From Actinobacteria bacterium HGW-Actinobacteria-2 (GTDB lineage: Bacteria; Actinomycetota; Actinomycetes; Propionibacteriales; Propionibacteriaceae): a DNA stretch of 64,000 nucleotides. The translations under genes were made by a program, and so were the position numbers. The DNA is taken from contig PHEY01000001.1 of the NCBI GenBank assembly GCA_002841335.1, forward strand, positions 186,964-250,963. The letters are read 5' to 3'. Shown piece by piece: positions 1-64,000 of this stretch (position 1 is the stretch's first letter; each line of letters opens with the position of its first letter). A model generated the notes under the pieces. The model did no database searches, was not told the origin of the DNA, and was given only the letters and a program-made list of their open reading frames with translations.

Positions 1-399
1 TTTCGTCACGACGGGGTGGTATACCACCTAGCGGGGAACCCCTTGTGGGCTGGCCTCCTTATGGGCCAAGTAGGCAGTGTGGTGGAAACCCAGAGCGTGA
101 CCCTTCATGACTCTGCCTTCCTAATCCCACATGTTCTCCTAGGGGGCAACATCGAGGATTCGAAAGGACATCCCCTTGATTACCTTTCGCTTTACGAGTC
201 AAGCTGCGCTGTGTTTGATGCGCGACACGCGCCGGTCCCGCCGTACGTGGCCTACTCGGGTGGCGTGAATCCGCTTGCCGATCTCGGCGATCTGCCGGTG
301 TCAACTTCGCCGACGGCGCCATCTGTCGACGTAGATCCGCCGCTGCCTGCCAATCGAGCTCAACGGTCGGTGGAGCTCCCTGACGACGTACTCGAATGA
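1..399 (+). CDS. C-terminal part of an unrecognised protein, cut by the window edge
   Basis: The reading frame is open from base 1 to a TGA at 397-399, with no in-frame stop upstream, so this is probably the last ~132 residues of a longer protein. A GTG at 16 is the first possible internal start, but I see no good ribosome binding site for it. The visible part is a mixed hydrophobic and polar domain followed by a Pro/Ser/Asp-rich, probably disordered tail. I recognise no family. Codon use is less GC3-biased than in the housekeeping genes further right, as in the neighbouring helicase, which suggests acquired DNA. It converges on the helicase gene. Confidence 0.45.
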   Translation, partial: FRHDGVVYHLAGNPLWAGLLMGQVGSVVETQSVTLHDSAFLIPHVLLGGNIEDSKGHPLDYLSLYESSCAVFDARHAPVPPYVAYSGGVNPLADLGDLPVSTSPTAPSVDVDPPLPANRAQRSVELPDDVLE

Positions 400-626
400 T
401 GTCCCGCTGACCTCACGCGGTGTGTGGCGCCGCCGACGGCACCAGCTCACCAGACCGGACGAACCGGTGCCGCCTCGCGATGAGGCCCGGCAAGGGTCGG
501 CGCAGAGCATCATTGCCGCGTTCTTTGGCCCCGAGTGCCGAGTCGATCTTGCGTGCGTGGGGTCGCGCAGCTCTACGAGTCGTTGTTCGCGCTTGTTGAC
601 TTCTTCGGTCGGCAGTGGGCTCTCCC
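400..626. other. Intergenic gap between two convergent accessory genes
   Basis: These 227 bases separate the truncated left-edge gene from the 3' end of the helicase. Short overlapping reading frames exist on both strands, but none has a convincing ribosome binding site or a recognisable product. I see no clear terminator hairpin. Confidence 0.4.
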
Positions 627-3600
627 CTATGCACTGGCTACCAGTTCAAGCCCCACACCGTGTCCAACGCAGGCGTCGTGAGCAATAGTCAACAGCTCCC
701 GGACTTGTTGGCTTGCGAGATCGGGGGCTTCCCTCACAAGATGCTTTTGCAGAGCATCAAGGCTGAGGCCCGGTTGGACCATCACCACCTTCCCGAGGAT
801 TGGCCGATTGGAATCGGCGATGCTTAACGAGGCATGCTCCGGAACTAGGCCAAGCGCGACCTGCAGCAGGCGCAGGCTTGAGCCGGAGACAAGGTTCAGC
901 GCAGGTCCCTCGGCTCCACTTAGGCGGCGTCCGAGTCGGTGCCAGAAGTCGGGGTCGTGGAAATGCCTACGAGATTTGACGGCCTGAGCCACCAGCACCT
1001 CCATGTCGGTGACCCGGATACCGGGGGCTCCGCCAGTCCCCTTGGAATGCCACAGTTCGACACGGGGCTGGTCACAGGGTCGGAGCTCAACGACGATGTG
1101 GTCGGCGATCTCACCCTGGCCGTCGTTGCATAGGACCCATCGAGCGGTACCTCTTGTCCTTTGGCGCTCGAGACGCCTCTCAACCGTGGTGTGAATGGCC
1201 TCGCCGCCTGTGGCATGGGTCGGCGTCTCATGCGTAGTGTCCACACCAGTCCAACTCCATGGCGAACGTAGGAAGACTGGGAGGTCCGCGCGGGCAGCGA
1301 TCGGCTTGTGGAGCAGTGCTCCAGTGACGGTCTCCCCTGCAAGGAAGTGAATCGTGGGCGGGAAGTCCTCGAGTGTGACGCTCAGTGCCTCCTTGCCAGA
1401 GTAGCCATGTTGCGAACACAACTCCGTTCCTACCGAGACGAACGAACCGTCGACTCGCTGTGCTCCCGTCCAAACAACCTCGCCAGTCGCCTCAACGATG
1501 AGATCCAGGGGGATTTCGCGACCGTCATCTGACGGCTCTGACACTTGTATGTCTAGGTCGCCTAGCGCGGCTCCGCTTGGGAGCGTTCGGCCCGAGTTGA
1601 GCCAACCCTCATGAAGGGTTGCAATTAGCGGGCTCCTTGGGAACTCCTCGAGCCGAACCCCACGTGCAATCGCTGGCAGGAGCGGACCGGAGGCCGATGT
1701 GGCGGGCGCCCAGTAGGCGTCCGCGAGGTCCGTGCAGAAGGTGGCGAATTCCCGGAGTGGCAGGTAGCGCGATTGCCAAAGCTTCCCTTTTTCTGTGGCC
1801 AACCCTGCGGTGGCGGTTGTGCCGTCGGTGTTGCGGACCTGGGCCATGACGTGCCCGAGAGCCCGGTTGTCCGTGTCGGAGGCTCTCAGACCGTTCTCCA
1901 CGCGACTTCCACCGAAGGTGGCGTATGAGGGCGTTCCGACGACACCGGGGAACACGTTTCGAACTCCAACTGACGAAACGCCCACTCGCTCGTAAGCGTC
2001 GAAGGAAGCTTGGAGCCTCTCAGCTTCCGCGAGCTTGACTTCCGATCGGCCAACCAGGCAGTCACGGATGATGCGTCCGAGTCTGGTGTCATCGCTGTTC
2101 ACTATGAGGAGTCCTTCGGGGGAGTCTGCCCTCGGTCGCCATGCCACTACATGTAGCCCGTAGGTTGGTGAGTCCAGCGACAGGTCGTCTCGATACCAGG
2201 AGGGTTTCTGCACGTTGCAGGTGACGACGATCACAAGTCCGTCTTCGCGGTGGACACCCGAGTAGAGGACGTACTCATTGCCCCACAGCAGCTCGTTTGG
2301 CCGAAGCGCGGGTGGCAGCTCCCCTTTGGCCAGGATGTCGATGAAGGCGCTGCTTGGCCGACACTCATGTACAACGGCCCGACCAACTGGATGAACACAG
2401 TCAATCTTCAGCTTCGAGGAGTCGCCAAAGCCGCGGGCGAACTCGGCGTTCGCGCGGTCGGCGTCGACGTAGTCGTCAATCAGGCTGGGGAGAAGCTCCA
2501 CCCAGTCTGCGTCCTCTTGGTAGAGGTCCCGCACTGCATCCTGGATCGCGGGGTAGACGTCTTGGTCGCCGACGGCAATAAGGAGACCGCTGGCGGCGAC
2601 CGAGTCCGAGGCTCGCGCTAGCCGACCGAGCAGTTGGATAGTGGGAGCCGTGGACTTGTGCTTGTCGTGATAGGCGAGCAGCCTCACGTTCGGAAAGTTG
2701 ATGCCCTCTCCCAACATGTCGACTGCCACTGCGCATCGAACCAAGCCGCTGCGCCAGTCTTTGAGCGCCTTTCGCCGCTCTCCAGACGGAAGTCGAGAGT
2801 GAACAGCTACGCACTTCACACCGACCGACCGGTAGAGCTCTGCGATCTCTTCGGAGCGTTGGATGCCCGAGACGCGAACGATTGCGGAAGCGTTTTCGTA
2901 CGCCGGGTCAGCGAGAGCATCTCTCAGCGCGCTAGCGATCAGGCGATCCTGCGCCAGTCGGTCCAAAGGAGTCGATACGGGGAGGATCCGTGGCTGAACT
3001 GGGACGTAATATCCCTCATGAATGGCTCGACGAAGAGGGAAATGGAAGACATGCTTGCCAGGCAATGACTTCCCGTCGCGACGTCTTGGCGTCGCTGTCA
3101 ACAGCACCACCTTGGTGTGTGGAAAGTAGTCAAGCACTTCCCGCCAGGTGGCGGCGGGCGCATGGTGAGCCTCATCAACGATGATCAGGTCAAAATAGTC
3201 AGGAGCTGGGAGATAGGTACCATCTGGTCCGACAAGCGAGTGTGGCAGCGCCACGAACACCTCGGACTCTGCCGCGGCCTCCCAAGCCGTGCCGCGTCCG
3301 GTGATCTCGTGAACGCAGGGCTCGCCATCGCGGGCACCAATTGCTCCGGCGGCGAGGAGATCTGCCTCGGTACGGAACTCTCGCGCGATTTGCTCCCGAA
3401 GTGGTTGGCTCGGCACCAAGACCAGCGTGCGGGCTGCCTCAGCAAGGTAGGGCAACCCGAGAGCTACCGCAGTCTTTCCTGATCCAGTCGGCATTGAGAC
3501 GAGGGCTGGCTCATCAGGCTCAACACTCCAATGCGCAACCACGGCACCCAGCGCTCCGCGCTGTGGCGCACGCCAACCCGATGCTAATGGGTCGAGCCGC

Positions 3601-3644
3601 TGACGCCCGTGCGCGTAGTGCGCACCGATAAGGCCACCTGGCAT
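627..3644 (-). CDS. SF2 DEAD/DEAH-box helicase with large uncharacterised C-terminal region
   Basis: This 1005-residue protein has an N-terminal superfamily 2 motor. Visible motifs are a Q-like motif (W24-Q28), Walker A MPTGSGKT (51-58), DEAH (157-160), motif III TAT (183-185), motif V around 308-318 (GEGINFP) and motif VI QLLGRLAR (337-344). ATP-driven translocation or unwinding of nucleic acid is therefore well supported. The remaining ~600 residues are not a known helicase extension that I can name. Near residues 844-892 there is an IADHIVVEL...LWHSKG block followed by AQAVKS, which looks like a small nuclease-type core (Asp848, Lys868); this is inference only. The protein resembles stand-alone helicase-nuclease defence proteins more than DNA-repair helicases. 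It is single-gene, divergent from a P-loop kinase-like gene and close to tRNA-Pro. The ATG at 3644 is the first start and gives an intact motor. Confidence 0.85.
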   Translation of the reverse strand: MPGGLIGAHYAHGRQRLDPLASGWRAPQRGALGAVVAHWSVEPDEPALVSMPTGSGKTAVALGLPYLAEAARTLVLVPSQPLREQIAREFRTEADLLAAGAIGARDGEPCVHEITGRGTAWEAAAESEVFVALPHSLVGPDGTYLPAPDYFDLIIVDEAHHAPAATWREVLDYFPHTKVVLLTATPRRRDGKSLPGKHVFHFPLRRAIHEGYYVPVQPRILPVSTPLDRLAQDRLIASALRDALADPAYENASAIVRVSGIQRSEEIAELYRSVGVKCVAVHSRLPSGERRKALKDWRSGLVRCAVAVDMLGEGINFPNVRLLAYHDKHKSTAPTIQLLGRLARASDSVAASGLLIAVGDQDVYPAIQDAVRDLYQEDADWVELLPSLIDDYVDADRANAEFARGFGDSSKLKIDCVHPVGRAVVHECRPSSAFIDILAKGELPPALRPNELLWGNEYVLYSGVHREDGLVIVVTCNVQKPSWYRDDLSLDSPTYGLHVVAWRPRADSPEGLLIVNSDDTRLGRIIRDCLVGRSEVKLAEAERLQASFDAYERVGVSSVGVRNVFPGVVGTPSYATFGGSRVENGLRASDTDNRALGHVMAQVRNTDGTTATAGLATEKGKLWQSRYLPLREFATFCTDLADAYWAPATSASGPLLPAIARGVRLEEFPRSPLIATLHEGWLNSGRTLPSGAALGDLDIQVSEPSDDGREIPLDLIVEATGEVVWTGAQRVDGSFVSVGTELCSQHGYSGKEALSVTLEDFPPTIHFLAGETVTGALLHKPIAARADLPVFLRSPWSWTGVDTTHETPTHATGGEAIHTTVERRLERQRTRGTARWVLCNDGQGEIADHIVVELRPCDQPRVELWHSKGTGGAPGIRVTDMEVLVAQAVKSRRHFHDPDFWHRLGRRLSGAEGPALNLVSGSSLRLLQVALGLVPEHASLSIADSNRPILGKVVMVQPGLSLDALQKHLVREAPDLASQQVRELLTIAHDACVGHGVGLELVASA

Positions 3645-3837
3645 GGGTGCGAGGCTACATTACATACGGCGACTAATGCTCTTGATTCCCGTGAACAATT
3701 CATCGGGCACGGGTTGGACTTGCGGCGCCATCTCTGCGCGGCGCAACTATCGGATCTGGCCCTTCCTAACGCGGTTTGTCCTATGAGCCCCAGAGGTCCA
3801 CCACCGGCGTGCCAGATTCGACTTGTAGGGTGATCGC
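3645..3837. promoter_or_regulatory. Divergent promoter region between helicase and kinase-like gene
   Basis: This 193-bp gap separates two divergent genes, so it should hold both promoters. On the plus strand TAGGGT at 3826-3831 lies 6 nt before the ATG at 3838, a leaderless arrangement. On the minus strand TAATGT lies 12 nt before the helicase ATG. No -35 element stands out. The stretch near 3655-3700 is AT-richer than its surroundings. Confidence 0.45.
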
Positions 3838-4383
3838 ATGCTCATTGTGATTTCGGGTACCCATGCCAGCGGCAAGAGCACTCTGATCGCCGACTTCGTG
3901 GCGCTGCATCCGGAGTTTGAAGTGCTCGGGGATCCGTTCGACGCGCTCGAGGATGCGGACGTGGAGCCGGGGACTGATTCGTTCTCGGCCCAGCTGCAGC
4001 TCTCGGCGGCTCGGCTCATGGGGCTGGACCGGGGTGCCCCACGCATCGCTGAGCGTGGGCCTGTGGACTTCCTTGCCTATCTCGACGCACTCGTCACGCT
4101 GCGTCGGCCGGGCGGTTCGTCCACCTTGTTCCGCAACGGCCTCGAAACGACGGCGGCGGCGATGGCACGGGTGGACCTGCTGGTGCTGCTGCCGCTGGCT
4201 GAAGATGACGACATCGAAGTGCCTGTCGATGAGGACCCGGAGCTGCGGTCTGCCATGAACGATTCGCTGCTCGAACTCGCCGACGATCCTGACCTGATCG
4301 GTAGTGCCACAGTCGTCGAGATCACTGGGTCACCGAGCCAGAGGCTGGCCCAACTTGAGGACGCGATCGAGGGCCTTCGCTGA
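3838..4383 (+). CDS. P-loop NTPase, small-molecule-kinase-like
   Basis: The 181-residue product begins with a beta strand and a Walker A loop, GTHASGKST (residues 7-15), typical of AAA_28/NadR-like and adenylate-kinase-like P-loop proteins. A second conserved-looking block, RIAERGPVDFLAYLDAL (about 68-84), has the shape of a lid or substrate-binding helix, and VDLLVLLPL is a core strand. It probably phosphorylates a small molecule or acts as an NTP-dependent switch; the substrate is unknown. The start is ATG 3838, directly after a -10 box (leaderless). It is the last gene before the tRNA and diverges from the helicase, so a joint role in an accessory module is possible but unproven. Confidence 0.65.
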   Translation: MLIVISGTHASGKSTLIADFVALHPEFEVLGDPFDALEDADVEPGTDSFSAQLQLSAARLMGLDRGAPRIAERGPVDFLAYLDALVTLRRPGGSSTLFRNGLETTAAAMARVDLLVLLPLAEDDDIEVPVDEDPELRSAMNDSLLELADDPDLIGSATVVEITGSPSQRLAQLEDAIEGLR

Positions 4384-4428
4384 GTCTGCGGGAACCACAT
4401 GGATTCCGTCTGACGAGTGATGAGAGGC

Positions 4429-4447
4429 GTGCCCGAGGTTCGGGCAC
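4429..4447. terminator. Short perfect hairpin downstream of kinase-like gene
   Basis: GTGCCCGA and TCGGGCAC form an 8-bp perfect stem around a 3-base GGT loop, 45 bases after the stop of the kinase-like gene. There is no T tract. A wider imperfect pair (TGAGAGGC at 4421-4428 and GCCTCTCA at 4510-4517) encloses it. It could stop transcription from the plus-strand gene or from the tRNA on the minus strand. Confidence 0.4.
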
Positions 4448-4534
4448 GGAGAACGTTCAGGATCTCGTTCCACAGGTGTTCGACGCAGATCGTCCGAGAC
4501 GACCGAAATGCCTCTCACAAGGCGATTTCAACGG

Positions 4535-4608
<74 letters not shown>

Positions 4609-4703
4609 TTCTTCAGTTGTGGGGGCGTCGGCCCCGGCGGGTTACTTTACACGGCTGGAGGCGCCGCGCCGAACCGACACCAGGAGCTGCGCGGACGATG
4701 CCC

Positions 4704-4709
4704 TAGATT
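4704..4709 (+). promoter_or_regulatory. Predicted -10 box, leaderless start
   Basis: TAGATT fits the actinobacterial TANNNT -10 consensus and ends 6 nt before the ATG at 4716, so transcription would begin at or next to the start codon. No ribosome binding site is present in the gap. Confidence 0.5.
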
Positions 4710-4715
4710 GCTGTC

Positions 4716-5828
4716 ATGCTCCAACCCACGCCGTTGCTGCGGCTTAGCCCGCTCGACCTCTCCGACCTGTTCTCCGGCTCCGCCGCCGTTCTCAAGGCGC
4801 GGTTCGGCACCTTCGCGCTGATCACCCTGGTTCCCGTCGTGGTGCTGATGGGCGCCGGTACGGCGATGTTGGTCTCGATGGCGGCGCTGGTCCCCGATTT
4901 GATGAACCTCCGAAGCGGCGGTCAGCTCTCCCCCGTGCCCCTGGCCGGGTTGGTGATCTCCGCGGTGGTTGGGGTTCTTGTCCAGCCCCTGCTCTCGTTG
5001 AAGGCGAACGCGATGATGACGCTGGGCACCTACGAGACCGCGCAGGGGCGGGTGCCCACCTTCGGCAGCCTGTGGCGAGGGACCAAGGGTTTTGTGCTGC
5101 GGATACTCCCGTTGCTGCTCATCTTCCTACTGATCATCGTGGTGCTCTACCTGCTGATGGCGGTGGCCGTAGTCGGGGTCGCCTCGGCAGCAGCCCTCGG
5201 TGACAGCAGTGAAGCTGCAAGCGGATTGGTGGTCCTCGTCATCCTCGTCGTCATGCTGGTGGCTCTTCCCGTGGCCATCTTCTTCAGCGTGAAGCTGATC
5301 TATCTGGTCCCCGTCCTCGCGATCGAGAAGCCGTCGAGCTTCGCCAGCCTTAAGCGAGCCTGGACGCTGACCACCGGCGCGTTCTGGCGCACCCTTGGCT
5401 ACTACCTGGTGGCCGCAGTCGCCGTTCAGGGGTTGGCGATGATCGTCAGCAGCCTCGTGCAGGTCGGCATGGGCCCCGCGCTGTCCAACAGCTCGCGTCC
5501 GACCGACCTGGCCGAGCTTCAGGCGATGCTCACGGTTTTGATTCCCGCCTATGTGATCTCCATGGCGGCCCAGTCGCTGGTGCAGATCATGGCCACGCCG
5601 TTCCAGAACGCCTACCTGGCGATCATGTACCTCGACCAGCGTCGTCGCATCGAGGAGCCGAGCGTTCCGACCACCGGCTACGGCTGGACGCCCCCGCCGA
5701 CGCCCACCGCCGGGTGGCAGCAAGGTCCCACCCCACCCGGTTGGACCGCACCTCCTCCCCCGCCGCCGCCGTCGTGGAACCCACCGGCCCCTCCGCCGCC
5801 GGACAACGGAGGCCCCGGCCCGTCCTAG
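4716..5828 (+). CDS. Multi-pass membrane protein with proline-rich tail
   Basis: The 370-residue protein has about six hydrophobic segments (for example residues ~30-55, ~75-95, ~125-155, ~165-190, ~225-245 and ~270-295). It ends in a Pro/Trp/Gly-rich tail from about residue 315 that is probably cytoplasmic and disordered. The pattern resembles the membrane domain found in front of glycerophosphodiester phosphodiesterases (GPDPase_memb-type proteins), but there is no catalytic domain. An envelope role without a defined reaction is the safest call. It is monocistronic: the tRNA lies upstream on the other strand, and the next gene has its own promoter candidate. Confidence 0.75.
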   Translation: MLQPTPLLRLSPLDLSDLFSGSAAVLKARFGTFALITLVPVVVLMGAGTAMLVSMAALVPDLMNLRSGGQLSPVPLAGLVISAVVGVLVQPLLSLKANAMMTLGTYETAQGRVPTFGSLWRGTKGFVLRILPLLLIFLLIIVVLYLLMAVAVVGVASAAALGDSSEAASGLVVLVILVVMLVALPVAIFFSVKLIYLVPVLAIEKPSSFASLKRAWTLTTGAFWRTLGYYLVAAVAVQGLAMIVSSLVQVGMGPALSNSSRPTDLAELQAMLTVLIPAYVISMAAQSLVQIMATPFQNAYLAIMYLDQRRRIEEPSVPTTGYGWTPPPTPTAGWQQGPTPPGWTAPPPPPPPSWNPPAPPPPDNGGPGPS

Positions 5829-5869
5829 GGCTCTGTGTCCGACCTGCCGGGTGGGCGCGGAACGACCTC

Positions 5870-5892
5870 AGGGACGTCCCGTGCTCGTCCCT
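5870..5892. terminator. Hairpin after the membrane-protein gene
   Basis: AGGGACG and CGTCCCT pair as a 7-bp stem around a 9-base loop, 42 bases after the stop of the membrane-protein gene. No T tract follows, so it is only a plausible terminator. Confidence 0.35.
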
Positions 5893-5934
5893 GGCCGCTC
5901 CCCCAACCCGGTGTTCGACGCGGACGCATCGTCT

Positions 5935-5940
5935 TAGGCT
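5935..5940 (+). promoter_or_regulatory. Predicted -10 box for the CoA-binding protein gene
   Basis: TAGGCT matches TANNNT, and TTCGAC at 5913-5918 lies 16 nt upstream as a possible -35. The downstream gene starts at 6002 with a ribosome binding site, giving a leader of roughly 55 nt. Confidence 0.4.
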
Positions 5941-6001
5941 GCTGAGTGACGCGGCGGCACACCGCGTTCCCGCCTCCACGCGGCAACCAGAGGAGCTCTT
6001 G

Positions 6002-6475
6002 ATGAAGATCGCCCAAGCAGCAGAGGAATTTCTCGCCCACCGCCGGATCGCCGTCACCGGCGTGTCTCGTGACGCTGGCAGCCACGGCAGCAACACTGTC
6101 TTCGACCGGCTCGTCGAACGCGGCTACGAAGTGTTCGCGATCAACCCGAACACCGAAACCATCGGCGAGCACAAGGCCTATCCCGATCTGGCTTCGGTGC
6201 CCGGCGGGGTGGAGGCGGTGGTGATCGGCACCAGCCCGATCCATGCAATGGCCACCATGCAGCAAGCCGTCGAGTTGGGCATCACGAGCGTGTGGATGCA
6301 CCGCTCGGTGGACGCCGGCAGTGTGGACGCCGCCGCCACCGCCTACGGTCGCGAACACGGCGTCACTGTCATCGATGGCGGCTGCCCGCTGATGTTCGGC
6401 CGGGCTGCCGACGGCGGTCACAAGTTCATGTGCGCCATCTTGAAGCTGACCGGCGCGGTGCCGCGAACGGTCTAG
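6002..6475 (+). CDS. CoA-binding domain protein (YccU-like)
   Basis: This 157-residue protein is a single Rossmann-type CoA_binding_2 domain: an N-terminal strand and turn ([13 protein letters not shown]), [16 protein letters not shown] near residues 55-70, and DGGCPLMF near the end. Family members bind CoA or acyl-CoA; no enzymatic activity is established for the stand-alone form. The ATG at 6002 was chosen because AGGAG sits 8 nt upstream. The frame stays open further left, but that part does not resemble the family. The stop codon shares a CTAG with the stop of der on the opposite strand. Confidence 0.88.
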
Positions 6476-7818
6476 GTGCGGTCCTTGCGCTTCTCGCGCG
6501 CCCGCACCTCGACGTGAACCGGCGAGCCGCGGAAACCGAAGTCTTCGCGCAGCCGGCGCTCGACGAAACGGACGTACTGCGGGTCGAACTGGCCTGAGGT
6601 GAACAGCGCGAAGGTCGGCGGACAGTTGTGCGCCTGGGTACCGAACAGGATCCGGGGTTGCTTGCCGCCACGCACCGGGTGCGGATGGGCGGCCGCCAGG
6701 CGTCCCAGGAAGGCGTTGAGCTTGCCGGTCGACACCCGGGTCTCCCAGCCCTCCAGGGCCTCCTCGATCGCCTTCGACAGCCGATCGACGCCGCGTCCGG
6801 TCAGCGCGGAGATGTTCACACTCGGTGCCCACGCAAACGCGCGGATGTCCTGCTCGATTTCGCGATTGAGGTAGTGGCGACGCTCTTCGTCGGTGAGATC
6901 CCACTTGTTGTAAGCGATCACCATCGCCTTGCCCGCGTCCTCGACCATGCTCAGAATGCGCAGGTCCTGGTCGGAGATGGTCTCTGAGGAATCCAGCACC
7001 ACCACGCACACCTCGGCGCGCTCGATTGCGCCCTGGGTGCGCAGCGAGGCGTAGTACTCGTGCCCGCTGGCCTCCTTCACCCGGCGGCGCAGGCCGGCGG
7101 TGTCGATGAAGCGATAGACGATGCCACCCACCGACACCAGTTCGTCGACCGGGTCGACAGTGGTGCCGGCGACATTGTCGACCACGGCGCGGTTGGCGCC
7201 GGAGACCTTGTTCAGCAGCGACGACTTGCCCACGTTCGGACGACCGACGATGGCGACCCGACGGGGTCCGCCGGGGGCGTCCGGTTCGGCTTGGGTGCGC
7301 TCGGGCAGCGCCTTCAACAGGGCGTCCAGCAGGTCACCGGTGCCGCGTCCGTGCATGGCCGAAACCGGGTGGGGCTCCCCCAGTCCGAGGTTCCACATGG
7401 CGGCCGCGTCGGCTTCGGCGCGCTGGTCGTCGACCTTGTTCGCGGCCAGGACGACCGGCTTGCGGCTGCGCCGCAGCACCTGGACGACCGCCTGGTCGAC
7501 ATCTTGGGTGCCCACGGTGGCGTCCACCACGAACAGCACCACATCGGCGGCGGCGATAGCCAGTTCGGCCTGCTCGGCGATCTGGGCGGCCATGCCCTTC
7601 GCGTCCGGGGCCCAACCGCCGGTATCGACGATGACGAAGTCGCGTCCGGCCCACTCGGCGTCGTAGCTGACCCGGTCACGGGTCACCCCCGGCAAGTCCT
7701 GGACGACGGCCTCGCGGCGGCCGATGATCCGGTTGACCAGCATCGACTTGCCGACGTTGGGGCGCCCAACGACCGCCACCACCGGTTTGGTGGTGGAATC
7801 GGTCTCCAGCTCAGACAT
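6472..7818 (-). CDS. der: Ribosome-assembly GTPase Der (EngA)
   Basis: Der is a tandem GTPase needed for 50S subunit maturation. The 448-residue product has two G domains, each with GRPNVGKS (about 19-26 and 190-197), DTGGW and DTAG switch II motifs, and NKVD/NKWD specificity motifs, followed by the KH-like C-terminal domain. The first Walker region reads KSML where many homologues have KSTL. The ATG at 7818 is preferred over an upstream TTG at 7836 because GAGGAG lies just before it. It follows cmk and tyrA in the common actinobacterial order. Confidence 0.97.
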
Positions 7819-7876
7819 GGCGCTCCTCACGTGCAATAGCGACCTACCAGGTTACCGCACCCGGCAGTCGCGCCGT

Positions 7877-8545
7877 TCAGCCTCGGGTCGAGGCCACCAG
7901 ATCGAGCACGGCCTGGATGGTCTCCTCCAGGCTCAGGTAGGTGCAGTCGAGGTGGGTGACGCCGTCGGCGGCGGTGGTGAAGTTCACCAGCTTGGAGTCG
8001 TCGCGATCCCGACGAAGCACCTGATCGGCCAACGCGGCGGCATCCACGTCCCCGCCCAGATCGCGCTGGCGGCGGGCCATCCGAATCTCCGGATCAGCGG
8101 TCAGCAACAGGCGCACATCGGCGTCCGGGGCGACCACGGTGGTGATGTCGCGGCCCTCGGCGATGATGCCCCGGGGCGCGGCTTCGATGATCGCCCGCTG
8201 CCGGGCCACCAGATCAGCCCGGCACTCCGGGACGGTCGAAACCGCGCTCACCTTGGTGGAGATCTCCTGGCTGCGAATCCGCTCAGTTACGTCGATGCCG
8301 TTGACCACCACCTGCTCCACATCGGGATCGGTGCTGATCTCCAGCTTGGCGCCCAACGTGGCCGCGATCACCCCAGCCGTATCGGACGGGTCGACGCCGG
8401 CGTCCAGGTAGGCGCAGGCGATCGCACGGTACATCGCGCCGGTGTCGAGATAGGCCAACCCGAGCGCGCGGGCGACCCCCTTCGAGGTGGTGGACTTACC
8501 CGAGCCACTGGGGCCGTCGATGGCGATGACCAGGCGGTCGTTCAT
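7877..8545 (-). CDS. cmk: Cytidylate kinase
   Basis: Cmk phosphorylates CMP and dCMP with ATP. The 222-residue product has the P-loop GPSGSGKST (about 10-18), the DTGAMYRA substrate motif (about 35-42), the RDI/VAPDADV region and the lid arginines (RMARRQRD), at the usual family length. A GAGGAG ribosome binding site lies a few bases before the ATG at 8545. It sits between tyrA (34 nt upstream) and der (58 nt downstream) and is likely cotranscribed with both. Confidence 0.97.
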   Translation of the reverse strand: MNDRLVIAIDGPSGSGKSTTSKGVARALGLAYLDTGAMYRAIACAYLDAGVDPSDTAGVIAATLGAKLEISTDPDVEQVVVNGIDVTERIRSQEISTKVSAVSTVPECRADLVARQRAIIEAAPRGIIAEGRDITTVVAPDADVRLLLTADPEIRMARRQRDLGGDVDAAALADQVLRRDRDDSKLVNFTTAADGVTHLDCTYLSLEETIQAVLDLVASTRG

Positions 8546-8563
8546 GGTTCTCCTCGTGCTGTG

Positions 8564-8591
8564 CTTACAGTGCGGCGCTTACAGTGCGGCG
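8564..8591. repeat. 14-bp tandem duplication at the 3' end of tyrA
   Basis: CTTACAGTGCGGCG occurs twice head to tail (8564-8577 and 8578-8591). Read on the minus strand, each copy contains the last codons of tyrA and its TAA stop, so the second copy, just past the real stop, is a duplicate of the gene's end in the tyrA-cmk gap. Confidence 0.9.
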
Positions 8592-9661
8592 TCCTGATCA
8601 CGCAGCGTCCAGCCGGCATCGGTCATGGCCGCCCGCAGCAACTCCGCGCGGTCGGGGGTGACCTTCACCGACAAGAATCCCACCTCGCGGGAGTTGTCGT
8701 GATCGATGGACAAGTCTTCGATGTTCACCCCAGCGGCCTCGATGTCACGGAACAGTCGTGCCAGCGAGCCGGGGGCGTCGGGGATTTCGATGACCACGTC
8801 TGCATAGTCCACGGGCGCCGTCCCGTGCTTGCCCGGAAGCGCCCGCGTACCCTCCCGTCCGCGTTCGAGGATGGCGGTGAGGACGTCCGGATCGTCGAAG
8901 CCGTCGACCAACGCCTGCAGGTCGGCCAGCAGGACGGCCAACTCACTGCGGACGGCCGCAGAGTTTGCGTCGAGGATCTGGCGCCACAGCAGCGGATCAG
9001 ACCCGGCGATGCGAGTGACATCGCGCACCCCCTGCCCGGCCAGTCGCAGGTGTTCGGCGGGCACCTCAGTGAGGCGCGCCCCCATCAGCACCGAGACCAG
9101 GTGCGGCAGGTGCGAGACCTGCGCGACCGCCTCGTCATGGTGAGCGGCACCCATGCTGACCGAACGCGCCCGGCACAGCCGAGCGACTTCAGTGACGTCC
9201 AGGACGGCGTGGGCCGCACTGGTGTCGTGCGGGGTGATCACCCAGGTGCGATCGACGAACAGCTCCGGAGAGGCGGTCAGCGGACCGACCCGCTGCGAGC
9301 CGGCCATCGGATGCGAACCGACGTAGCGCGACAGATCGGCGCCGGTGGCGCGCAGTTGGGCCAACACCGTGCCCTTCACCGAGCCGACATCGGTCACAGT
9401 GGCGTGCGGGAAGCTCGCCAAGGCGTCGGCGATCGTGCCGGCAAGGGCGGTCGGCGGGACCGCCACCACCACCAGGCGGACCGCGTCGGCGTCGGGTTCG
9501 TCGGTCGTCCCAGCGCCCCGGGAGGCCGCTACTTGAGCGTGGCTGGGCACCAGATCGCGCAGGTGAACCGTCAACCCGGCAGCGGTGAGGGCGTGGGCCA
9601 CCGAGGCACCCACCAGCCCGGTGCCGATCACCAACACCGGGGACAACTCCCGTTCGTTCAC
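8579..9661 (-). CDS. tyrA: Prephenate dehydrogenase
   Basis: TyrA oxidatively decarboxylates prephenate to 4-hydroxyphenylpyruvate in tyrosine synthesis. The 360-residue product begins with the NAD-binding strand-turn VIGTGLVGAS. It continues with DVGSVKG and GSHPMAGS, the family's catalytic and substrate-binding signatures, and ends in an ACT-type domain from about residue 285 (IEIPDAPGSLARL), probably for feedback control by tyrosine. The GTG at 9661 is preferred because GGAG lies 5 nt upstream; an in-frame GTG at 9688 would add nine residues. There is no fused chorismate mutase. Confidence 0.94.
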   Translation of the reverse strand: MNERELSPVLVIGTGLVGASVAHALTAAGLTVHLRDLVPSHAQVAASRGAGTTDEPDADAVRLVVVAVPPTALAGTIADALASFPHATVTDVGSVKGTVLAQLRATGADLSRYVGSHPMAGSQRVGPLTASPELFVDRTWVITPHDTSAAHAVLDVTEVARLCRARSVSMGAAHHDEAVAQVSHLPHLVSVLMGARLTEVPAEHLRLAGQGVRDVTRIAGSDPLLWRQILDANSAAVRSELAVLLADLQALVDGFDDPDVLTAILERGREGTRALPGKHGTAPVDYADVVIEIPDAPGSLARLFRDIEAAGVNIEDLSIDHDNSREVGFLSVKVTPDRAELLRAAMTDAGWTLRDQDAAL

Positions 9662-9718
9662 CGCTTCTCCGCTCTCAAAACCTCGCACAGCCTACCGAGT
9701 CCGGGCGGCGAGTCGGGA

Positions 9719-10618
9719 TCAGGGCTGCTCTTCGACCCCGGCCGGACGCGGCCCGGTGTAGTCGGGGCCATACGCGCCAGGGGCCGGACGCCGCTTGCGC
9801 AGCGGCGCGGTGACCCCGGGGGCGAGGCGGCGAGCGAAGATCAAGAAGCCGGTGTGCCCGCTGGTGCCGTGCCCCGGCCGGATGGCCAGGCCTTCGGCGT
9901 GCCAGTCACGAGCGCTGTACTCCCGAGCCGCCGGCTCGGTGAAGCCGCCGTGGACGCGCAGGGTGTCCATGGTGCGTCCCAGCTGGGTGGTGGTGGCCAC
10001 GTAGCAGCACAGCATGCCGCCGGGCACCAACACGTCGGCGACCAGGTCGATGCAGTCCCAGGGCGCCAGCATGTCGAGGATCACCCGATCGACTTCGTCG
10101 CCGGCGTTGTCGGCGACCAGATCGCCGACCCGCAGCGTCCAGGCCGGGTGCGGGCCACCGAAGAAGGTCTCCACATTGCGCTGGGCGATCTTGGCGAAGT
10201 CCTCGCGCCGCTCGTAGGAGAACACCTTGCCGGTGCTGCCGACCGCGCGCAGCAGGAACATCGACAACGCCCCCGACCCGGCCCCGGCCTCCAGCACACG
10301 AGCGCCGGGGAAGATGTCGGTCTGCACCAGAATGTGCGCGGCGTCCTTCGGGTAGACCACAGCCGCCCCACGGGGCATGGTGACGGTGAACTCCTCCAAC
10401 AACTGCCGGAAGGCCAGGTAGGCCGCGCCCCCGGCCGAATGGACGACCGTGCCCTCGGGCTTGCCGATCAACTCGTCGTGGCTGATCGCGCCCTTGGTGG
10501 TGTGGAAACTCCCGCCCGGTGCCAGCATGACCGAATGCCGCCGGCCTTTCGAGTCCGACAACGTGACTCGCTCACCGACCTCGAACAGTCCGGTGCGAAC
10601 CCCACTCAACTCAGCCAC
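9719..10618 (-). CDS. trmI: tRNA (adenine-58-N1)-methyltransferase TrmI
   Basis: TrmI uses S-adenosylmethionine to methylate A58 in the tRNA T loop. The 299-residue protein has the typical N-terminal beta region (GERVTLSDSKGRRH), then a class I methyltransferase core with the SAM motif LEAGAGSGALS (about 108-118) and the catalytic-motif region VILDMLAPWD (about 180). It closely resembles the mycobacterial enzyme. The GTG at 10618 overlaps the stop of the upstream lipoprotein gene by 8 nt, with a G-rich ribosome binding site 7 nt before it, so translation is probably coupled. Confidence 0.92.
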   Translation of the reverse strand: MAELSGVRTGLFEVGERVTLSDSKGRRHSVMLAPGGSFHTTKGAISHDELIGKPEGTVVHSAGGAAYLAFRQLLEEFTVTMPRGAAVVYPKDAAHILVQTDIFPGARVLEAGAGSGALSMFLLRAVGSTGKVFSYERREDFAKIAQRNVETFFGGPHPAWTLRVGDLVADNAGDEVDRVILDMLAPWDCIDLVADVLVPGGMLCCYVATTTQLGRTMDTLRVHGGFTEPAAREYSARDWHAEGLAIRPGHGTSGHTGFLIFARRLAPGVTAPLRKRRPAPGAYGPDYTGPRPAGVEEQP

Positions 10619-12098
10619 GCGTGAACCCCCACAATCCCAGCTGCTCGCCGCTGCCGAAGTTTCCATTAGCCATCTGATAGCCCGGGCCGACCAGGAGGAA
10701 CTCCGGGCCCTGCGAGACCGGCAGGACGGTCAGATCGGTGGCTGCCTGTAGCTGCAGTTCGCTCAGATCGGCACCCCGGGCGGTGCCGGTCGTCATCCGC
10801 GCATGCGCCTCGAGTTCGGCGAGCTTCACCTTGCTCGACCCCAACGGGGAGCCCAAGTAGAGCTGCAGCCAGCCGAGCGCGTTGTTGATCCAGCCCGGTG
10901 CGGTGGTCAGCAGCAGATCGGCACTCGGATCGGTGGTCAGCCGCACGCTGACTCCGTCGAGGTCCTCCAGTCGGTCGCGCAGCAGGCGGGCCACGTCCGC
11001 GGAGGTGGGATCGGCCGGGTCGTAGCCCAGCGACAGATTGCGGCGGGCGCCCTTCAGCGCGGGCAGCTTGGGCCGTCCGCCGACCGGGAAGGCCGAGACC
11101 CGATCCGGAACACCGATCGGCACCACCGAATCCAGCGACCGATCAGCCTGCAGCGCCTTGGCGACCGCGGCGCGGACGTCCTTGTGGCTGCGGAAAGTGC
11201 TCTTCGGGTTCCAGTACAGCCGGGTGACCTTCACTCCCTGCAGACCGATCCGGGTGAACCCCTTCTCGGTGGTCCCGCCGTGCGCACTGATCTCGTTGTC
11301 GACGCGGGCCTGCGCCGACGCGTCCAGGCAGGCCCAGGCCGCGTCCACTTCGCCGGCATTGATGGCCGCCTCGGCCGCCACCGAGTCGGCAGCCACCGAC
11401 ACCCGCACGGCCGGCAGCAGCGCCCTGGTGGGTCCGGTGTAGTCCTCGTAGCGCGTCAGGTCGGCGGAGTGCTCGGTGAGCGTGGTGAGCTGCAGCGGAC
11501 CCGAACCGACCGGCAGGGTGCCCAGTGGTAGCTGGGCGTCCGGGTCGAAGGTGTGCTGGTTCACGATGGACGCCGCCTGGCTGGACAGCGCGTAGCCGAA
11601 CTGGTTGTCCTCACGGCTCAGGACGAACCGGACGGTCTGCAGGTTCGGAGTTTCGATCCGGCTGACCGAGTCGAGCAGGTGCACCGAGGTGCCCGGAACG
11701 CGCAGGCGCAACGCCCGCTGCAGCGAGAACTTCACGTCCGCTGAGGTCACCGGCTCCCCGTTGGTGAACTTCAGCGCCGCCGGCAGCGTGCATTCGTAGA
11801 CCATCCGGGAGGTGAACACACAATCCTGGGCGGCATCGGGCTTCAGGTTGCCGTTGGGCAGCACCTGCATCAGCCGCTGGAACACGGTGGTGACCAGGAT
11901 CGAGTCGGTGCGGCTCACCGCGAAGGCCGGGTCGAGCGTTCCGATCGTTCCGGTCACCAGCAGAGTGAATGGCCGCGGGGCGGCCGTCGGTGATGCCGAA
12001 GGGGACGGAGCCGCCGGGGTACAACCAGCGAGGATGACCGCGACGGCCAGCGCGATGGTGATCGCCCAGGCCCGTGCCGGGTTGGGGTTAGCGCCCAT
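10611..12098 (-). CDS. ABC-type peptide/solute-binding lipoprotein (family 5)
   Basis: The 495-residue protein has a lipoprotein signal peptide (hydrophobic residues ~11-24, lipobox LAGC with Cys at about 26), a Ser/Pro/Ala linker and an extracellular bacterial family 5 solute-binding fold. Typical signatures are TLDPAF near 55, TNGEPVTSADVKFS near 115 and YWNPKS near 295. Such proteins capture peptides or other solutes for an ABC importer. No permease or ATPase gene is nearby, so it is an orphan here. It overlaps the end of metH by 11 nt and the start of trmI by 8 nt, so all three are likely one transcript; the biological link is unclear. Confidence 0.87.
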   Translation of the reverse strand: MGANPNPARAWAITIALAVAVILAGCTPAAPSPSASPTAAPRPFTLLVTGTIGTLDPAFAVSRTDSILVTTVFQRLMQVLPNGNLKPDAAQDCVFTSRMVYECTLPAALKFTNGEPVTSADVKFSLQRALRLRVPGTSVHLLDSVSRIETPNLQTVRFVLSREDNQFGYALSSQAASIVNQHTFDPDAQLPLGTLPVGSGPLQLTTLTEHSADLTRYEDYTGPTRALLPAVRVSVAADSVAAEAAINAGEVDAAWACLDASAQARVDNEISAHGGTTEKGFTRIGLQGVKVTRLYWNPKSTFRSHKDVRAAVAKALQADRSLDSVVPIGVPDRVSAFPVGGRPKLPALKGARRNLSLGYDPADPTSADVARLLRDRLEDLDGVSVRLTTDPSADLLLTTAPGWINNALGWLQLYLGSPLGSSKVKLAELEAHARMTTGTARGADLSELQLQAATDLTVLPVSQGPEFLLVGPGYQMANGNFGSGEQLGLWGFTRG

Positions 12099-15000
12099 CG
12101 AAATACTTGGCCTCCGGGTGGTGAATGATGATGGCGTCGGTGGACTGCTCAGGATGAAGCTGGAACTCCGCCGACAAGGTGACGTCGATCCTGTCGGGCC
12201 GCAACAGCGAGACTAGTTTGCCGCGATCGGCCAGTTCTGGACAGGCCGGGTAGCCGAAGGAGAACCGGCCACCGCGGTAGTCCTGCTTGCGCAGCATCTG
12301 CTCCATCGGACCGTCACCGGACAACCCGAGCTCGGCACGGACGCGGGCATGCCAGTACTCGGCCAACGCCTCGGTGAGCTGGACGCTCAGACCGTGCAGT
12401 TCGAGGTACTCGCGATAGGCGTCGGCCTCGAACAACTTGGCGGTGGCCTCCCCCACCGGCCCCATGGTGACCAGCTGGATGCCGATCACGTCCGGACCGT
12501 TCTCGCGAGCCTCGTCGGCGTCGCGGAAGAAGTCGGCCAGGCACAGGTGCCGGTCGCGGGACTGCCGCGGCCAGGTGAACTGGGTCACTTCACGTTCGTG
12601 ATCGTCCGGATCGAGCAGCACCAAGGTGTTGTCGGTCGAGTAGCAGGGCCAGTAGCCGTAGACCACCGCCGGTGCGACCAGCGACTCGGTGTGCAGCCGG
12701 TCCAGCCAACGCCGCAGTCGCGGCATGCCCTCGGTCTCGACCAGTTCCTCGTAGCTGGCCCCGCCCCGGGTGCTCTTGAAGCCCCACTGGCCGGCGAAGG
12801 TGGCGCGCAGATCGAGCCAGCCGGCGATTTCGGTCAGCGACACGCCCTTGACCACCCGACTCCCCCAGAACGGCGGGGTCGGCACCGGTAGGCCCCGGGC
12901 GACGTCGGAACGTCCGAAGACCTCCGTCGGCTCGGTCCGTTCAGGACGGGGACGTGCCGGTACCCGGCGTACCCGCGGCTCGGGCAACTTGGCACCCTGT
13001 TCGCCGCGCTTGACCGCCATCACCTGCTCCATCAGCGACAAGCCCTCGAAGGCGTCGCGGGCGTAGCGGACCTCGCCGTCGTACAGCGCGTTGAGGTCTT
13101 GCTCGACGTACGGCCTGGTCAGCGCAGCGCCGCCGAGCAGCACCGGGAACTCGGTCAGGCCGCGCCGGTTGAGCTCTTCGAGGTTGTCGCGCATCACCAC
13201 GGTGGACTTGACCAGCAGACCGGACATGCCGATGGCGTCGGCGTTGTGCACCAACGCGGCTTCGATGATCGCGCTCACCGGCTGCTTGATGCCCAGATTG
13301 ACCACGGTGTAGCCGTTGTTGGTCAAGATGATGTCGACCAGGTTCTTGCCGATGTCGTGGACGTCGCCGGTGACCGTGGCCAGCACCAAGGTGCCCTTGC
13401 CGGCGGAGTCCGCCTTGTCCAGGTGCGGCTCCAGGTACCGCACCGCGGTCTTCATCACCTCGGCCGAACCCAGCACGAACGGCAGCTGCATCTGGCCGGA
13501 GCCGAACAGTTCGCCGACGGTCTTCATTCCGGCCAGCAGGTCGTCATTGATGATCGCCAGAGCGGGCTTGTCGGTCAGCGCCAACTCCAGATCTTCGGCC
13601 AGGCCCTTGGCGTCCCCGTCGATGATCCGACGCTGCAGGCGCTCGTTCACCGGCAGCGCGGCCATCTCGGCGGCCCGAGCCTCGCCGGTGGCCTGCGTGG
13701 TGACCCCCTCGAACAGCTCCAGGAAGCGGGTCAGCGGATCGTAGTCCTCCCGGCGGCGGTCGTAGATCAGATCCTCGGCGACCTGGCGCTGCTCCTCAGA
13801 GATGCGCGCGATCGGCAGGATCCGTGACGGCGGCACGATGCCCGAATCCAGACCGGCCCGGACGCACTCGTGCAGGAACACCGAGTTGAGCACCTGGCGA
13901 GCGGCCGGGTTCAGCCCGAAGGAGACGTTGGACACGCCCAAAGTGGTGTGGATGCCGGGGTACTTCGCGGTCACCTGAGCGATTGCCTCGATGGTCTCCA
14001 GAGCGTCGCGCCGAGTCTCCTCCTGGCCGGTGGCGATCGGGAAGGTGAGGCAGTCGATGATGATGTCGCCCAGGCTCAGGCCCCAGTTCTCGGTGAGCTC
14101 GGTGACCAGCCGATCAGCCACCCGCACCTTCCACTCCGCGGTGCGCGCCTGACCCTCCTCATCGATGGTGAGAGCGACCACGGCGGCGCCGTGTTCGACC
14201 ACCAGCGGCATGATCCGAGCGAAGCGGGACGTGGGGCCGTCACCGTCCTCGAAGTTCACCGAGTTGATCGTGCAGCGCCCGCCGAGCTGTTCCAGGCCGG
14301 CCCGCAGCACCTCCGGCTCGGTGGAGTCCAGCATGATCGGCAGCGAGACCGCGGTGCCCAGCCGGGACGCCAGCTCGCGCATGTCCGCGCTGCCGTCGCG
14401 TCCGACGTAGTCGACGCACAAATCCAGCAGGTGGGCCCCGGCACGGCTCTGCTGCTTGGCGATCTCGACGCATTCGTCCCAGTTCTGGTCGAGCATCGCC
14501 TCCCGGAACGCCTTCGAACCGTTGGCGTTGGTGCGCTCGCCGATCGACAGATACGCCAGGTCCTGGTGCAGCGGCACCTCGGTGTAGAGCGAGGAGACCG
14601 AGCTGATCACTTCCGGGGCGCGCACCGGCGCCGTCCGGGCGGCCACACTGCGCGCCAGCGCGGCGATGTGGTCCGGTGTGGTGCCACAGCAGCCGCCGAC
14701 CAGGCCCAGGCCGTAGTCGTTGGCGAATCGATCCAGGTAGTCGACGAACTCCGTCGGGCCCATCGGGTAGCGGGCGCCGTCGGGAGTCAGCTCGGGCAGC
14801 CCGGCGTTCGGCATGCAGGTGACCAGGCCGGGAGCGTGTCGGCTGAGGTGGCGCAGATATTCGCTCATCTCGGTCGGCCCGGTGCCGCAGTTGAGCCCGA
14901 TCGCCTCCACCCCGAGCCGTCCCAGGACGGCCACCGCGGCGCCGATCTCGCTACCCAGCAGCATCGTTCCGGAGGTCTCAATGGTCACGCTGGCGAAGAC

Positions 15001-15555
15001 CGGCAGGTCGGCGCCCAGAGCCCGCAGCGCATGCCGGGCACCGTTGATCGCCGCCTTGGTCTGCAGCAGGTCCTGGCTGGTCTCGACCTGGAAGCCGTCG
15101 ACGCCGCCGGCGATCATGGCCTCGGCCTGCTCCTGATAGGCCGCCAACAGGGCCGCGTAGCTGACGTGACCCAGACTGGGCAATTTGGTCCCCGGACCCA
15201 TGCTGCCCAGCACGTAGCGGGCTCGCTCAGGCGTGGCGGCGGCATCGGCCGCCTGACGCGCCAGGGACGCGCCCGCCAGCGCCAACTCACCGATCCGGTC
15301 GGCGATGTCGTACTCGGCCAACGCGCTGAGGTTGGCGCCGAAGGTGTTGGTCTCCACCACGTCCGCGCCTGCGGCGAAGTAGGCGGCGTGAATGCCGGTG
15401 ACCACGTCGGGTCGAGTGAGGTTCAAAACCTCGTTGCAGCCGTCCAAACCGTCGAAGTCGGCGGTGGTCAGGTTGTACCCCTGCAGCATCGTGCCCATAC
15501 CACCGTCGGCCACGAGGACGCGGGCGGCGAGGGCTTGGCGCAGATCTTGGGTCAT
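12088..15555 (-). CDS. metH: Cobalamin-dependent methionine synthase
   Basis: MetH moves a methyl group from methyltetrahydrofolate through cobalamin to homocysteine. The 1155-residue product has all modules: the homocysteine-binding barrel (to ~300, zinc ligands in GLNCGTG and GGCCGTT), the pterin-binding barrel (~330-590, ERTNANGSKAF), the B12 cap (~640-710), the B12 Rossmann domain with the cobalt-ligating His in DVHDIGKN (~731-738), and the C-terminal reactivation domain. The start codon lies 7 nt after a TATCCT -10 box, leaving no leader and therefore no room for a cobalamin riboswitch. The lipoprotein and trmI genes follow with overlaps. Confidence 0.97.
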   Translation of the reverse strand: MTQDLRQALAARVLVADGGMGTMLQGYNLTTADFDGLDGCNEVLNLTRPDVVTGIHAAYFAAGADVVETNTFGANLSALAEYDIADRIGELALAGASLARQAADAAATPERARYVLGSMGPGTKLPSLGHVSYAALLAAYQEQAEAMIAGGVDGFQVETSQDLLQTKAAINGARHALRALGADLPVFASVTIETSGTMLLGSEIGAAVAVLGRLGVEAIGLNCGTGPTEMSEYLRHLSRHAPGLVTCMPNAGLPELTPDGARYPMGPTEFVDYLDRFANDYGLGLVGGCCGTTPDHIAALARSVAARTAPVRAPEVISSVSSLYTEVPLHQDLAYLSIGERTNANGSKAFREAMLDQNWDECVEIAKQQSRAGAHLLDLCVDYVGRDGSADMRELASRLGTAVSLPIMLDSTEPEVLRAGLEQLGGRCTINSVNFEDGDGPTSRFARIMPLVVEHGAAVVALTIDEEGQARTAEWKVRVADRLVTELTENWGLSLGDIIIDCLTFPIATGQEETRRDALETIEAIAQVTAKYPGIHTTLGVSNVSFGLNPAARQVLNSVFLHECVRAGLDSGIVPPSRILPIARISEEQRQVAEDLIYDRRREDYDPLTRFLELFEGVTTQATGEARAAEMAALPVNERLQRRIIDGDAKGLAEDLELALTDKPALAIINDDLLAGMKTVGELFGSGQMQLPFVLGSAEVMKTAVRYLEPHLDKADSAGKGTLVLATVTGDVHDIGKNLVDIILTNNGYTVVNLGIKQPVSAIIEAALVHNADAIGMSGLLVKSTVVMRDNLEELNRRGLTEFPVLLGGAALTRPYVEQDLNALYDGEVRYARDAFEGLSLMEQVMAVKRGEQGAKLPEPRVRRVPARPRPERTEPTEVFGRSDVARGLPVPTPPFWGSRVVKGVSLTEIAGWLDLRATFAGQWGFKSTRGGASYEELVETEGMPRLRRWLDRLHTESLVAPAVVYGYWPCYSTDNTLVLLDPDDHEREVTQFTWPRQSRDRHLCLADFFRDADEARENGPDVIGIQLVTMGPVGEATAKLFEADAYREYLELHGLSVQLTEALAEYWHARVRAELGLSGDGPMEQMLRKQDYRGGRFSFGYPACPELADRGKLVSLLRPDRIDVTLSAEFQLHPEQSTDAIIIHHPEAKYFDGR

Positions 15556-15593
15556 GGGCAGCAGGATAGGCGAGACCGCCTAGGGTGGAGACC
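15556..15593. promoter_or_regulatory. 38-bp divergent leaderless promoter pair (metH / PAC2)
   Basis: Only 38 bp separate the two divergent start codons. On the plus strand TAGGGT (15581-15586) is 7 nt before ATG 15594. On the minus strand TATCCT (15563-15568) is 7 nt before ATG 15555. Both fit TANNNT, so both mRNAs would be leaderless, and each promoter's upstream half would lie over the other's -10 or inside the neighbouring gene. Confidence 0.6.
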
Positions 15594-16433
15594 ATGGCAG
15601 ACGCTCGTGGGCTTACCGGATTGCGCAACCCGGCGGTGGTGGCCGCCTTCGGGGGGTGGAATGACGCCTGCGAAGCCGCCAGCGGAGTCATCGACCATCT
15701 GGTCGACCACTATCGCGCCGAACTGGCTTTTGCCCTCGATCCGGAGGACTACTACGACTTTCAGGTGAACCGGCCCGGGCTGAAGCTCGTCGGTGATCGC
15801 CGGGTGCTGGAGTGGCCCACCACGGAGGTTCTGGTGGCCCACCTCGAAGAGCGTGACCTGGTGTTGATCGGTGGCCCCGAACCCAACTTCCGCTGGCAGG
15901 CCTTCTCGGCGCGACTGATGTCGATGCTGCGCAGCATCAACCCCGAAATGGTCGTTCTGCTCGGCGCCATGCTCACCGATGCGCCGCACAGCCGTCCGGT
16001 GCCGGTGGCCGGCTCGGCCAGCCCCGCCTCCTTGGCCGGCGAACTCGGTATGGAGCCCTCCGACTACGAGGGACCGACCGGCATCGTCGGTGTGCTGGCC
16101 AATGAGTGCGAACGCTCCGCGATTCCGGTGGTGTCGCTGTGGGCTTCGGTCCCCCACTACGTGTCCGAGCCGCCCAACCCGAAGGCCACCTTGGCCCTGC
16201 TGGCGCGGCTGGAGGGGGTGCTCAACCTGGCGCTCGACAGCGGCGAGATGGTGGAGGCGGCCACCGCCTGGATCGCGCAGGTCGACGAACTGGTCGCCGA
16301 CGATCCCGACATCGCCACCTACATCAGCGCGCTCGAGGAGCGCCGGGATGAAACCACCCCGGCGCCCACCGGCGATGTGATCGCCGCAGAGTTCGAGCGA
16401 TACCTGCGCCGCCGCGACCAGCGTCGCGGCTAG
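15594..16433 (+). CDS. PAC2 family protein
   Basis: The 279-residue protein belongs to the PAC2 (proteasome assembly chaperone 2-like) family common in actinobacteria. Visible features are the N-terminal [16 protein letters not shown] block, the [10 protein letters not shown] strand, [11 protein letters not shown], and the [17 protein letters not shown] region. The fold resembles purine nucleoside phosphorylase-like alpha/beta proteins. The bacterial function is unknown, and a link to the proteasome is not shown by this sequence. The ATG at 15594 fits a leaderless transcript; a GTG at 15585 would add three residues. The stop shares CTAG with rpe on the other strand. Confidence 0.85.
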
Positions 16434-17092
16434 TGGCAGCAGGATTCGGCGATCGAGCGCAATTGCTGCACCATCGCGTCCGGGTCGTCGGCGCGATACA
16501 CCGCTGAACCGGCCACGAACGTGTCCGCGCCGGCTTCGACGCACCGCTCGATGGTTTCGGCCGACACGCCCCCGTCCACCTGCAGCCAGATGTCCCCACC
16601 GCGTTTGTCGAGCAGTGCTCGGGTGCGGCGGATCTTCGGCAACACGATGTCGAGGAACGACTGACCGCCGAAACCCGGCTCGACGGTCATCAGCAAGACC
16701 ATGTCGAGCTCACCGAGAAGGTCCTCGTACGGCTCGATCGGCGTGGCCGGACGCAGCCCCATCGACGCTCTGGCACCGAGGGAGCGCAGCTCCCTGGCCA
16801 GCTTCACGGGTGCGTCGGAGGCTTCGATGTGGAAAGTGACTGACTCGGCACCGGCTTCGGCGTAAGCAGGTGCCCAGCGATCCACCTCGGCGATCATGAG
16901 GTGGATGTCGAGCATTTTGTCGGTTCCTGCCCGAACCTTCTCCACCACCGGCAAGCCGAAGGTGAGGTTCGGGACGAAACGGTTGTCCATCACATCCAGA
17001 TGAACCGCATCGCAGCTGGGGATGCGTGCGATCTCGGAGTTCAGGCTGGCGAGGTCGGCGTTCAAGACGCTCGGCGTGATCCGGATTCCCAT
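16430..17092 (-). CDS. rpe: Ribulose-phosphate 3-epimerase
   Basis: Rpe interconverts ribulose-5-phosphate and xylulose-5-phosphate in the pentose phosphate pathway. The 220-residue TIM barrel shows the family signatures PSVLNADLA (7-15), [17 protein letters not shown] (metal-binding His and Asp, ~30-46), DIHLMI (~64-69), [11 protein letters not shown] (~137-147) and VDGGV (~174-178). A TAAGGT -10 box at 17099-17104 is 6 nt before the ATG, so a leaderless transcript can start inside the end of rsmB. Confidence 0.97.
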
Positions 17093-17098
17093 GGCCGC

Positions 17099-17104
17099 AC
17101 CTTA
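17099..17104 (-). promoter_or_regulatory. Predicted -10 box for rpe (leaderless)
   Basis: On the minus strand TAAGGT ends 6 nt before the rpe ATG and overlaps the TAA stop of rsmB. It would let rpe be transcribed independently of the fmt-rsmB operon. Confidence 0.4.
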
Positions 17105-18424
17105 CCGGCGCCGCAGAAGCCCCAGGAACATTGCGTCGGTGCCGTGTCGATGCGGCCATAGCTGGACGAAGTCACCCAGTGCGGCGTTGGGCACCTCGGG
17201 CAGATACTCCGGGGCCGACAGCACGTCGGTCTGATCGGCCACCCCGGCCACGATCGCCGCGGTCTCGGCCTGGTGCGGGGAGCAGGTGACGTAAGCCACC
17301 ACCCCACCGGACGGCACCGAGTTGATCGCCGAAGCGAGCAGCTCGCGCTGGAGCACGTTGAGGGTGGCCACATCGCCGGGTTGGTGGCGCCACCGGCTCT
17401 CCGGACGGCGCCGCAACGCGCCCAGCCCGGTGCACGGCACATCGGCCAACACCGCGGCGAAGCTGCCCGGAGCCCACGGCGGACGGGTGCTGTCAGCGGT
17501 GAGCACGGTGGGACTAATAGCTTCAGGGAAGGCTCGCAGATTGCTGGAGACCAGTTCGGCACGATGAGCATGCCGTTCGGCGGCGACCAGGCGGCGTCCC
17601 TGTTGTGCGGCCAACCCGGCCAGGATCGCGGTCTTTCCGCCCGGGCCCGCGCACAGGTCCAGCCACGGGCCGGCCGGTGCCTCTACCCGGGAGAAAGCCA
17701 GCGCGACCAGCTGAGAGCCCTCGTCCTGCACGCCGGCACGGCCTTCGGCGACCGCGGCGATGCTGGCCGGATCGCCGTCGGCGTAGGCACCGTAGGGAGA
17801 GAACCGCGCCGGTTCACCGCCCAGTTCGCTCACTTCGGCCAAGCCGGGCCGGACCACCAGGGTGGGCTTGGCGGGGGCGTTGTTGGCCTCGAAGGTCTCG
17901 ATGAGCTCTCCGAGTGGCAGCAGGTCGAGGAAGGCCTCGGCGATCCAACGCGGATGGTAGTTGGCCAAGGCGATGCGGCCGAGATTGTCCTCGTTCTCAC
18001 CCAGGACCTCCAGCCAGCCCAGCCAGTCCCGAGCAGCGACCTTGCGCAGGATCGCGTTGACCAGGCCGACCAGCCGCTCCCCCACTTCCAGGGCGGCAAG
18101 GTCGACGGTGGCCGAGATCGCTGCGTGCGCCGGCACCCGCATGTTCAACAGCTGGTGGGCGCCGAGGCGCAGAATGTCGACCACCGCAGGCTGCAGGGTG
18201 CGCAGTTCGCGTCCAGAGGCGGCCACCAGGATCTGGTCGTAGGTGCCCATGGCCCGGCAGGTCCCCGACACCAGTTCAGTGGCGAAACCCGCGTCCTGGC
18301 TGCTCAGCGCACCGCGCTGGCGGGCGAGTTCGAGGTTGGCGTAAGCGCCGTTCGCGGTCACCGCACGCAGGATCTTGAAGGCCGCGCTGCGGGCCGGATC
18401 CTGGCGGCGTCCCTTGCGGCTCAC
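17102..18424 (-). CDS. rsmB: 16S rRNA (cytosine-967-C5)-methyltransferase RsmB
   Basis: The 440-residue protein has an N-terminal NusB-like RNA-binding domain (to ~140) and a C-terminal SAM methyltransferase domain. Visible motifs are the SAM loop LDLCAGPGGKT (~263-273), LADVPCTGLG with a catalytic-type Cys (~340) and VAYVTCSPH (~385). It methylates C967 of 16S rRNA. The GTG at 18424 overlaps the TGA of fmt by 4 nt (GTGA), the usual coupled arrangement; in-frame starts further left would run into fmt. Confidence 0.94.
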   Translation of the reverse strand: MSRKGRRQDPARSAAFKILRAVTANGAYANLELARQRGALSSQDAGFATELVSGTCRAMGTYDQILVAASGRELRTLQPAVVDILRLGAHQLLNMRVPAHAAISATVDLAALEVGERLVGLVNAILRKVAARDWLGWLEVLGENEDNLGRIALANYHPRWIAEAFLDLLPLGELIETFEANNAPAKPTLVVRPGLAEVSELGGEPARFSPYGAYADGDPASIAAVAEGRAGVQDEGSQLVALAFSRVEAPAGPWLDLCAGPGGKTAILAGLAAQQGRRLVAAERHAHRAELVSSNLRAFPEAISPTVLTADSTRPPWAPGSFAAVLADVPCTGLGALRRRPESRWRHQPGDVATLNVLQRELLASAINSVPSGGVVAYVTCSPHQAETAAIVAGVADQTDVLSAPEYLPEVPNAALGDFVQLWPHRHGTDAMFLGLLRRR

Positions 18425-19341
18425 GCGAATCGTCCCAACTCGCGCAGTCCGCGGCCCCAATCGGCTCCGGCGACGGGTTTGCGTCCGGCCGGTTGGACGG
18501 TGATGAGCTCCAGATCGCCGTCCCCGGTGCCGACCAGCACGCGGCGCTTCTCGGCGCGGACTTCCCCCGGATCCAGCTCGGCGGAGTCAACCGCCTGAGC
18601 CAGCAGGACGCGGAACCGCTGGCCGTCCCATTCGCTCCACGCCATCGGGGACGGGTTGTTGGCCAACACCTGGTGCTGGATCGCGGTCGCCGACTGTCGC
18701 CAGTCGATCCGGGCGGCCTCGACGGTCAGCTTGGGTGCCAGGGTGATGCCACCGCTGGGCTGTGGGCGGGCCGTGGCGCTGCCGTCGGCGAGATTGTCGA
18801 GAGTTTCGTTGAGCAGCGCGGCGCCGAGGCTCTGCAGGCCGCTCAGCGCCTCTCCAGCGGTCTCCAGCTCGCCAAGAACGTACTCGGCGGTGGCCAGGAC
18901 GTCGCCGGCGTCCAGTTCGGCCACCAGCTCGAACACCGACACCCCGGTGGTGCGATCGCCGGCCAGGATGGCGCGTTGCACCGGGGCCGCGCCGCGCCAA
19001 CGTGGCAGCAGCGAGAAGTGGACGTTCACCCAGCCGTGGGCGGGCAGGTCGAGCAGATTCTGCGGAATCAGCCCGCCGTAGGCCACCACCGGACAGCAGT
19101 CGGGGGCCAACTCGGCTAGTCGGGCGGCCAGCTCCGGGTCGCGGGGACGCTCAGGGCGAAGCACCTCAATGCCGTGTTCGGCGGCCAGTTGGGCCACCGG
19201 GCTGGGCACCGGACGGCTGCTGCGGCCTTGTGGGGCATCAGGCCGAGTCAACACCGCCACGACGTCGTGACGCGGGTTGGCCAGCACCGCCGCCAAGGTG
19301 TCGGCCGCAACCAACGGAGTTCCGGCAAAGACCAAGCGCAT
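18421..19341 (-). CDS. fmt: Methionyl-tRNA formyltransferase
   Basis: Fmt formylates initiator Met-tRNA using 10-formyltetrahydrofolate. The 306-residue product starts MRLVFAGTPL, contains the HFSLLPRWRGAAPVQRAI catalytic loop (Asn-His-Asp type site, ~108-125) and the DAGD motif (~146), and ends in the OB-like tRNA-binding domain. The ATG at 19341 is chosen from homology and because a TAGACT -10 box lies 7 nt upstream. It is the first gene of an fmt-rsmB pair. Confidence 0.97.
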   Translation of the reverse strand: MRLVFAGTPLVAADTLAAVLANPRHDVVAVLTRPDAPQGRSSRPVPSPVAQLAAEHGIEVLRPERPRDPELAARLAELAPDCCPVVAYGGLIPQNLLDLPAHGWVNVHFSLLPRWRGAAPVQRAILAGDRTTGVSVFELVAELDAGDVLATAEYVLGELETAGEALSGLQSLGAALLNETLDNLADGSATARPQPSGGITLAPKLTVEAARIDWRQSATAIQHQVLANNPSPMAWSEWDGQRFRVLLAQAVDSAELDPGEVRAEKRRVLVGTGDGDLELITVQPAGRKPVAGADWGRGLRELGRFA

Positions 19342-19348
19342 GCGGGTG

Positions 19349-19354
19349 AGTCTA
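19349..19354 (-). promoter_or_regulatory. Predicted -10 box for fmt (leaderless)
   Basis: TAGACT on the minus strand ends 7 nt before the fmt ATG and overlaps the stop of the upstream amidase gene, suggesting an internal leaderless promoter for fmt-rsmB. Confidence 0.5.
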
Positions 19355-20143
19355 ACCAGCCTCGCCGTCGCGCAATCGCATCGCCAGGCGTCCGGTGGCC
19401 AGTTCCGGGTCGAGCTCGACGACCAACAATCCCGCCTGTCCATGGGGCTGCCAGGCGCAAACAGTGCCGTCCGGGTCGATCAACGCCGACGTGGTGGGCG
19501 ACCCGGGCTCGGCATGGTTGACCGGTGCGAACCAGCAGTTGTTCTCAGCTGCCCGGCAACGCGCGGAGGCTTCGTGGAAGGTGTTGGCGGCCTCGGCATA
19601 CCCATCAGGACGCCAGCCTCCCTCGTCCCAGCTGTAGTGCGGATGGAAGACCAGTTGTGCTCCGGCACGGACGGCGGCCCGCACCGTTTCGGGGTAGCGG
19701 AAGCCCTCGTGGCAGATGGCCACCCCGAACCGCAGCCCGTCGATGGTGAATAGCTCACGCCCCTGGCCAGGGGTGAACAACTCATCCTCGGTGGGGTCGA
19801 GCTGCACCTTGTCCTGCCACCCCAACACGGTGCCGTCCGGGCCAACGACCAAGGTGGTGATCCGGTGAGCGGCGTCGACGATCCGTTCGGTGCCCATCAC
19901 CACGGCGATGCCGCTAGCCGCTGCCGCGTCGATGATGCGCTGGTGGGCTGCCTCCAGCCAGTCCGCGGTCGGCGGGATCGGATTGCCGCGTCCGGCCGCC
20001 CGGTAGCCGGGCAGGTAGCACTCCGGGAAACAGACCACGGCGGCTCCGGCATCGGCGGCCTCGGCGATCGTGGCGACCGCAGTGCGCACCGCGTCGTCGG
20101 CCGAGGCGGGATAGCCGAGTTGAGCCAAAGCGATAGTGATCAT
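19352..20143 (-). CDS. Carbon-nitrogen hydrolase (nitrilase superfamily)
   Basis: The 263-residue protein is a single nitrilase-fold domain with the Glu-Lys-Cys triad visible: Glu in CFPECYLPGY (~41), Lys in GWQDKVQLDPTE (~112) and Cys in VAICHEGFRYPE (~147). It hydrolyses a C-N bond of an amide, carbamoyl compound or nitrile; the substrate cannot be told from sequence. It starts 3 nt after the priA stop and is probably cotranscribed with priA. Confidence 0.87.
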   Translation of the reverse strand: MITIALAQLGYPASADDAVRTAVATIAEAADAGAAVVCFPECYLPGYRAAGRGNPIPPTADWLEAAHQRIIDAAAASGIAVVMGTERIVDAAHRITTLVVGPDGTVLGWQDKVQLDPTEDELFTPGQGRELFTIDGLRFGVAICHEGFRYPETVRAAVRAGAQLVFHPHYSWDEGGWRPDGYAEAANTFHEASARCRAAENNCWFAPVNHAEPGSPTTSALIDPDGTVCAWQPHGQAGLLVVELDPELATGRLAMRLRDGEAG

Positions 20144-20146
20144 GGC

Positions 20147-22078
20147 CTAATCCAACACCTGCGGATCGACCCGCACCCGGACCGGAGTCTCCTTGCGAGC
20201 CGTGCGGACCCCCAGAACCGTCCTCACCGCGGCGATCACCTCGGCGGCGGCCGGTAGCGGCGCGCGCAAGGTCACCCGGTGCAGCTCCTCATCGCTGCCA
20301 AAGGCGAAGGGGCCCAGCTGGGTGGCCGAGGACGGCAGTTCCAGAGCGGTGGCCACCTCGGCTACCGCCGCCGCGGGGCCTTCGATGGTGATCAGCTTCA
20401 CCGCCGGCGGGAAGCCGGCCTGGGCACGTTCGGCAAGCTCGACAGCGGCATAACCGCCCGGGTCGAGTCGGACCAGCGCCTGAATCTCGCGGTGAGCCGA
20501 GTTGCCGACCACCAGGACGGTGCCGCCCTCGGCTGCGGGACGCACCTTGGCGACGGCGGCCAGGCAGCGGCGCAGCGACTCCTCCCCCACTCGCAGATCG
20601 GCGCGGGCCAACATCAGATCCACATCCAGCAGGACGCCGGCGGCGTACCCGCCCGCGGCGTCCGGGGCGATGCCGTAGGTGGCCAGCACGATCGCCGGAC
20701 GCTCGCCCACCGCGGGCACAGGCTTCTCGGCACTGGTCTGCACCACCGTGGTGCCGGGAAAGGCCCGGCCGAGTTCTTCGGCGGTGCGCTGCACCCCCAC
20801 CACCGGGTTGCGCAAGGTGCGGCCGCCGCACTCGCGGCACTGCCAGGCGGTCAGGCCGGGGCCACACCACGGACAGGTCGGCCCACTGCCCAGGTCGCGC
20901 AGCCCCTGGCCGCAGCGGGCACAGCGAGCCACCTCGCGGCAGTTGCTGCACACCAGCACCGGCAGATAGCCGGCTCGGGGCACCTGCACCAACACCGGAC
21001 CCTGGGTCAGACCGGTGCGAATGACTTCGAAGGCGTCCTTGGGAATCCGGGTCACCTCGGCCAGCGGATCACGCGCCGTGCTGCCGGCCACCGGGCGGAC
21101 TGCGGCCGCCTGACGGCGCGCCTCGCGTGGCGCGAACTCCACCGGTGCCACCCAGGCCCGCTCCAGCAACTGCTGCACCTCGGCGGTACGCCCGTGTGCG
21201 GCCAGCAGCAGCGCGGCCGACTCCTGGTGTGCCCGCAGCGCCGCGACCTCACGAGCGTGCCAGTACGGCGCGTGCGGCTCCGCGTAGGAGTCATTGCCGT
21301 CGTCCCACAGCGCGATCAGGCCCAGGTCTGCCACCGGCGCAAACACGGCGGCGCGAGTGCCCAGCACCAAGCGCACCTGGCCGCGACTGGCCGCCAGGAA
21401 GGCCCGATAGCGAGCGGACGGGCCGGCGTCCGCGCTGAGCACGGCGAAGCTGCCCGCGCCGAACCGCGCCGCACAGACCGCCTCCAGACGCTCCAGGTGG
21501 CGGGCATCGGGCACCAACAGCAACCCGCCGCGTCCACTCGCCAGGCTGGCGGCGGCAGCCTCGGCGAAACCGGCGGCCCAATCCCCCACTGCGGTCGGGC
21601 TGGGCACCACCGTCCAAGCTGCTCGGGGACGTCCGCCGTCGCGGATCGCCGCCAACAGTGCCCCACCGTCGGGATAGCCGCCGAGAGCAACCGCAGACGC
21701 GTCCAGCCCCACTGGTTCGGGACGGGGTGCGGTGGTGGCCTTCTCGGTGGCGGCGTGTCGCGGCGGGACGGCGGTGCGCACCACATCGGCGAAGGTGCCG
21801 GCGTAGTGGTCGGCGATGCTGCGCACCAGTCGGGCGATCGCCGGGCTCAACACCGGTTCGGAGGAAACCACCTTCGCCACGTCCAGGAGTTGGTCGCGGT
21901 CGGCGTCGGCGGTGCGCTCGATCACCAGCCCGTCGCGCAGGCGTCCGGCGAAGCGAACCTTCACCCGACTTCCCACCACGGCCTGCTCGGACAAGGTTTC
22001 GGGTACGCGGTAGTCGAAGGGGCGATCCAGATGGGTCAGCGGAATGTCCACCGCAACCCTGGCCACCGATCCCTGCAT
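20147..22078 (-). CDS. priA: Primosomal protein N' (PriA) with degenerate helicase motor
   Basis: The 643-residue protein has the PriA N-terminal 3'-DNA-binding domain (IPLTHLDRPFDY near residue 10) and the zinc-binding cysteine cluster (CSNC...CARC...CPWC...CREC, ~375-420). The Walker A loop is absent, and the DEAH position reads ALWDDGND (~260), so ATP-driven unwinding is unlikely. This degeneration is typical of actinobacterial PriA, which probably only loads the replication-restart machinery. The ATG at 22078 is chosen from homology; the 128 residues of open frame before it do not resemble PriA. metK lies upstream on the same strand. Confidence 0.9.
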   Translation of the reverse strand: MQGSVARVAVDIPLTHLDRPFDYRVPETLSEQAVVGSRVKVRFAGRLRDGLVIERTADADRDQLLDVAKVVSSEPVLSPAIARLVRSIADHYAGTFADVVRTAVPPRHAATEKATTAPRPEPVGLDASAVALGGYPDGGALLAAIRDGGRPRAAWTVVPSPTAVGDWAAGFAEAAAASLASGRGGLLLVPDARHLERLEAVCAARFGAGSFAVLSADAGPSARYRAFLAASRGQVRLVLGTRAAVFAPVADLGLIALWDDGNDSYAEPHAPYWHAREVAALRAHQESAALLLAAHGRTAEVQQLLERAWVAPVEFAPREARRQAAAVRPVAGSTARDPLAEVTRIPKDAFEVIRTGLTQGPVLVQVPRAGYLPVLVCSNCREVARCARCGQGLRDLGSGPTCPWCGPGLTAWQCRECGGRTLRNPVVGVQRTAEELGRAFPGTTVVQTSAEKPVPAVGERPAIVLATYGIAPDAAGGYAAGVLLDVDLMLARADLRVGEESLRRCLAAVAKVRPAAEGGTVLVVGNSAHREIQALVRLDPGGYAAVELAERAQAGFPPAVKLITIEGPAAAVAEVATALELPSSATQLGPFAFGSDEELHRVTLRAPLPAAAEVIAAVRTVLGVRTARKETPVRVRVDPQVLD

Positions 22079-22114
22079 GGACCGAATGCTATTGGGTGCC
22101 ACCGACTCCCTGGC

Positions 22115-22139
22115 AGCTCCCGGCAACCCGGAAGGAGCT
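22115..22139 (-). terminator. Hairpin between metK and priA
   Basis: AGCTCC (22115-22120) and GGAGCT (22134-22139) form a 6-bp stem with further CCGG pairing inside, immediately after the metK stop. There is no U tract, so it may only weaken transcription into priA. Confidence 0.4.
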
Positions 22140-22143
22140 TCGA

Positions 22144-23331
22144 CTAGCCCTTGATCGCTGCGGCGAGCGCGTCGGCGCGGTCGGTCCGCTCCCAGGTGGC
22201 CACGTCCAACTCGCGACCGAAGTGGCCGTAGTTGGTGATCTGGGAGTAGATCGGACGGATCAGATCCAGATCGCGGATGATCGCGGCCGGCCGCAGATCG
22301 AAGACGCTGAGCACAGCATCGGTGATCTGCTCGGTCGGCACCTTCTCGGTGCCGAAGCATTCGGTGTAAAAACCGACCGGGTGCGCCCGTCCGATCGCGT
22401 AGGCGACCTGAACCTCGCAGCGTTCGGCCAGGCCGGCGGCGACCACGTTCTTGGCCACCCAACGCATCGCGTAGGCAGCCGAGCGGTCGACCTTGGACGG
22501 ATCCTTGCCGGAGAACGCTCCGCCGCCGTGGCGGGCCATGCCGCCGTAGCTGTCGACGATGATCTTGCGACCAGTCACGCCGGCGTCGCCCATCGGGCCG
22601 CCGATCACGAACTTGCCGGTCGGGTTGACGTAGGTCTTCATCCCGGCCGACGAAATCGGGTAGCGCGCCAGCACCGGCTCGATCACCCGCGTGCGAATCT
22701 CGTCGGAAATCAGCTGGTGAGAAGCGCGTTCGTAGTGCTGGCTGGACACCACGACGGTGTCCACGCCGACCGGACGATCACCCTCGTAGGCGATGGTCAC
22801 CTGGGTCTTACCGTCGGGAAGCAGGAAGTCCAACTCGCCGCTCTGGCGCACCTCGGCCAGCCGCTCGGCCAGCCGATGCGCGATGTCGATCGGCAGCGGC
22901 ATCAAGGTGGCGGTGTCGGTGCAGGCGTAGCCGAACATCAAGCCCTGGTCGCCGGCGCCTTGGCGATCCAACAGGTCCAGCGAGGCCTCTTCGCGCTCTT
23001 CCTCGGCGTGGTCGACGCCTTGGGCGATGTCGGGCGACTGCTTGCCGATCGACACCAGCACGCCACAGGAGTTGCCGTCGAAGCTCTTGGCCGAGGAGTC
23101 GTAGCCGATCTGGACGATCCGCTCGCGAGCCAACTGGGCGACTTCGGCGTAGGCGTTGGTGGTGACCTCGCCGGCCACGACGACCGTGCCGGTGGTCACC
23201 AGGGTTTCCACCGCCACCCGCGAAGCCGGGTCCAACCGCAGGATTTCGTCCAGTACGGCGTCGGAGATCGAGTCGGCGACCTTGTCGGGATGGCCCTCAG
23301 TGACCGACTCGGAGGTGAACAGGCGGCTCAC
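22144..23331 (-). CDS. metK: S-adenosylmethionine synthetase
   Basis: MetK makes S-adenosylmethionine from methionine and ATP. The 395-residue protein has [10 protein letters not shown] (~8-17) at the active site, the flexible-loop region, [12 protein letters not shown] (~125-136) and [16 protein letters not shown] (~270-285), all at the usual family spacing. The GTG at 23331 is preceded by a strong AAAGGAAG ribosome binding site. The leader up to rpoZ is about 96 nt with a small 6-bp hairpin (23362-23376); I could not identify a SAM riboswitch. Confidence 0.98.
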
Positions 23332-23427
23332 GTCCGACTTCCTTTCCTGCGTCCGCGAACGCCGGCGTGTCGCCGGTGCGGATGATCGTTGAAATGGTCG
23401 CCACGCCGCAGCGCCCGACCGGGTGCC

Positions 23428-23766
23428 TCAGGCGAGGTCGTCGACGCCGAACGGGTCGAGGCTGAAATCGGGATCGCCGACCGCCTCGGCACGCGCCGCG
23501 GCCTCAGCCTCGGGATCGATGTCGGTGCACTCCAGCACGCCGGCGTTGACTTCGCGCAGGGCGATGGTCAGCGGCTTCTCCTGGATGCCGATGTCGACCA
23601 GCGGCCCGACGTTCTCCAGCAGCCCCTCGCCCAGCTGGGAGTAGTAGGCGTTGATCTGGCGGGCCCGCTTGGCAGCGAAGAGCACCAGCCGATACTTCGA
23701 ATCGACCTTCGTCAGCAGTTCGTCGATCGGAGGGTTGGTGATCCCCTCGGGAGTATGAGTGGTCAA
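23428..23766 (-). CDS. rpoZ: RNA polymerase omega subunit
   Basis: The 112-residue protein matches actinobacterial omega: [19 protein letters not shown], then [12 protein letters not shown], then an acidic C-terminal tail. It stabilises the RNA polymerase beta-prime subunit. The start appears to be TTG at 23766 with AGGAAG 6 nt upstream; no better ATG or GTG fits. gmk is just upstream and metK downstream, all minus strand. Confidence 0.95.
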
Positions 23767-23793
23767 GTTCAGCTTCCTGATCAGATAGGTGGG

Positions 23794-23818
23794 CGGCCGC
23801 GATCAGCGCCTGCGGCCG
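23794..23818 (-). terminator. Hairpin between gmk and rpoZ
   Basis: CGGCCGC (23794-23800) and GCGGCCG (23812-23818) form a GC-only 7-bp stem directly after the gmk stop. It lacks a U tract and may act as a partial terminator or RNA-processing structure inside the operon. Confidence 0.35.
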
Positions 23819-24370
23819 TCACAGACCTAACAACTCTACCAACTCGGCCACCGCTTGGCCCAAATCATCGTTGACCACGACGTGGTCGAACTCGTTGCGG
23901 GCAGCCAATTCGATAGCCGCAGTCTCCATCCGGCGCTCCATCTGCTCCGGGGTTTCGGTGCCGCGTCCGGCCAGCCGATCGCGAAGCGCCTCGTTGCTGG
24001 GCGGGGCCAGGAAGACGTAGCGCGCACCCGGGATCCGCTCCCGCACCTGGCGGGCGCCCTGCAGCTCGATTTCCAGAATGACGCGCCGTCCGGCCGCGAC
24101 GGCGGCCTCGACGGGCGCGGACGGGGTTCCGTAGCGGGCGGAGCGATGCACCGTGGCCCATTCCAACAGGCCATCGGTGGCGATCAACTCATCAAAAGCG
24201 CCGTCATCGATGAAGAAGTAGTCCACACCATCGCGCTCCCCCACTCGGGGCGGACGCGTGGTGGCCGAGATCGATACCCACACCTGAGGGTAGGCAGCCG
24301 CCAAGGCGCGTACCACGGTGCCCTTGCCGACCCCGGAGGGCCCAGAGATGACGGTGAGGTCACCTGTCAC
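23819..24370 (-). CDS. gmk: Guanylate kinase
   Basis: Gmk phosphorylates GMP and dGMP. The 183-residue protein has the P-loop SGPSGVGKG (~9-17), the GMP-binding TTRPPRVGERDGVDYFF block (~37-53), GTP-site residues in SARYGTP (~78), and EIELQGARQV (~100). The start is a GTG whose last bases overlap the mihF stop (GTGA), so the two genes are translationally coupled. Confidence 0.97.
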   Translation of the reverse strand: MTGDLTVISGPSGVGKGTVVRALAAAYPQVWVSISATTRPPRVGERDGVDYFFIDDGAFDELIATDGLLEWATVHRSARYGTPSAPVEAAVAAGRRVILEIELQGARQVRERIPGARYVFLAPPSNEALRDRLAGRGTETPEQMERRMETAAIELAARNEFDHVVVNDDLGQAVAELVELLGL

Positions 24371-24678
24371 TGAAACTCGGCCTTCAGGCCGGCGACCTGG
24401 TGCCGGCCCAGCCCACGAATGCGGCGATTCGGGGCGATGTCGAGGCGCTCCATGACCAGTCCGGCGCGCTTCTCGCCTACTCGCGGCAGCGCCTTGAGGA
24501 GGTCGACCACCTTCACGTGCGCCAGGACGTCATCGCCGGAGGCGGCATCCAGAGCGCCAGCGAGGCTGAGCGCGCCGGAGCGAACCTTGCCTTTGAGATC
24601 GGCGCGCCGACGCCGAGCTTCGGTGGCAGCCGCGCGAGCGGCTTCGAGCTGTTCAGTGGTGAGCTGAGGAATCGTCAC
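24367..24678 (-). CDS. mihF: Actinobacterial integration host factor
   Basis: The 103-residue basic protein matches mIHF, a nucleoid-associated DNA-binding protein specific to actinobacteria. Signatures are an N-terminal helix rich in Ala/Arg (EARRRRADLKGKV), then KVVDLLKALPRVGEKRA and RRIRGLGRHQVAGL, a helix-two-turn-helix-like DNA-binding unit. The GTG at 24678 has GAAGG about 7 nt upstream. It lies directly ahead of gmk, the conserved actinobacterial order. Confidence 0.95.
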   Translation of the reverse strand: MTIPQLTTEQLEAARAAATEARRRRADLKGKVRSGALSLAGALDAASGDDVLAHVKVVDLLKALPRVGEKRAGLVMERLDIAPNRRIRGLGRHQVAGLKAEFQ

Positions 24679-24790
24679 TTCAATGCCTTCGTCGCGTTGT
24701 CAAGGGGATGATTTACGGCCATAACCTAGCGTTTCTCCTCCTCCAGCGCCACGTTCTGCAATGGGAAATTCAAGGAGCGAACACTGATCT

Positions 24791-25606
24791 TCAACGACCC
24801 GCCTCGGCGAGCAGCTCGCTCACCTTGCCGCGCATCGCCCCCGCATCAGGCCCAGCACCAATCACTCCCCGTCCGACTACGGCCAGCACCTGATCGGTGG
24901 CGTCACCGAAAAGACCGGACAAATCACTAATGCGACCGCCTTGGAATCCGATTCCCGGAACCAGGATCGAGCCGTTGAAGTCGGCCAGGTCACATCCCAG
25001 GCTTTCGTGGGTTCCGCCGACCACCACGCCGATTGCCCGCAGTCGAGAAGCGCGATTCGCGTCGGCTGCGGCATCGATGATCGACTGCACGACCGAGCCT
25101 TCCTCGGTGAGTGCCAGCTGGATGCTGCCGCCCTCGGGATTGGAGGTGCGGGCCAGCACGTAGACGCCTCGTTCGTACTGCTGCGCACGGGCGAAGGCGG
25201 GCGCCAACGACCCGAAGCCGAGGTAGGGCGAGAGCGTGACCGCGTCGGCGGCCAGGGGCGATCCGTCGGCCAGGTAGGCGTCGGCGTAGGCCTCCATGGT
25301 GGAGCCGATGTCGCCGCGCTTGGCGTCCACGATGCTCAACGCGCCCGTACCAGCGATGTCGGCCAGGACCCGCTCCAGCACCGCGACGCCGGCCGAGCCG
25401 TACGCCTCGAAGAAGGCCGACTGCGGCTTGAAAGCGGTGACCTGGTCACCCAGTGCCTCGACCACCTTTCGGCTGAACTGCTCCAGCCCGGACGCATCGG
25501 TCGGCAGCCCCCACGCCTGCAGGAGCGACGGATGCGGGTCGATGCCCACGCAGATCGGACCCCGCTCGATGGTCACATCTTGCAGTCGTCGCCAGTATCC
25601 ACTCAC
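24791..25606 (-). CDS. pyrF: Orotidine-5'-phosphate decarboxylase (type 2)
   Basis: PyrF converts OMP to UMP. The 271-residue barrel has CVGIDPHPSLL (~19-29), FKPQSAFFE (~59-67) and the catalytic DAKRGDI (~93-99), the long form found in actinobacteria. The start overlaps the pyrD stop by 4 nt (GTGA), so it is the last gene of the carA-carB-pyrD-pyrF operon. Confidence 0.96.
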   Translation of the reverse strand: MSGYWRRLQDVTIERGPICVGIDPHPSLLQAWGLPTDASGLEQFSRKVVEALGDQVTAFKPQSAFFEAYGSAGVAVLERVLADIAGTGALSIVDAKRGDIGSTMEAYADAYLADGSPLAADAVTLSPYLGFGSLAPAFARAQQYERGVYVLARTSNPEGGSIQLALTEEGSVVQSIIDAAADANRASRLRAIGVVVGGTHESLGCDLADFNGSILVPGIGFQGGRISDLSGLFGDATDQVLAVVGRGVIGAGPDAGAMRGKVSELLAEAGR

Positions 25607-26700
25607 GAGTTCACCCTCATCAGATCGCGTCGGTTGATCCCTGCAGCGAGCGCAGGCCCGCCGTAGAGGAATCCGGTGTACAGCTGCACCAACGACGCTC
25701 CGGCGTCGAACATCGCCTCGGCATGGTGCGGTGCCATGATTCCGCCCGCGCCGATGATCGGCAACGAGGTCTGCTTCGTCAGGTGAGCGACCACCTCCAG
25801 CGAGCGCCGCGACAGCGGCGCACCGGACAGTCCGCCGGCTTCGGTGGCCTTGATCGCCTCGGACGGTGCCAGACCGGCGCGGGACAGCGTGGTGTTGGTG
25901 GCGATCAGGCCCGCCGCGCCGGCGTTGGTGGCCACCTCCACCACTTCGTCGAGTTGGTCGTAGCTCAGGTCAGGGGCAACCTTCACCAGGATCGGCAGCG
26001 CCGAGTGATCAGCGTCCGCGATCGCTCCGGCCTCGGTGACCAGGGCGGTGAGCAGGGCCGACAGCTCGTCCGCGCCCTGCAACTGGCGTAGTCCGGGGGT
26101 GTTCGGGCTGGACACGTTGACCGCGATGTAGTCGGCGTGCGGCGCCAGGATGCGTAGTGAGGCGAGGTAGTCGCTGACCGCGTCCTCGACGGGCACGACC
26201 TTGGTCTTGCCGATGGAGATGCCCACCGGCAGTCCGGCAGCGCCGTTGCCGCGGTACACCCCGCGCGCGGCCAGAGTGGCTGCCACCGCGATCGCTCCGG
26301 GATTGTTGAAGCCCATCCGGTTGATGATCGCCGCCGAGGCCGGCAACCGGAACACCCGCGGACGATCGTTGCCCGGCTGGCCCTTCGCGGTGACCGTGCC
26401 CACTTCAGCGAAGCCGAAACCAAGACCCCGCCAGGCGAGCACGGCGGTGGCGTCCTTGTCCATGCCGGCGGCCAGGCCCACCCGGGACGGGAAACGCACC
26501 CCGGCCACGGTGGTGGGACGTCCGGCGGTGGTGGCCACCAGCCGGAGCAGCGCCTGCACCCGCGGGTGCGAACCCGTGCTCGCCAGGAGGTGGATCATGT
26601 GCTCGTGGATCGCCTCAGGATCACCGCCGTGGCTGGCGAACAGCACCGGGCGGATCAGCCGCTCGTAACCGGCCTTGAGCACCGGAACGGGCAGACCCAT
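25603..26700 (-). CDS. pyrD: Dihydroorotate dehydrogenase (quinone), class 2
   Basis: PyrD oxidises dihydroorotate to orotate at the membrane with FMN and passes electrons to quinone. The 365-residue protein has an N-terminal amphipathic extension (ERLIRPVLFASHGGDPEAIHE), RVGLAAGMDKDA (~70-81), VSSPNTPGLRQLQ (class 2 catalytic loop with Ser, ~175) and GAGGI near the C-terminus. The ATG at 26700 is one base past the carB stop. An upstream open frame would add 34 residues inside carB and is not supported by the family. Confidence 0.96.
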   Translation of the reverse strand: MGLPVPVLKAGYERLIRPVLFASHGGDPEAIHEHMIHLLASTGSHPRVQALLRLVATTAGRPTTVAGVRFPSRVGLAAGMDKDATAVLAWRGLGFGFAEVGTVTAKGQPGNDRPRVFRLPASAAIINRMGFNNPGAIAVAATLAARGVYRGNGAAGLPVGISIGKTKVVPVEDAVSDYLASLRILAPHADYIAVNVSSPNTPGLRQLQGADELSALLTALVTEAGAIADADHSALPILVKVAPDLSYDQLDEVVEVATNAGAAGLIATNTTLSRAGLAPSEAIKATEAGGLSGAPLSRRSLEVVAHLTKQTSLPIIGAGGIMAPHHAEAMFDAGASLVQLYTGFLYGGPALAAGINRRDLMRVNS

Positions 26701-26701
26701 G

Positions 26702-30033
<3,332 letters not shown>

Positions 30034-30034
<1 letters not shown>

Positions 30035-31206
30035 CAGGCGTTGCCCTCCTGGTCGGCGGACGCCCGGTGCTGGGCCATCATCTCGGTGAATCTGTCGAAC
30101 AGGTAGGCCGCATCGTGTGGGCCGGCTGCGGCCTCGGGGTGATACTGCACCGAGAAGCCGCGCAGCGCGCCGTCAGGCCCGCGCAGTTCCAGGCCTTCAA
30201 TGACCTCATCGTTGAGATTGACGTGCGAGACCCGCGCCTCGCCCCAGGTGGTCGCAGTCGCGCCGTCCAGGGGGGCGTCGACGGCGAAGCCGTGGTTGTG
30301 GGCGGTGATCTCGACCTTGCCGGTGCTGCGGTCCATCACCGGCTGGTTGATCCCGCGGTGGCCGTATTTCAGCTTGTAGGTGCCGAATCCCAGGGCGCGT
30401 CCGAAGATCTGGTTGCCGAAGCAGATGCCGAAGAACGGCAGCTCGGCGTTCAGCACCTCGGTCATCAGCGCAACCGCGTCGGTGGCGGCAGCCGGGTCGC
30501 CGGGACCGTTGGAGAAGAACACCCCGTCGGGCTGCAGCGCCTGGATCTGTTCGATCGTGCTGGTAGCCGGCAGCAGGTGGACCTCGATCCCCCGCTCGGC
30601 CATCCGGGTCGGGGTCATGTCCTTGATGCCCAGGTCGATCGCCGCAACGGTGAACCGCTTCTCCCCCACTGCCGCAATCAGCTCGGGCTCGGAAACGGTG
30701 ACATCGGCGATCAGGTTCGCCCCAGCCATCTCCGGGCTCGCCAGCACCTTGGCCAGCAGCTTGTCGGCGTCGAGCTCGACGGTGGAGATGCCGACCCGCA
30801 TCGCGCCGCGTTCGCGCAGGTGTCGGGTGAGTGCGCGGGTGTCCACCTCGGTGATGCCGACCACGCCTTGGGCGATCAGTTCGTCGTTGAGTGAGCGGTT
30901 GGAGCGCCAGTTGGAGCGCACCCGAGACAGGTCGCGCACCACGTAGCCGGCCACCCAGATCTTGTCCGACTCGTCGTCTTCGTCGTTCCAACCGGTGTTG
31001 CCGATGTGCGGCGCGGTGGCGATCACGACTTGGCGGTGGTAGCTGGGATCGGTCAGCGTCTCCTGATAGCCGGACATGCCGGTGGAGAAGACGGCTTCAC
31101 CAAAGGTTTCGCCCTCCGCCCCGAACGAAACGCCACGGAACGTGCGTCCGTCTTCCAGAACCAGAATTGCCGGTTTCGATGTGGCTGTAGCAGGGCTCAA
31201 CGGCAT
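30034..31206 (-). CDS. carA: Carbamoyl-phosphate synthase small subunit (glutaminase)
   Basis: CarA releases ammonia from glutamine for CarB. The 390-residue protein has the N-terminal swivelling domain ([17 protein letters not shown]) and a class I glutamine amidotransferase domain with nucleophile Cys in [14 protein letters not shown] (~250) and His/Glu in [12 protein letters not shown] (~360). The ATG has GAAGGA upstream. It leads the operon; pyrR, pyrB and pyrC, often found just upstream in actinobacteria, are not here. Confidence 0.97.
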
Positions 31207-31230
31207 GAATGTCCTTCACCTGGGCGGGCA

Positions 31231-31246
31231 GGTCCGCTCACGGACC
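31231..31246 (-). promoter_or_regulatory. Small hairpin in the carA leader
   Basis: GGTCCG and CGGACC form a 6-bp stem with a 4-base loop, 24 nt before the carA ATG. It could affect translation or transcription of the pyrimidine operon, but it does not match a regulatory RNA that I can name with confidence. Confidence 0.3.
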
Positions 31247-31307
31247 CGCACGAGCCTAGCAAATCGCGGCTCCGGGTTGACGCAGCGACCGTATCCAGAA
31301 CGCACGC

Positions 31308-31313
31308 TACACT
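31308..31313 (+). promoter_or_regulatory. Predicted -10 box, leaderless GTG start
   Basis: TACACT fits TANNNT and lies 8 nt before the GTG at 31322; no ribosome binding site is visible between them. Confidence 0.45.
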
Positions 31314-31321
31314 CCGATTCT

Positions 31322-31948
31322 GTGGACGTAGCCACCCCATCTGGTCCTGAAACCGACACGGAACCGGCGTTACAGCCCTCGACCCCGTTGTGGGTTCGGC
31401 GGCTGGCCATCGCGCTGGCGATCGTTGTGGTGATCGCCGTGGGCGTGGCCGCGGCGTTGGGGGGATTCGAGCAGCGCGACGATCACATCCGGGTCGCGCC
31501 GGGCAACGAGATCGACGCCAGGAACCTCGTCTTCACTCTCGACCACGCCACCGCCGAGCCCACCGCGTCCGGCGGGTGGACCGTGGTGGTGTTCGGACAG
31601 GTGCGAAACCCCCACTCCGAGCCGATCGCTCCGATCGTCGGCGACCGCGGAAACCTCGCGGTTCGGCCCGCCGCACGAACCCACACAGCGTCGGTGTCCT
31701 CATTCAGCCTGGGTGGCACCTGGCGTCGGACCTACGTGCCGGCTGACAACCGTCCGATGGCGTTCGAGGCCACTTTCACGCTTCCCCCAACCGAGTTGGG
31801 CGACACCATGGACTGCGCGGTGTTCGCCATGGAGTACACCGACACCACCATCCTCGGCCTGGGTTCGGGGCCGTACTGGAACATCGACTCCTACGCGCGG
31901 GTGCAGTACGCGACCCTGCCACTGACGGTGCTGGCGGCAGAGCGCTAG
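31322..31948 (+). CDS. Membrane-anchored protein of unknown function
   Basis: The 208-residue product has a short cytoplasmic N-terminus, one transmembrane helix (about residues 25-47) and an extracytoplasmic beta-rich domain with a VVVFGQVRNPHSEPIAP strand pair, resembling DUF4352-type immunoglobulin-like domains. A Cys near residue 168 is the only one I noticed. The GTG at 31322 is chosen because a -10 box sits 8 nt upstream; the longer open frame overlaps carA's promoter and looks unlike protein. It converges on a two-gene operon whose products share the same architecture, so the three may work together in the envelope. Confidence 0.65.
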   Translation: MDVATPSGPETDTEPALQPSTPLWVRRLAIALAIVVVIAVGVAAALGGFEQRDDHIRVAPGNEIDARNLVFTLDHATAEPTASGGWTVVVFGQVRNPHSEPIAPIVGDRGNLAVRPAARTHTASVSSFSLGGTWRRTYVPADNRPMAFEATFTLPPTELGDTMDCAVFAMEYTDTTILGLGSGPYWNIDSYARVQYATLPLTVLAAER

Positions 31949-31949
31949 C

Positions 31950-32471
31950 TCAGCCCAGTCGTCCAGCCAGCACCGTGGTGGGCTGGCCCTTCGTTGCGAG
32001 CACGACTCCGTCGACGCTGCTCAGCAGCTTTTGCGGAACTTCGTAGGCGGTACTGATCACGCCAGTACCGCCGGGTTGGCAGGTGGTGAGGGTCTTGCGA
32101 TCCTTCGGCAGATACCCCACCACGGAGAGGAACTCGTACTCGCCGGCGCGCAGTTTCCAATTGCAGAACCCGCCGACCGGGAAGGCTGTCAGATCGGCTT
32201 GCACATCGACGATGACGAAGACCGCACCCTTCACCGGTTCGTAGCCATCGGGGAGGGCCTCGACCGTCTGCATGTGGGCCAACGTCCAGGCTCCGTCCGG
32301 GGTGCGGTACGTCTGTCCGGCGGCCACCACCGGATAGCTGACCTTGCGGTCGCCGGTGGCGATCCACAACCACGCCGCCGACACCACGACCGCCACCGCG
32401 ACGGCGAGGGCTAGGAGCTTCCATTGCCGGTGGGTCAGTCGTTCCACCCAGGGGCGGGACTCGTCGCTCAT
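31950..32471 (-). CDS. Single-pass membrane protein with extracytoplasmic domain
   Basis: The 173-residue protein has a short basic N-terminus, one transmembrane helix (about 20-42) and a beta-rich outside domain. That domain contains GAVFVIVDVQADL, like DUF4352-type domains, and two Cys (CNW and TTCQP) that could form a disulfide. The function is unknown. Its ATG overlaps the stop of the upstream 635-residue membrane protein by 4 nt (ATGA), so the two are coupled. It ends one base from the convergent membrane-anchored gene. Confidence 0.7.
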   Translation of the reverse strand: MSDESRPWVERLTHRQWKLLALAVAVAVVVSAAWLWIATGDRKVSYPVVAAGQTYRTPDGAWTLAHMQTVEALPDGYEPVKGAVFVIVDVQADLTAFPVGGFCNWKLRAGEYEFLSVVGYLPKDRKTLTTCQPGGTGVISTAYEVPQKLLSSVDGVVLATKGQPTTVLAGRLG

Positions 32472-34375
32472 GCCGCCTCCCGATCGGGGAGGTCGTAGAC
32501 CTCAAGAACGTCGTGGGCGGTGGCCACGGCGTCTGGGGTGATCTCCAGATCGATGTCGACAGTCTTCTGGTAGCCCGTCAGCAGGATGGATTCACCCATC
32601 GCCGAGAAGCTCAGGTGACCGCCTGCGACCCGGGCCGGGTCGACTTCGAAGACCACGTCCTGTGCGACCCGGAAGCCGGGCGGGGCGACCGGAGTGCCGG
32701 TGCCCCACGCGGGGTAGCTGGCCGAGCCGGAGACGAAATGAGCCGTGACCTTGTCGGCATGCGGTCCGGGGTTCGAAACCATCACCGTCACCACCACAAA
32801 GATCTGATTGGTGGTGACCGTCCTTCCGCGGATCGTGATCGCTTTGGCGAACTCTGGTGCCGCGGCCGCGACCCGCTGTTCGTGCAGATCGACCGCTTTC
32901 AGCACCCCGGCGTGCGCCACGTCACTGTCCAGCTTGGACGGCAGCTGGGCGGCACCGGTGACCACCAGCACGGTGACCAGGATGATCGCGAGTGCGGGCA
33001 CCCAGCGGGCGCGCACCGCCCGCGTCGGGTTGGGCGCGTCCGGCGTGAGTACCGGAGTGACGCCATCCCCGGCTCGCGCGGCGAAGATCGACAAAGCGCG
33101 GGTGTAGGCGACTCCGAGGAAGACCCACGTGATCCCCATCACCAGCACCATCTGGACCAGATCAAGGAAGGGGTTCAACCTGACCCAGACGCCCACGAGT
33201 TGGCCACCGATCAGTCGGGCGATCCACAAATCGACTTGCTGGCCGGCCACCTCCAGGACGGTGAAGCCGAGGATGAACGCACCCACGAACGGCCAGCCGG
33301 CACGCAGCACCAGGCGCAGCGACTGCCACGCCGGGATGATCGTCCCATCGACCCCTCCCCACAGTTTCGATTGCACCTTGAGCACCAGGACGCGCACACC
33401 CTGAGCGGTCTCGCTTTCGGACTGCAATCGGGCCAACAACCGTTCTCGGCGCGTCGACACCTCGGTGACCGGCTCGCCCACCCGCCACAGGTCGGCCATG
33501 GTCAGCACGCGCGAACCGAACACCAGACCGGCCATCGCCAGCCACAGCAAGGGACGCAGCAACCCGTTGACGCCCAGTGTCCAGAAGGGGCCGCCAATGG
33601 TCGTCCAGGCGCTGGCAGCCAACTCCTGCACGGCGTCCGGAATGGGCCCGAGGATGACGGCGATGAGTTGATCCCACCACGCGGCGACCCGCCGTCCGCT
33701 GAGCCACAGATCGAACGCCTGGTACACCCGGAACCCACCCAGGAGCACCAGCAGAGCCAGACAGGCTTCCACCACGATCTGGACCATGCCGAGCAGTAGC
33801 GGGTAGCGGCTGCGTTCGAGCCAGGGATCGATCAGCTTCTTGAACAGGTAGCCCGTGGCCAGGAGCACCAGCATGACGACCATGGTGGTGCTGCTCTCCA
33901 GCGGGTTCAGCGCACCGAGCAGGTCGCCAATCCCCTTGCGGTAGCCGGCGACGATGGCCAACTCGGCTGCATAGCTTTGGAGGTATCCGAAGGCGACGTA
34001 CATACCCAGGAACGGCAGGACGGTGATCGTGAGCAGCGCCACCAGCGAGGTGTCGCGTTCGTCCGAGACAGCTTCACGAAGTGAGGCGCTGGCAAGCATT
34101 TTCGGGATGCCCAGATCGACGGCCACCAGCCGCAGAACCGCGACGATGGTGGCCAGTTGAATCACCGCCCCCACGGCCAGCACGACGATCACGCCCCAGG
34201 GCCATACCGTCGAAACCTCGGTGGCGATCAGGATCGAGACCTGGTGGGTGGCCCAGCCCAGCAGCATCAAGGCGAGCAGGGGCGCCCACAAGCGGGCGAT
34301 GGTGCGAGCAGTGTGGCGGATCAACGAATACAGCTCCGCGACGAGCTGGATCAGCGAGTTCCCCACGGCCGCCAT
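32468..34375 (-). CDS. Large multi-pass membrane protein of unknown function
   Basis: The 635-residue protein has about nine or ten hydrophobic segments spread over residues 15-490. It ends in a ~150-residue extracytoplasmic domain with IFVVVTVMVSNPGPHAD, again like a DUF4352-type beta sandwich. There are no ATPase, transporter or glycosyltransferase signatures. It is the first gene of a two-gene operon with the 173-residue protein. A -10-like TAGGGT on the minus strand (34461-34466) would give a leader of about 80 nt. No function is recognised; a role in envelope sensing or assembly is only a guess. Confidence 0.7.
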   Translation of the reverse strand: MAAVGNSLIQLVAELYSLIRHTARTIARLWAPLLALMLLGWATHQVSILIATEVSTVWPWGVIVVLAVGAVIQLATIVAVLRLVAVDLGIPKMLASASLREAVSDERDTSLVALLTITVLPFLGMYVAFGYLQSYAAELAIVAGYRKGIGDLLGALNPLESSTTMVVMLVLLATGYLFKKLIDPWLERSRYPLLLGMVQIVVEACLALLVLLGGFRVYQAFDLWLSGRRVAAWWDQLIAVILGPIPDAVQELAASAWTTIGGPFWTLGVNGLLRPLLWLAMAGLVFGSRVLTMADLWRVGEPVTEVSTRRERLLARLQSESETAQGVRVLVLKVQSKLWGGVDGTIIPAWQSLRLVLRAGWPFVGAFILGFTVLEVAGQQVDLWIARLIGGQLVGVWVRLNPFLDLVQMVLVMGITWVFLGVAYTRALSIFAARAGDGVTPVLTPDAPNPTRAVRARWVPALAIILVTVLVVTGAAQLPSKLDSDVAHAGVLKAVDLHEQRVAAAAPEFAKAITIRGRTVTTNQIFVVVTVMVSNPGPHADKVTAHFVSGSASYPAWGTGTPVAPPGFRVAQDVVFEVDPARVAGGHLSFSAMGESILLTGYQKTVDIDLEITPDAVATAHDVLEVYDLPDREAA

Positions 34376-34460
34376 AGCCTTGACCTACCTCGAATCTTCT
34401 TCCGAACGGACGGTGTTTCCGGCTGAAGAGAAGCGTGACGGAGTGCCGGACCCGCGCTCG

Positions 34461-34466
34461 ACCCTA
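34461..34466 (-). promoter_or_regulatory. Predicted -10 box for the membrane-protein operon
   Basis: TAGGGT on the minus strand lies in the 192-bp gap after nusB. The gap also holds a possible nusB terminator stem, GGCTAC (34521-34526) with GTAGCC (34545-34550). I see nothing else in this gap. Confidence 0.35.
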
Positions 34467-34567
34467 GTAGCGCCGACAGGCGGGACGCCACATGCCAGCG
34501 CCGAGGGCGGACGCAGCACAGGCTACGGATCGAACAGATGGCCTGTAGCCGGGAGTCAACGGGCGGA

Positions 34568-34990
34568 TCAGCGCCCGGCGCCGAGCCGGCCGAGCACCCC
34601 GTTCAAGAAGGTCGCGGAATCGTCGGTGGACAAGCCGTCGGCGAGGCTGACGTACTCAGCGATGATGATCGCGGAGTCGATCTCGGACGCACGCATCTCC
34701 CACAAGGCCAGTCGTGCGAGGTTCCGATCGACTCGCGGCATCCGCGACAGCGTCCAGCCGGTGGCTAGGGCATCGGAGATCAGCGCATCGAGGGTGTCGG
34801 TCTCAGCCGCGACACCCTCCACGAGCGACACGGTGAAGTCCCGCACCGGCGGGGTGTTCTCGGCCACGTGGGCGGCGAGAATCTCGTCGATCGGCATTGC
34901 GCGCAGATCGGCCTCGAACAAGATGTCGAGGGCGCGCTTGCGGGCCTTGGTGCGGGTCGAGCCGCGCTTGGTGGTTTCGGGCTCAGTCAC
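34568..34990 (-). CDS. nusB: Transcription antitermination protein NusB
   Basis: NusB binds boxA RNA with NusE (S10) during rRNA antitermination. The 140-residue all-helical protein has TRTKARKRALDILFEADLR at the N-terminus and RVDRNLARLALWEM and EYVSLADGLSTDDSATFLNGVL, the conserved NusB surfaces. The GTG at 34990 directly follows the efp stop (one base between). A GTG at 34999 inside efp is the alternative. The 259-residue open frame containing it is mostly antisense-like sequence inside efp and is rejected. Confidence 0.95.
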   Translation of the reverse strand: MTEPETTKRGSTRTKARKRALDILFEADLRAMPIDEILAAHVAENTPPVRDFTVSLVEGVAAETDTLDALISDALATGWTLSRMPRVDRNLARLALWEMRASEIDSAIIIAEYVSLADGLSTDDSATFLNGVLGRLGAGR

Positions 34991-34991
34991 C

Positions 34992-35555
34992 TCAGACACG
35001 ACCGAGGTAACTGCCGTCCCGGGTGTCCACCTTGACCTTCTCACCAGTGCTGATGAACAGCGGCACCTGGATCTGCAGGCCGGTCTCCACCGTGGCCGGT
35101 TTGGTGCCCCCGGTGGAGCGGTCGCCCTGCAGGCCGGGTTCGGTGTAGGTGATCTCCAGCTCGACCGAGGTCGGCAGATCGATGAAAAGCGGAGTGCCTT
35201 CGTGCATCGCGACAGTGCCGATGCCGTTCTCCAGCAGGTAGTTCTTGGCGTCCCCGACGACTTCTTCGCCCAAGGCGAGCTGGTCGTAGGTCTCGGTGTC
35301 CATGAACACGTAGGCCTCGCCGTCGTGGTACAGGTACTGCATCTCACGGCGATCGACGTGGGCCGACTCGACCTTGGTGTCGGAGTTGAACGTGCGATCG
35401 ACCACCTTGCCGGTGAGCACGTGCTTCAGCTTGGACCGCACAACCGTGTTGCCCTTGCCCGGCTTGTGGTGCTGGAACCAGATGACGGTCCACAACTGGC
35501 CGTCGAGGTCGAGGACCACACCGTTCTTCAGGTCGTTGGTGGAGATGGTTGCCAC
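34992..35555 (-). CDS. efp: Translation elongation factor P
   Basis: EF-P relieves ribosome stalling at polyproline. The 187-residue protein has the three beta domains, starting [12 protein letters not shown]. The loop that carries the modified residue in other bacteria is HHKPGKGN (~30-37), with unmodified-looking Lys. [15 protein letters not shown] is the domain III signature. The GTG at 35555 has AGG about 7 nt upstream and fits family length; a longer frame adds 22 unlikely residues. Confidence 0.97.
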
Positions 35556-35598
35556 AGCTTGCCTGCTCTCGAAAAGTAGGGGTAAATCGCGACCGCTT

Positions 35599-35604
35599 AG
35601 TCTA
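35599..35604 (-). promoter_or_regulatory. Predicted -10 box for efp-nusB
   Basis: TAGACT on the minus strand lies about 43 nt before the efp GTG, in the gap after the paiB-like gene. The surrounding 13 bases (CTAGACTAAGCGG) are identical to those at the yebC promoter. Confidence 0.4.
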
Positions 35605-35637
35605 GCCAGCCGCAGCGCCACCCGCGAACCGGGTGCC

Positions 35638-36291
35638 TCAGCGGCCCGACTGGGCCTGGCGCCGGATACCGTCGACCAGTTCGGCCTTCGCCTGCGCCCG
35701 CGGCAGCGAATGCTCCTGCATCCAGTCGGCGGCCTCCTGGTTGCCGGCCTCAGCCAAACCTTCGATCACCTGGGTGATCACCTCGGGAGACTTGTTCTGG
35801 CTCATCTTGGCCTTGCCGACCAGCTTGGTGATGCGCAGCTCCACACCGACGATCGAGCGCAGCAGGATCTCCACGGCCTCCTCCGGCATCGTGGTCACGG
35901 TGTCGTCGCCCTGGGCGAGGCTGAGTTCGCGGACGGTCTGCAGCATCCACTCCGGCTCGGGGTGGACGATCAACTCACCGTGGGCGTGGACGGTGACGTA
36001 GTTCCAGGTGGGCACGCTGACGGCCTCGGGACGGCTCAGCCAGGCGGCGTCGATGTAGTCGTTGGGGCCGTTCACGATGAACAGCGCCTCGCCGGCGTCC
36101 TTCCACTGCGGGTTCACCCTCGACACGTGGCCCAGCAGGCGGCCGAAGCCGTCGCCGGGGACGTACATCATCGGGATGAAGGTGGCGGCCAGCCCGTTCG
36201 GGCCGGTGGTGACCAGGTCACCGGCGCGCACCGGGCTCAGCAGTGCGACGGCCTGCTCGGTGGTCAAAGAGAAGTGCTCGGGAACGTACAT
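35638..36291 (-). CDS. PaiB-type FMN-binding protein
   Basis: The 217-residue product starts [14 protein letters not shown] and matches the PaiB family (FMN-binding split-barrel proteins named as negative transcriptional regulators in Bacillus). Family blocks are [37 protein letters not shown] and [12 protein letters not shown]. It may bind FMN or heme; the partner PaiA acetyltransferase is not adjacent. Its ATG overlaps the aroB stop by one base, so it is expressed with the shikimate genes, an unusual location. Confidence 0.87.
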
Positions 36292-37373
36292 CAGGCCTCC
36301 ACCAGGGCGTTGTAGGAATCAGTGAGGAGCTCTTCATCAGCATCGGCCAGGATCCGCGCCTGTGCGAGTCCGGTCAGCACCACAAAGCGTAGGTGATGCC
36401 CGCGGACCTTCTTGTCCAAGTTCATCGCCGCCCGCAGTGCCGCCCAGTTGCCCGCCGGGTAGCTGATCGGCAACCCGGCCAACTGCAGGATCCGGCGATG
36501 CTCGGCCACCAGGGCCTCGTCGATCAGGCCGCTGCGGTGAGCGAGCTCGGCTGCGAACACCATGCCGATCGCCACTGCCTCGCCATGACGGCGGGAGAAC
36601 TGTTCGCGGGCCTCGATGGCGTGAGCCAACGTGTGGCCGTAGTTGAGGATCTCCCGGCCGATTCCGGTGCTGCCGCCGCGTTCGGTGAAATCGTCGCTGA
36701 CCACGTCGGCCTTCACCTGGATGGCCCGGCGAATCAGCTCCCATTGCAGGTCACTTCCCGCCTGAAGGGCGGTTCCCGGATCTTCGGCGAAGGTGTGCAG
36801 GATCTGCGGGTCGGCGATGAAGCCACACTTCAGCACCTCGGCCAGCCCGGCGCGGGCGTCCACCTCGGGCAGGGTGGTCAGATAACCCAGGTCGCACACG
36901 ACCGCGAACGGCTCGTAGAAGGCGCCGGCCAGGTTCTTGCCGGCCGACAGGTTGATGCCGGTCTTGCCACCGACGGCAGCATCGACCATGCCCAGAAGGG
37001 TCGTAGGCAGCGCGATGTAGCGCACGCCGCGCAGCCAGGTCGCGGCCACGAAGCCGGCCAGGTCAGTGGTGGTGCCGCCGCCGAAGCCGACGATGGCATC
37101 GGTGCGGGTGAAACCGGCCTCGGCCAGCTGGTCCCAGCAACGGGCCAGCACCTCGGGGGTCTTGGCCGCCTCGGCATCGGGAACCTCCAGCGGCAGCACC
37201 TCTTGGGTGAGTTCGGCGATCAACTCCGGGATCCAGTGGCCCAGCGACGGCGGGTAGATCACCGCCACTCGCTCCACGCCGTCAAGCAGTTGCGGTAGCA
37301 GGGTGGGCGCGCCGCGCCCGATCAGCACCTGGTAGGGCGAAGTGGTGGTGACGTCCACCGTTTCCCACGTCAT
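36291..37373 (-). CDS. aroB: 3-dehydroquinate synthase
   Basis: AroB converts DAHP to 3-dehydroquinate in the shikimate pathway. The 360-residue protein has GFGGGTTTDLAGFVAATW (NAD and metal site, ~97-114), ALPTTLLGMVDAAVGGKTGIN (~126-146), and the zinc ligands Glu (ARAGLAEVLKCG), His (NYGHTLAHA) and His (RRHGEAVAIGM). The start overlaps the aroK stop (ATGA). The order aroC-aroK-aroB is the standard actinobacterial cluster. Confidence 0.97.
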   Translation of the reverse strand: MTWETVDVTTTSPYQVLIGRGAPTLLPQLLDGVERVAVIYPPSLGHWIPELIAELTQEVLPLEVPDAEAAKTPEVLARCWDQLAEAGFTRTDAIVGFGGGTTTDLAGFVAATWLRGVRYIALPTTLLGMVDAAVGGKTGINLSAGKNLAGAFYEPFAVVCDLGYLTTLPEVDARAGLAEVLKCGFIADPQILHTFAEDPGTALQAGSDLQWELIRRAIQVKADVVSDDFTERGGSTGIGREILNYGHTLAHAIEAREQFSRRHGEAVAIGMVFAAELAHRSGLIDEALVAEHRRILQLAGLPISYPAGNWAALRAAMNLDKKVRGHHLRFVVLTGLAQARILADADEELLTDSYNALVEA

Positions 37374-37879
37374 GAGCCCTCCTGGGAACCAACGAGTTGT
37401 TCGACGATCTGATCGACCCGCAGCCGGTCAGTGTCGATCACTGCGGTAGCCACGTCGGTATACCAGCCTGCCCGCTCGGCGAGTTGGGCGTCCAGCGCAG
37501 TCCGGATGACGGCCAACACGTCCATCCCGAACCGGGCCAAGCCCAGCCGCCGGGTCGCGGTCACCACGGACGTCTGCAGCCACACCACCGGCAGCCCGGC
37601 CAGCGCGGCGCGAACGGATGCCGAGGTCACCGCACCGCTGCCCAGCGCCACCACGGCATCCTGACTCAGCGCGTCGATGGCTACCTGTTCTTCGGCCTGC
37701 CGGAAGGCGGCCTCGGTCGCCGGGTCGGCGAGCAACTCGGTGACGGTGCCACCCAGGTGCTCGGCCACCACCAGATCGGTGTCGATCACCGGCACCTGCC
37801 ACGCTGCAGCGAGCTGCCCCGCGACACTCGACTTCCCCGAAGCCGGAATGCCGACCAGCACCATCCGCGCAGTGCTCAA
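37370..37879 (-). CDS. aroK: Shikimate kinase
   Basis: AroK phosphorylates shikimate. The 169-residue protein has the P-loop GIPASGKSS (~10-18) and the DTDLVV shikimate-binding motif (~33-38), followed by the lid region. The second shikimate-site motif reads ALGSGAV instead of the usual GGG-type loop. A TTG at 37879 overlaps the aroC stop (TTGA). An ATG at 37864 would remove five residues and is the alternative start. Confidence 0.93.
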
Positions 37880-39063
37880 GCCAGCCGCCGCGCGGCCACA
37901 TCGGCCAGGTAGGACTCGTAGTTGCGCCGCGTCTCGGCCAGCGAGTCGCCGCCGAACTTCTCCAAGGCGACCTCGGCCAGCACCAGCGCCACCATCGCCT
38001 CGGCGACGACGCCGGCGGCCGGAACCGCGCAGACATCGGAACGTTGGTGGTGGGCCACCGCCGCTTCGCCGGTGGTCACGTCGATGGTGCGCAGCGCATT
38101 CGGCACGGTGGCAATGGGCTTCATCGCGGCACGAACGCGCAGCGGCTCGCCGTTGCTCATCCCGCCTTCGGTGCCGCCCGAACGGTTCGACACCCGGGCG
38201 ATGCCGTCGCTGCCGGGGACGATCTCGTCGTGGGCAGCACTCCCCCGCACCTGGGCCAGCGCGAAGCCGTCGCCGACCTCGACGCCCTTGATCGCCTGAA
38301 TGCCCATCAGGGCGCCGGCGAGCTTGGCGTCCAGGCGCCGGTCACCTTGAATGTGCGAGCCGAGGCCCGGGGGCACGTTGTAGGCGATCACTTCGACCAC
38401 ACCACCGAGAGTGTCCCCGGCCTGCTTGGCCGCGTCGATCTCGGCGAGCATCGCGGTACTACCGGCCGGGTCGAAGCACCGCACCGGGTCGGCATCGATC
38501 GCGGCCAGATCACCGGCCTGCGGCAAGGTGTCGACCGCAGCGGTCGCCCCGCCGATGCGGACGACGTGGCTGAGGATGCTGATCCCGAAGGCCTGCTCCA
38601 AGAAGTTCGCGGCTACACGTCCCAGAGCCACTCGGGCAGCGGTCTCGCGTGCGGACGCCCGCTCCAGGATCGGGCGAGCCTCGTCCCAGGCGTACTTCTG
38701 CATTCCGGCCAGATCGGCATGGCCGGGACGCGGGCGGGTCAAGGCGGCGTTGCGAGCGGACTCGGCCAGCACGGCCGGATCCACCGGATCAGCGGCCATC
38801 ACGGTCTCCCACTTCGGCCATTCGGAGTTGCCGATCAGGATCGCGACCGGTGAACCCAAGGTCTCGCCATGCCGGACACCGGCCAGAATCGTGACCTCGT
38901 CGGCCTCGAACTTCATTCGGGCACCACGCCCGACGCCGAGCCGGCGGCGCGCCAGCGCGTCGGCGATGTCAGCGGTGGTCACCGCCACATGTGCCGGCAA
39001 GCCCTCGATCGTCGCAACCAACGCCGGGCCGTGGGACTCCCCCGCGGTTGAATGTCGTAGCAC
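37876..39063 (-). CDS. aroC: Chorismate synthase
   Basis: AroC eliminates phosphate from EPSP to give chorismate using reduced FMN. The 395-residue protein shows [16 protein letters not shown] (~8-23) and [31 protein letters not shown] and [13 protein letters not shown] in the expected order. The start is GTG at 39063. It heads aroC-aroK-aroB-paiB-like. Upstream, where aroE is usual, lies an unrelated low-GC gene. Confidence 0.97.
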
Positions 39064-39115
39064 GCACCAAGTTTCTCATACAGCCCTACGCAAGCAGTAA
39101 CCGCGAGACGACGCG

Positions 39116-39511
39116 TCAGTACGATGCAGTGGTGAGCCACGCTTCGCTGGCAAATCGACCAGAGGCAAATGATGAGACATTGGCGTCATTCAGCATCGGC
39201 GACCACCGAACCCAGGTCAAGCTGCCGTTGGCGGAGTAGCCCCATTTCCCCGATGTCATCGACCCGAGATTGTACTTCTTTCCGTCGCTGTTCCGCTTGA
39301 CGTACCCACTAAAAGAAGCGCCGTTCGCGTAGGGGAAGTCTCCACCAACCTCGACCCATACGGTGCGGCACTTGGTGGAGTAGATCAGTGAGACCCAGAA
39401 CTTGCCTGAATGAGAGGTCTTCTTCTTGGCGATAGTCGCACTCTGCCAGCAGCTCGTGAGGTTGGGGTTCTGCCCATCCCATGAGACGGCAGCGGCGGGA
39501 CTGGAGGACAT
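39116..39511 (-). CDS. Small probable secreted protein, DUF2690-like, possibly frameshifted
   Basis: The 131-residue frame starts at ATG 39511. Its body has the pattern G-x-P-x(4)-C ... VSLIYSTKC ... W, which resembles the DUF2690 family of secreted actinobacterial proteins, followed by a Ser/Gly/Trp-rich second half. No full signal peptide is present in this frame, only an SSPAAAVS stretch like a signal-peptidase site. A near-perfect AAGGAGGA ribosome binding site (39555-39562) leads instead to a GTG at 39548 in another frame, coding MPFTLRLKTTVV, so the gene may be frameshifted near 39512-39520. Base composition is clearly less GC-rich than its neighbours, suggesting transfer. Confidence 0.5.
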   Translation of the reverse strand: MSSSPAAAVSWDGQNPNLTSCWQSATIAKKKTSHSGKFWVSLIYSTKCRTVWVEVGGDFPYANGASFSGYVKRNSDGKKYNLGSMTSGKWGYSANGSLTWVRWSPMLNDANVSSFASGRFASEAWLTTASY

Positions 39512-39554
39512 GGACGACAGTGGTCTTTAGGCGCAGAGTGAATGGCACGAGGAA

Positions 39555-39562
39555 TCCTCCTT
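39555..39562 (-). promoter_or_regulatory. Strong Shine-Dalgarno site out of frame with the conserved ORF
   Basis: AAGGAGGA on the minus strand is 6 nt before a GTG at 39548. That start opens a 79-codon frame whose first 12 residues look like a signal-peptide n-region. The frame then diverges from the DUF2690-like body by one base. Confidence 0.5.
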
Positions 39563-39636
39563 GGCTAGGCCCCGAGCCTTGCAGTTCAAAATGCGAGTGT
39601 CAAGCATTCGTGTACCAAGTTCTCGCGGAGTATCGG

Positions 39637-40785
39637 CTATTTGCCGTAGCAGACCTTGTGGTTGGCGTCGGAGGCCTGACACCACTGCAGATACCTTTGT
39701 TTGCCCGCGAGGAACTCGTTGTAATCAGCGGTGAACAGGGTTTCACCAGTAGAGGGATCCACGGTGATGAAGTAGAGCCAATCGCCGTCAGCAGGGTGCA
39801 GCGCCGCGTCGAGCGACGCCTTGCTCGGATTTGAGATCGGCCCCGGTGGCAAGCCCTTGTGCTTTCGGCTGTTGTACGGCGAGTCGATGTTGAGGTCGGC
39901 GTCGGTGAGGTTCAGCACACCAGTCTTGCCGACTGCGTAGGCGATGATCGAGTCCATCTGGAGAGGCGTGCCCTTCGCAATCCGGTTGTAGATCACCCGC
40001 GCCACCTTGGGACGGTCCTCCGCCTTGAAGACTTCCTTCTCGATGATGCTCGCTGCGATCACCACTTGGTAGGGCGTCAGCTTCACATTGGCCGATTCCG
40101 CCTCAAGGTTGAGCGAGGTGGCGACGTCGTCGAAATGCTTGGTCGCCACCTTGATGACCGCCTGAGCGTTGCCGCCGTCGGGAATCTCGTAGGTCTCCGG
40201 GAAGAGGAACCCCTCCAAGCCGTTCTTGGCCCACTTAGGCAGACCCAGGTTCTTCCAGTCCTTGACCGCGGCCTTCACCTCGTCCTCGGAGAGGCTGGCC
40301 GCCTTCGCGATCACCGGTATCTGCTGGGCGACGGTCCGACCGTCCTTCAACGTCATCCAGTTGCGCACCAGGTTGTTCACGTCCAGGAGCATGGCGACGG
40401 CGGTCGCAGCCGGCAGCTGGGTCTTCAGGTTGTACTTGCCGGCCTGAATCTGCTTCGAGTTCGGATTGGCGGCGGCAGCATGGTTGAACGCCTTGGTCGA
40501 CTTCACCACTCCGGCGGCGACCAGCACCTCGCCGATCTTGCTGGCGTTCGCGCCCTTCGGGATCACCACGACCACCGCAGCCACTCCGGTGCCGTCGTAG
40601 TCGTCAGCGGTGGAGTATTCCTTCCAGGCAGCTGCAGCCTTGGTGAACAGGAACCACCCGCCGCCGACCAGGACGACGAAGGCCAAGATCACCGCGAAGG
40701 CCGACCGAGCCTTGTAGCCGACTTCCTTGTAGTCGACCTCACCGGTTTCCGGGTCGCGCCACTCGCCTGGATTGGAACCACTCAT
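39637..40785 (-). CDS. mltG: Endolytic murein transglycosylase MltG (YceG)
   Basis: MltG cleaves nascent peptidoglycan at the membrane and limits glycan length. The 382-residue protein has a cytoplasmic N-terminus, one transmembrane helix (~29-50), a LysM-like region (VVIPKGANASKIGEVL) and the YceG catalytic domain with catalytic Glu in IAASIIEKEV (~243) and the GLPPGPISNPS signature near 320. An AAGGACGAG site precedes the ATG. It follows ruvX. Confidence 0.95.
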   Translation of the reverse strand: MSGSNPGEWRDPETGEVDYKEVGYKARSAFAVILAFVVLVGGGWFLFTKAAAAWKEYSTADDYDGTGVAAVVVVIPKGANASKIGEVLVAAGVVKSTKAFNHAAAANPNSKQIQAGKYNLKTQLPAATAVAMLLDVNNLVRNWMTLKDGRTVAQQIPVIAKAASLSEDEVKAAVKDWKNLGLPKWAKNGLEGFLFPETYEIPDGGNAQAVIKVATKHFDDVATSLNLEAESANVKLTPYQVVIAASIIEKEVFKAEDRPKVARVIYNRIAKGTPLQMDSIIAYAVGKTGVLNLTDADLNIDSPYNSRKHKGLPPGPISNPSKASLDAALHPADGDWLYFITVDPSTGETLFTADYNEFLAGKQRYLQWCQASDANHKVCYGK

Positions 40786-40806
40786 GCCGTCTCGTCCTTC
40801 CCTGGA

Positions 40807-41265
40807 CTATCCCTGTGCGTCCACCGCACGCCCCGCAGGACGTCCGGTGTTGCGCTCGAAGGTAAGTGCTGTGTCCAAGAGTGCCACAGCCGCTGCTTGA
40901 TCGATCACCGCACGCTGCCGCTTGGCGCTGCGTCCGCTCGCCGAGAGTTGGCGGGAGGCTGAGGCGGTGGTCAGGCGCTCGTCGAGCAGCCGCACCGGCA
41001 CGTCGGGAACCGCCGCCACCAAGGCGTCGGCGATCTCTCGCATTGCCAGGGCGGCGGGTCCGTCCACACCGGCGAGGTTCACCGGTAGGCCCAGGATCAA
41101 CTCAAAAGGCTCGTACTCAGCCACCAGCGCCTGCACCCGCGGCAGCGCCCCCGCGCCGGCCGGCACGGTCTCGACCGGGTAGGCCAGCAGGCCGTCCCGA
41201 TCGCAGGCCGCGACCCCGATCCGGGCCTTACCCCAGTCCAGAGCCAGCCGGACGCCGGTGCGCAC
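40807..41265 (-). CDS. ruvX: YqgF/RuvX family nuclease
   Basis: The 152-residue RNase H-fold protein has ALDWGKARIGVA (first acidic residue, ~9), LILGLPVNLAG (~56) and RLLDERLTTASA (~98), with the conserved acidic residues of the family. Homologues process pre-16S rRNA ends and are annotated as putative Holliday-junction resolvases. It begins 2 nt after alaS (GTG start) and precedes mltG. Confidence 0.95.
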   Translation of the reverse strand: MRTGVRLALDWGKARIGVAACDRDGLLAYPVETVPAGAGALPRVQALVAEYEPFELILGLPVNLAGVDGPAALAMREIADALVAAVPDVPVRLLDERLTTASASRQLSASGRSAKRQRAVIDQAAAVALLDTALTFERNTGRPAGRAVDAQG

Positions 41266-41267
41266 GC

Positions 41268-43916
41268 TCAGCCCGCCAGGGCCGTGCGAATCGCGGCGAG
41301 CGCGGCATCCGCGCCGCCGACATCGGTGCCGCCACCCTGAGCCAGGTCGTCGCGGCCACCGCCACGTCCACCCAACGCCGGAGCGCCGGCCGCCACCAGG
41401 GCGCCGGCCTTGGCACCGAGCACGCGTGCCGCAGCGGTGGTGGCGGTGATCAGCACCGGCTTGGCGTCCCCGCCGACGAGCGCAACCACGCCAGCGCGCG
41501 AGCCGAAGGCGTCACGCAGCTGCATGGCCAAGGTGCGCAGGTCCTCGCCGGAGGTGCCGGGCAGGTGCTTGGCCACGAGTTCGTAGCCACCCGCCGACTC
41601 CGCGCTCGCCACGAGAGCGGGCACCTGGGCGAGCAACTGCTGGGCCCGCAGCGCGGCGACCTCCTTCTCGGCGTCCTTCACCTGAGCGATCAGTCGGGCC
41701 ACCCGATCAGGCACCTGTTCGGGCTGAACCTTCAACAGGTCGGCCAGACCGGCCACCAGGGCGCGTTCCTTGGCCAGGCCGGCGAACGCATCGGCGGCCA
41801 CGAAGGCCTCCACTCGCCGTAGGCCAGAACCCACCGAGGACTCCCCCATCAAGGTCAGCAGACCGATCTGGGCGGTGTTGGCCACGTGGGTGCCACCGCA
41901 CAGTTCGCGCGACCAGGGTCCGCCCAACTCGACCACCCGGACGACGTCGCCGTACTTCTCGCCGAACATCGCCTGGGCGCCCAGCGCCTTGGCGTCGGCC
42001 AAAGCCATCTGCGAGGCGGTGACCTCATAGTCGGCGCGGATCGCCTCGTTGGCGATACCTTCCAGCTCGTCCTTCATCGCCGGAGTCAGCGCGCCGGCGG
42101 CATTGAAGTCGAAGCGCAGGTAACCCGGTTTGTTGTAGGAGCCGGCCTGGTGGGTGCCCTGGCCGAGAATCTGGCGCAGCGCCGCGTTCACGATGTGGGT
42201 CGCGGTATGCGCCTGGCAGGCACCCTGACGGGCCACCGGATCGACCGCGGCCAGCACCGCAGCGCCGGTCGCCAGTTCACCGTCGTCCACCCGCACCTTG
42301 TGCACCACGAGCCCTTGCACCGGACGCTGCACGTCCAGCACTTCCAGGCTGAGGCCGTCACCGGTGATCACCCCGGCATCGGCATCCTGGCCGCCGGCTT
42401 CGGCGTAGAACGGGGTCTCGGCCAGCACGACCTCGACCACCGAGCCCGGCTGGGCACGCTCGACCAGCTGGCCGTCGGCGATGATGCCGCGCACCGTGGT
42501 GTCGGCCTGCAGCCGATCGAAGCCGAGGAAGGGGATCTCGCCCGGCGCCCGCAGCGTCCGGTAGGCCTCGGTGGCGACTGCGGCGCCCTTCTTGGACTTC
42601 GCGTCTGCCTTGGCGCGTTCGCGCTGCTCGGTCATCAACCGCTTGAAGCCCTCGCGGTCGACGCTGAGGCCCTGCTCGGAAGCCATCTCCAGGGTCAAGT
42701 CGATCGGGAAGCCGTAGGTGTCGTGCAGCTGGAAGGCCTGCTCGCCACTGATCTCGGCCGCGTTCTCCTTCTTGGCCGCACCGGCAGCCAGATCGAAGAT
42801 CTGCGTGCCAGCGGCCAGCGTGCGGCGGAAGGACTCCTCCTCGGCGTAGGCGATCTGCGAGACCCGCGCCCACTCGGTGTCGATCTCTGGGTAGGAGGCC
42901 TTCATCACGTCACGGCTGATCGGCAGCAACTGTGGCAGCACCGGATCGGTGACTCCCAGCAGCCGCATCGCGCGAATGCTGCGGCGCAGCAGTCGACGCA
43001 GCACGTAGCCACGCGCCTCATTGCCGGGGGTGACGCCATCGGTCATCAGCATCAGCGAGGAACGAATGTGGTCACCGACCACACGCATCCGCACGTCGTC
43101 GTCGCCGCCGCGTCCGTACGCCCTGCCGGAAAGCGTGGCGGCCATGTCGAGGACCGGACGAACTTCGTCGATCTCGTACATGTTGTCCACGCCCTGCAGC
43201 AGGTAGGCGATCCGCTCCAGGCCGGCACCGGTGTCGATGTTCTTGCTCGGCAGCGGACGGGCGATGTCGAAGTCGTCCTTGGCGCGCACCGCGGACAGCT
43301 CCTCGGTCTGGAAGACCAGGTTCCAGATCTCCAGGAAGCGATCCTCGTCGGCCTCGGGGCCACCGTCGGCACCGAAGGCCGGGCCACGGTCGATGTAGAT
43401 CTCCGAGCACGGGCCGCCGGGGCCGGGAACGCCCATGTGCCAGTAGTTGTCCTTCAGGCCACGGCGCTGGATGCGCTCGGACGGCATGCCGACACCGCGC
43501 CACAACTCGGCGGCCTCGTCATCGTCGTAGTAGACGGTGACCCAGACGCGCTCGGGGTCGAAGCCGAGGAAGCCGTCGGCCTGGCTCCCGGTGACCAGCT
43601 GCCAGGCGTACTCGATGGCTCCGGCCTTGAAGTAGTCACCGAACGAGAAGTTGCCGAGCATCTGGAAGAAGGTGCCGTGGCGAGTGGTCTTGCCGACCTC
43701 TTCGATGTCGAGGGTGCGCACGCACTTCTGCACGCTCACCGCCCGCTTCCACGGGGCGTCTTCGGCACCGGTGAAGTAGGGCTTGAACGGCACCATGCCG
43801 GCGTTGACGAACAGCAAAGTGGGGTCGTTGTAGACCAGGGACGCGGACGGCACGATCGAGTGCTCGCGCGCGGCGAAGTAGTCGATGAATCGACGCCGGA
43901 TTTCGGCGGTTTGCAT
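41268..43916 (-). CDS. alaS: Alanyl-tRNA synthetase
   Basis: The 882-residue enzyme has the class II catalytic domain (starting MQTAEIRRRFIDYFAAREH, motif 1-3 region to ~250), the tRNA-recognition helices, the editing domain with the zinc-type HTATHI (~575) and CGGTHV (~680) motifs, and the C-terminal DHH-linked domain with a Gly-rich GGRGGGRDD tail. The ATG at 43916 has AGGAG upstream; an upstream extension of 21 codons is not family-like. Confidence 0.98.
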   Translation of the reverse strand: MQTAEIRRRFIDYFAAREHSIVPSASLVYNDPTLLFVNAGMVPFKPYFTGAEDAPWKRAVSVQKCVRTLDIEEVGKTTRHGTFFQMLGNFSFGDYFKAGAIEYAWQLVTGSQADGFLGFDPERVWVTVYYDDDEAAELWRGVGMPSERIQRRGLKDNYWHMGVPGPGGPCSEIYIDRGPAFGADGGPEADEDRFLEIWNLVFQTEELSAVRAKDDFDIARPLPSKNIDTGAGLERIAYLLQGVDNMYEIDEVRPVLDMAATLSGRAYGRGGDDDVRMRVVGDHIRSSLMLMTDGVTPGNEARGYVLRRLLRRSIRAMRLLGVTDPVLPQLLPISRDVMKASYPEIDTEWARVSQIAYAEEESFRRTLAAGTQIFDLAAGAAKKENAAEISGEQAFQLHDTYGFPIDLTLEMASEQGLSVDREGFKRLMTEQRERAKADAKSKKGAAVATEAYRTLRAPGEIPFLGFDRLQADTTVRGIIADGQLVERAQPGSVVEVVLAETPFYAEAGGQDADAGVITGDGLSLEVLDVQRPVQGLVVHKVRVDDGELATGAAVLAAVDPVARQGACQAHTATHIVNAALRQILGQGTHQAGSYNKPGYLRFDFNAAGALTPAMKDELEGIANEAIRADYEVTASQMALADAKALGAQAMFGEKYGDVVRVVELGGPWSRELCGGTHVANTAQIGLLTLMGESSVGSGLRRVEAFVAADAFAGLAKERALVAGLADLLKVQPEQVPDRVARLIAQVKDAEKEVAALRAQQLLAQVPALVASAESAGGYELVAKHLPGTSGEDLRTLAMQLRDAFGSRAGVVALVGGDAKPVLITATTAAARVLGAKAGALVAAGAPALGGRGGGRDDLAQGGGTDVGGADAALAAIRTALAG

Positions 43917-43975
43917 GTGGTTGTTCTCCTGTTGGGTCGGTATGCGTGGCTGGCTCCTCCTGAACGGGATCGGGT

Positions 43976-44203
43976 TCACCCGTCCAGGCCGGTAGCCTCC
44001 CGCAGCTCCGTCTCACGCTCGGCCATGGCCTGCGACATGTCGGCGAAGAAGTCCCCCAGCCAGGAGGTGACGCCCTCTTGGGTCTTGGAGATCTGATCGG
44101 CCACGCCTTTGGGGGTGAACCGCTCGTAGTACTCCTTGCCCTTCAAGATGATGACTGCGGCCAGGCCGATGCCGACCGCGAACCAGAACAGACGCTTGCC
44201 CAT
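43976..44203 (-). CDS. Small membrane-anchored protein
   Basis: The 75-residue protein has one N-terminal hydrophobic segment (about 4-22) followed by an amphipathic, acidic helix. Small proteins of this kind recur between DUF948 genes and alaS in actinobacteria. The function is unknown. The ATG at 44203 overlaps the DUF948 stop by one base (TGATG), indicating coupling. Confidence 0.72.
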   Translation of the reverse strand: MGKRLFWFAVGIGLAAVIILKGKEYYERFTPKGVADQISKTQEGVTSWLGDFFADMSQAMAERETELREATGLDG

Positions 44204-44580
44204 CACTTCGCCTTCCGTTTGCCGCTGACCGCCTGGCGCAGCCCATAGGTGAAGGCGGCGGTCTTGATCAGCGGGCCGCCGAGGGTGGTGGAGAACACCG
44301 TCGACAGCTGCGCGGCGTTCTCGGCCACCACGGTGGCATTGGCGGTGACCTTGGCGACGTCGTTGGTGACCAGGCTGAGCTTGCCCAGTTCGTCGTTGGT
44401 GGCCGTCACGGTGCCCCGCAGCTCGACCAGGATGGGAACGGCATTGTGGCCGATGTCGCGGACGGCCAGCCGGGTCTCCTCCAGCACCCGCCCCAACTTC
44501 AGCAGCGGCACCGCGCTGAAGCCGACCAGGGCCACAGCGGCGATGGCGGCGATCAAACCGGCGATTTCTCCAACAGACAT
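44203..44580 (-). CDS. DUF948 family membrane protein
   Basis: The 125-residue protein has one N-terminal transmembrane helix (~5-27) and a long amphipathic helical region (~30-100, probably coiled coil). It has the DUF948 pattern LEETRLAVRDIGHNAVPIL, and a basic C-terminus. DUF948 proteins are membrane-anchored and of unknown function. It is encoded upstream of the 75-residue membrane protein and alaS. Confidence 0.82.
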   Translation of the reverse strand: MSVGEIAGLIAAIAAVALVGFSAVPLLKLGRVLEETRLAVRDIGHNAVPILVELRGTVTATNDELGKLSLVTNDVAKVTANATVVAENAAQLSTVFSTTLGGPLIKTAAFTYGLRQAVSGKRKAK

Positions 44581-44638
44581 GGTCTACCTCGCGGGATAGC
44601 GGATGGTGGGCACCGGCCCGAAAGTCGGTGGGGCAAGC

Positions 44639-46144
44639 CTAGTGCACGGCGTCAGTGGACGCCTGTCCCGCCGGAGCGGTGGGAGGACGCCATGGGAGGC
44701 GCTCAGAACGCGCGGCGAAGAAGATCGTGATCACTGCGGCCACCAGAGCGGCGGCGGCCGGTAGCAGCAGGCTGATCGCCATCGCGGTGCTGAACCCCGA
44801 TTGCAGCCCCGCCGGCAGTCGCCCGGAGGTCTCAGCGGCCGACGCCGCGCTCGACCCGCCGGGAAGGTGCACGGCCAGCTGCGCCTGCATCAAGGCGGCG
44901 ATAGCGGCGCTGCCCACCACGGCACCCACCTGGCGCATCGAGTTGTAGATCCCCGAACCCGCACCGGCATCAGGACCGGCCAGGTTGTAGGTGGCCGTGG
45001 TGCCGATCGGAGAGTAGGTGAAAGAGGCGCCGATGCCCATCAGCCCAGCCGGGATCAACAGTCGCCACCACAGGGTCTCGTCCGGCACCATCCACGCGGC
45101 GTACAGACCGAGCGAGCCGGCCATGACGACCAGCCCGCTGGTGGCCAGGATCCTGGGGTGGACGCGGTCGACCAGGCGTCCCACGACGGGTGCCAGCACT
45201 CCGGACAGCACTGCGGTGGGAATGGTCTGCAGGGCAGCTCGGGTCGGGCTGAAACCCAACACCAGCTGGTAGTAGAACATCATCGGCAACGCACTGGCCG
45301 TGATCGCGACCCCGACCAGGGAGATCGCGCCGTTGGCCAGGGCGAAGTTGCGATCACCGAACAGCCGCAGTGGCAGCAGCGGCTCGCCGCGGCCCAGCTT
45401 CTGCCAGCCGAGGAAGATCGCCAGCACGACCAGGCCGAAGACCAGCAGGCCGATCACCGTCACCGGTCCGGCGATGGTGCCCCAGTTGTAGGACTCGCCT
45501 TCCTGGAGGGCGAACACCACCGCGAACATGCCTACACCCCACAAGGCGACACCGGGAAGGTCGAAGTGGTGGCTGTGGGTCTCCAGGGTGGGCACGAATC
45601 GCCACGCAGCGACGATCCCGATGATGCCGATGGGGACGTTGACGAAGAAGATCCACTCCCAGCCCCAGGCGTCCACGATGAAACCGCCCAGGATGGGTCC
45701 CACCAGAGTCGCGACCGCCGCGGCGGCACCCCATACGCTCATCGCCCGGCCGCGGGATTGCGGCGGGAAGATGCGGGTGATCACTGCCATGGTCTGTGGC
45801 GTGAGCAAGGCGGCGCCCAGACCCTGGACGGCGCGCGCCACGATCAGCATCTCGACCGAACCGACCAGGCCGGCCCACGCCGAGGACGCGGTGAACACCA
45901 CCAGGCCCAGTAGGTAGATCCGCTTGGGGCCGAACCGATCGCCGAGACGGCCGGTGACCAGCAGCGGCACGGCGTAGGTCAGCAGGTAGGCGCTGGTGGC
46001 CCACATCACCTGGTTGATGTCGGCATCCAATGCCTGCATGATCCGGGGATTGGCCACTGTCACGATGGTGGTGTCCATCAGGATCATGAAGAAGCCGATC
46101 ACCAGCGACCACAGCGCCCGATTCGGCCTCACGTCAGAACTCAC
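44639..46144 (-). CDS. MFS multidrug exporter, DHA2 (EmrB/QacA) family
   Basis: The 501-residue membrane protein has about 14 hydrophobic segments. Motif A-type loop is RLGDRFGPKRIY (~64-75), and motif C-type features appear in the fifth helix (GPILGGFIVDAWGWEWIFFVN, positions ~150-170). DHA2 proteins export drugs or metabolites in exchange for protons; the substrate is unknown. The GTG start has GGAG upstream. It lies between rarA and the DUF948 gene, all minus strand, but with its own spacing on each side. Confidence 0.92.
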   Translation of the reverse strand: MSSDVRPNRALWSLVIGFFMILMDTTIVTVANPRIMQALDADINQVMWATSAYLLTYAVPLLVTGRLGDRFGPKRIYLLGLVVFTASSAWAGLVGSVEMLIVARAVQGLGAALLTPQTMAVITRIFPPQSRGRAMSVWGAAAAVATLVGPILGGFIVDAWGWEWIFFVNVPIGIIGIVAAWRFVPTLETHSHHFDLPGVALWGVGMFAVVFALQEGESYNWGTIAGPVTVIGLLVFGLVVLAIFLGWQKLGRGEPLLPLRLFGDRNFALANGAISLVGVAITASALPMMFYYQLVLGFSPTRAALQTIPTAVLSGVLAPVVGRLVDRVHPRILATSGLVVMAGSLGLYAAWMVPDETLWWRLLIPAGLMGIGASFTYSPIGTTATYNLAGPDAGAGSGIYNSMRQVGAVVGSAAIAALMQAQLAVHLPGGSSAASAAETSGRLPAGLQSGFSTAMAISLLLPAAAALVAAVITIFFAARSERLPWRPPTAPAGQASTDAVH

Positions 46145-46222
46145 AACTCACTCCAACCGGCGCGGGGCGCCTTTCGTTCCCTGATGGTGGGCTGTGCCGA
46201 GATCAACACGGCGTGGACCGAC

Positions 46223-47605
46223 TCAGTGTTCGGCCCGGGCGGGCCCGGCGGCACCGCGTCCGCGGCCCAGGAGGTCCTCCAGGACGGCCAGGCGTTCGGC
46301 CAGTGCTGCTTCGTTACCGTGATCGGTGGGCTGGTAGTAGCGGGCATCGATCAGTTCGTCGGGCAGGTACTGCTGGGTGGCCACGCCATGTTCGGCGTCG
46401 TGGGCGTACTGGTAGCCCTGACCGTGCCCGATGGTCTTGGCCCCCGGATAGTGCGCGTCTCGCAGGTGCGCCGGCACGGTGCCGATTCGCCCTTGCCTTA
46501 CGTCGGCGATGGCGGCATCGATGGCGGTGATCACCGCATTGGACTTCGGGGCCAGCGCACACGCGATCACCGCTTGGGCGAGGTTGAGGCGGGCCTCCGG
46601 CAGCCCGATCAACGCGACGGCCTGGGCGGCGGCCACGCAGGTCTGCAACGCCGAGGGCGCGGCCATCCCGATGTCCTCGCTGGCCAGGATGATCAGCCGC
46701 CGGGCGATGAAGCGGGGGTCCTCCCCCGCTTCCAGCATTCGCGCCAAGTAGTGCAGGCCGGCATCGACGTCAGAGCCGCGCACGCTCTTGATGAACGCGC
46801 TGATCACGTCGTAGTGCTGGTCGCCGCTGCGGTCGTAACGCACCACCGCCGAATCGACGGCCGCAGCCACCACCGCCGGATCGATCTCGGTCTGCCCCAC
46901 CGCGGCCGCCCCGGCGGCGGCCTCCTCCAGGTAGGTCAGCGCGCGTCGGGCATCGCCGGCGGCGAACCGCAGCAGCGCTTCGCGGGCCGGGTCGGTGAGG
47001 GTGAATCGTCCGGCCAGGCCACGATCGTCGCTCAGCGCCCGCTCCAGCAGGGTGGCGATGTCGACGTCGGTCAGTGGTTTGAGGGTGAGCAGCAGCGATC
47101 GGCTCAGCAATGGTGAGATCACTGAGAAGGACGGGTTCTCGGTGGTTGCCGCGATCAAGGTGACCAGCCGGTTCTCCACGGCCGGCAGCAGCACGTCCTG
47201 CTGGGTCTTGGAGAAGCGGTGCACCTCGTCGACGAACAGCACGGTGCCCACGCCGCGCGCCAGTTGCCGTTGGGCTTCGGCCAGCACCGCGCGGACGTCC
47301 TTCACTCCCGCGGTGACCGCAGAGATCTCCACGAACCGGCGGCGGCCCACGCTGGAGATCACCGAAGCAATGGTGGTCTTTCCCACTCCGGGCGGACCCC
47401 ACAGGAAGACTGATGTGGCCGCGCCGTCCTCAGCCAGCCGACGCAGCGGCGCCCCGGGGCCCAGCAGGTGGTCCTGACCGACGATCTCGTCCAGCGTGCG
47501 CGGACGCAGGCGCACAGCCAGCGGCACCTCGCCGTGAGCCGCGCCGGCCAGCGAGCCACCCACGGTGGGCGTGCCTACCGGCTCGCCGAAAAGGTCGGTC
47601 TCCAC
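46223..47605 (-). CDS. rarA: Replication-associated recombination protein RarA (MgsA)
   Basis: RarA is an AAA+ clamp-loader-like ATPase acting at stalled forks. The 460-residue protein has [17 protein letters not shown] (~33-49), Walker [10 protein letters not shown] (~69-77), Walker B LFVDEVHR (~120), sensor 1 AATTEN, the MgsA C-terminal region ([18 protein letters not shown]) and a tail. The GTG at 47605 is preferred: homologues begin like METDLFGEP, and a TAGGTT -10 box lies 7 nt upstream. The open frame to 47914 overlaps the divergent padR gene and is rejected. Confidence 0.95.
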
Positions 47606-47612
47606 CCGCCAG

Positions 47613-47618
47613 AACCTA
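47613..47618 (-). promoter_or_regulatory. Predicted -10 box for rarA (leaderless)
   Basis: TAGGTT on the minus strand ends 7 nt before the rarA GTG, with no ribosome binding site between them. Confidence 0.5.
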
Positions 47619-47661
47619 CACCCCCGCTCTGACTTGATCACACGTGATACCCGAGCTACTC

Positions 47662-47673
47662 TCGATATATCGA
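47662..47673. promoter_or_regulatory. 12-bp palindrome upstream of padR-like gene, probable operator
   Basis: TCGATATATCGA is a perfect AT-rich palindrome in an otherwise GC-rich region. It lies 34 bp before the PadR-family start codon and immediately after a TACTCT -10 candidate (47657-47662). A repressor bound here would cover the start of transcription, which fits autoregulation by the downstream gene. Confidence 0.6.
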
Positions 47674-47707
47674 CGAGCTGCCGATAACAGACTTTAGGAG
47701 TATCACA

Positions 47708-48370
47708 ATGACGGAACACGACAGCACCTGGGGTGATCGCGGACGCGGTCGTCGCCGGGGGCGCCATGGCGGCCCGGGCGGCTTCGGCCCAGGGATGGAG
47801 TTCGGCCTGCATGGCGCGATGGGAGGCCCGATGGGTCCCTTCGGCCCGGGAGGGCCGTTCGGTCCTGGTGGTCCGATGGGTCCCCGGGGACGGGGACGCG
47901 GTCGGCGCGGACACGTCCGCTCAGCGATCCTTGCGCTTCTTGCCGAAGAGAGCCTCAACGGCTATCAGATCATGCAGACCTTGGCCGATCGGACCGACGG
48001 CGCGTGGAAGCCGAGTCCCGGAGCGGTCTACCCCGCCCTGGCTCAGCTGGAGGACGAAGGACTCATCGAGGCCTTCGACAACGCCGGCCAGAAGGCCTAC
48101 CGACTCACCGACGACGGTCGCGAAGCTGCGGCGAGCGTCGATCGTCCGTGGGAACTGGTCAACGAAGCGGTGGCCGACTTCGGCAACGACGAGTTGCGCG
48201 GGCTGTGGGCGGAGTTCTCTCGACTCCCCGGCGCCCTGAAGGAGCTCAGCCGTAGCGGTTCGGCCGCCCAGCAGGCGGAAGCCACCAAGCTTCTCGCCCA
48301 GACCCGGCGCAGCATCTATGCGCTGCTCGCCGCTGACGACGAAACCCACAACGGCGACGATTTGCGCTGA
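47708..48370 (+). CDS. PadR family transcriptional regulator with Gly/Pro/Met-rich N-terminus
   Basis: The 220-residue protein has an unusual ~68-residue N-terminal arm rich in Arg, Gly, Pro, Phe and Met (repeats of GGPMGPFGP type). A PadR winged helix follows ([21 protein letters not shown] and [19 protein letters not shown], ~70-130) and then a helical C-terminal dimerisation region. PadR proteins are usually ligand-responsive repressors, often of transporter genes. An AGGAG site is 7 nt before the ATG. A palindromic operator candidate lies in its promoter. Gene and terminator form a monocistronic unit divergent from rarA. Confidence 0.9.
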
Positions 48371-48376
48371 ACAACG

Positions 48377-48415
48377 CACGAGGGCCGCGACCGATCATCG
48401 GTCGCGGCCCTCGTG
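48377..48415. terminator. Perfect 19-bp inverted repeat, bidirectional terminator
   Basis: The arms at 48377-48395 and 48397-48415 are perfectly complementary around a single C, forming a long GC-rich hairpin. It sits 7 bases after the padR stop and 7 bases before the aspS stop on the other strand, so it most likely terminates both convergent genes. No T tract is present on either side. Confidence 0.85.
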
Positions 48416-48421
48416 GCGTAC

Positions 48422-50206
48422 TCACTTGGCCGCAGGTGCCCCCGGGACGGCGTCCACGCCGGCCTCCTTGCGCTGCTTGGCCGTGATCGGTGCCGGTGCG
48501 CCGGTCAGCGGGTCGTAGCCACCGCCGGTCTTCGGGAACGCGATCACCTCACGGATCGAATCGGCTCCGGCGAGCAGTGCCACGATCCGGTCCCAGCCGA
48601 AAGCGATGCCGCCGTGCGGCGGGGCGCCGAAGTTGAAGGCCTCCAGGAACCAGCCGAACTGGGCCTCGGCCTGCTCCTCGGTGATCCCCATCACCGCGAA
48701 CACCCGCTCTTGGATGTCGCGTCGGTGAATACGGATCGAGCCGCCACCGATCTCGTTGCCGTTGCAGACGATGTCGTAGGCGTAGGCGAGTGCCGAACCA
48801 GGATCGGTGTCGAAGGTGTCCATCGACTCCGGCTTGGGCGAGGTGAACGCGTGGTGCACGGCGGTCCAGGCGCCCTCCCCTACCGCGACGTCACCGGCGG
48901 CCACGGCGTCCGAGCTGGGCTCGAACAGCGGCGCGTCGACGACCCACAGCAGCGACCAGGCGTTGGGATCGATCAGTTCCAGGCGCTTGGCGATCTCGTT
49001 GCGGACCGCACCGAGCAGCGACTGGGACGCCTTACGGGCACCGGCCGCGAAGAAGATGCAGTCACCCGGAGTGGCGCCGACCCGATCGGCCAAACCGGCC
49101 CGCTCAGCGTCGGTGATGTTTTTGGCCACCGGACCGCCGAGTTCACCGTCCTCGCTGATCGTGACGTAGGCCAGGCCCTTGGCACCGCGCTGCTTGGCCC
49201 ATTCCTGCCAGGCGTCGAAGGTGCGTCGCGGCTGGCTGGCGCCACCCGGCATCACCACAGCGCCCACGTAAGGCGCCTGGAAGACCCGGAAGGTGGTGTC
49301 GACGAAGAAGTCGGTCAGCTCGGTCAGCGGCAGCCCGAACCGCAGGTCAGGCTTGTCGGAGCCGTAGGTGTCCATCGCCTCGGCGTAGGTCAGCCGCGGC
49401 AGCGGCAGGGTGAGCTGGTGGCCCTTGAGTGCCCACAGCGCCTGGGCCACCGCCTCGCCGACCTCGATCACGTCCTCTTGATCGACGAAGCTCATCTCGA
49501 TGTCCAGCTGGGTGAACTCCGGCTGCCGGTCGGCGCGGAAGTCCTCGTCGCGGTAGCAGCGAGCGATCTGGTAGTAGCGCTCCATGCCGGCGACCATCAG
49601 CAGCTGCTTGAACAGCTGTGGGCTCTGCGGCAGCGCGTACCACGAGCCGGGCGACAGCCGGGCCGGGACGACGAAGTCGCGGGCACCCTCAGGGGTCGAA
49701 TGGGTCAGCGTGGGGGTCTCGATCTCCACGAAGCCACGCTCGGCCAGCACGTCACGCGCAGCCTTGCTGACCGCCGAACGCAGCCGGAGCGCCGCCGCAG
49801 GGGCCGGACGCCGCAGGTCGAGGTAGCGGTACTTCAACCGGGCCTCTTCGCCGACGTTCACCCGCTCGTCGATCTGGAACGGCAGCGGCGCGGACGGGTT
49901 CAGCACCTCCAGCCCGGAGATCGCCACCTCGATCGCACCGGTCTCGATGGACGGGTTCACGGTGTCAGCGCTGCGGGCCTCGACCACGCCGGTGACCTTG
50001 ATGCAGAACTCGTTGCGCAGCGCGTGTGCCCCGGAGGTCTCCAACACGTCGTCGCGAACAACGACCTGGACGATGCCGGTGGCATCCCGCAGATCGATGA
50101 AGGCGACTCCGCCCAGATCTCGACGCTTGGCCACCCAACCGGCCAAAGTGACCTCGGTGCCGACGTGCTCTGGACGCAATTGGCCCGCGTTGTGGGTGCG
50201 AATCAC
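48422..50206 (-). CDS. aspS: Aspartyl-tRNA synthetase
   Basis: The 594-residue bacterial-type enzyme has an N-terminal OB anticodon-binding domain ([11 protein letters not shown] to ~110), the class II core with [20 protein letters not shown] (motif 1 area) and [20 protein letters not shown] (motif 2), the GAD insertion domain (~290-420), and motif 3 [10 protein letters not shown] (~540). The GTG at 50206 is chosen because AAGGA lies 8 nt upstream. hisS precedes it by 23 nt. Confidence 0.97.
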
Positions 50207-50229
50207 GGCATGGTTCCTTTCTGCAGCCC

Positions 50230-51564
50230 TCATTGGGCCAGCGATGATCTTACGACCATCGGCTTGCGGTCGGCCTCCGGGGGCAGCCAGGTGGCCGGAT
50301 CGGCGGGAATCTGTTCGCCGCTGCGGATGTCCTTGACTTCGCCGGTTCCGAACCAGACGAACGGAATGCCTCGCCGATCGGCGTAGCGAATCTGCTTACC
50401 GAACTTGTCGGCCTTCGGCGCGACCTCGCAGGCGATCCCCCGGCTGCGCAGCTGCGTGGCCACGGCCACCGCGGACGTCCGGGTGTCTTCGGAGTCGACG
50501 GCCACCAGGACGCACGTGGGCACGCTGCGGGAGGCGGTCAGCACACCCTTTCCCAGCAAGGGCACCAGAATGCGGCTCACGCCGATGCTCAGCCCCACGC
50601 CGGGGTAGCTGGTCTTGCCATCGCTGGCCAGCGAGTCGTAGCGGCCACCGGAGGAGATCGAGCCCATCGACTCGTAGCCGGCCATCGTGGTCTCGTACAC
50701 CGTGCCGGTGTAGTAGTCCAAGCCGCGAGCGATCTTCAGATCGGCCACCAGCCGTCCCGGCACGACCGCAGTCGCGGCCTCGACGACTCCAGCCAGCAGC
50801 TCTAGCCCGGTGGTGAGCAAGGGGTGCTCCACACCGAGGGCGTTGACCTTGTCGACGAAGGAAGTGTCTGCGGTCCGGATCCCGGCCAGCGCCAGACAGG
50901 TGGCCGCCGCCGCGGGGCTGAGGCCGACCTCCTCGGTGAGCAGCTCGGCGACTTTGTCGGGGCCGATCTTGTCCAGCTTGTCGACCCGCTGCAGCACGGC
51001 CAGGTGGTCCTCGATGCCCAAGCCGCGGTAGAAGCCCTCGGCGAGTTGGCGATTGCTCACGCTCATGGTCGCCTCGGGCACGCCGAAGTCGACGTGCAGC
51101 CGCTCCAAGGCTTCCAGGGTGACCAGGGGCAGCTCGGCGTCGTGGTGGGCCGCCAGCGTCTCGGAACCGACGATGTCGATGTCGGCCTGGGTGAACTCCC
51201 GATAGCGGCCATCCTGCGGACGCTCGCCGCGCCACACCTTCTGAATCTGGTAGCGCCGGAACGGGAAGTTCAGGTGACCGGAGTTCTCCAGGACGTAGCG
51301 GGCGAAGGGCACGGTCAGATCGAAGTGCAGGCCGAGTTCGTCGGTGGCATCCGCCTCGGCGTGGATCCGACGCACCACGAAGACTTCCTTGTCGATCTCA
51401 CCCTTGCGGGTGAGTTCACTCAGCGGCTCCACCGCACGGGTCTCGATCGAGCCGAAGCCGTGGAGTTCGAAGGTCTCGGCCAGGCTGGCCAGGACGCGCT
51501 GTTCAACGATCCGGGCGGTCGGCAGAAACTCGGGGAAGCCGGACAGGGGCTTTGGGCGGGCCAT
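50230..51564 (-). CDS. hisS: Histidyl-tRNA synthetase
   Basis: The 444-residue class II enzyme has [19 protein letters not shown] (motif 2, ~109-127), the HisA-type signature [11 protein letters not shown] (~280-290), a second histidine-specific loop and a C-terminal anticodon-binding domain ([20 protein letters not shown]). Its ATG overlaps the stop of the MBL hydrolase gene by one base. It is upstream of aspS. Confidence 0.97.
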
Positions 51565-52253
51565 CAGTTCCTCAGGAAGTTCGGTTGCAGATAGGGGTTG
51601 GTCGCTCGTTCGCTGACCATGGTGGTTTGCTCACCGTGGCCGGGCAGCAGGGCCACGTCGTCGCCGAGGCCGAGGACGACCTCGGTCAGGGTCTTGCGCA
51701 TCACCGCGGCGTCGCCACCGGGCAGATCGGTGCGACCCACCGAGCCGGCGAAGACCACGTCCCCGCTGAACACCAGCCGGTGGATCGCCGGATGACCGTG
51801 GTAGTCGATGCCCAGCAGCACGCTGCCGGCGGTGTGCCCCGGGGCAGCGGTCACGCTGAAGGTGAGCTGAGCCAGGTGCAGGTCCTGGCCAGGATCGTAG
51901 GCCTCCACCCGAGCCGGGGCAGCCAGTGAGCCACCGATCAGCCGCCGCACCATGGCGGCAGACTCCGGGCTCAGGCCGGCACCAGGATTGGTGAGCAGAT
52001 GCACATCGTCCGGGTGGATGTAGACCGCGATGTTGAACTCGTCGGCCAGAGCTGCGGCATCGGCGACGTGATCGAAGTGACCGTGGGTGAGCAGGATCGC
52101 GCGCGGGGTGAGCTGGTTGTTGGCCAGCAGGGTTCGCACGCCGTCAGCGGAATCCTGTCCCGGGTCGATGATCACGCATTGGGACAGTCCCGGAGCCGCC
52201 ACGAGATAGCAGTTCGCCTGCCAATAGCCGGTTGCCAAGGTCGCCAGAAACAC
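51564..52253 (-). CDS. MBL-fold metallo-hydrolase (glyoxalase II-like)
   Basis: The 229-residue protein has the metallo-beta-lactamase signature LTHGHFDHVADA (two His, Asp, His metal ligands, ~60-71), a further His in AAPGHTAGSV (~142) and Asp in FSGDVVFAGSVGRTDLPGGD (~160-180). Short proteins of this type are thioesterases related to glyoxalase II; the substrate is not defined. The GTG at 52253 follows a TAGGCT -10 box by 7 nt, so it starts a leaderless MBL-hisS-aspS operon. An open frame beginning at 52424 overlaps the divergent gene and is rejected. Confidence 0.9.
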   Translation of the reverse strand: MFLATLATGYWQANCYLVAAPGLSQCVIIDPGQDSADGVRTLLANNQLTPRAILLTHGHFDHVADAAALADEFNIAVYIHPDDVHLLTNPGAGLSPESAAMVRRLIGGSLAAPARVEAYDPGQDLHLAQLTFSVTAAPGHTAGSVLLGIDYHGHPAIHRLVFSGDVVFAGSVGRTDLPGGDAAVMRKTLTEVVLGLGDDVALLPGHGEQTTMVSERATNPYLQPNFLRN

Positions 52254-52260
52254 AACTGAC

Positions 52261-52266
52261 AGCCTA
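52261..52266 (-). promoter_or_regulatory. Predicted -10 box for MBL-hisS-aspS (leaderless)
   Basis: TAGGCT on the minus strand ends 7 nt before the GTG at 52253; the gap has no ribosome binding site. Confidence 0.5.
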
Positions 52267-52319
52267 TCGGAGGCCACGGTTATGACTGCGTTGCCACAAT
52301 CGGGTCCAGATCGGGCAAG

Positions 52320-53573
52320 ATGAACCCCATGACTTCCAGTACAGGTCCGGACGCTTTCGGCCGTGTCGACCCCGATGGCACGGTTTACGTGCGCACCGAG
52401 GACGGCGAACGCAGCGTCGGTCAAATCCCTGATGCCAGCGCCGAAGAGGCCATGGCTTTCTACGTCCGTCGCTTTGAGGCGTTGGAAGTGGAGGTGGGAT
52501 TACTGGAGACCCGGGTGCGTGGACGCGCGCTGAGCCCGGACGAAGCGCGTCACAGCATCGCCACGGTGCGCACTGCGGTGGCCGGCGCCAACGCGGTCGG
52601 CGACCTGGCATCGCTCACTGCCCGGTTGGACGCTCTGACCCCGCTGCTCGATGAGCAAAGTGCGGCTCGCAAGGCAGAACGTGCCAAGCAGCTGGACGCC
52701 ACCCGGCAGGCCAAGGAGGCCATGGTGGCCGAGGCCGAGACTCTGGCCGCGGGCAATGACTGGCGGGGCGGGGTGAACCGCTTCCGCACGCTGCTGGACG
52801 AATGGAAGGCTCTGCCGCGAATCGATCGGGCCACCGACGATGCGCTGTGGCACCGCTTCTCCGCCGCCCGCACCACCTACACCCGCCGCCGCAAGGCCCA
52901 GTTCGCCGAGCAGTCCGCTCGCCGCGAAGGCGCACGTGAGGTGAAGGAACAGATCATCGCCGAGGCCCGCGAGTTGGCCGCCTCCACCGAATGGGGCGCC
53001 ACCGCTGCAGCGTTCCGTGACCTGATGGCGCGCTGGAAGGCCGCCGGCCCGGCCCCGCGTGAGGTGGACGATGCCTTGTGGGCCGAGTTCCGGGCCATCC
53101 AGGACGATTTCTTCTCTGCTCGCTCTGCGGTTCTGACCGCTCAGGATGCCGAGTACGGCGCCAACCTGGACGCCAAGCGTGCCTTGTTGGACGAGGCCGA
53201 GGCCACCATCGTGCCGGTCACCGACCTCAATGCCGCTCGCGCGGCCTTCCGCAGCTTCCTGGAGAAGTACAACGCTCTGGGCCGAGTCCCCCGCGACCAT
53301 GTGCGGGCTCTCGACACCCGGGTGCGGGCGTTGGAGGCGGCCGTCCGCTCTGCCGAAGAGGACGAGTGGCGCCGCACCGATCCCGAAGCCAAGACCCGCG
53401 CTGAAGAGACTGTGGCCATGCTGTCGGCGGAAATCGACAAGCTCACCGCCAAGATCGAGAAGGCCACCGCACGTGGCGATCAGGCTGCCGCCGCCAAGGC
53501 GCAGGAGTCGATCGACACCTACGCGGCCTGGCTCGCTCAGGCCAAGGAGACCCTGGCCGATTTCAACCGCTGA
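52320..53573 (+). CDS. DUF349 coiled-coil protein
   Basis: The 417-residue, largely alpha-helical protein has several DUF349 repeats, each about 70-75 residues with a W-K/R-x(n)-LW-x-RF/FR pattern (for example TLLDEWKALPRIDRATDDALWHRF near 155 and DLMARWKAAGPAPREVDDALWAEF near 230), and a coiled-coil C-terminus. DUF349 proteins are abundant in actinobacteria and of unknown function. There are two candidate ATGs, 52320 and 52329; the second has CAAGAT 7 nt before it and could be leaderless. Its TGA abuts the rel stop on the other strand. Confidence 0.85.
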   Translation: MNPMTSSTGPDAFGRVDPDGTVYVRTEDGERSVGQIPDASAEEAMAFYVRRFEALEVEVGLLETRVRGRALSPDEARHSIATVRTAVAGANAVGDLASLTARLDALTPLLDEQSAARKAERAKQLDATRQAKEAMVAEAETLAAGNDWRGGVNRFRTLLDEWKALPRIDRATDDALWHRFSAARTTYTRRRKAQFAEQSARREGAREVKEQIIAEARELAASTEWGATAAAFRDLMARWKAAGPAPREVDDALWAEFRAIQDDFFSARSAVLTAQDAEYGANLDAKRALLDEAEATIVPVTDLNAARAAFRSFLEKYNALGRVPRDHVRALDTRVRALEAAVRSAEEDEWRRTDPEAKTRAEETVAMLSAEIDKLTAKIEKATARGDQAAAAKAQESIDTYAAWLAQAKETLADFNR

Positions 53574-55871
53574 TCAGTTCTTCAGCCGGTAGGCGTCGAA
53601 GACGCCAGGCACCTTCTTGATCGCGAAGACCAGGTGCTGCAGGTGGGTCAGGTCGGTGGTCTCGAAGGAGAACCGGAACCGGAACTTGTGGTCCTTGGTG
53701 GTGTTCAAGGTCGCGGTCTGAATCGAGATGTGGTGCTCCCCCATCACCTTGGTGACCTCGGACAGGATGCCGGTCCGGTCCAACCCCTCAACCATCAACG
53801 CGACCAGGAACGAGCTGCCTGCGGTCGGCGCCCAGGTGACCTCCACCAGGCGTTCGGGGGTCTGGTTGAGCGAGGTGACGTTCGGGCAGTCCACCCGGTG
53901 CACCGAGATGCCGGTCTCCCTGGTGACGAAGCCGATGATCTTGTCGCCGGGCACCGGACGGCAGCAGCGGGCCAGCTTGACCCACACGTCCGAGTCACCC
54001 TGGACGACCACGCCGGACTCGTTGCCGGACGAACGGGCGCGACGGGTGCGAGTGATCACCGAGGTGTCCTCGCCGCCGATCTCGGCGACCTCCTCGGCAC
54101 CTCCGGCGCCGCTGATCAGCCGTTGCACGACCGCATGCGGGCTCACCGAGCCCTCGCCGATCGCGGCGTAGAGGGCGTTGATGTCGCGCACCCGGAAGTG
54201 CTCCACCACGCCGGCCATGTTCTCCGGGGTGAGCAGGCGTTGCAGCGGCAGGCCGGCGCGGCGAAGTTGCTTGGTCAGCGACTCCTTGCCGACATCGATC
54301 GACTCCTCCAGTCGCTCCTTCATGAAGTAGTGCCGGATCTTGCTGCGCGCCCGCGGGCTCTTGACGAAGTTCAGCCAGTCGCGGCTCGGACCGGCGTTGC
54401 TGGCCTTGGAGGTCAGCACCTCGACCACGTCACCACTGGACAGCGCTGACTCCAGCGCCACCAGGCGTCCGTTCACTCGCGCGCCGATGGTGCGGTGACC
54501 CACCTCGGTGTGCACCGAGTAGGCGAAGTCGACCGGTGTGGACCCGGACGGCAGGCTGACCACATCGCCCTTCGGGGTGAACACGAAGACCTCATCGGTG
54601 GCGATCTCGAAGCGCAGCGTGTCCAGGAACTCGGCCGGGTCCTCGGTCTCGCGCTGCCACTGGCTGATCTGCTGCACCCACTTCAGTTCGGTGCCGTCGA
54701 CCTTGCCCTCTTTGTACTTCCAGTGCGCGGCCACGCCGTACTCGGCCTGCCGGTGCATCTCATGGGTGCGAATCTGCAACTCCACCGGCTTGCCGCCCGG
54801 GCCGAGCACGGTGGTGTGCAGCGACTGATAGAGGTTGAACTTCGGCATCGCGATGTAGTCCTTGAACCGCCCCGGCAGCGGGTTCCAGCGGGCGTGCAGT
54901 GCCCCCAGGGCCGCGTAGCAGTCGCGCTGGTTCTCCACCAGAATGCGCAGGCCGACCAGATCGTAGATGTCGGCGAAGTCGCGTCCGCGGACCACCATCT
55001 TCTGGTAGATCGAGTAATAGTGCTTGGGCCGTCCGTACACGGTGGCCTTGATTCCGGCTGCCGTCAGGTCGGCGCGCACCTGTTCGATGACCACCCGTAG
55101 GTAGTCCTCGCGCAGCGGAGCGCGGGCGGCCACCAGCTTGACGATCTCGTCGTAGACCTTGGGTTGCAGGGTGGCGAAGGACAGATCCTCCAGCTCCCAC
55201 TTGATCGCGTTCATGCCCAGTCGATGGGCCAGCGGGGCGAAGATCTCCAGGGTGTCGCGGGCGATCGCAGCCTGCTTGTCCTGGCGCAGATAGCCGATGG
55301 TGCGCATGTTGTGCAGCCGGTCGGACAGCTTGATCACCAGGACGCGAATGTCCTTGCTCATCGCCAGCACCATCTTGCGAATGGTCTCGGCCTTGGCCGA
55401 TTCGCCGTACTGGATCTTGTCGAGCTTGGTGACGCCGTCGACCATGGCGGCGATCTCCGGCCCGAAATCAGCCGTCAGCTGCTCCACGGTGTAGGAGGTG
55501 TCCTCCACGGTGTCGTGCAGCAGCGCGGCGCACAGGGTGGTTTCGCTCATCCCCAGCTCGGCCAGAATCGTGGCCACCGCGAGCGGATGAGTGATGTAGG
55601 CGTCCCCGCTCTTGCGGAGCTGGCCGGTGTGGTAGTGCTCGGCGGTCCGGTAGGCGCGTTCGATCAGCGCGGTGTCGGCCTTGGGATCGTGGCCGTGGAC
55701 GATCCGGATCAGCGGATCGAGCACCGCGTCCGGTTGGTTGCGCTGGGCGCCGAGGCGGGCCAGTACCTGGCGCATGCGCATCCGGGGCTGGTCGGTGGCC
55801 GCCATCCGAGCGCGCGAGGGCTCAGGAGCGGCGCCCGGCTTTCCGTAGGGCCCGTAGACGTCCTGAGACAC
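53574..55871 (-). CDS. rel: Bifunctional (p)ppGpp synthetase/hydrolase Rel
   Basis: Rel makes and degrades the alarmone (p)ppGpp. The 765-residue product has the HD hydrolase domain (HDTVEDTSYT, KLSDRLHNMRT), the synthetase domain (YGRPKHYYSIYQKM, YQSLHTTVLGP), the TGS domain (VFTPKGDVVSLPSGSTPVDFAY), a helical and zinc-finger-like region (CCRPVPGDKIIGF) and a C-terminal ACT domain. This is the single long RSH typical of actinobacteria. The GTG at 55871 is chosen because GGAGG lies 6 nt upstream; a TTG one codon earlier is the alternative. Confidence 0.97.
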   Translation of the reverse strand: MSQDVYGPYGKPGAAPEPSRARMAATDQPRMRMRQVLARLGAQRNQPDAVLDPLIRIVHGHDPKADTALIERAYRTAEHYHTGQLRKSGDAYITHPLAVATILAELGMSETTLCAALLHDTVEDTSYTVEQLTADFGPEIAAMVDGVTKLDKIQYGESAKAETIRKMVLAMSKDIRVLVIKLSDRLHNMRTIGYLRQDKQAAIARDTLEIFAPLAHRLGMNAIKWELEDLSFATLQPKVYDEIVKLVAARAPLREDYLRVVIEQVRADLTAAGIKATVYGRPKHYYSIYQKMVVRGRDFADIYDLVGLRILVENQRDCYAALGALHARWNPLPGRFKDYIAMPKFNLYQSLHTTVLGPGGKPVELQIRTHEMHRQAEYGVAAHWKYKEGKVDGTELKWVQQISQWQRETEDPAEFLDTLRFEIATDEVFVFTPKGDVVSLPSGSTPVDFAYSVHTEVGHRTIGARVNGRLVALESALSSGDVVEVLTSKASNAGPSRDWLNFVKSPRARSKIRHYFMKERLEESIDVGKESLTKQLRRAGLPLQRLLTPENMAGVVEHFRVRDINALYAAIGEGSVSPHAVVQRLISGAGGAEEVAEIGGEDTSVITRTRRARSSGNESGVVVQGDSDVWVKLARCCRPVPGDKIIGFVTRETGISVHRVDCPNVTSLNQTPERLVEVTWAPTAGSSFLVALMVEGLDRTGILSEVTKVMGEHHISIQTATLNTTKDHKFRFRFSFETTDLTHLQHLVFAIKKVPGVFDAYRLKN

Positions 55872-55890
55872 CAATCGCCTCCGAGGTCAG

Positions 55891-55909
55891 AGAGTGAACC
55901 CTCACTCTA
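55891..55909 (-). promoter_or_regulatory. Inverted repeat overlapping a -10 candidate upstream of rel
   Basis: AGAGTGA (55891-55897) and TCACTCT (55902-55908) form a 7-bp inverted repeat with a 4-base loop. On the minus strand TAGAGT (55904-55909) fits the -10 consensus and overlaps both the repeat and the stop of the potassium-channel gene. It may be a rel promoter with an operator or a hairpin. Confidence 0.4.
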
Positions 55910-56980
55910 CCCGCGGGGCTGCGCGTCCGGGGCACGCCGGATCGCGACGATCTCGTCGCCGGTCTTCAGGACTTCCGCCGCCGGGTCGAAGAACCGACGC
56001 AAGGTGCGGTTTCGGATCACCGCGAGCACCTTCTCGCCGGGCACCTCGATGGCGCGCTTGCCGTCCTCAGCAGCCGTCACCATGCGCTGGTGAATCTCCA
56101 GGCCGTCGCCGGACGACAGCAGGTCCTCGATCACCTCGCCCAGTTGCGGACTCATCGAGGACAAGCCGATCAGTCGTCCGACCGCGTCGGAGGAGGTGAC
56201 CACGCCGTCGGCGCCGGACTGCCGGATCAGGGCGACGTTGTCGGCCTCACGGACGGCGACCACCAGGTGGGCGCCGCGGTTGAGTTGGCGCACGGTCAGC
56301 GTCGACAGGATCGCGGTGTCGTCGCGGCCGACCGCGATGATGACTTCGCGGGCCTTGGGCAGTTCAGCGCGCCGCAGCAGGTCGCGGGAGGTGGCATCGC
56401 CCTCGAAGGCGGCCAGCCCGTGGGCATTGGCGGCGGCTACCGCAGCCGAATCGGTGTCGATGACCACGATCCGTTCTGCTTCGACCGATCCGCGCCGCAG
56501 GGTGGCTACCGCGCTCTGCCCGGTGGTGCCGTAGCCGATCACGACGGTGTGGTTTCGCATGGTCTTCCTCCAACGGGAGTCCAGCAGGGCCTGGCGGCCC
56601 TCATTGGCAAGAACTTCGACGGTGGTGCCGACCAACAGCACGAGGAACGCGATCCGAATCGGCGTCACCAGGACGGCGTTCAACAGGCGCGCTGTGGGGG
56701 TCACCGGAGTGATGTCGCCATAGCCGGTCGTGGTCATGGTGACCGTGGCGTAGTAGAAGGCGTCGATCAGCCCGATCGGGTTTCCGGTGGCGTGATCGAC
56801 GTAGGCATCGCGGTCCAGATAGACGATCAAGGTGAGCAGCACCAGCAACCCCAGCGCCATCAGCAGCCGGATGAACAGCTCCCGTGCCGGGGTGCGCCGG
56901 CGTGCCGGCAGCCGTACCTGGGCGACGCCGTTCCAGGCGGCTCGGCCGCCCGGCATGCGGAACCCAGGAAATCGACTCAC
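55907..56980 (-). CDS. Two-TM potassium channel with RCK (TrkA-N/C) domains
   Basis: The 357-residue protein has two transmembrane helices (about 36-56 and 100-125) flanking a pore loop with the K+-selectivity filter TTTGYGDITP (~85-94). A Rossmann TrkA-N domain (VVIGYGTTGQSAVATL, ~145-160, GxGxxG-like) and a TrkA-C domain (~265-350) follow, the MthK-like RCK channel layout. It probably passes K+ under ligand or nucleotide control. The GTG overlaps the apt TGA (GTGA), tying it to the apt operon, and rel lies downstream. Confidence 0.9.
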   Translation of the reverse strand: MSRFPGFRMPGGRAAWNGVAQVRLPARRRTPARELFIRLLMALGLLVLLTLIVYLDRDAYVDHATGNPIGLIDAFYYATVTMTTTGYGDITPVTPTARLLNAVLVTPIRIAFLVLLVGTTVEVLANEGRQALLDSRWRKTMRNHTVVIGYGTTGQSAVATLRRGSVEAERIVVIDTDSAAVAAANAHGLAAFEGDATSRDLLRRAELPKAREVIIAVGRDDTAILSTLTVRQLNRGAHLVVAVREADNVALIRQSGADGVVTSSDAVGRLIGLSSMSPQLGEVIEDLLSSGDGLEIHQRMVTAAEDGKRAIEVPGEKVLAVIRNRTLRRFFDPAAEVLKTGDEIVAIRRAPDAQPRG

Positions 56981-57519
56981 AGGCTCAGCACCGCACTCGG
57001 GTCGGCCAGATCGTGCGAGGCGAGCAGGCCCCGTCCGTTCAGGAAGCCGAGCTCCAACAGCACCGACACCTGGACGACCTCGGCACCCAGCCGGCGAACC
57101 AGGTCGACCGTGGCCGCGATGGTGCCGCCGGTGGCCAGCACGTCGTCGACGATCATCACCCGTGCACCGGCCGGAAGGGCGTCCGCATGGATCGCGAGGG
57201 TCTCCTCGCCGTACTCCAACGCGTAGGTCTGGGTGTACACCGCGCTGGGTAGCTTGCCGGGCTTGCGAACCGGGACGAAACCCGCCCCCAGCGCCAAGGC
57301 CACCGGACCGGCGAAGACGAAGCCACGGGCTTCCATACCGACCACGTAGTCGACCCCGTCAGGGGCGGCAGCGGCCAGTTCGGCGATCGCCGCGGCGTAC
57401 CCGGTCGGCGACCCGAGCAGCGGCGTGATGTCCTTGAAGACGATCCCCGGCTGGGGAAAGTCCACCACGTCGCGGATCAGGGACGCGATCAGTGCCCGGT
57501 TCTCAGCCGATCCCGACAT
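56977..57519 (-). CDS. apt: Adenine phosphoribosyltransferase
   Basis: Apt salvages adenine to AMP with PRPP. The 180-residue protein has DFPQPGIVFKDITPLL (~18-33), GMEARGFVF (~62-70) and the PRPP loop VMIVDDVLATGGTIAA (~125-140). It begins 2 nt after the secF stop and overlaps the potassium-channel gene, within the conserved secD-secF-apt-rel series. Confidence 0.96.
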   Translation of the reverse strand: MSGSAENRALIASLIRDVVDFPQPGIVFKDITPLLGSPTGYAAAIAELAAAAPDGVDYVVGMEARGFVFAGPVALALGAGFVPVRKPGKLPSAVYTQTYALEYGEETLAIHADALPAGARVMIVDDVLATGGTIAATVDLVRRLGAEVVQVSVLLELGFLNGRGLLASHDLADPSAVLSL

Positions 57520-57521
57520 CG

Positions 57522-58736
57522 TCAGTTCTTCCGTTTGCTGCGGCTCTGCTTGTTCGGCTGCTGCCGAGGACCGGAGACCTTCTCCCCGCTGACCAGGCCC
57601 GGAGTGACCACATCGGCACCGTCGGCGCCCAGCGTCACGGTGGCCGCCTTCTTGCTCTGCGCAGCTGCCCGTTCAGCGCTGCGAACCTGCCGCTTGGCCA
57701 GCCGATCGCGGTGTTCGACCATGTCGGCGTCGGTTTCGCGCATCTGGGTCAGCAGCGGCGTGGCGATGAAGATCGAGGAGTACGCGCCGGCCACCATTCC
57801 GACGAACAGCGCCAGGCCGAGGTCCTTCAGCGGACCGGTGCCCAGGATGAACCAGCCGGTGAACAGCAGCGCGGCCACCGGCAGCACGCCGATGATCGTG
57901 GTGTTCAGCGAGCGGACCAACACCTGGTTGAGCGCGGTGTTGGCGGCCTGGGAGTAGGTCAGCTTGGTGTTGGTCAGGTCCTTGGTGTTCTCGCGGATCT
58001 TGTCGAAGACCACCACGGTGTCGTACAGCGAGTAGCCCAGGATGGTCAGGATGCCGATCATGGTCGCGGGCGTCACCGTGAATCCGACCAGGGCGTAGAC
58101 ACCGATGGTGATCACCAGGTCGTGAATCAACGCGACGATGCCGGCCACGCTCATCTTGAACTCGCGGAAGTAGATCCAGATCAGAGCCATCACCAACACC
58201 AGGAACACCGCCAGGGCGATCAACGCCTGGGTGGTGATCTGCTGACCCCAAGAGGCGCCGATCTGGGAGTAGGCGACATCCTCCGGCGCCGCACCGACCG
58301 CTGTGGCGATCGCCTGCTTGACCTTGGTGACGTCCTCGGGGCTCAGCGGCTGGGTCTGCACGCTCACCTGGCTGTCGCCGATGGTGGTGACGTTGATGTC
58401 GTCCTGCCCGGCGATGTTGAGCGCATCCACGGCCGCGCGAACATCGGTGATCGTGGTCGCGGTCACCTTCACCGGCGCCTGGAAGTCCACGCCACCGCGG
58501 AACTCGATGCCCCAGTTGAAGCCGTTGAACACCACCGCGAGGATGGAGACCAGCAGCAATGCGGCCGAGATCAAGTACCAACGGTTCCGCTTGGCGACGA
58601 AGTCGTAGGAGATGTCGCCGGTGTAGAGCCGGTGAGCGATGCTCGCACGCTTACGGGTTGACACCGGCGAGACGTCGCTCGCTTCGGCGGTCACGGTCTG
58701 CTCGGCCACGTCGGCCTCAGTCTTCTTGGTGGCCAT
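57522..58736 (-). CDS. secF: Protein translocase accessory subunit SecF
   Basis: SecF works with SecD to use the proton gradient in late steps of Sec export. The 404-residue protein has six transmembrane helices, with the first before residue 80 and five clustered at ~200-330, plus FNWGIEFRGGVDFQ at the start of the periplasmic loop and GYSLYDTVVVFDKIRENT (~240-257), the SecF signature. Both termini are extended and charged. The ATG overlaps the secD TGA by one base. Confidence 0.97.
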   Translation of the reverse strand: MATKKTEADVAEQTVTAEASDVSPVSTRKRASIAHRLYTGDISYDFVAKRNRWYLISAALLLVSILAVVFNGFNWGIEFRGGVDFQAPVKVTATTITDVRAAVDALNIAGQDDINVTTIGDSQVSVQTQPLSPEDVTKVKQAIATAVGAAPEDVAYSQIGASWGQQITTQALIALAVFLVLVMALIWIYFREFKMSVAGIVALIHDLVITIGVYALVGFTVTPATMIGILTILGYSLYDTVVVFDKIRENTKDLTNTKLTYSQAANTALNQVLVRSLNTTIIGVLPVAALLFTGWFILGTGPLKDLGLALFVGMVAGAYSSIFIATPLLTQMRETDADMVEHRDRLAKRQVRSAERAAAQSKKAATVTLGADGADVVTPGLVSGEKVSGPRQQPNKQSRSKRKN

Positions 58737-60376
58737 CACGCCTTACCTCCGCTCAGCGCGGTCTTGCGCACAGAGTTGTGCAGGGGTGCAGAGCTGGTGC
58801 CCATGTGCTCGGCTTCGAAGCCGGAGAATCGGCGACCCTGGCCCCAGAACTTGGTGCGGCCCAGCAAGGTCATCAGCGGCTTGGTGAAGAAGAACACCAC
58901 CACCAAGTCGATCAAAGTGGTCAGGCCCAAGGTGAACGCGAATCCCTTGACTGCACCGATGGCCAGCGCATACAGCACCACCGCGGACAGCAAGGACACC
59001 GAATCGGCGGCCAGGATGGTCTTGCGGGAGCGCACCCATCCGGTCTCGATGGCCGTCCGCAGGCCGCGTCCGTCTCGCACCTCGTCACGAATCCGTTCGA
59101 AGTAGATGATGAACGAGTCCGCGGTGACACCGATGGCCACGATGGCACCCGCGATGCCTGGCAGGTTCAAGGCGAAGCCGATGGCCTGCCCCAGCAACAC
59201 CATCAGCGACCACACCAGCGAGGCGGCCACGGCCAGGGACATCGTCACCACGATGGCCAGGCCTCGGTAGTAGAGGATCGAGTAGCCGACCACCAGCACC
59301 AGACCGATCAGGCCGGCGATGAGGCCTGCCTGCAGTTGGTCGGCGCCGAGCTTGGCCGACACGTTGTCGACGCTGGAGATCTCGAAGGCCAGCGGCAGCG
59401 CTCCGTAGGAAAGCACGGTCGCCAGGTCGGTGGCGCTCTTCTGGGTGAAGTTGCCGTAGATCTCCGCACGCCCGCCGGCGATCACCTTCTCGACCTTGGG
59501 CGCGGAGACCACGGTGCCGTCCAGGACGATCGCGAACTGGTTGGCCGGCGCGGTCTGCTGCGCCAGATGAGAGGTGACGGTGGTGAAGTCGGCAGCGCCG
59601 GAGGCGTTGAACTCCAGGTTCACCACCCAGCCCAGGCCGTTGTTGTCCAGACTCGGCACCGCGCGCGATACCGATTCACCGGGAATCAGTACCGGACCCA
59701 TGAGCAGCTTGTTGCCCTGGTCGTCGCAGGAGATCAGCGGCTGATCGGTGACGTCCGGGGTGGGCGACGGCTGGTCGCAGGTGTAGGCCTGGAAATCGGA
59801 CTGGTCGCGATCACTCGGCGTCCACTTCAGCAGTTGATCAAGAGACTGCTTGGTCGGCGAAGGAGCCGTCGGACGCGGGCTCGGCACCGGAGTGGGCAGC
59901 TCGGGCAGCGGACGACGGTTGGCCGTCGGGCTGGCGGCCACGGTCGGCGACGTCGTCGGCGTCGTGGGAGTCGTCGGCGTCGGCGCGACCCCGGTCGACT
60001 CTTCGGCGTAGACCTTGCGGAAGTTCAACTGGGCGGTCTGGCCGACCAGCTTCACCAGGTCGTCCTTCTGCACGTTCGGCGCGGTGACGACGATCTGGCG
60101 CTCGCCGGCGGTGGTCACCTCCGACTCACCGACGCCGTAGGCGTTCACCCGCTGCTCGATGATGGTGCGCGCCAACTCCAAGCTCTTGGGATCGACCGTG
60201 CCCGACCCGGAGGTGTTGGACGCGGTCAACGTGATCGTCGTGCCGCCGCGCAGATCGAGGCCCAGCTTGGGTGCCCACGAGGCGTTCACCGCCATGATCG
60301 TGAACAAGCCGGCGATGACGGCGAACAGGATGATCAAGGTGCGCAGCGGATGCGCCTGTTGCTTACTGGTTGCCAC
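58736..60376 (-). CDS. secD: Protein translocase accessory subunit SecD
   Basis: The 546-residue protein has the first transmembrane helix (~12-30), LGLDLRGGTTITL (~36-48), a periplasmic P1 domain and five C-terminal helices with ITADSFIIYFERIRDE (proton-path region, ~422-437). The P1 domain carries a ~55-residue Thr/Pro/Ser-rich insertion (~128-180), likely a flexible extracytoplasmic linker. The GTG at 60376 follows yajC by 15 nt. The RND-like pair SecD-SecF pulls exported proteins out of the translocon. Confidence 0.96.
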   Translation of the reverse strand: MATSKQQAHPLRTLIILFAVIAGLFTIMAVNASWAPKLGLDLRGGTTITLTASNTSGSGTVDPKSLELARTIIEQRVNAYGVGESEVTTAGERQIVVTAPNVQKDDLVKLVGQTAQLNFRKVYAEESTGVAPTPTTPTTPTTSPTVAASPTANRRPLPELPTPVPSPRPTAPSPTKQSLDQLLKWTPSDRDQSDFQAYTCDQPSPTPDVTDQPLISCDDQGNKLLMGPVLIPGESVSRAVPSLDNNGLGWVVNLEFNASGAADFTTVTSHLAQQTAPANQFAIVLDGTVVSAPKVEKVIAGGRAEIYGNFTQKSATDLATVLSYGALPLAFEISSVDNVSAKLGADQLQAGLIAGLIGLVLVVGYSILYYRGLAIVVTMSLAVAASLVWSLMVLLGQAIGFALNLPGIAGAIVAIGVTADSFIIYFERIRDEVRDGRGLRTAIETGWVRSRKTILAADSVSLLSAVVLYALAIGAVKGFAFTLGLTTLIDLVVVFFFTKPLMTLLGRTKFWGQGRRFSGFEAEHMGTSSAPLHNSVRKTALSGGKA

Positions 60377-60391
60377 AGCTGTCTTCTCTGA

Positions 60392-60805
60392 TTACTTGGT
60401 GGGTTCGGTGCCCTTGGCCGGCGACTCGTCAGCCTCGGCGACCTCGCCGGGCTCAGCGTCGTCAGCGGCCTCGGACTCCGGCTCAGGATCAGTCTCGGGC
60501 TCGGTGACCTGTTCGACCGATCCGTCGGCGGCGTACTCGAACTCGTCCTCGACGGGCTGCGAGCTCACGGCGGCCTTCACCACGGTCATCTCCACGCCGG
60601 GCGAGATCTCCAGGATGACCTGCTTCTCACCGAGGTAGCGAATGGTGCCGACGATGCCGGAGATGGTCATCACCCGGTCGCCCTCGGCCAGGCTGCTCAT
60701 CTTCTGCTGTTGTTCCTTGGCACGCTTCTGCTGCGGGCGGATCAGCATGAAGTAGAACAACACCGCAACGCCGACCAGCAGCAACAGTGTCGGATCAAAC
60801 GGCAT
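60392..60805 (-). CDS. yajC: Preprotein translocase subunit YajC
   Basis: The 137-residue protein has one N-terminal transmembrane helix (~5-22), the FMLIRPQQKRAKEQQQKM motif right after it and the GDRVMTISGIVGTI core (~44-57). A long acidic Glu/Asp/Pro-rich tail follows. YajC associates with SecDF. A strong AGGAG site precedes the ATG. It heads the yajC-secD-secF-apt-channel operon. Confidence 0.96.
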   Translation of the reverse strand: MPFDPTLLLLVGVAVLFYFMLIRPQQKRAKEQQQKMSSLAEGDRVMTISGIVGTIRYLGEKQVILEISPGVEMTVVKAAVSSQPVEDEFEYAADGSVEQVTEPETDPEPESEAADDAEPGEVAEADESPAKGTEPTK

Positions 60806-60832
60806 CTCGGGCTCCTAACGATGTCCTTGAAA

Positions 60833-60899
60833 GGCGACCAGGTCGCCGACCCAGAAGCCTAGCGCCGATAGCTGGCAAACCCCATTCGGCTCACGCCGA
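60833..60899. terminator. Two short hairpins between ruvB and yajC
   Basis: GGCGACC/GGTCGCC (60833-60847) and TCGGC/GCCGA (60886-60899) are perfect short stems in the 95-bp gap after ruvB. The second, directly after the ruvB stop, could end the ruv operon; neither has a U tract. Confidence 0.35.
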
Positions 60900-60900
60900 G

Positions 60901-61956
60901 TCAGCTCCCGGAAAACAGATCCGGACCATGATCAGCGCCAGCCGCACCGCGCGGCGGCTGCAAACCCAGATGCTCCCAGGCACGTCGAGTGGCGACCCGT
61001 CCGCGCGGCGTCCGCATCAGGAAGCCTTCCCGCACCAGGAACGGCTCGGCGACTTCCTCGATGGTCTCGGTCTCTTCGGCCACCGCCAACGCCAACGTGC
61101 CCACGCCCACCGGGCCGCCACCGAACGAGCGGCACAAGGCGTCCAGGATGGCGCGGTCCAACCGGTCAAGCCCGACCGGATCGACCTCGTACAACTCCAG
61201 GGCATCGCGGGCGACAGTGGCGGTCAACACCCCATCAGCCCGAACCAGTGCGAAGTCACGCACCCGGCGCAGCAGCCGGTTGGCGATTCGGGGCGTGCCC
61301 CGGGAACGTGACGCGATCTCGGCCCCGGCGGTCGGCTCCAACCGGATTCCCAGGAGGGCTGCGGAGCGCGCCAGCAGCTTCTCCAGATCGGCGGTGGCGT
61401 AGAAGTCCAGTTGGGCGGTGAACCCGAAGCGGTCGCGCAGCGGCCCAGGCAACAAGCCCGAGCGCGTGGTGGCCCCGACCAGGGTGAATCGGGGGATCTC
61501 CAGCGGGATCGCAGTCGCGCCGGGGCCTTTGCCCACCACGACATCCACCCGGAAGTCCTCCATGGCCAGGTAGAGCATCTCCTCGGCGGGCCGCGACATC
61601 CGGTGGATCTCGTCGAGGAAGAAGACCTCTCCCTCGGTCAGGCCGGACAAGATCGCGGCCAGATCGCCGGCATGCTGGATCGCCGGGCCGGACGAGATCC
61701 GGATCGGAGCACCCATCTCGGCGGCGATGATCATCGCCAGCGTGGTCTTGCCCAACCCGGGTGGGCCCGACAGCAGGACGTGGTCGGGCACCGTGCCTCG
61801 GTGCCGCGCGGCCGCGAGCACCAGCCCCAGCTGGTCACTCACCCGCCGCTGTCCCCCGAACTCGGCCAGGGTTCCTGGGCGCAGCGCGGACTCGGCCGCC
61901 TGCTCGTCGAGATGGACGTGCGGGTCGAGCGGGTCGGTATCGGCCGATTGGGTCAC
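60901..61956 (-). CDS. ruvB: Holliday-junction branch-migration helicase RuvB
   Basis: The 351-residue AAA+ motor has Walker [10 protein letters not shown] (~64-72), Walker [10 protein letters not shown] (~112-120), sensor 1 GATTRSGLL, the arginine-finger region PLRDRFGF and the C-terminal winged helix ([17 protein letters not shown]). It drives branch migration with RuvA. It begins 5 nt after ruvA with a GTG. Confidence 0.97.
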
Positions 61957-61961
61957 AGCGG

Positions 61962-62564
61962 CTACTTTGCCAGGCTGCGGAGCGCCGCGCGCAGCAGAAT
62001 CGCGACACCGATGTCGGGATCGTTGGCCACCAGGTCGGCGACTCGGTCACAGGCGACCTCGGCGTCGCGGGTCGAGTACCCCAGCCCCTCCAGGCCGCCG
62101 CGGACCTGTTCACGCCAGCCGCCGTCGTCCGCCGGGGTGGTCACCACCGTGGTCGAGCCGACGAAACCGAGCACCTTGTCCTTCAGCTCCAACACCAGCT
62201 TGGCCGCCCCCTTGGCGCCGATCCCGGGGACCTTGGTGATGGCGCTGGTGTTATCGGCGCGCACCGCGGATGCAAACTCGGCCGGGGTGAACACCGAACA
62301 GATCGCCAGGGCGATCCGCGGCCCGATCCCGGAGGCGGACTGGGCCAACTCGAACAGATCACGCTCGTCGGCGGAGCCGAAGCCGTACAGGGTCAGCGAG
62401 TCTTCCCGCACCACCAGTGAGGTGTGCACGATCAGCTGCTCCCCCAGCCGAGCCGAAGCGGCGGTGGCGGGGGTGCACAACACCCGCACGCCGAAGCCGG
62501 ACAGATCCAGCTCCACCCACGTGCCGCCGGCGGCGAGCACCTCGCCGCGAAGCCGGGAAATCAT
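61962..62564 (-). CDS. ruvA: Holliday-junction DNA-binding protein RuvA
   Basis: The 200-residue protein has the N-terminal OB domain ([10 protein letters not shown]), two helix-hairpin-helix motifs ([12 protein letters not shown] ~75-86 and [19 protein letters not shown] ~113-131) and the C-terminal RuvB-binding domain. It recognises the four-way junction. Its ATG overlaps the ruvC stop (ATGA), the usual ruvC-ruvA-ruvB operon. Confidence 0.97.
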
Positions 62565-63068
62565 GCGCTTGCCTTCCTACCCTGCCGAGCTATCGCCTCG
62601 GCCATCCGATCACTGGCTGCCCCGCGCCACAGGTGGCAGATCGCCAGCGCGACCGCGTCGGCAGCATCTGCCGGTTTGGGGGGTGCATCCAGACGGAGGA
62701 GCCGAGCCACCATGTGGCCGACTTGGGCCTTGTCGGCTCGCCCGGAGCCGGTGATGGCGGCCTTGACCTCAGTCGGGGTGTGGGTGAACACCGGCAGCCC
62801 GGCACGGGCACCGGCGACCATCGCCAGGCCTGCGGCCTGCGCGGTGCCGATCACCGAATGCAGATTGTGCTCGGCGAAGACGCGCTCCACCGCGACCACG
62901 TCCGGATGATGCTCGGCGATCCATTCGGTCAGCGCGGTCTCGATCATCAGCAACCGTCGCGACGGATCCAGATCGGCGGGGGTGGTGATCACGCTGCCGA
63001 CCAGGGGCTCCGTCCACCACACCGACCCCACAACGGGTCAGGCCGGGATCGACTCCCAGTACTCGCAT
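62561..63068 (-). pseudogene. ruvC: ruvC, Holliday-junction resolvase, frameshifted near its 5' end
   Basis: RuvC cuts Holliday junctions. The first 24 codons from ATG 63068 (ribosome binding site GGAAGG, 8 nt upstream) read MRVLGVDPGLTRCGVGVVDG, the proper RuvC N-terminus with catalytic Asp7. After this the frame loses homology, and the rest of the protein (VITTPADLDPSRR, AVERVFAEHN, TPTEVKAAITGSG, PADAADAVALAICH) continues one frame over, to a stop at 62561. The change lies at about 62990-63010. Reconstruction suggests about 20 nt are missing between two CTGGTCGG copies, one of which survives at 62997-63004. A GTG at 63031 could start a 156-residue fragment lacking Asp7, so activity should be lost unless this is an error or frameshifting occurs. 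Confidence 0.85.
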
Positions 63069-63138
63069 GCGCGCCGCCTTCCGAACAGATGTTCGGATAT
63101 TAACCAGCCTCGTCGAACCGGTCAGGCAGGCACGCCGG

Positions 63139-63906
63139 TCACTCGCCGAGCTGTTCGCCGATCTCGTCGGGGACGTCCTCGTTGCTGTAGACGTTCTGGA
63201 CGTCGTCGAGGTCTTCGATCGCATCCAGCAGCTTGAACAGCTTCTCAGCCACCTCGACCGAGTCGATCGCCTGCCCGTACTGCGGCAGGAACTGCACCTC
63301 GGCCGACTCGTAGTCCAAGCCGGCGGCCTGCACGGCCTTGCGAACCTCGACCACGACGCTCGGGTCGCTGATCACCTTGAAGGTCTCGCCCTCGTCGCTG
63401 ACGTCCTCGGGGTCGGCGTCCAGGGTCGCCTCGAGCAGATCGTCCTCAGAGACGGTCTTGCCGGCCTGGCTCTTGGCGACCTCGACCACACCCTTGCGAT
63501 CGAAGATGCGCGAGACCGAGCCGACGTCGGCCATGGTGCCGCCGTTGCGGGTGACCGCGACCTTCACCTCGGCAGCCGAGCGGTTGCGGTTGTCGGTGAG
63601 GCACTCGATCAGAATCGCGACCCCGGCTGGGCCGTAGGCCTCGTAGGTGATCTCGATGTAGTCGACCGATTCGCCGCCGATGCCACCGCCGCGCTTGACC
63701 GCGCGCTCGATGTTGTCCACGGGCACCGAGTTCTTGCGAGCCTTCTGGATCGCGTCGTACAGGGTCGGGTTTCCTGAGGGGTCAGCACCACCGGTACGCG
63801 CGGCGACCTCGATGTTCTTGATCAGCTTGGCAAACAGCTTGCCGCGCTTGGCATCGATAGCAGCCTTCTTGTGCTTGGTGGTGGCCCACTTGGAGTGCCC
63901 GCTCAT
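63139..63906 (-). CDS. yebC: YebC/PmpR family protein
   Basis: The 255-residue protein begins [16 protein letters not shown] and has the TACO1-like three-domain YebC fold, with [21 protein letters not shown] and [21 protein letters not shown] as family signatures. Members are described as transcription regulators and, more recently, as ribosome-associated translation factors. A GGGGA site lies before the ATG. It is upstream of ruvC and likely leads that operon. Confidence 0.95.
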
Positions 63907-63945
63907 TTAGTCCCCATCGTCGAACTGGTGGCTTTTGCGCCGCTT

Positions 63946-63951
63946 AGTCTA
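63946..63951 (-). promoter_or_regulatory. Predicted -10 box for yebC
   Basis: TAGACT on the minus strand lies 39 nt before the yebC ATG. The 13-base context CTAGACTAAGCGG is the same as upstream of efp. Confidence 0.45.
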
Positions 63952-63958
63952 GGCCACA

Positions 63959-63964
63959 TAGCCT
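63959..63964 (+). promoter_or_regulatory. Predicted -10 box, leaderless start of right-edge gene
   Basis: TAGCCT is followed after 7 nt by the ATG at 63972, the same arrangement seen at many other starts in this window. Confidence 0.4.
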
Positions 63965-63971
63965 GACCGCC

Positions 63972-64000
63972 ATGAGCGAGCCCCTGCACGGCGAGTACAA
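63972..64000 (+). CDS. First nine codons of a divergent gene, cut by window end
   Basis: An ATG at 63972 opens a frame (MSEPLHGEY) that runs off the window. The support is the leaderless -10 arrangement and the divergence from yebC. Too little is visible to name a product. Confidence 0.35.

Follow-up and report, generated by a model that had tools for sequence, protein, structure and literature searches.

The ruvC locus on the minus strand of this bacterial contig raises the question of why the two parts of a junction-resolvase gene lie in different reading frames, and whether the gene is broken in the cells at all. The gene occupies positions 63068-62561 of the window (the whole stretch of 64,000 nucleotides that was analysed), and its N-terminal start and the remainder of RuvC are read in different frames. 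An earlier reading, made from the sequence only, had called this a frameshift, and it was right in this respect. No other RuvC is encoded elsewhere: a search of the whole 2.92-Mb genome (14 contigs, 98.58% complete, contamination 0) returned a single RuvC match, which is the window's own. We consider it probable that ruvC has suffered a recent 20-nt loss-of-function deletion. Most probably the break is an ordinary lesion and does not represent a new system.

Table 1. Features of the ruv region and related genes, in positions of the window
Feature	Positions	Strand	Remarks
ruvX (yqgF)	40807..41265	-	intact; PF03652 above cut-off; possible second junction-cutting enzyme
ruvB	60901..61956	-	intact; NF000868 469.8 bits, cut-off 282
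ruvA	61962..62564	-	intact; TIGR00084 161.5 bits, cut-off 85
3′ piece of ruvC	62561..63031	-	156 aa from internal GTG (63031); without the DPG-bearing N-terminal part
Premature stop of the ruvC ATG frame	62769..62771	-	ends a 99-codon (99 aa) frame
Junction of the 20-nt deletion	62992..62995	-	three equivalent placements, 2-nt microhomology, by comparison with the closest relative
5′ piece of ruvC	62997..63068	-	frame of the ATG at 63068; 24 codons including the DPG motif
LexA-like SOS box	63082..63095		palindrome CGAAC-N4-GTTCG, upstream of ruvC
yebC/pmpR-family regulator gene	63139..63906	-	upstream of ruvC; intact; NF001030 319.5 bits, cut-off 243

The 3′ frame of ruvC is open from just past a TGA at 63038-63040 down to the stop at 62561 (158 codons), and both frames are stop-free together from 63037 to 62772, an overlap of 266 nt. 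The 24-aa 5′ piece corresponds to positions 1-18 of the Pfam RuvC profile (E 7.8e-4; 19.8 bits, under the 22.2-bit cut-off) and the 3′ piece to positions 29-148 (137.8 bits, E 3.3e-40), while positions 19-28 are covered by neither. No single open frame of the window's ruvC gave a full-length PF02075 match, the two segments being split between the frames. The 3′ piece passed the TIGR00228 cut-off (103.8 against 100.65) and missed the equivalog cut-off of NF000711 (127.4 against 163 bits).

Both pieces match RuvC (PF02075, NF000711, TIGR00228) in the proper order, and they lie beside yebC, ruvA and ruvB. The gene also has the position of a ruvC, with ruvA and ruvB coming after it; these two were described as intact in the earlier reading, and both indeed score above their family cut-offs. 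What distinguishes the window's copy from the RuvC family is that its pieces are in two frames, and no single frame encodes all of the catalytic acids, which we take to be the Asp of the first strand, a Glu and two late acids. The DPG motif of the 5′ piece, presumably holding the first catalytic Asp, and the ERVF and DAADA motifs of the 3′ piece are all encoded, but they share no frame.

To place this layout among its relatives, we searched 60 genomes, the window's own included, and found a RuvC match in 58. G027 and G031, which gave no match, have completeness values of 80 and 82%. In the 57 other matched genomes the match, free of stops, begins at profile position 1 and ends at 147 or 148, whereas the window's own starts at 29. 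When 28 same-genus ruvC genes were aligned, the frame was continuous in all of them and the 20-nt gap appeared in the window alone; a 29th same-genus genome, G027, had no ruvC match and thus stayed outside the alignment. The alignment bears out the deletion length of 20 nt proposed from the sequence, and the layout is shared by none of the relatives examined. One of them, G011, has a separate 3-nt gap that makes its ruvC one codon shorter.

In a wider search of the family, 190 of 198 genomes had a RuvC match; among the 141 good-quality genomes, the window's own included, the figure was 140. The matches listed from this search begin at profile position 1. Five low-scoring ruvC matches were inspected; two are full length and three, in G096, G112 and G131, are cut by contig ends. 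If the deletion is real, the window would hold the only internally broken ruvC among the family matches listed or inspected. With ruvC present in nearly every genome of the family, its viable loss would be unusual.

These alignments also bear on whether ruvC might still work through ribosomal frameshifting between the overlapping frames. The long stop-free overlap would allow it, and strong purifying selection on the 3′ part would be in keeping with a functional product. However, all 28 same-genus copies are single-frame, and since the layout occurs in 0 of 28, there is no conserved frameshift site. The product would, moreover, be missing residues, or carry others instead, in a stretch (presumably a core strand) that is retained in 28/28 relatives, and the conservation of the 3′ part is explained by selection that predates a very recent lesion. 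We consider such frameshifting very unlikely.

With a deletion as the preferred explanation, the consequences for the protein can be predicted. With 20 nt lost within codons 25-32, the N-terminus and the first catalytic Asp that it carries would no longer be read in frame with the rest of the protein. Translation from the ruvC ATG would then yield a 99-aa chimera, and an internal start would yield a 156-aa protein devoid of the N-terminal part. The ruvC product is probably inactive.

The 156-aa product from the GTG at 63031 could conceivably have a function of its own, such as binding junctions without cutting them. It has a start codon and the 158-codon open frame, it spans most of the profile (positions 29-148), and its TIGR00228 score lies above the cut-off. 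Against this, the product, from a putative GTG start, has no DPG-bearing N-terminal part, and the relatives examined carry the full-length frame. All seven PDB RuvC sequences matched by the 3′ piece (7/7) aligned from chain residue 31 or later. We give this possibility hardly any credence.

How the deletion arose was approached by comparison with the closest relative (93% amino-acid identity), which served as the reference for placing the junction; across the gap, 91 of 100 bases match at the best placement. The sequence-only reading had proposed replication slippage between 8-bp repeats, and this part of it found no support. Around the site, exact repeats with a spacing of 20 reach no more than 2 nt in the closest relative, and none of the 28 relatives has one longer than 5 nt, so that close relatives lack a repeat pair of the proposed kind spaced by the deletion length. 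In addition, the 8-bp repeat model displaces a glycine found at this position in 28/28 relatives. The closest relative has one notable repeat, of 6 nt at spacing 17; slippage by 17 nt would produce another junction than the one seen.

Repeat-driven slippage has thus become less plausible and is not supported, though the case against it is not closed, the reference being relatives and not the window's own ancestor. Microhomology equal to or greater than that observed is shown by 21% of random 20-nt deletions in the closest relative's gene. With only 2 nt shared by the deletion ends, again with the closest relative as reference, either end joining or a replication error would fit.

The main competitor of a genuine deletion is an assembly or consensus artefact, in which ruvC is whole in the cells and the gap was introduced by the assembler or by polishing, or stems from a minority strain. 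The state of the rest of the gene is relevant here. In comparison with the closest relative, the 3′ part of ruvC has dN 0.033 and dS 0.826, giving a dN/dS of about 0.04; the neighbouring genes have values of about 0.11 (ruvA), 0.04 (ruvB), 0.07 (yebC), 0.07 (secD) and 0.10 (yajC). With two outgroups, three amino-acid changes in the 3′ part fall on the window branch and two on the relative's branch, and five are ambiguous.

From these counts, the unconstrained share of the window branch is at most about 7% (counting 3 changes) or 12% (counting 8), where the limits are the upper ends of two-sided 95% Poisson intervals and half of dS is assigned to the window branch. Since at most 7-12% of the branch was unconstrained, the lesion is either very recent or absent from the cells. 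The substitution pattern therefore fits a very young lesion and an artefact alike. The preservation of the gene and its retention in nearly all good-quality family genomes favour an artefact. It is also favoured by the origin of the six best-matching named records among those listed, which are metagenome assemblies (this concerns the records and not the window's own genome).

These six records came from a search with the 3′ part, of which 80 loci were listed: the best named matches (L032-L037, 75-93% identity) are Propionibacteriales, Propionibacteriaceae and Propionicimonas metagenome assemblies. As the best named matches listed belong to Propionibacteriaceae and Propionicimonas, the organism is placed in that family, near Propionicimonas, and a mycobacterial host is rejected. 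A plasmid search gave two partial matches of about 75%.

If the assembly were generally unreliable, other genes should be broken as well, and we surveyed about 440 kb of the window's contig against 381 kb of the same-genus genome G008 in three versions. The crudest one reported 11 of 226 G008 genes as frame-broken on the window's genome and 11 of 184 in the reverse direction; in our judgement it was swamped mostly by antisense frames. After filtering by codon usage there were 4 candidates for a frame break among 188 genes and, in reverse, 2 among 213, and ruvC was not listed.

In the final survey, starts were chosen by codon usage and we asked whether an open frame could hold the missing end. 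It required identity of at least 60%, coverage of at least half of the gene and missing ends of at least 10 residues, and because of these limits badly broken or fast-evolving genes can escape it. A match fit for the test was available for 217 of 252 G008 genes, and 3 more were skipped at the ends of the stretches. Five of the 217 orthologues were flagged, ruvC among them, and none of 239 in the reverse direction. Of the four others, one corresponds to a pair of complete, separate genes here, and in three the difference is confined to the final 12-22 residues. Across about 440 kb and 217 orthologues, ruvC is thus the one clear case of an internally broken frame, which makes general indel noise unlikely.

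The pair (L150:16200-19375, on contig C2 of G000) consists of adjacent complete genes of 420 and 633 aa, presumably a maltokinase and a glycogen branching enzyme, that correspond to one long frame in G008. The long frame there is possibly a gene fusion or a sequence difference. This pair was one of the four candidates of the codon-usage-filtered survey, whose other three were not flagged in the final one.

The isolation of ruvC in this survey counts against an artefact. So do the quality figures of the genome given above and the finding that, over the spacings scanned, repeats at the site in the closest relative do not exceed 6 nt. Besides, a 20-nt gap is unlike the typical single-base homopolymer error. 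We regard an artefact as a serious but clearly less probable explanation. A recent deletion is supported by the frame break itself, by its absence in the relatives examined and by a gene that is otherwise uneroded and retains its LexA-like box; it is weakened by the near-universal presence of ruvC and because lack of decay is equally expected from a consensus error.

Under the deletion reading, RuvAB could still be produced and migrate junctions, perhaps in reduced amount. At 62561-62564 the stop of ruvC and the ATG of ruvA overlap as ATGA. Because the broken ruvC frame never reaches this stop, translation of RuvA may drop; lower RuvA through lost translational coupling is thus conceivable. 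The junctions would then be left to RecG-type remodelling and possibly to RuvX.

The genome's content of other junction-processing genes was examined accordingly. The best RecG match reached 614.6 bits against a curated cut-off of 659.4, hence we refer to it as a RecG-like helicase. Searches of the genome for RusA and RecU gave no match, the profiles having been found in 3 and 2 of 14 control genomes, respectively. Endonuclease VII also had no match in the genome, but it had none in the control genomes either, which makes this result uninformative.

RuvX/YqgF (PF03652) resembles RuvC in being a possible junction resolvase of related fold, and it is intact in this genome. It differs in belonging to a separate family with other catalytic positions, according to the available part of the text of PMC9601230. 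The sequence-only reading held that RuvX is not an established substitute for RuvC, which is fair but incomplete, as the same part of that source states junction-resolvase activity for RuvX/YqgF of M. tuberculosis and H. pylori (PMC9601230). RuvX is hence a potential but unproven backup, and here, on our analysis, it may be considered only a candidate. In Deinococcus, disruptions of ruvC and yqgF were obtained only in the heterozygous state, which is why both may be essential there (PMC9601230, same part).

A stronger form of the loss would be a lineage that has dispensed with RuvC but not with RuvAB and whose sole junction resolvase is RuvX or an unrecognised nuclease, so that the window would capture the first step of ruvC loss. 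We find this improbable. In the portion of the literature that was searched, no report of ruvC loss in this group was found. The closest parallel is ruvA in some Wolbachia, described in the accessible part of PMC4224334 as a recently neutralised recombination gene. As with the window's ruvC, a Ruv gene is losing its function while other recombination genes are kept; in contrast, the Wolbachia case is one of an endosymbiont in which selection is relaxed in some of the strains (PMC4224334, same part), whereas ruvC here, in a relative of Propionicimonas, shows one frameshift and no measurable relaxation.

If real, the deletion would make this actinobacterium a natural ruvC-null whose RuvAB and RuvX are intact, and would let one ask whether RuvX can stand in for RuvC. 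Should it be an error, it would warn against inferring pseudogenes from a single assembly.

Upstream of the break, the regulatory region of ruvC appears preserved. The palindrome listed in Table 1, which we take to be the LexA/SOS motif, is separated from the ruvC ATG by 13 nt. It is the sole match within the window, where 0.09 are expected, and at least one match occurred in 8 of 100 shuffles. The exact palindrome is kept in 25 of the 28 same-genus relatives. Since an SOS-box-like palindrome is present and its exact form is this widely conserved, the regulation of ruvC looks intact. The predicted box probably binds LexA, and its conservation suggests that in this group ruvC and the genes following it are under SOS control.
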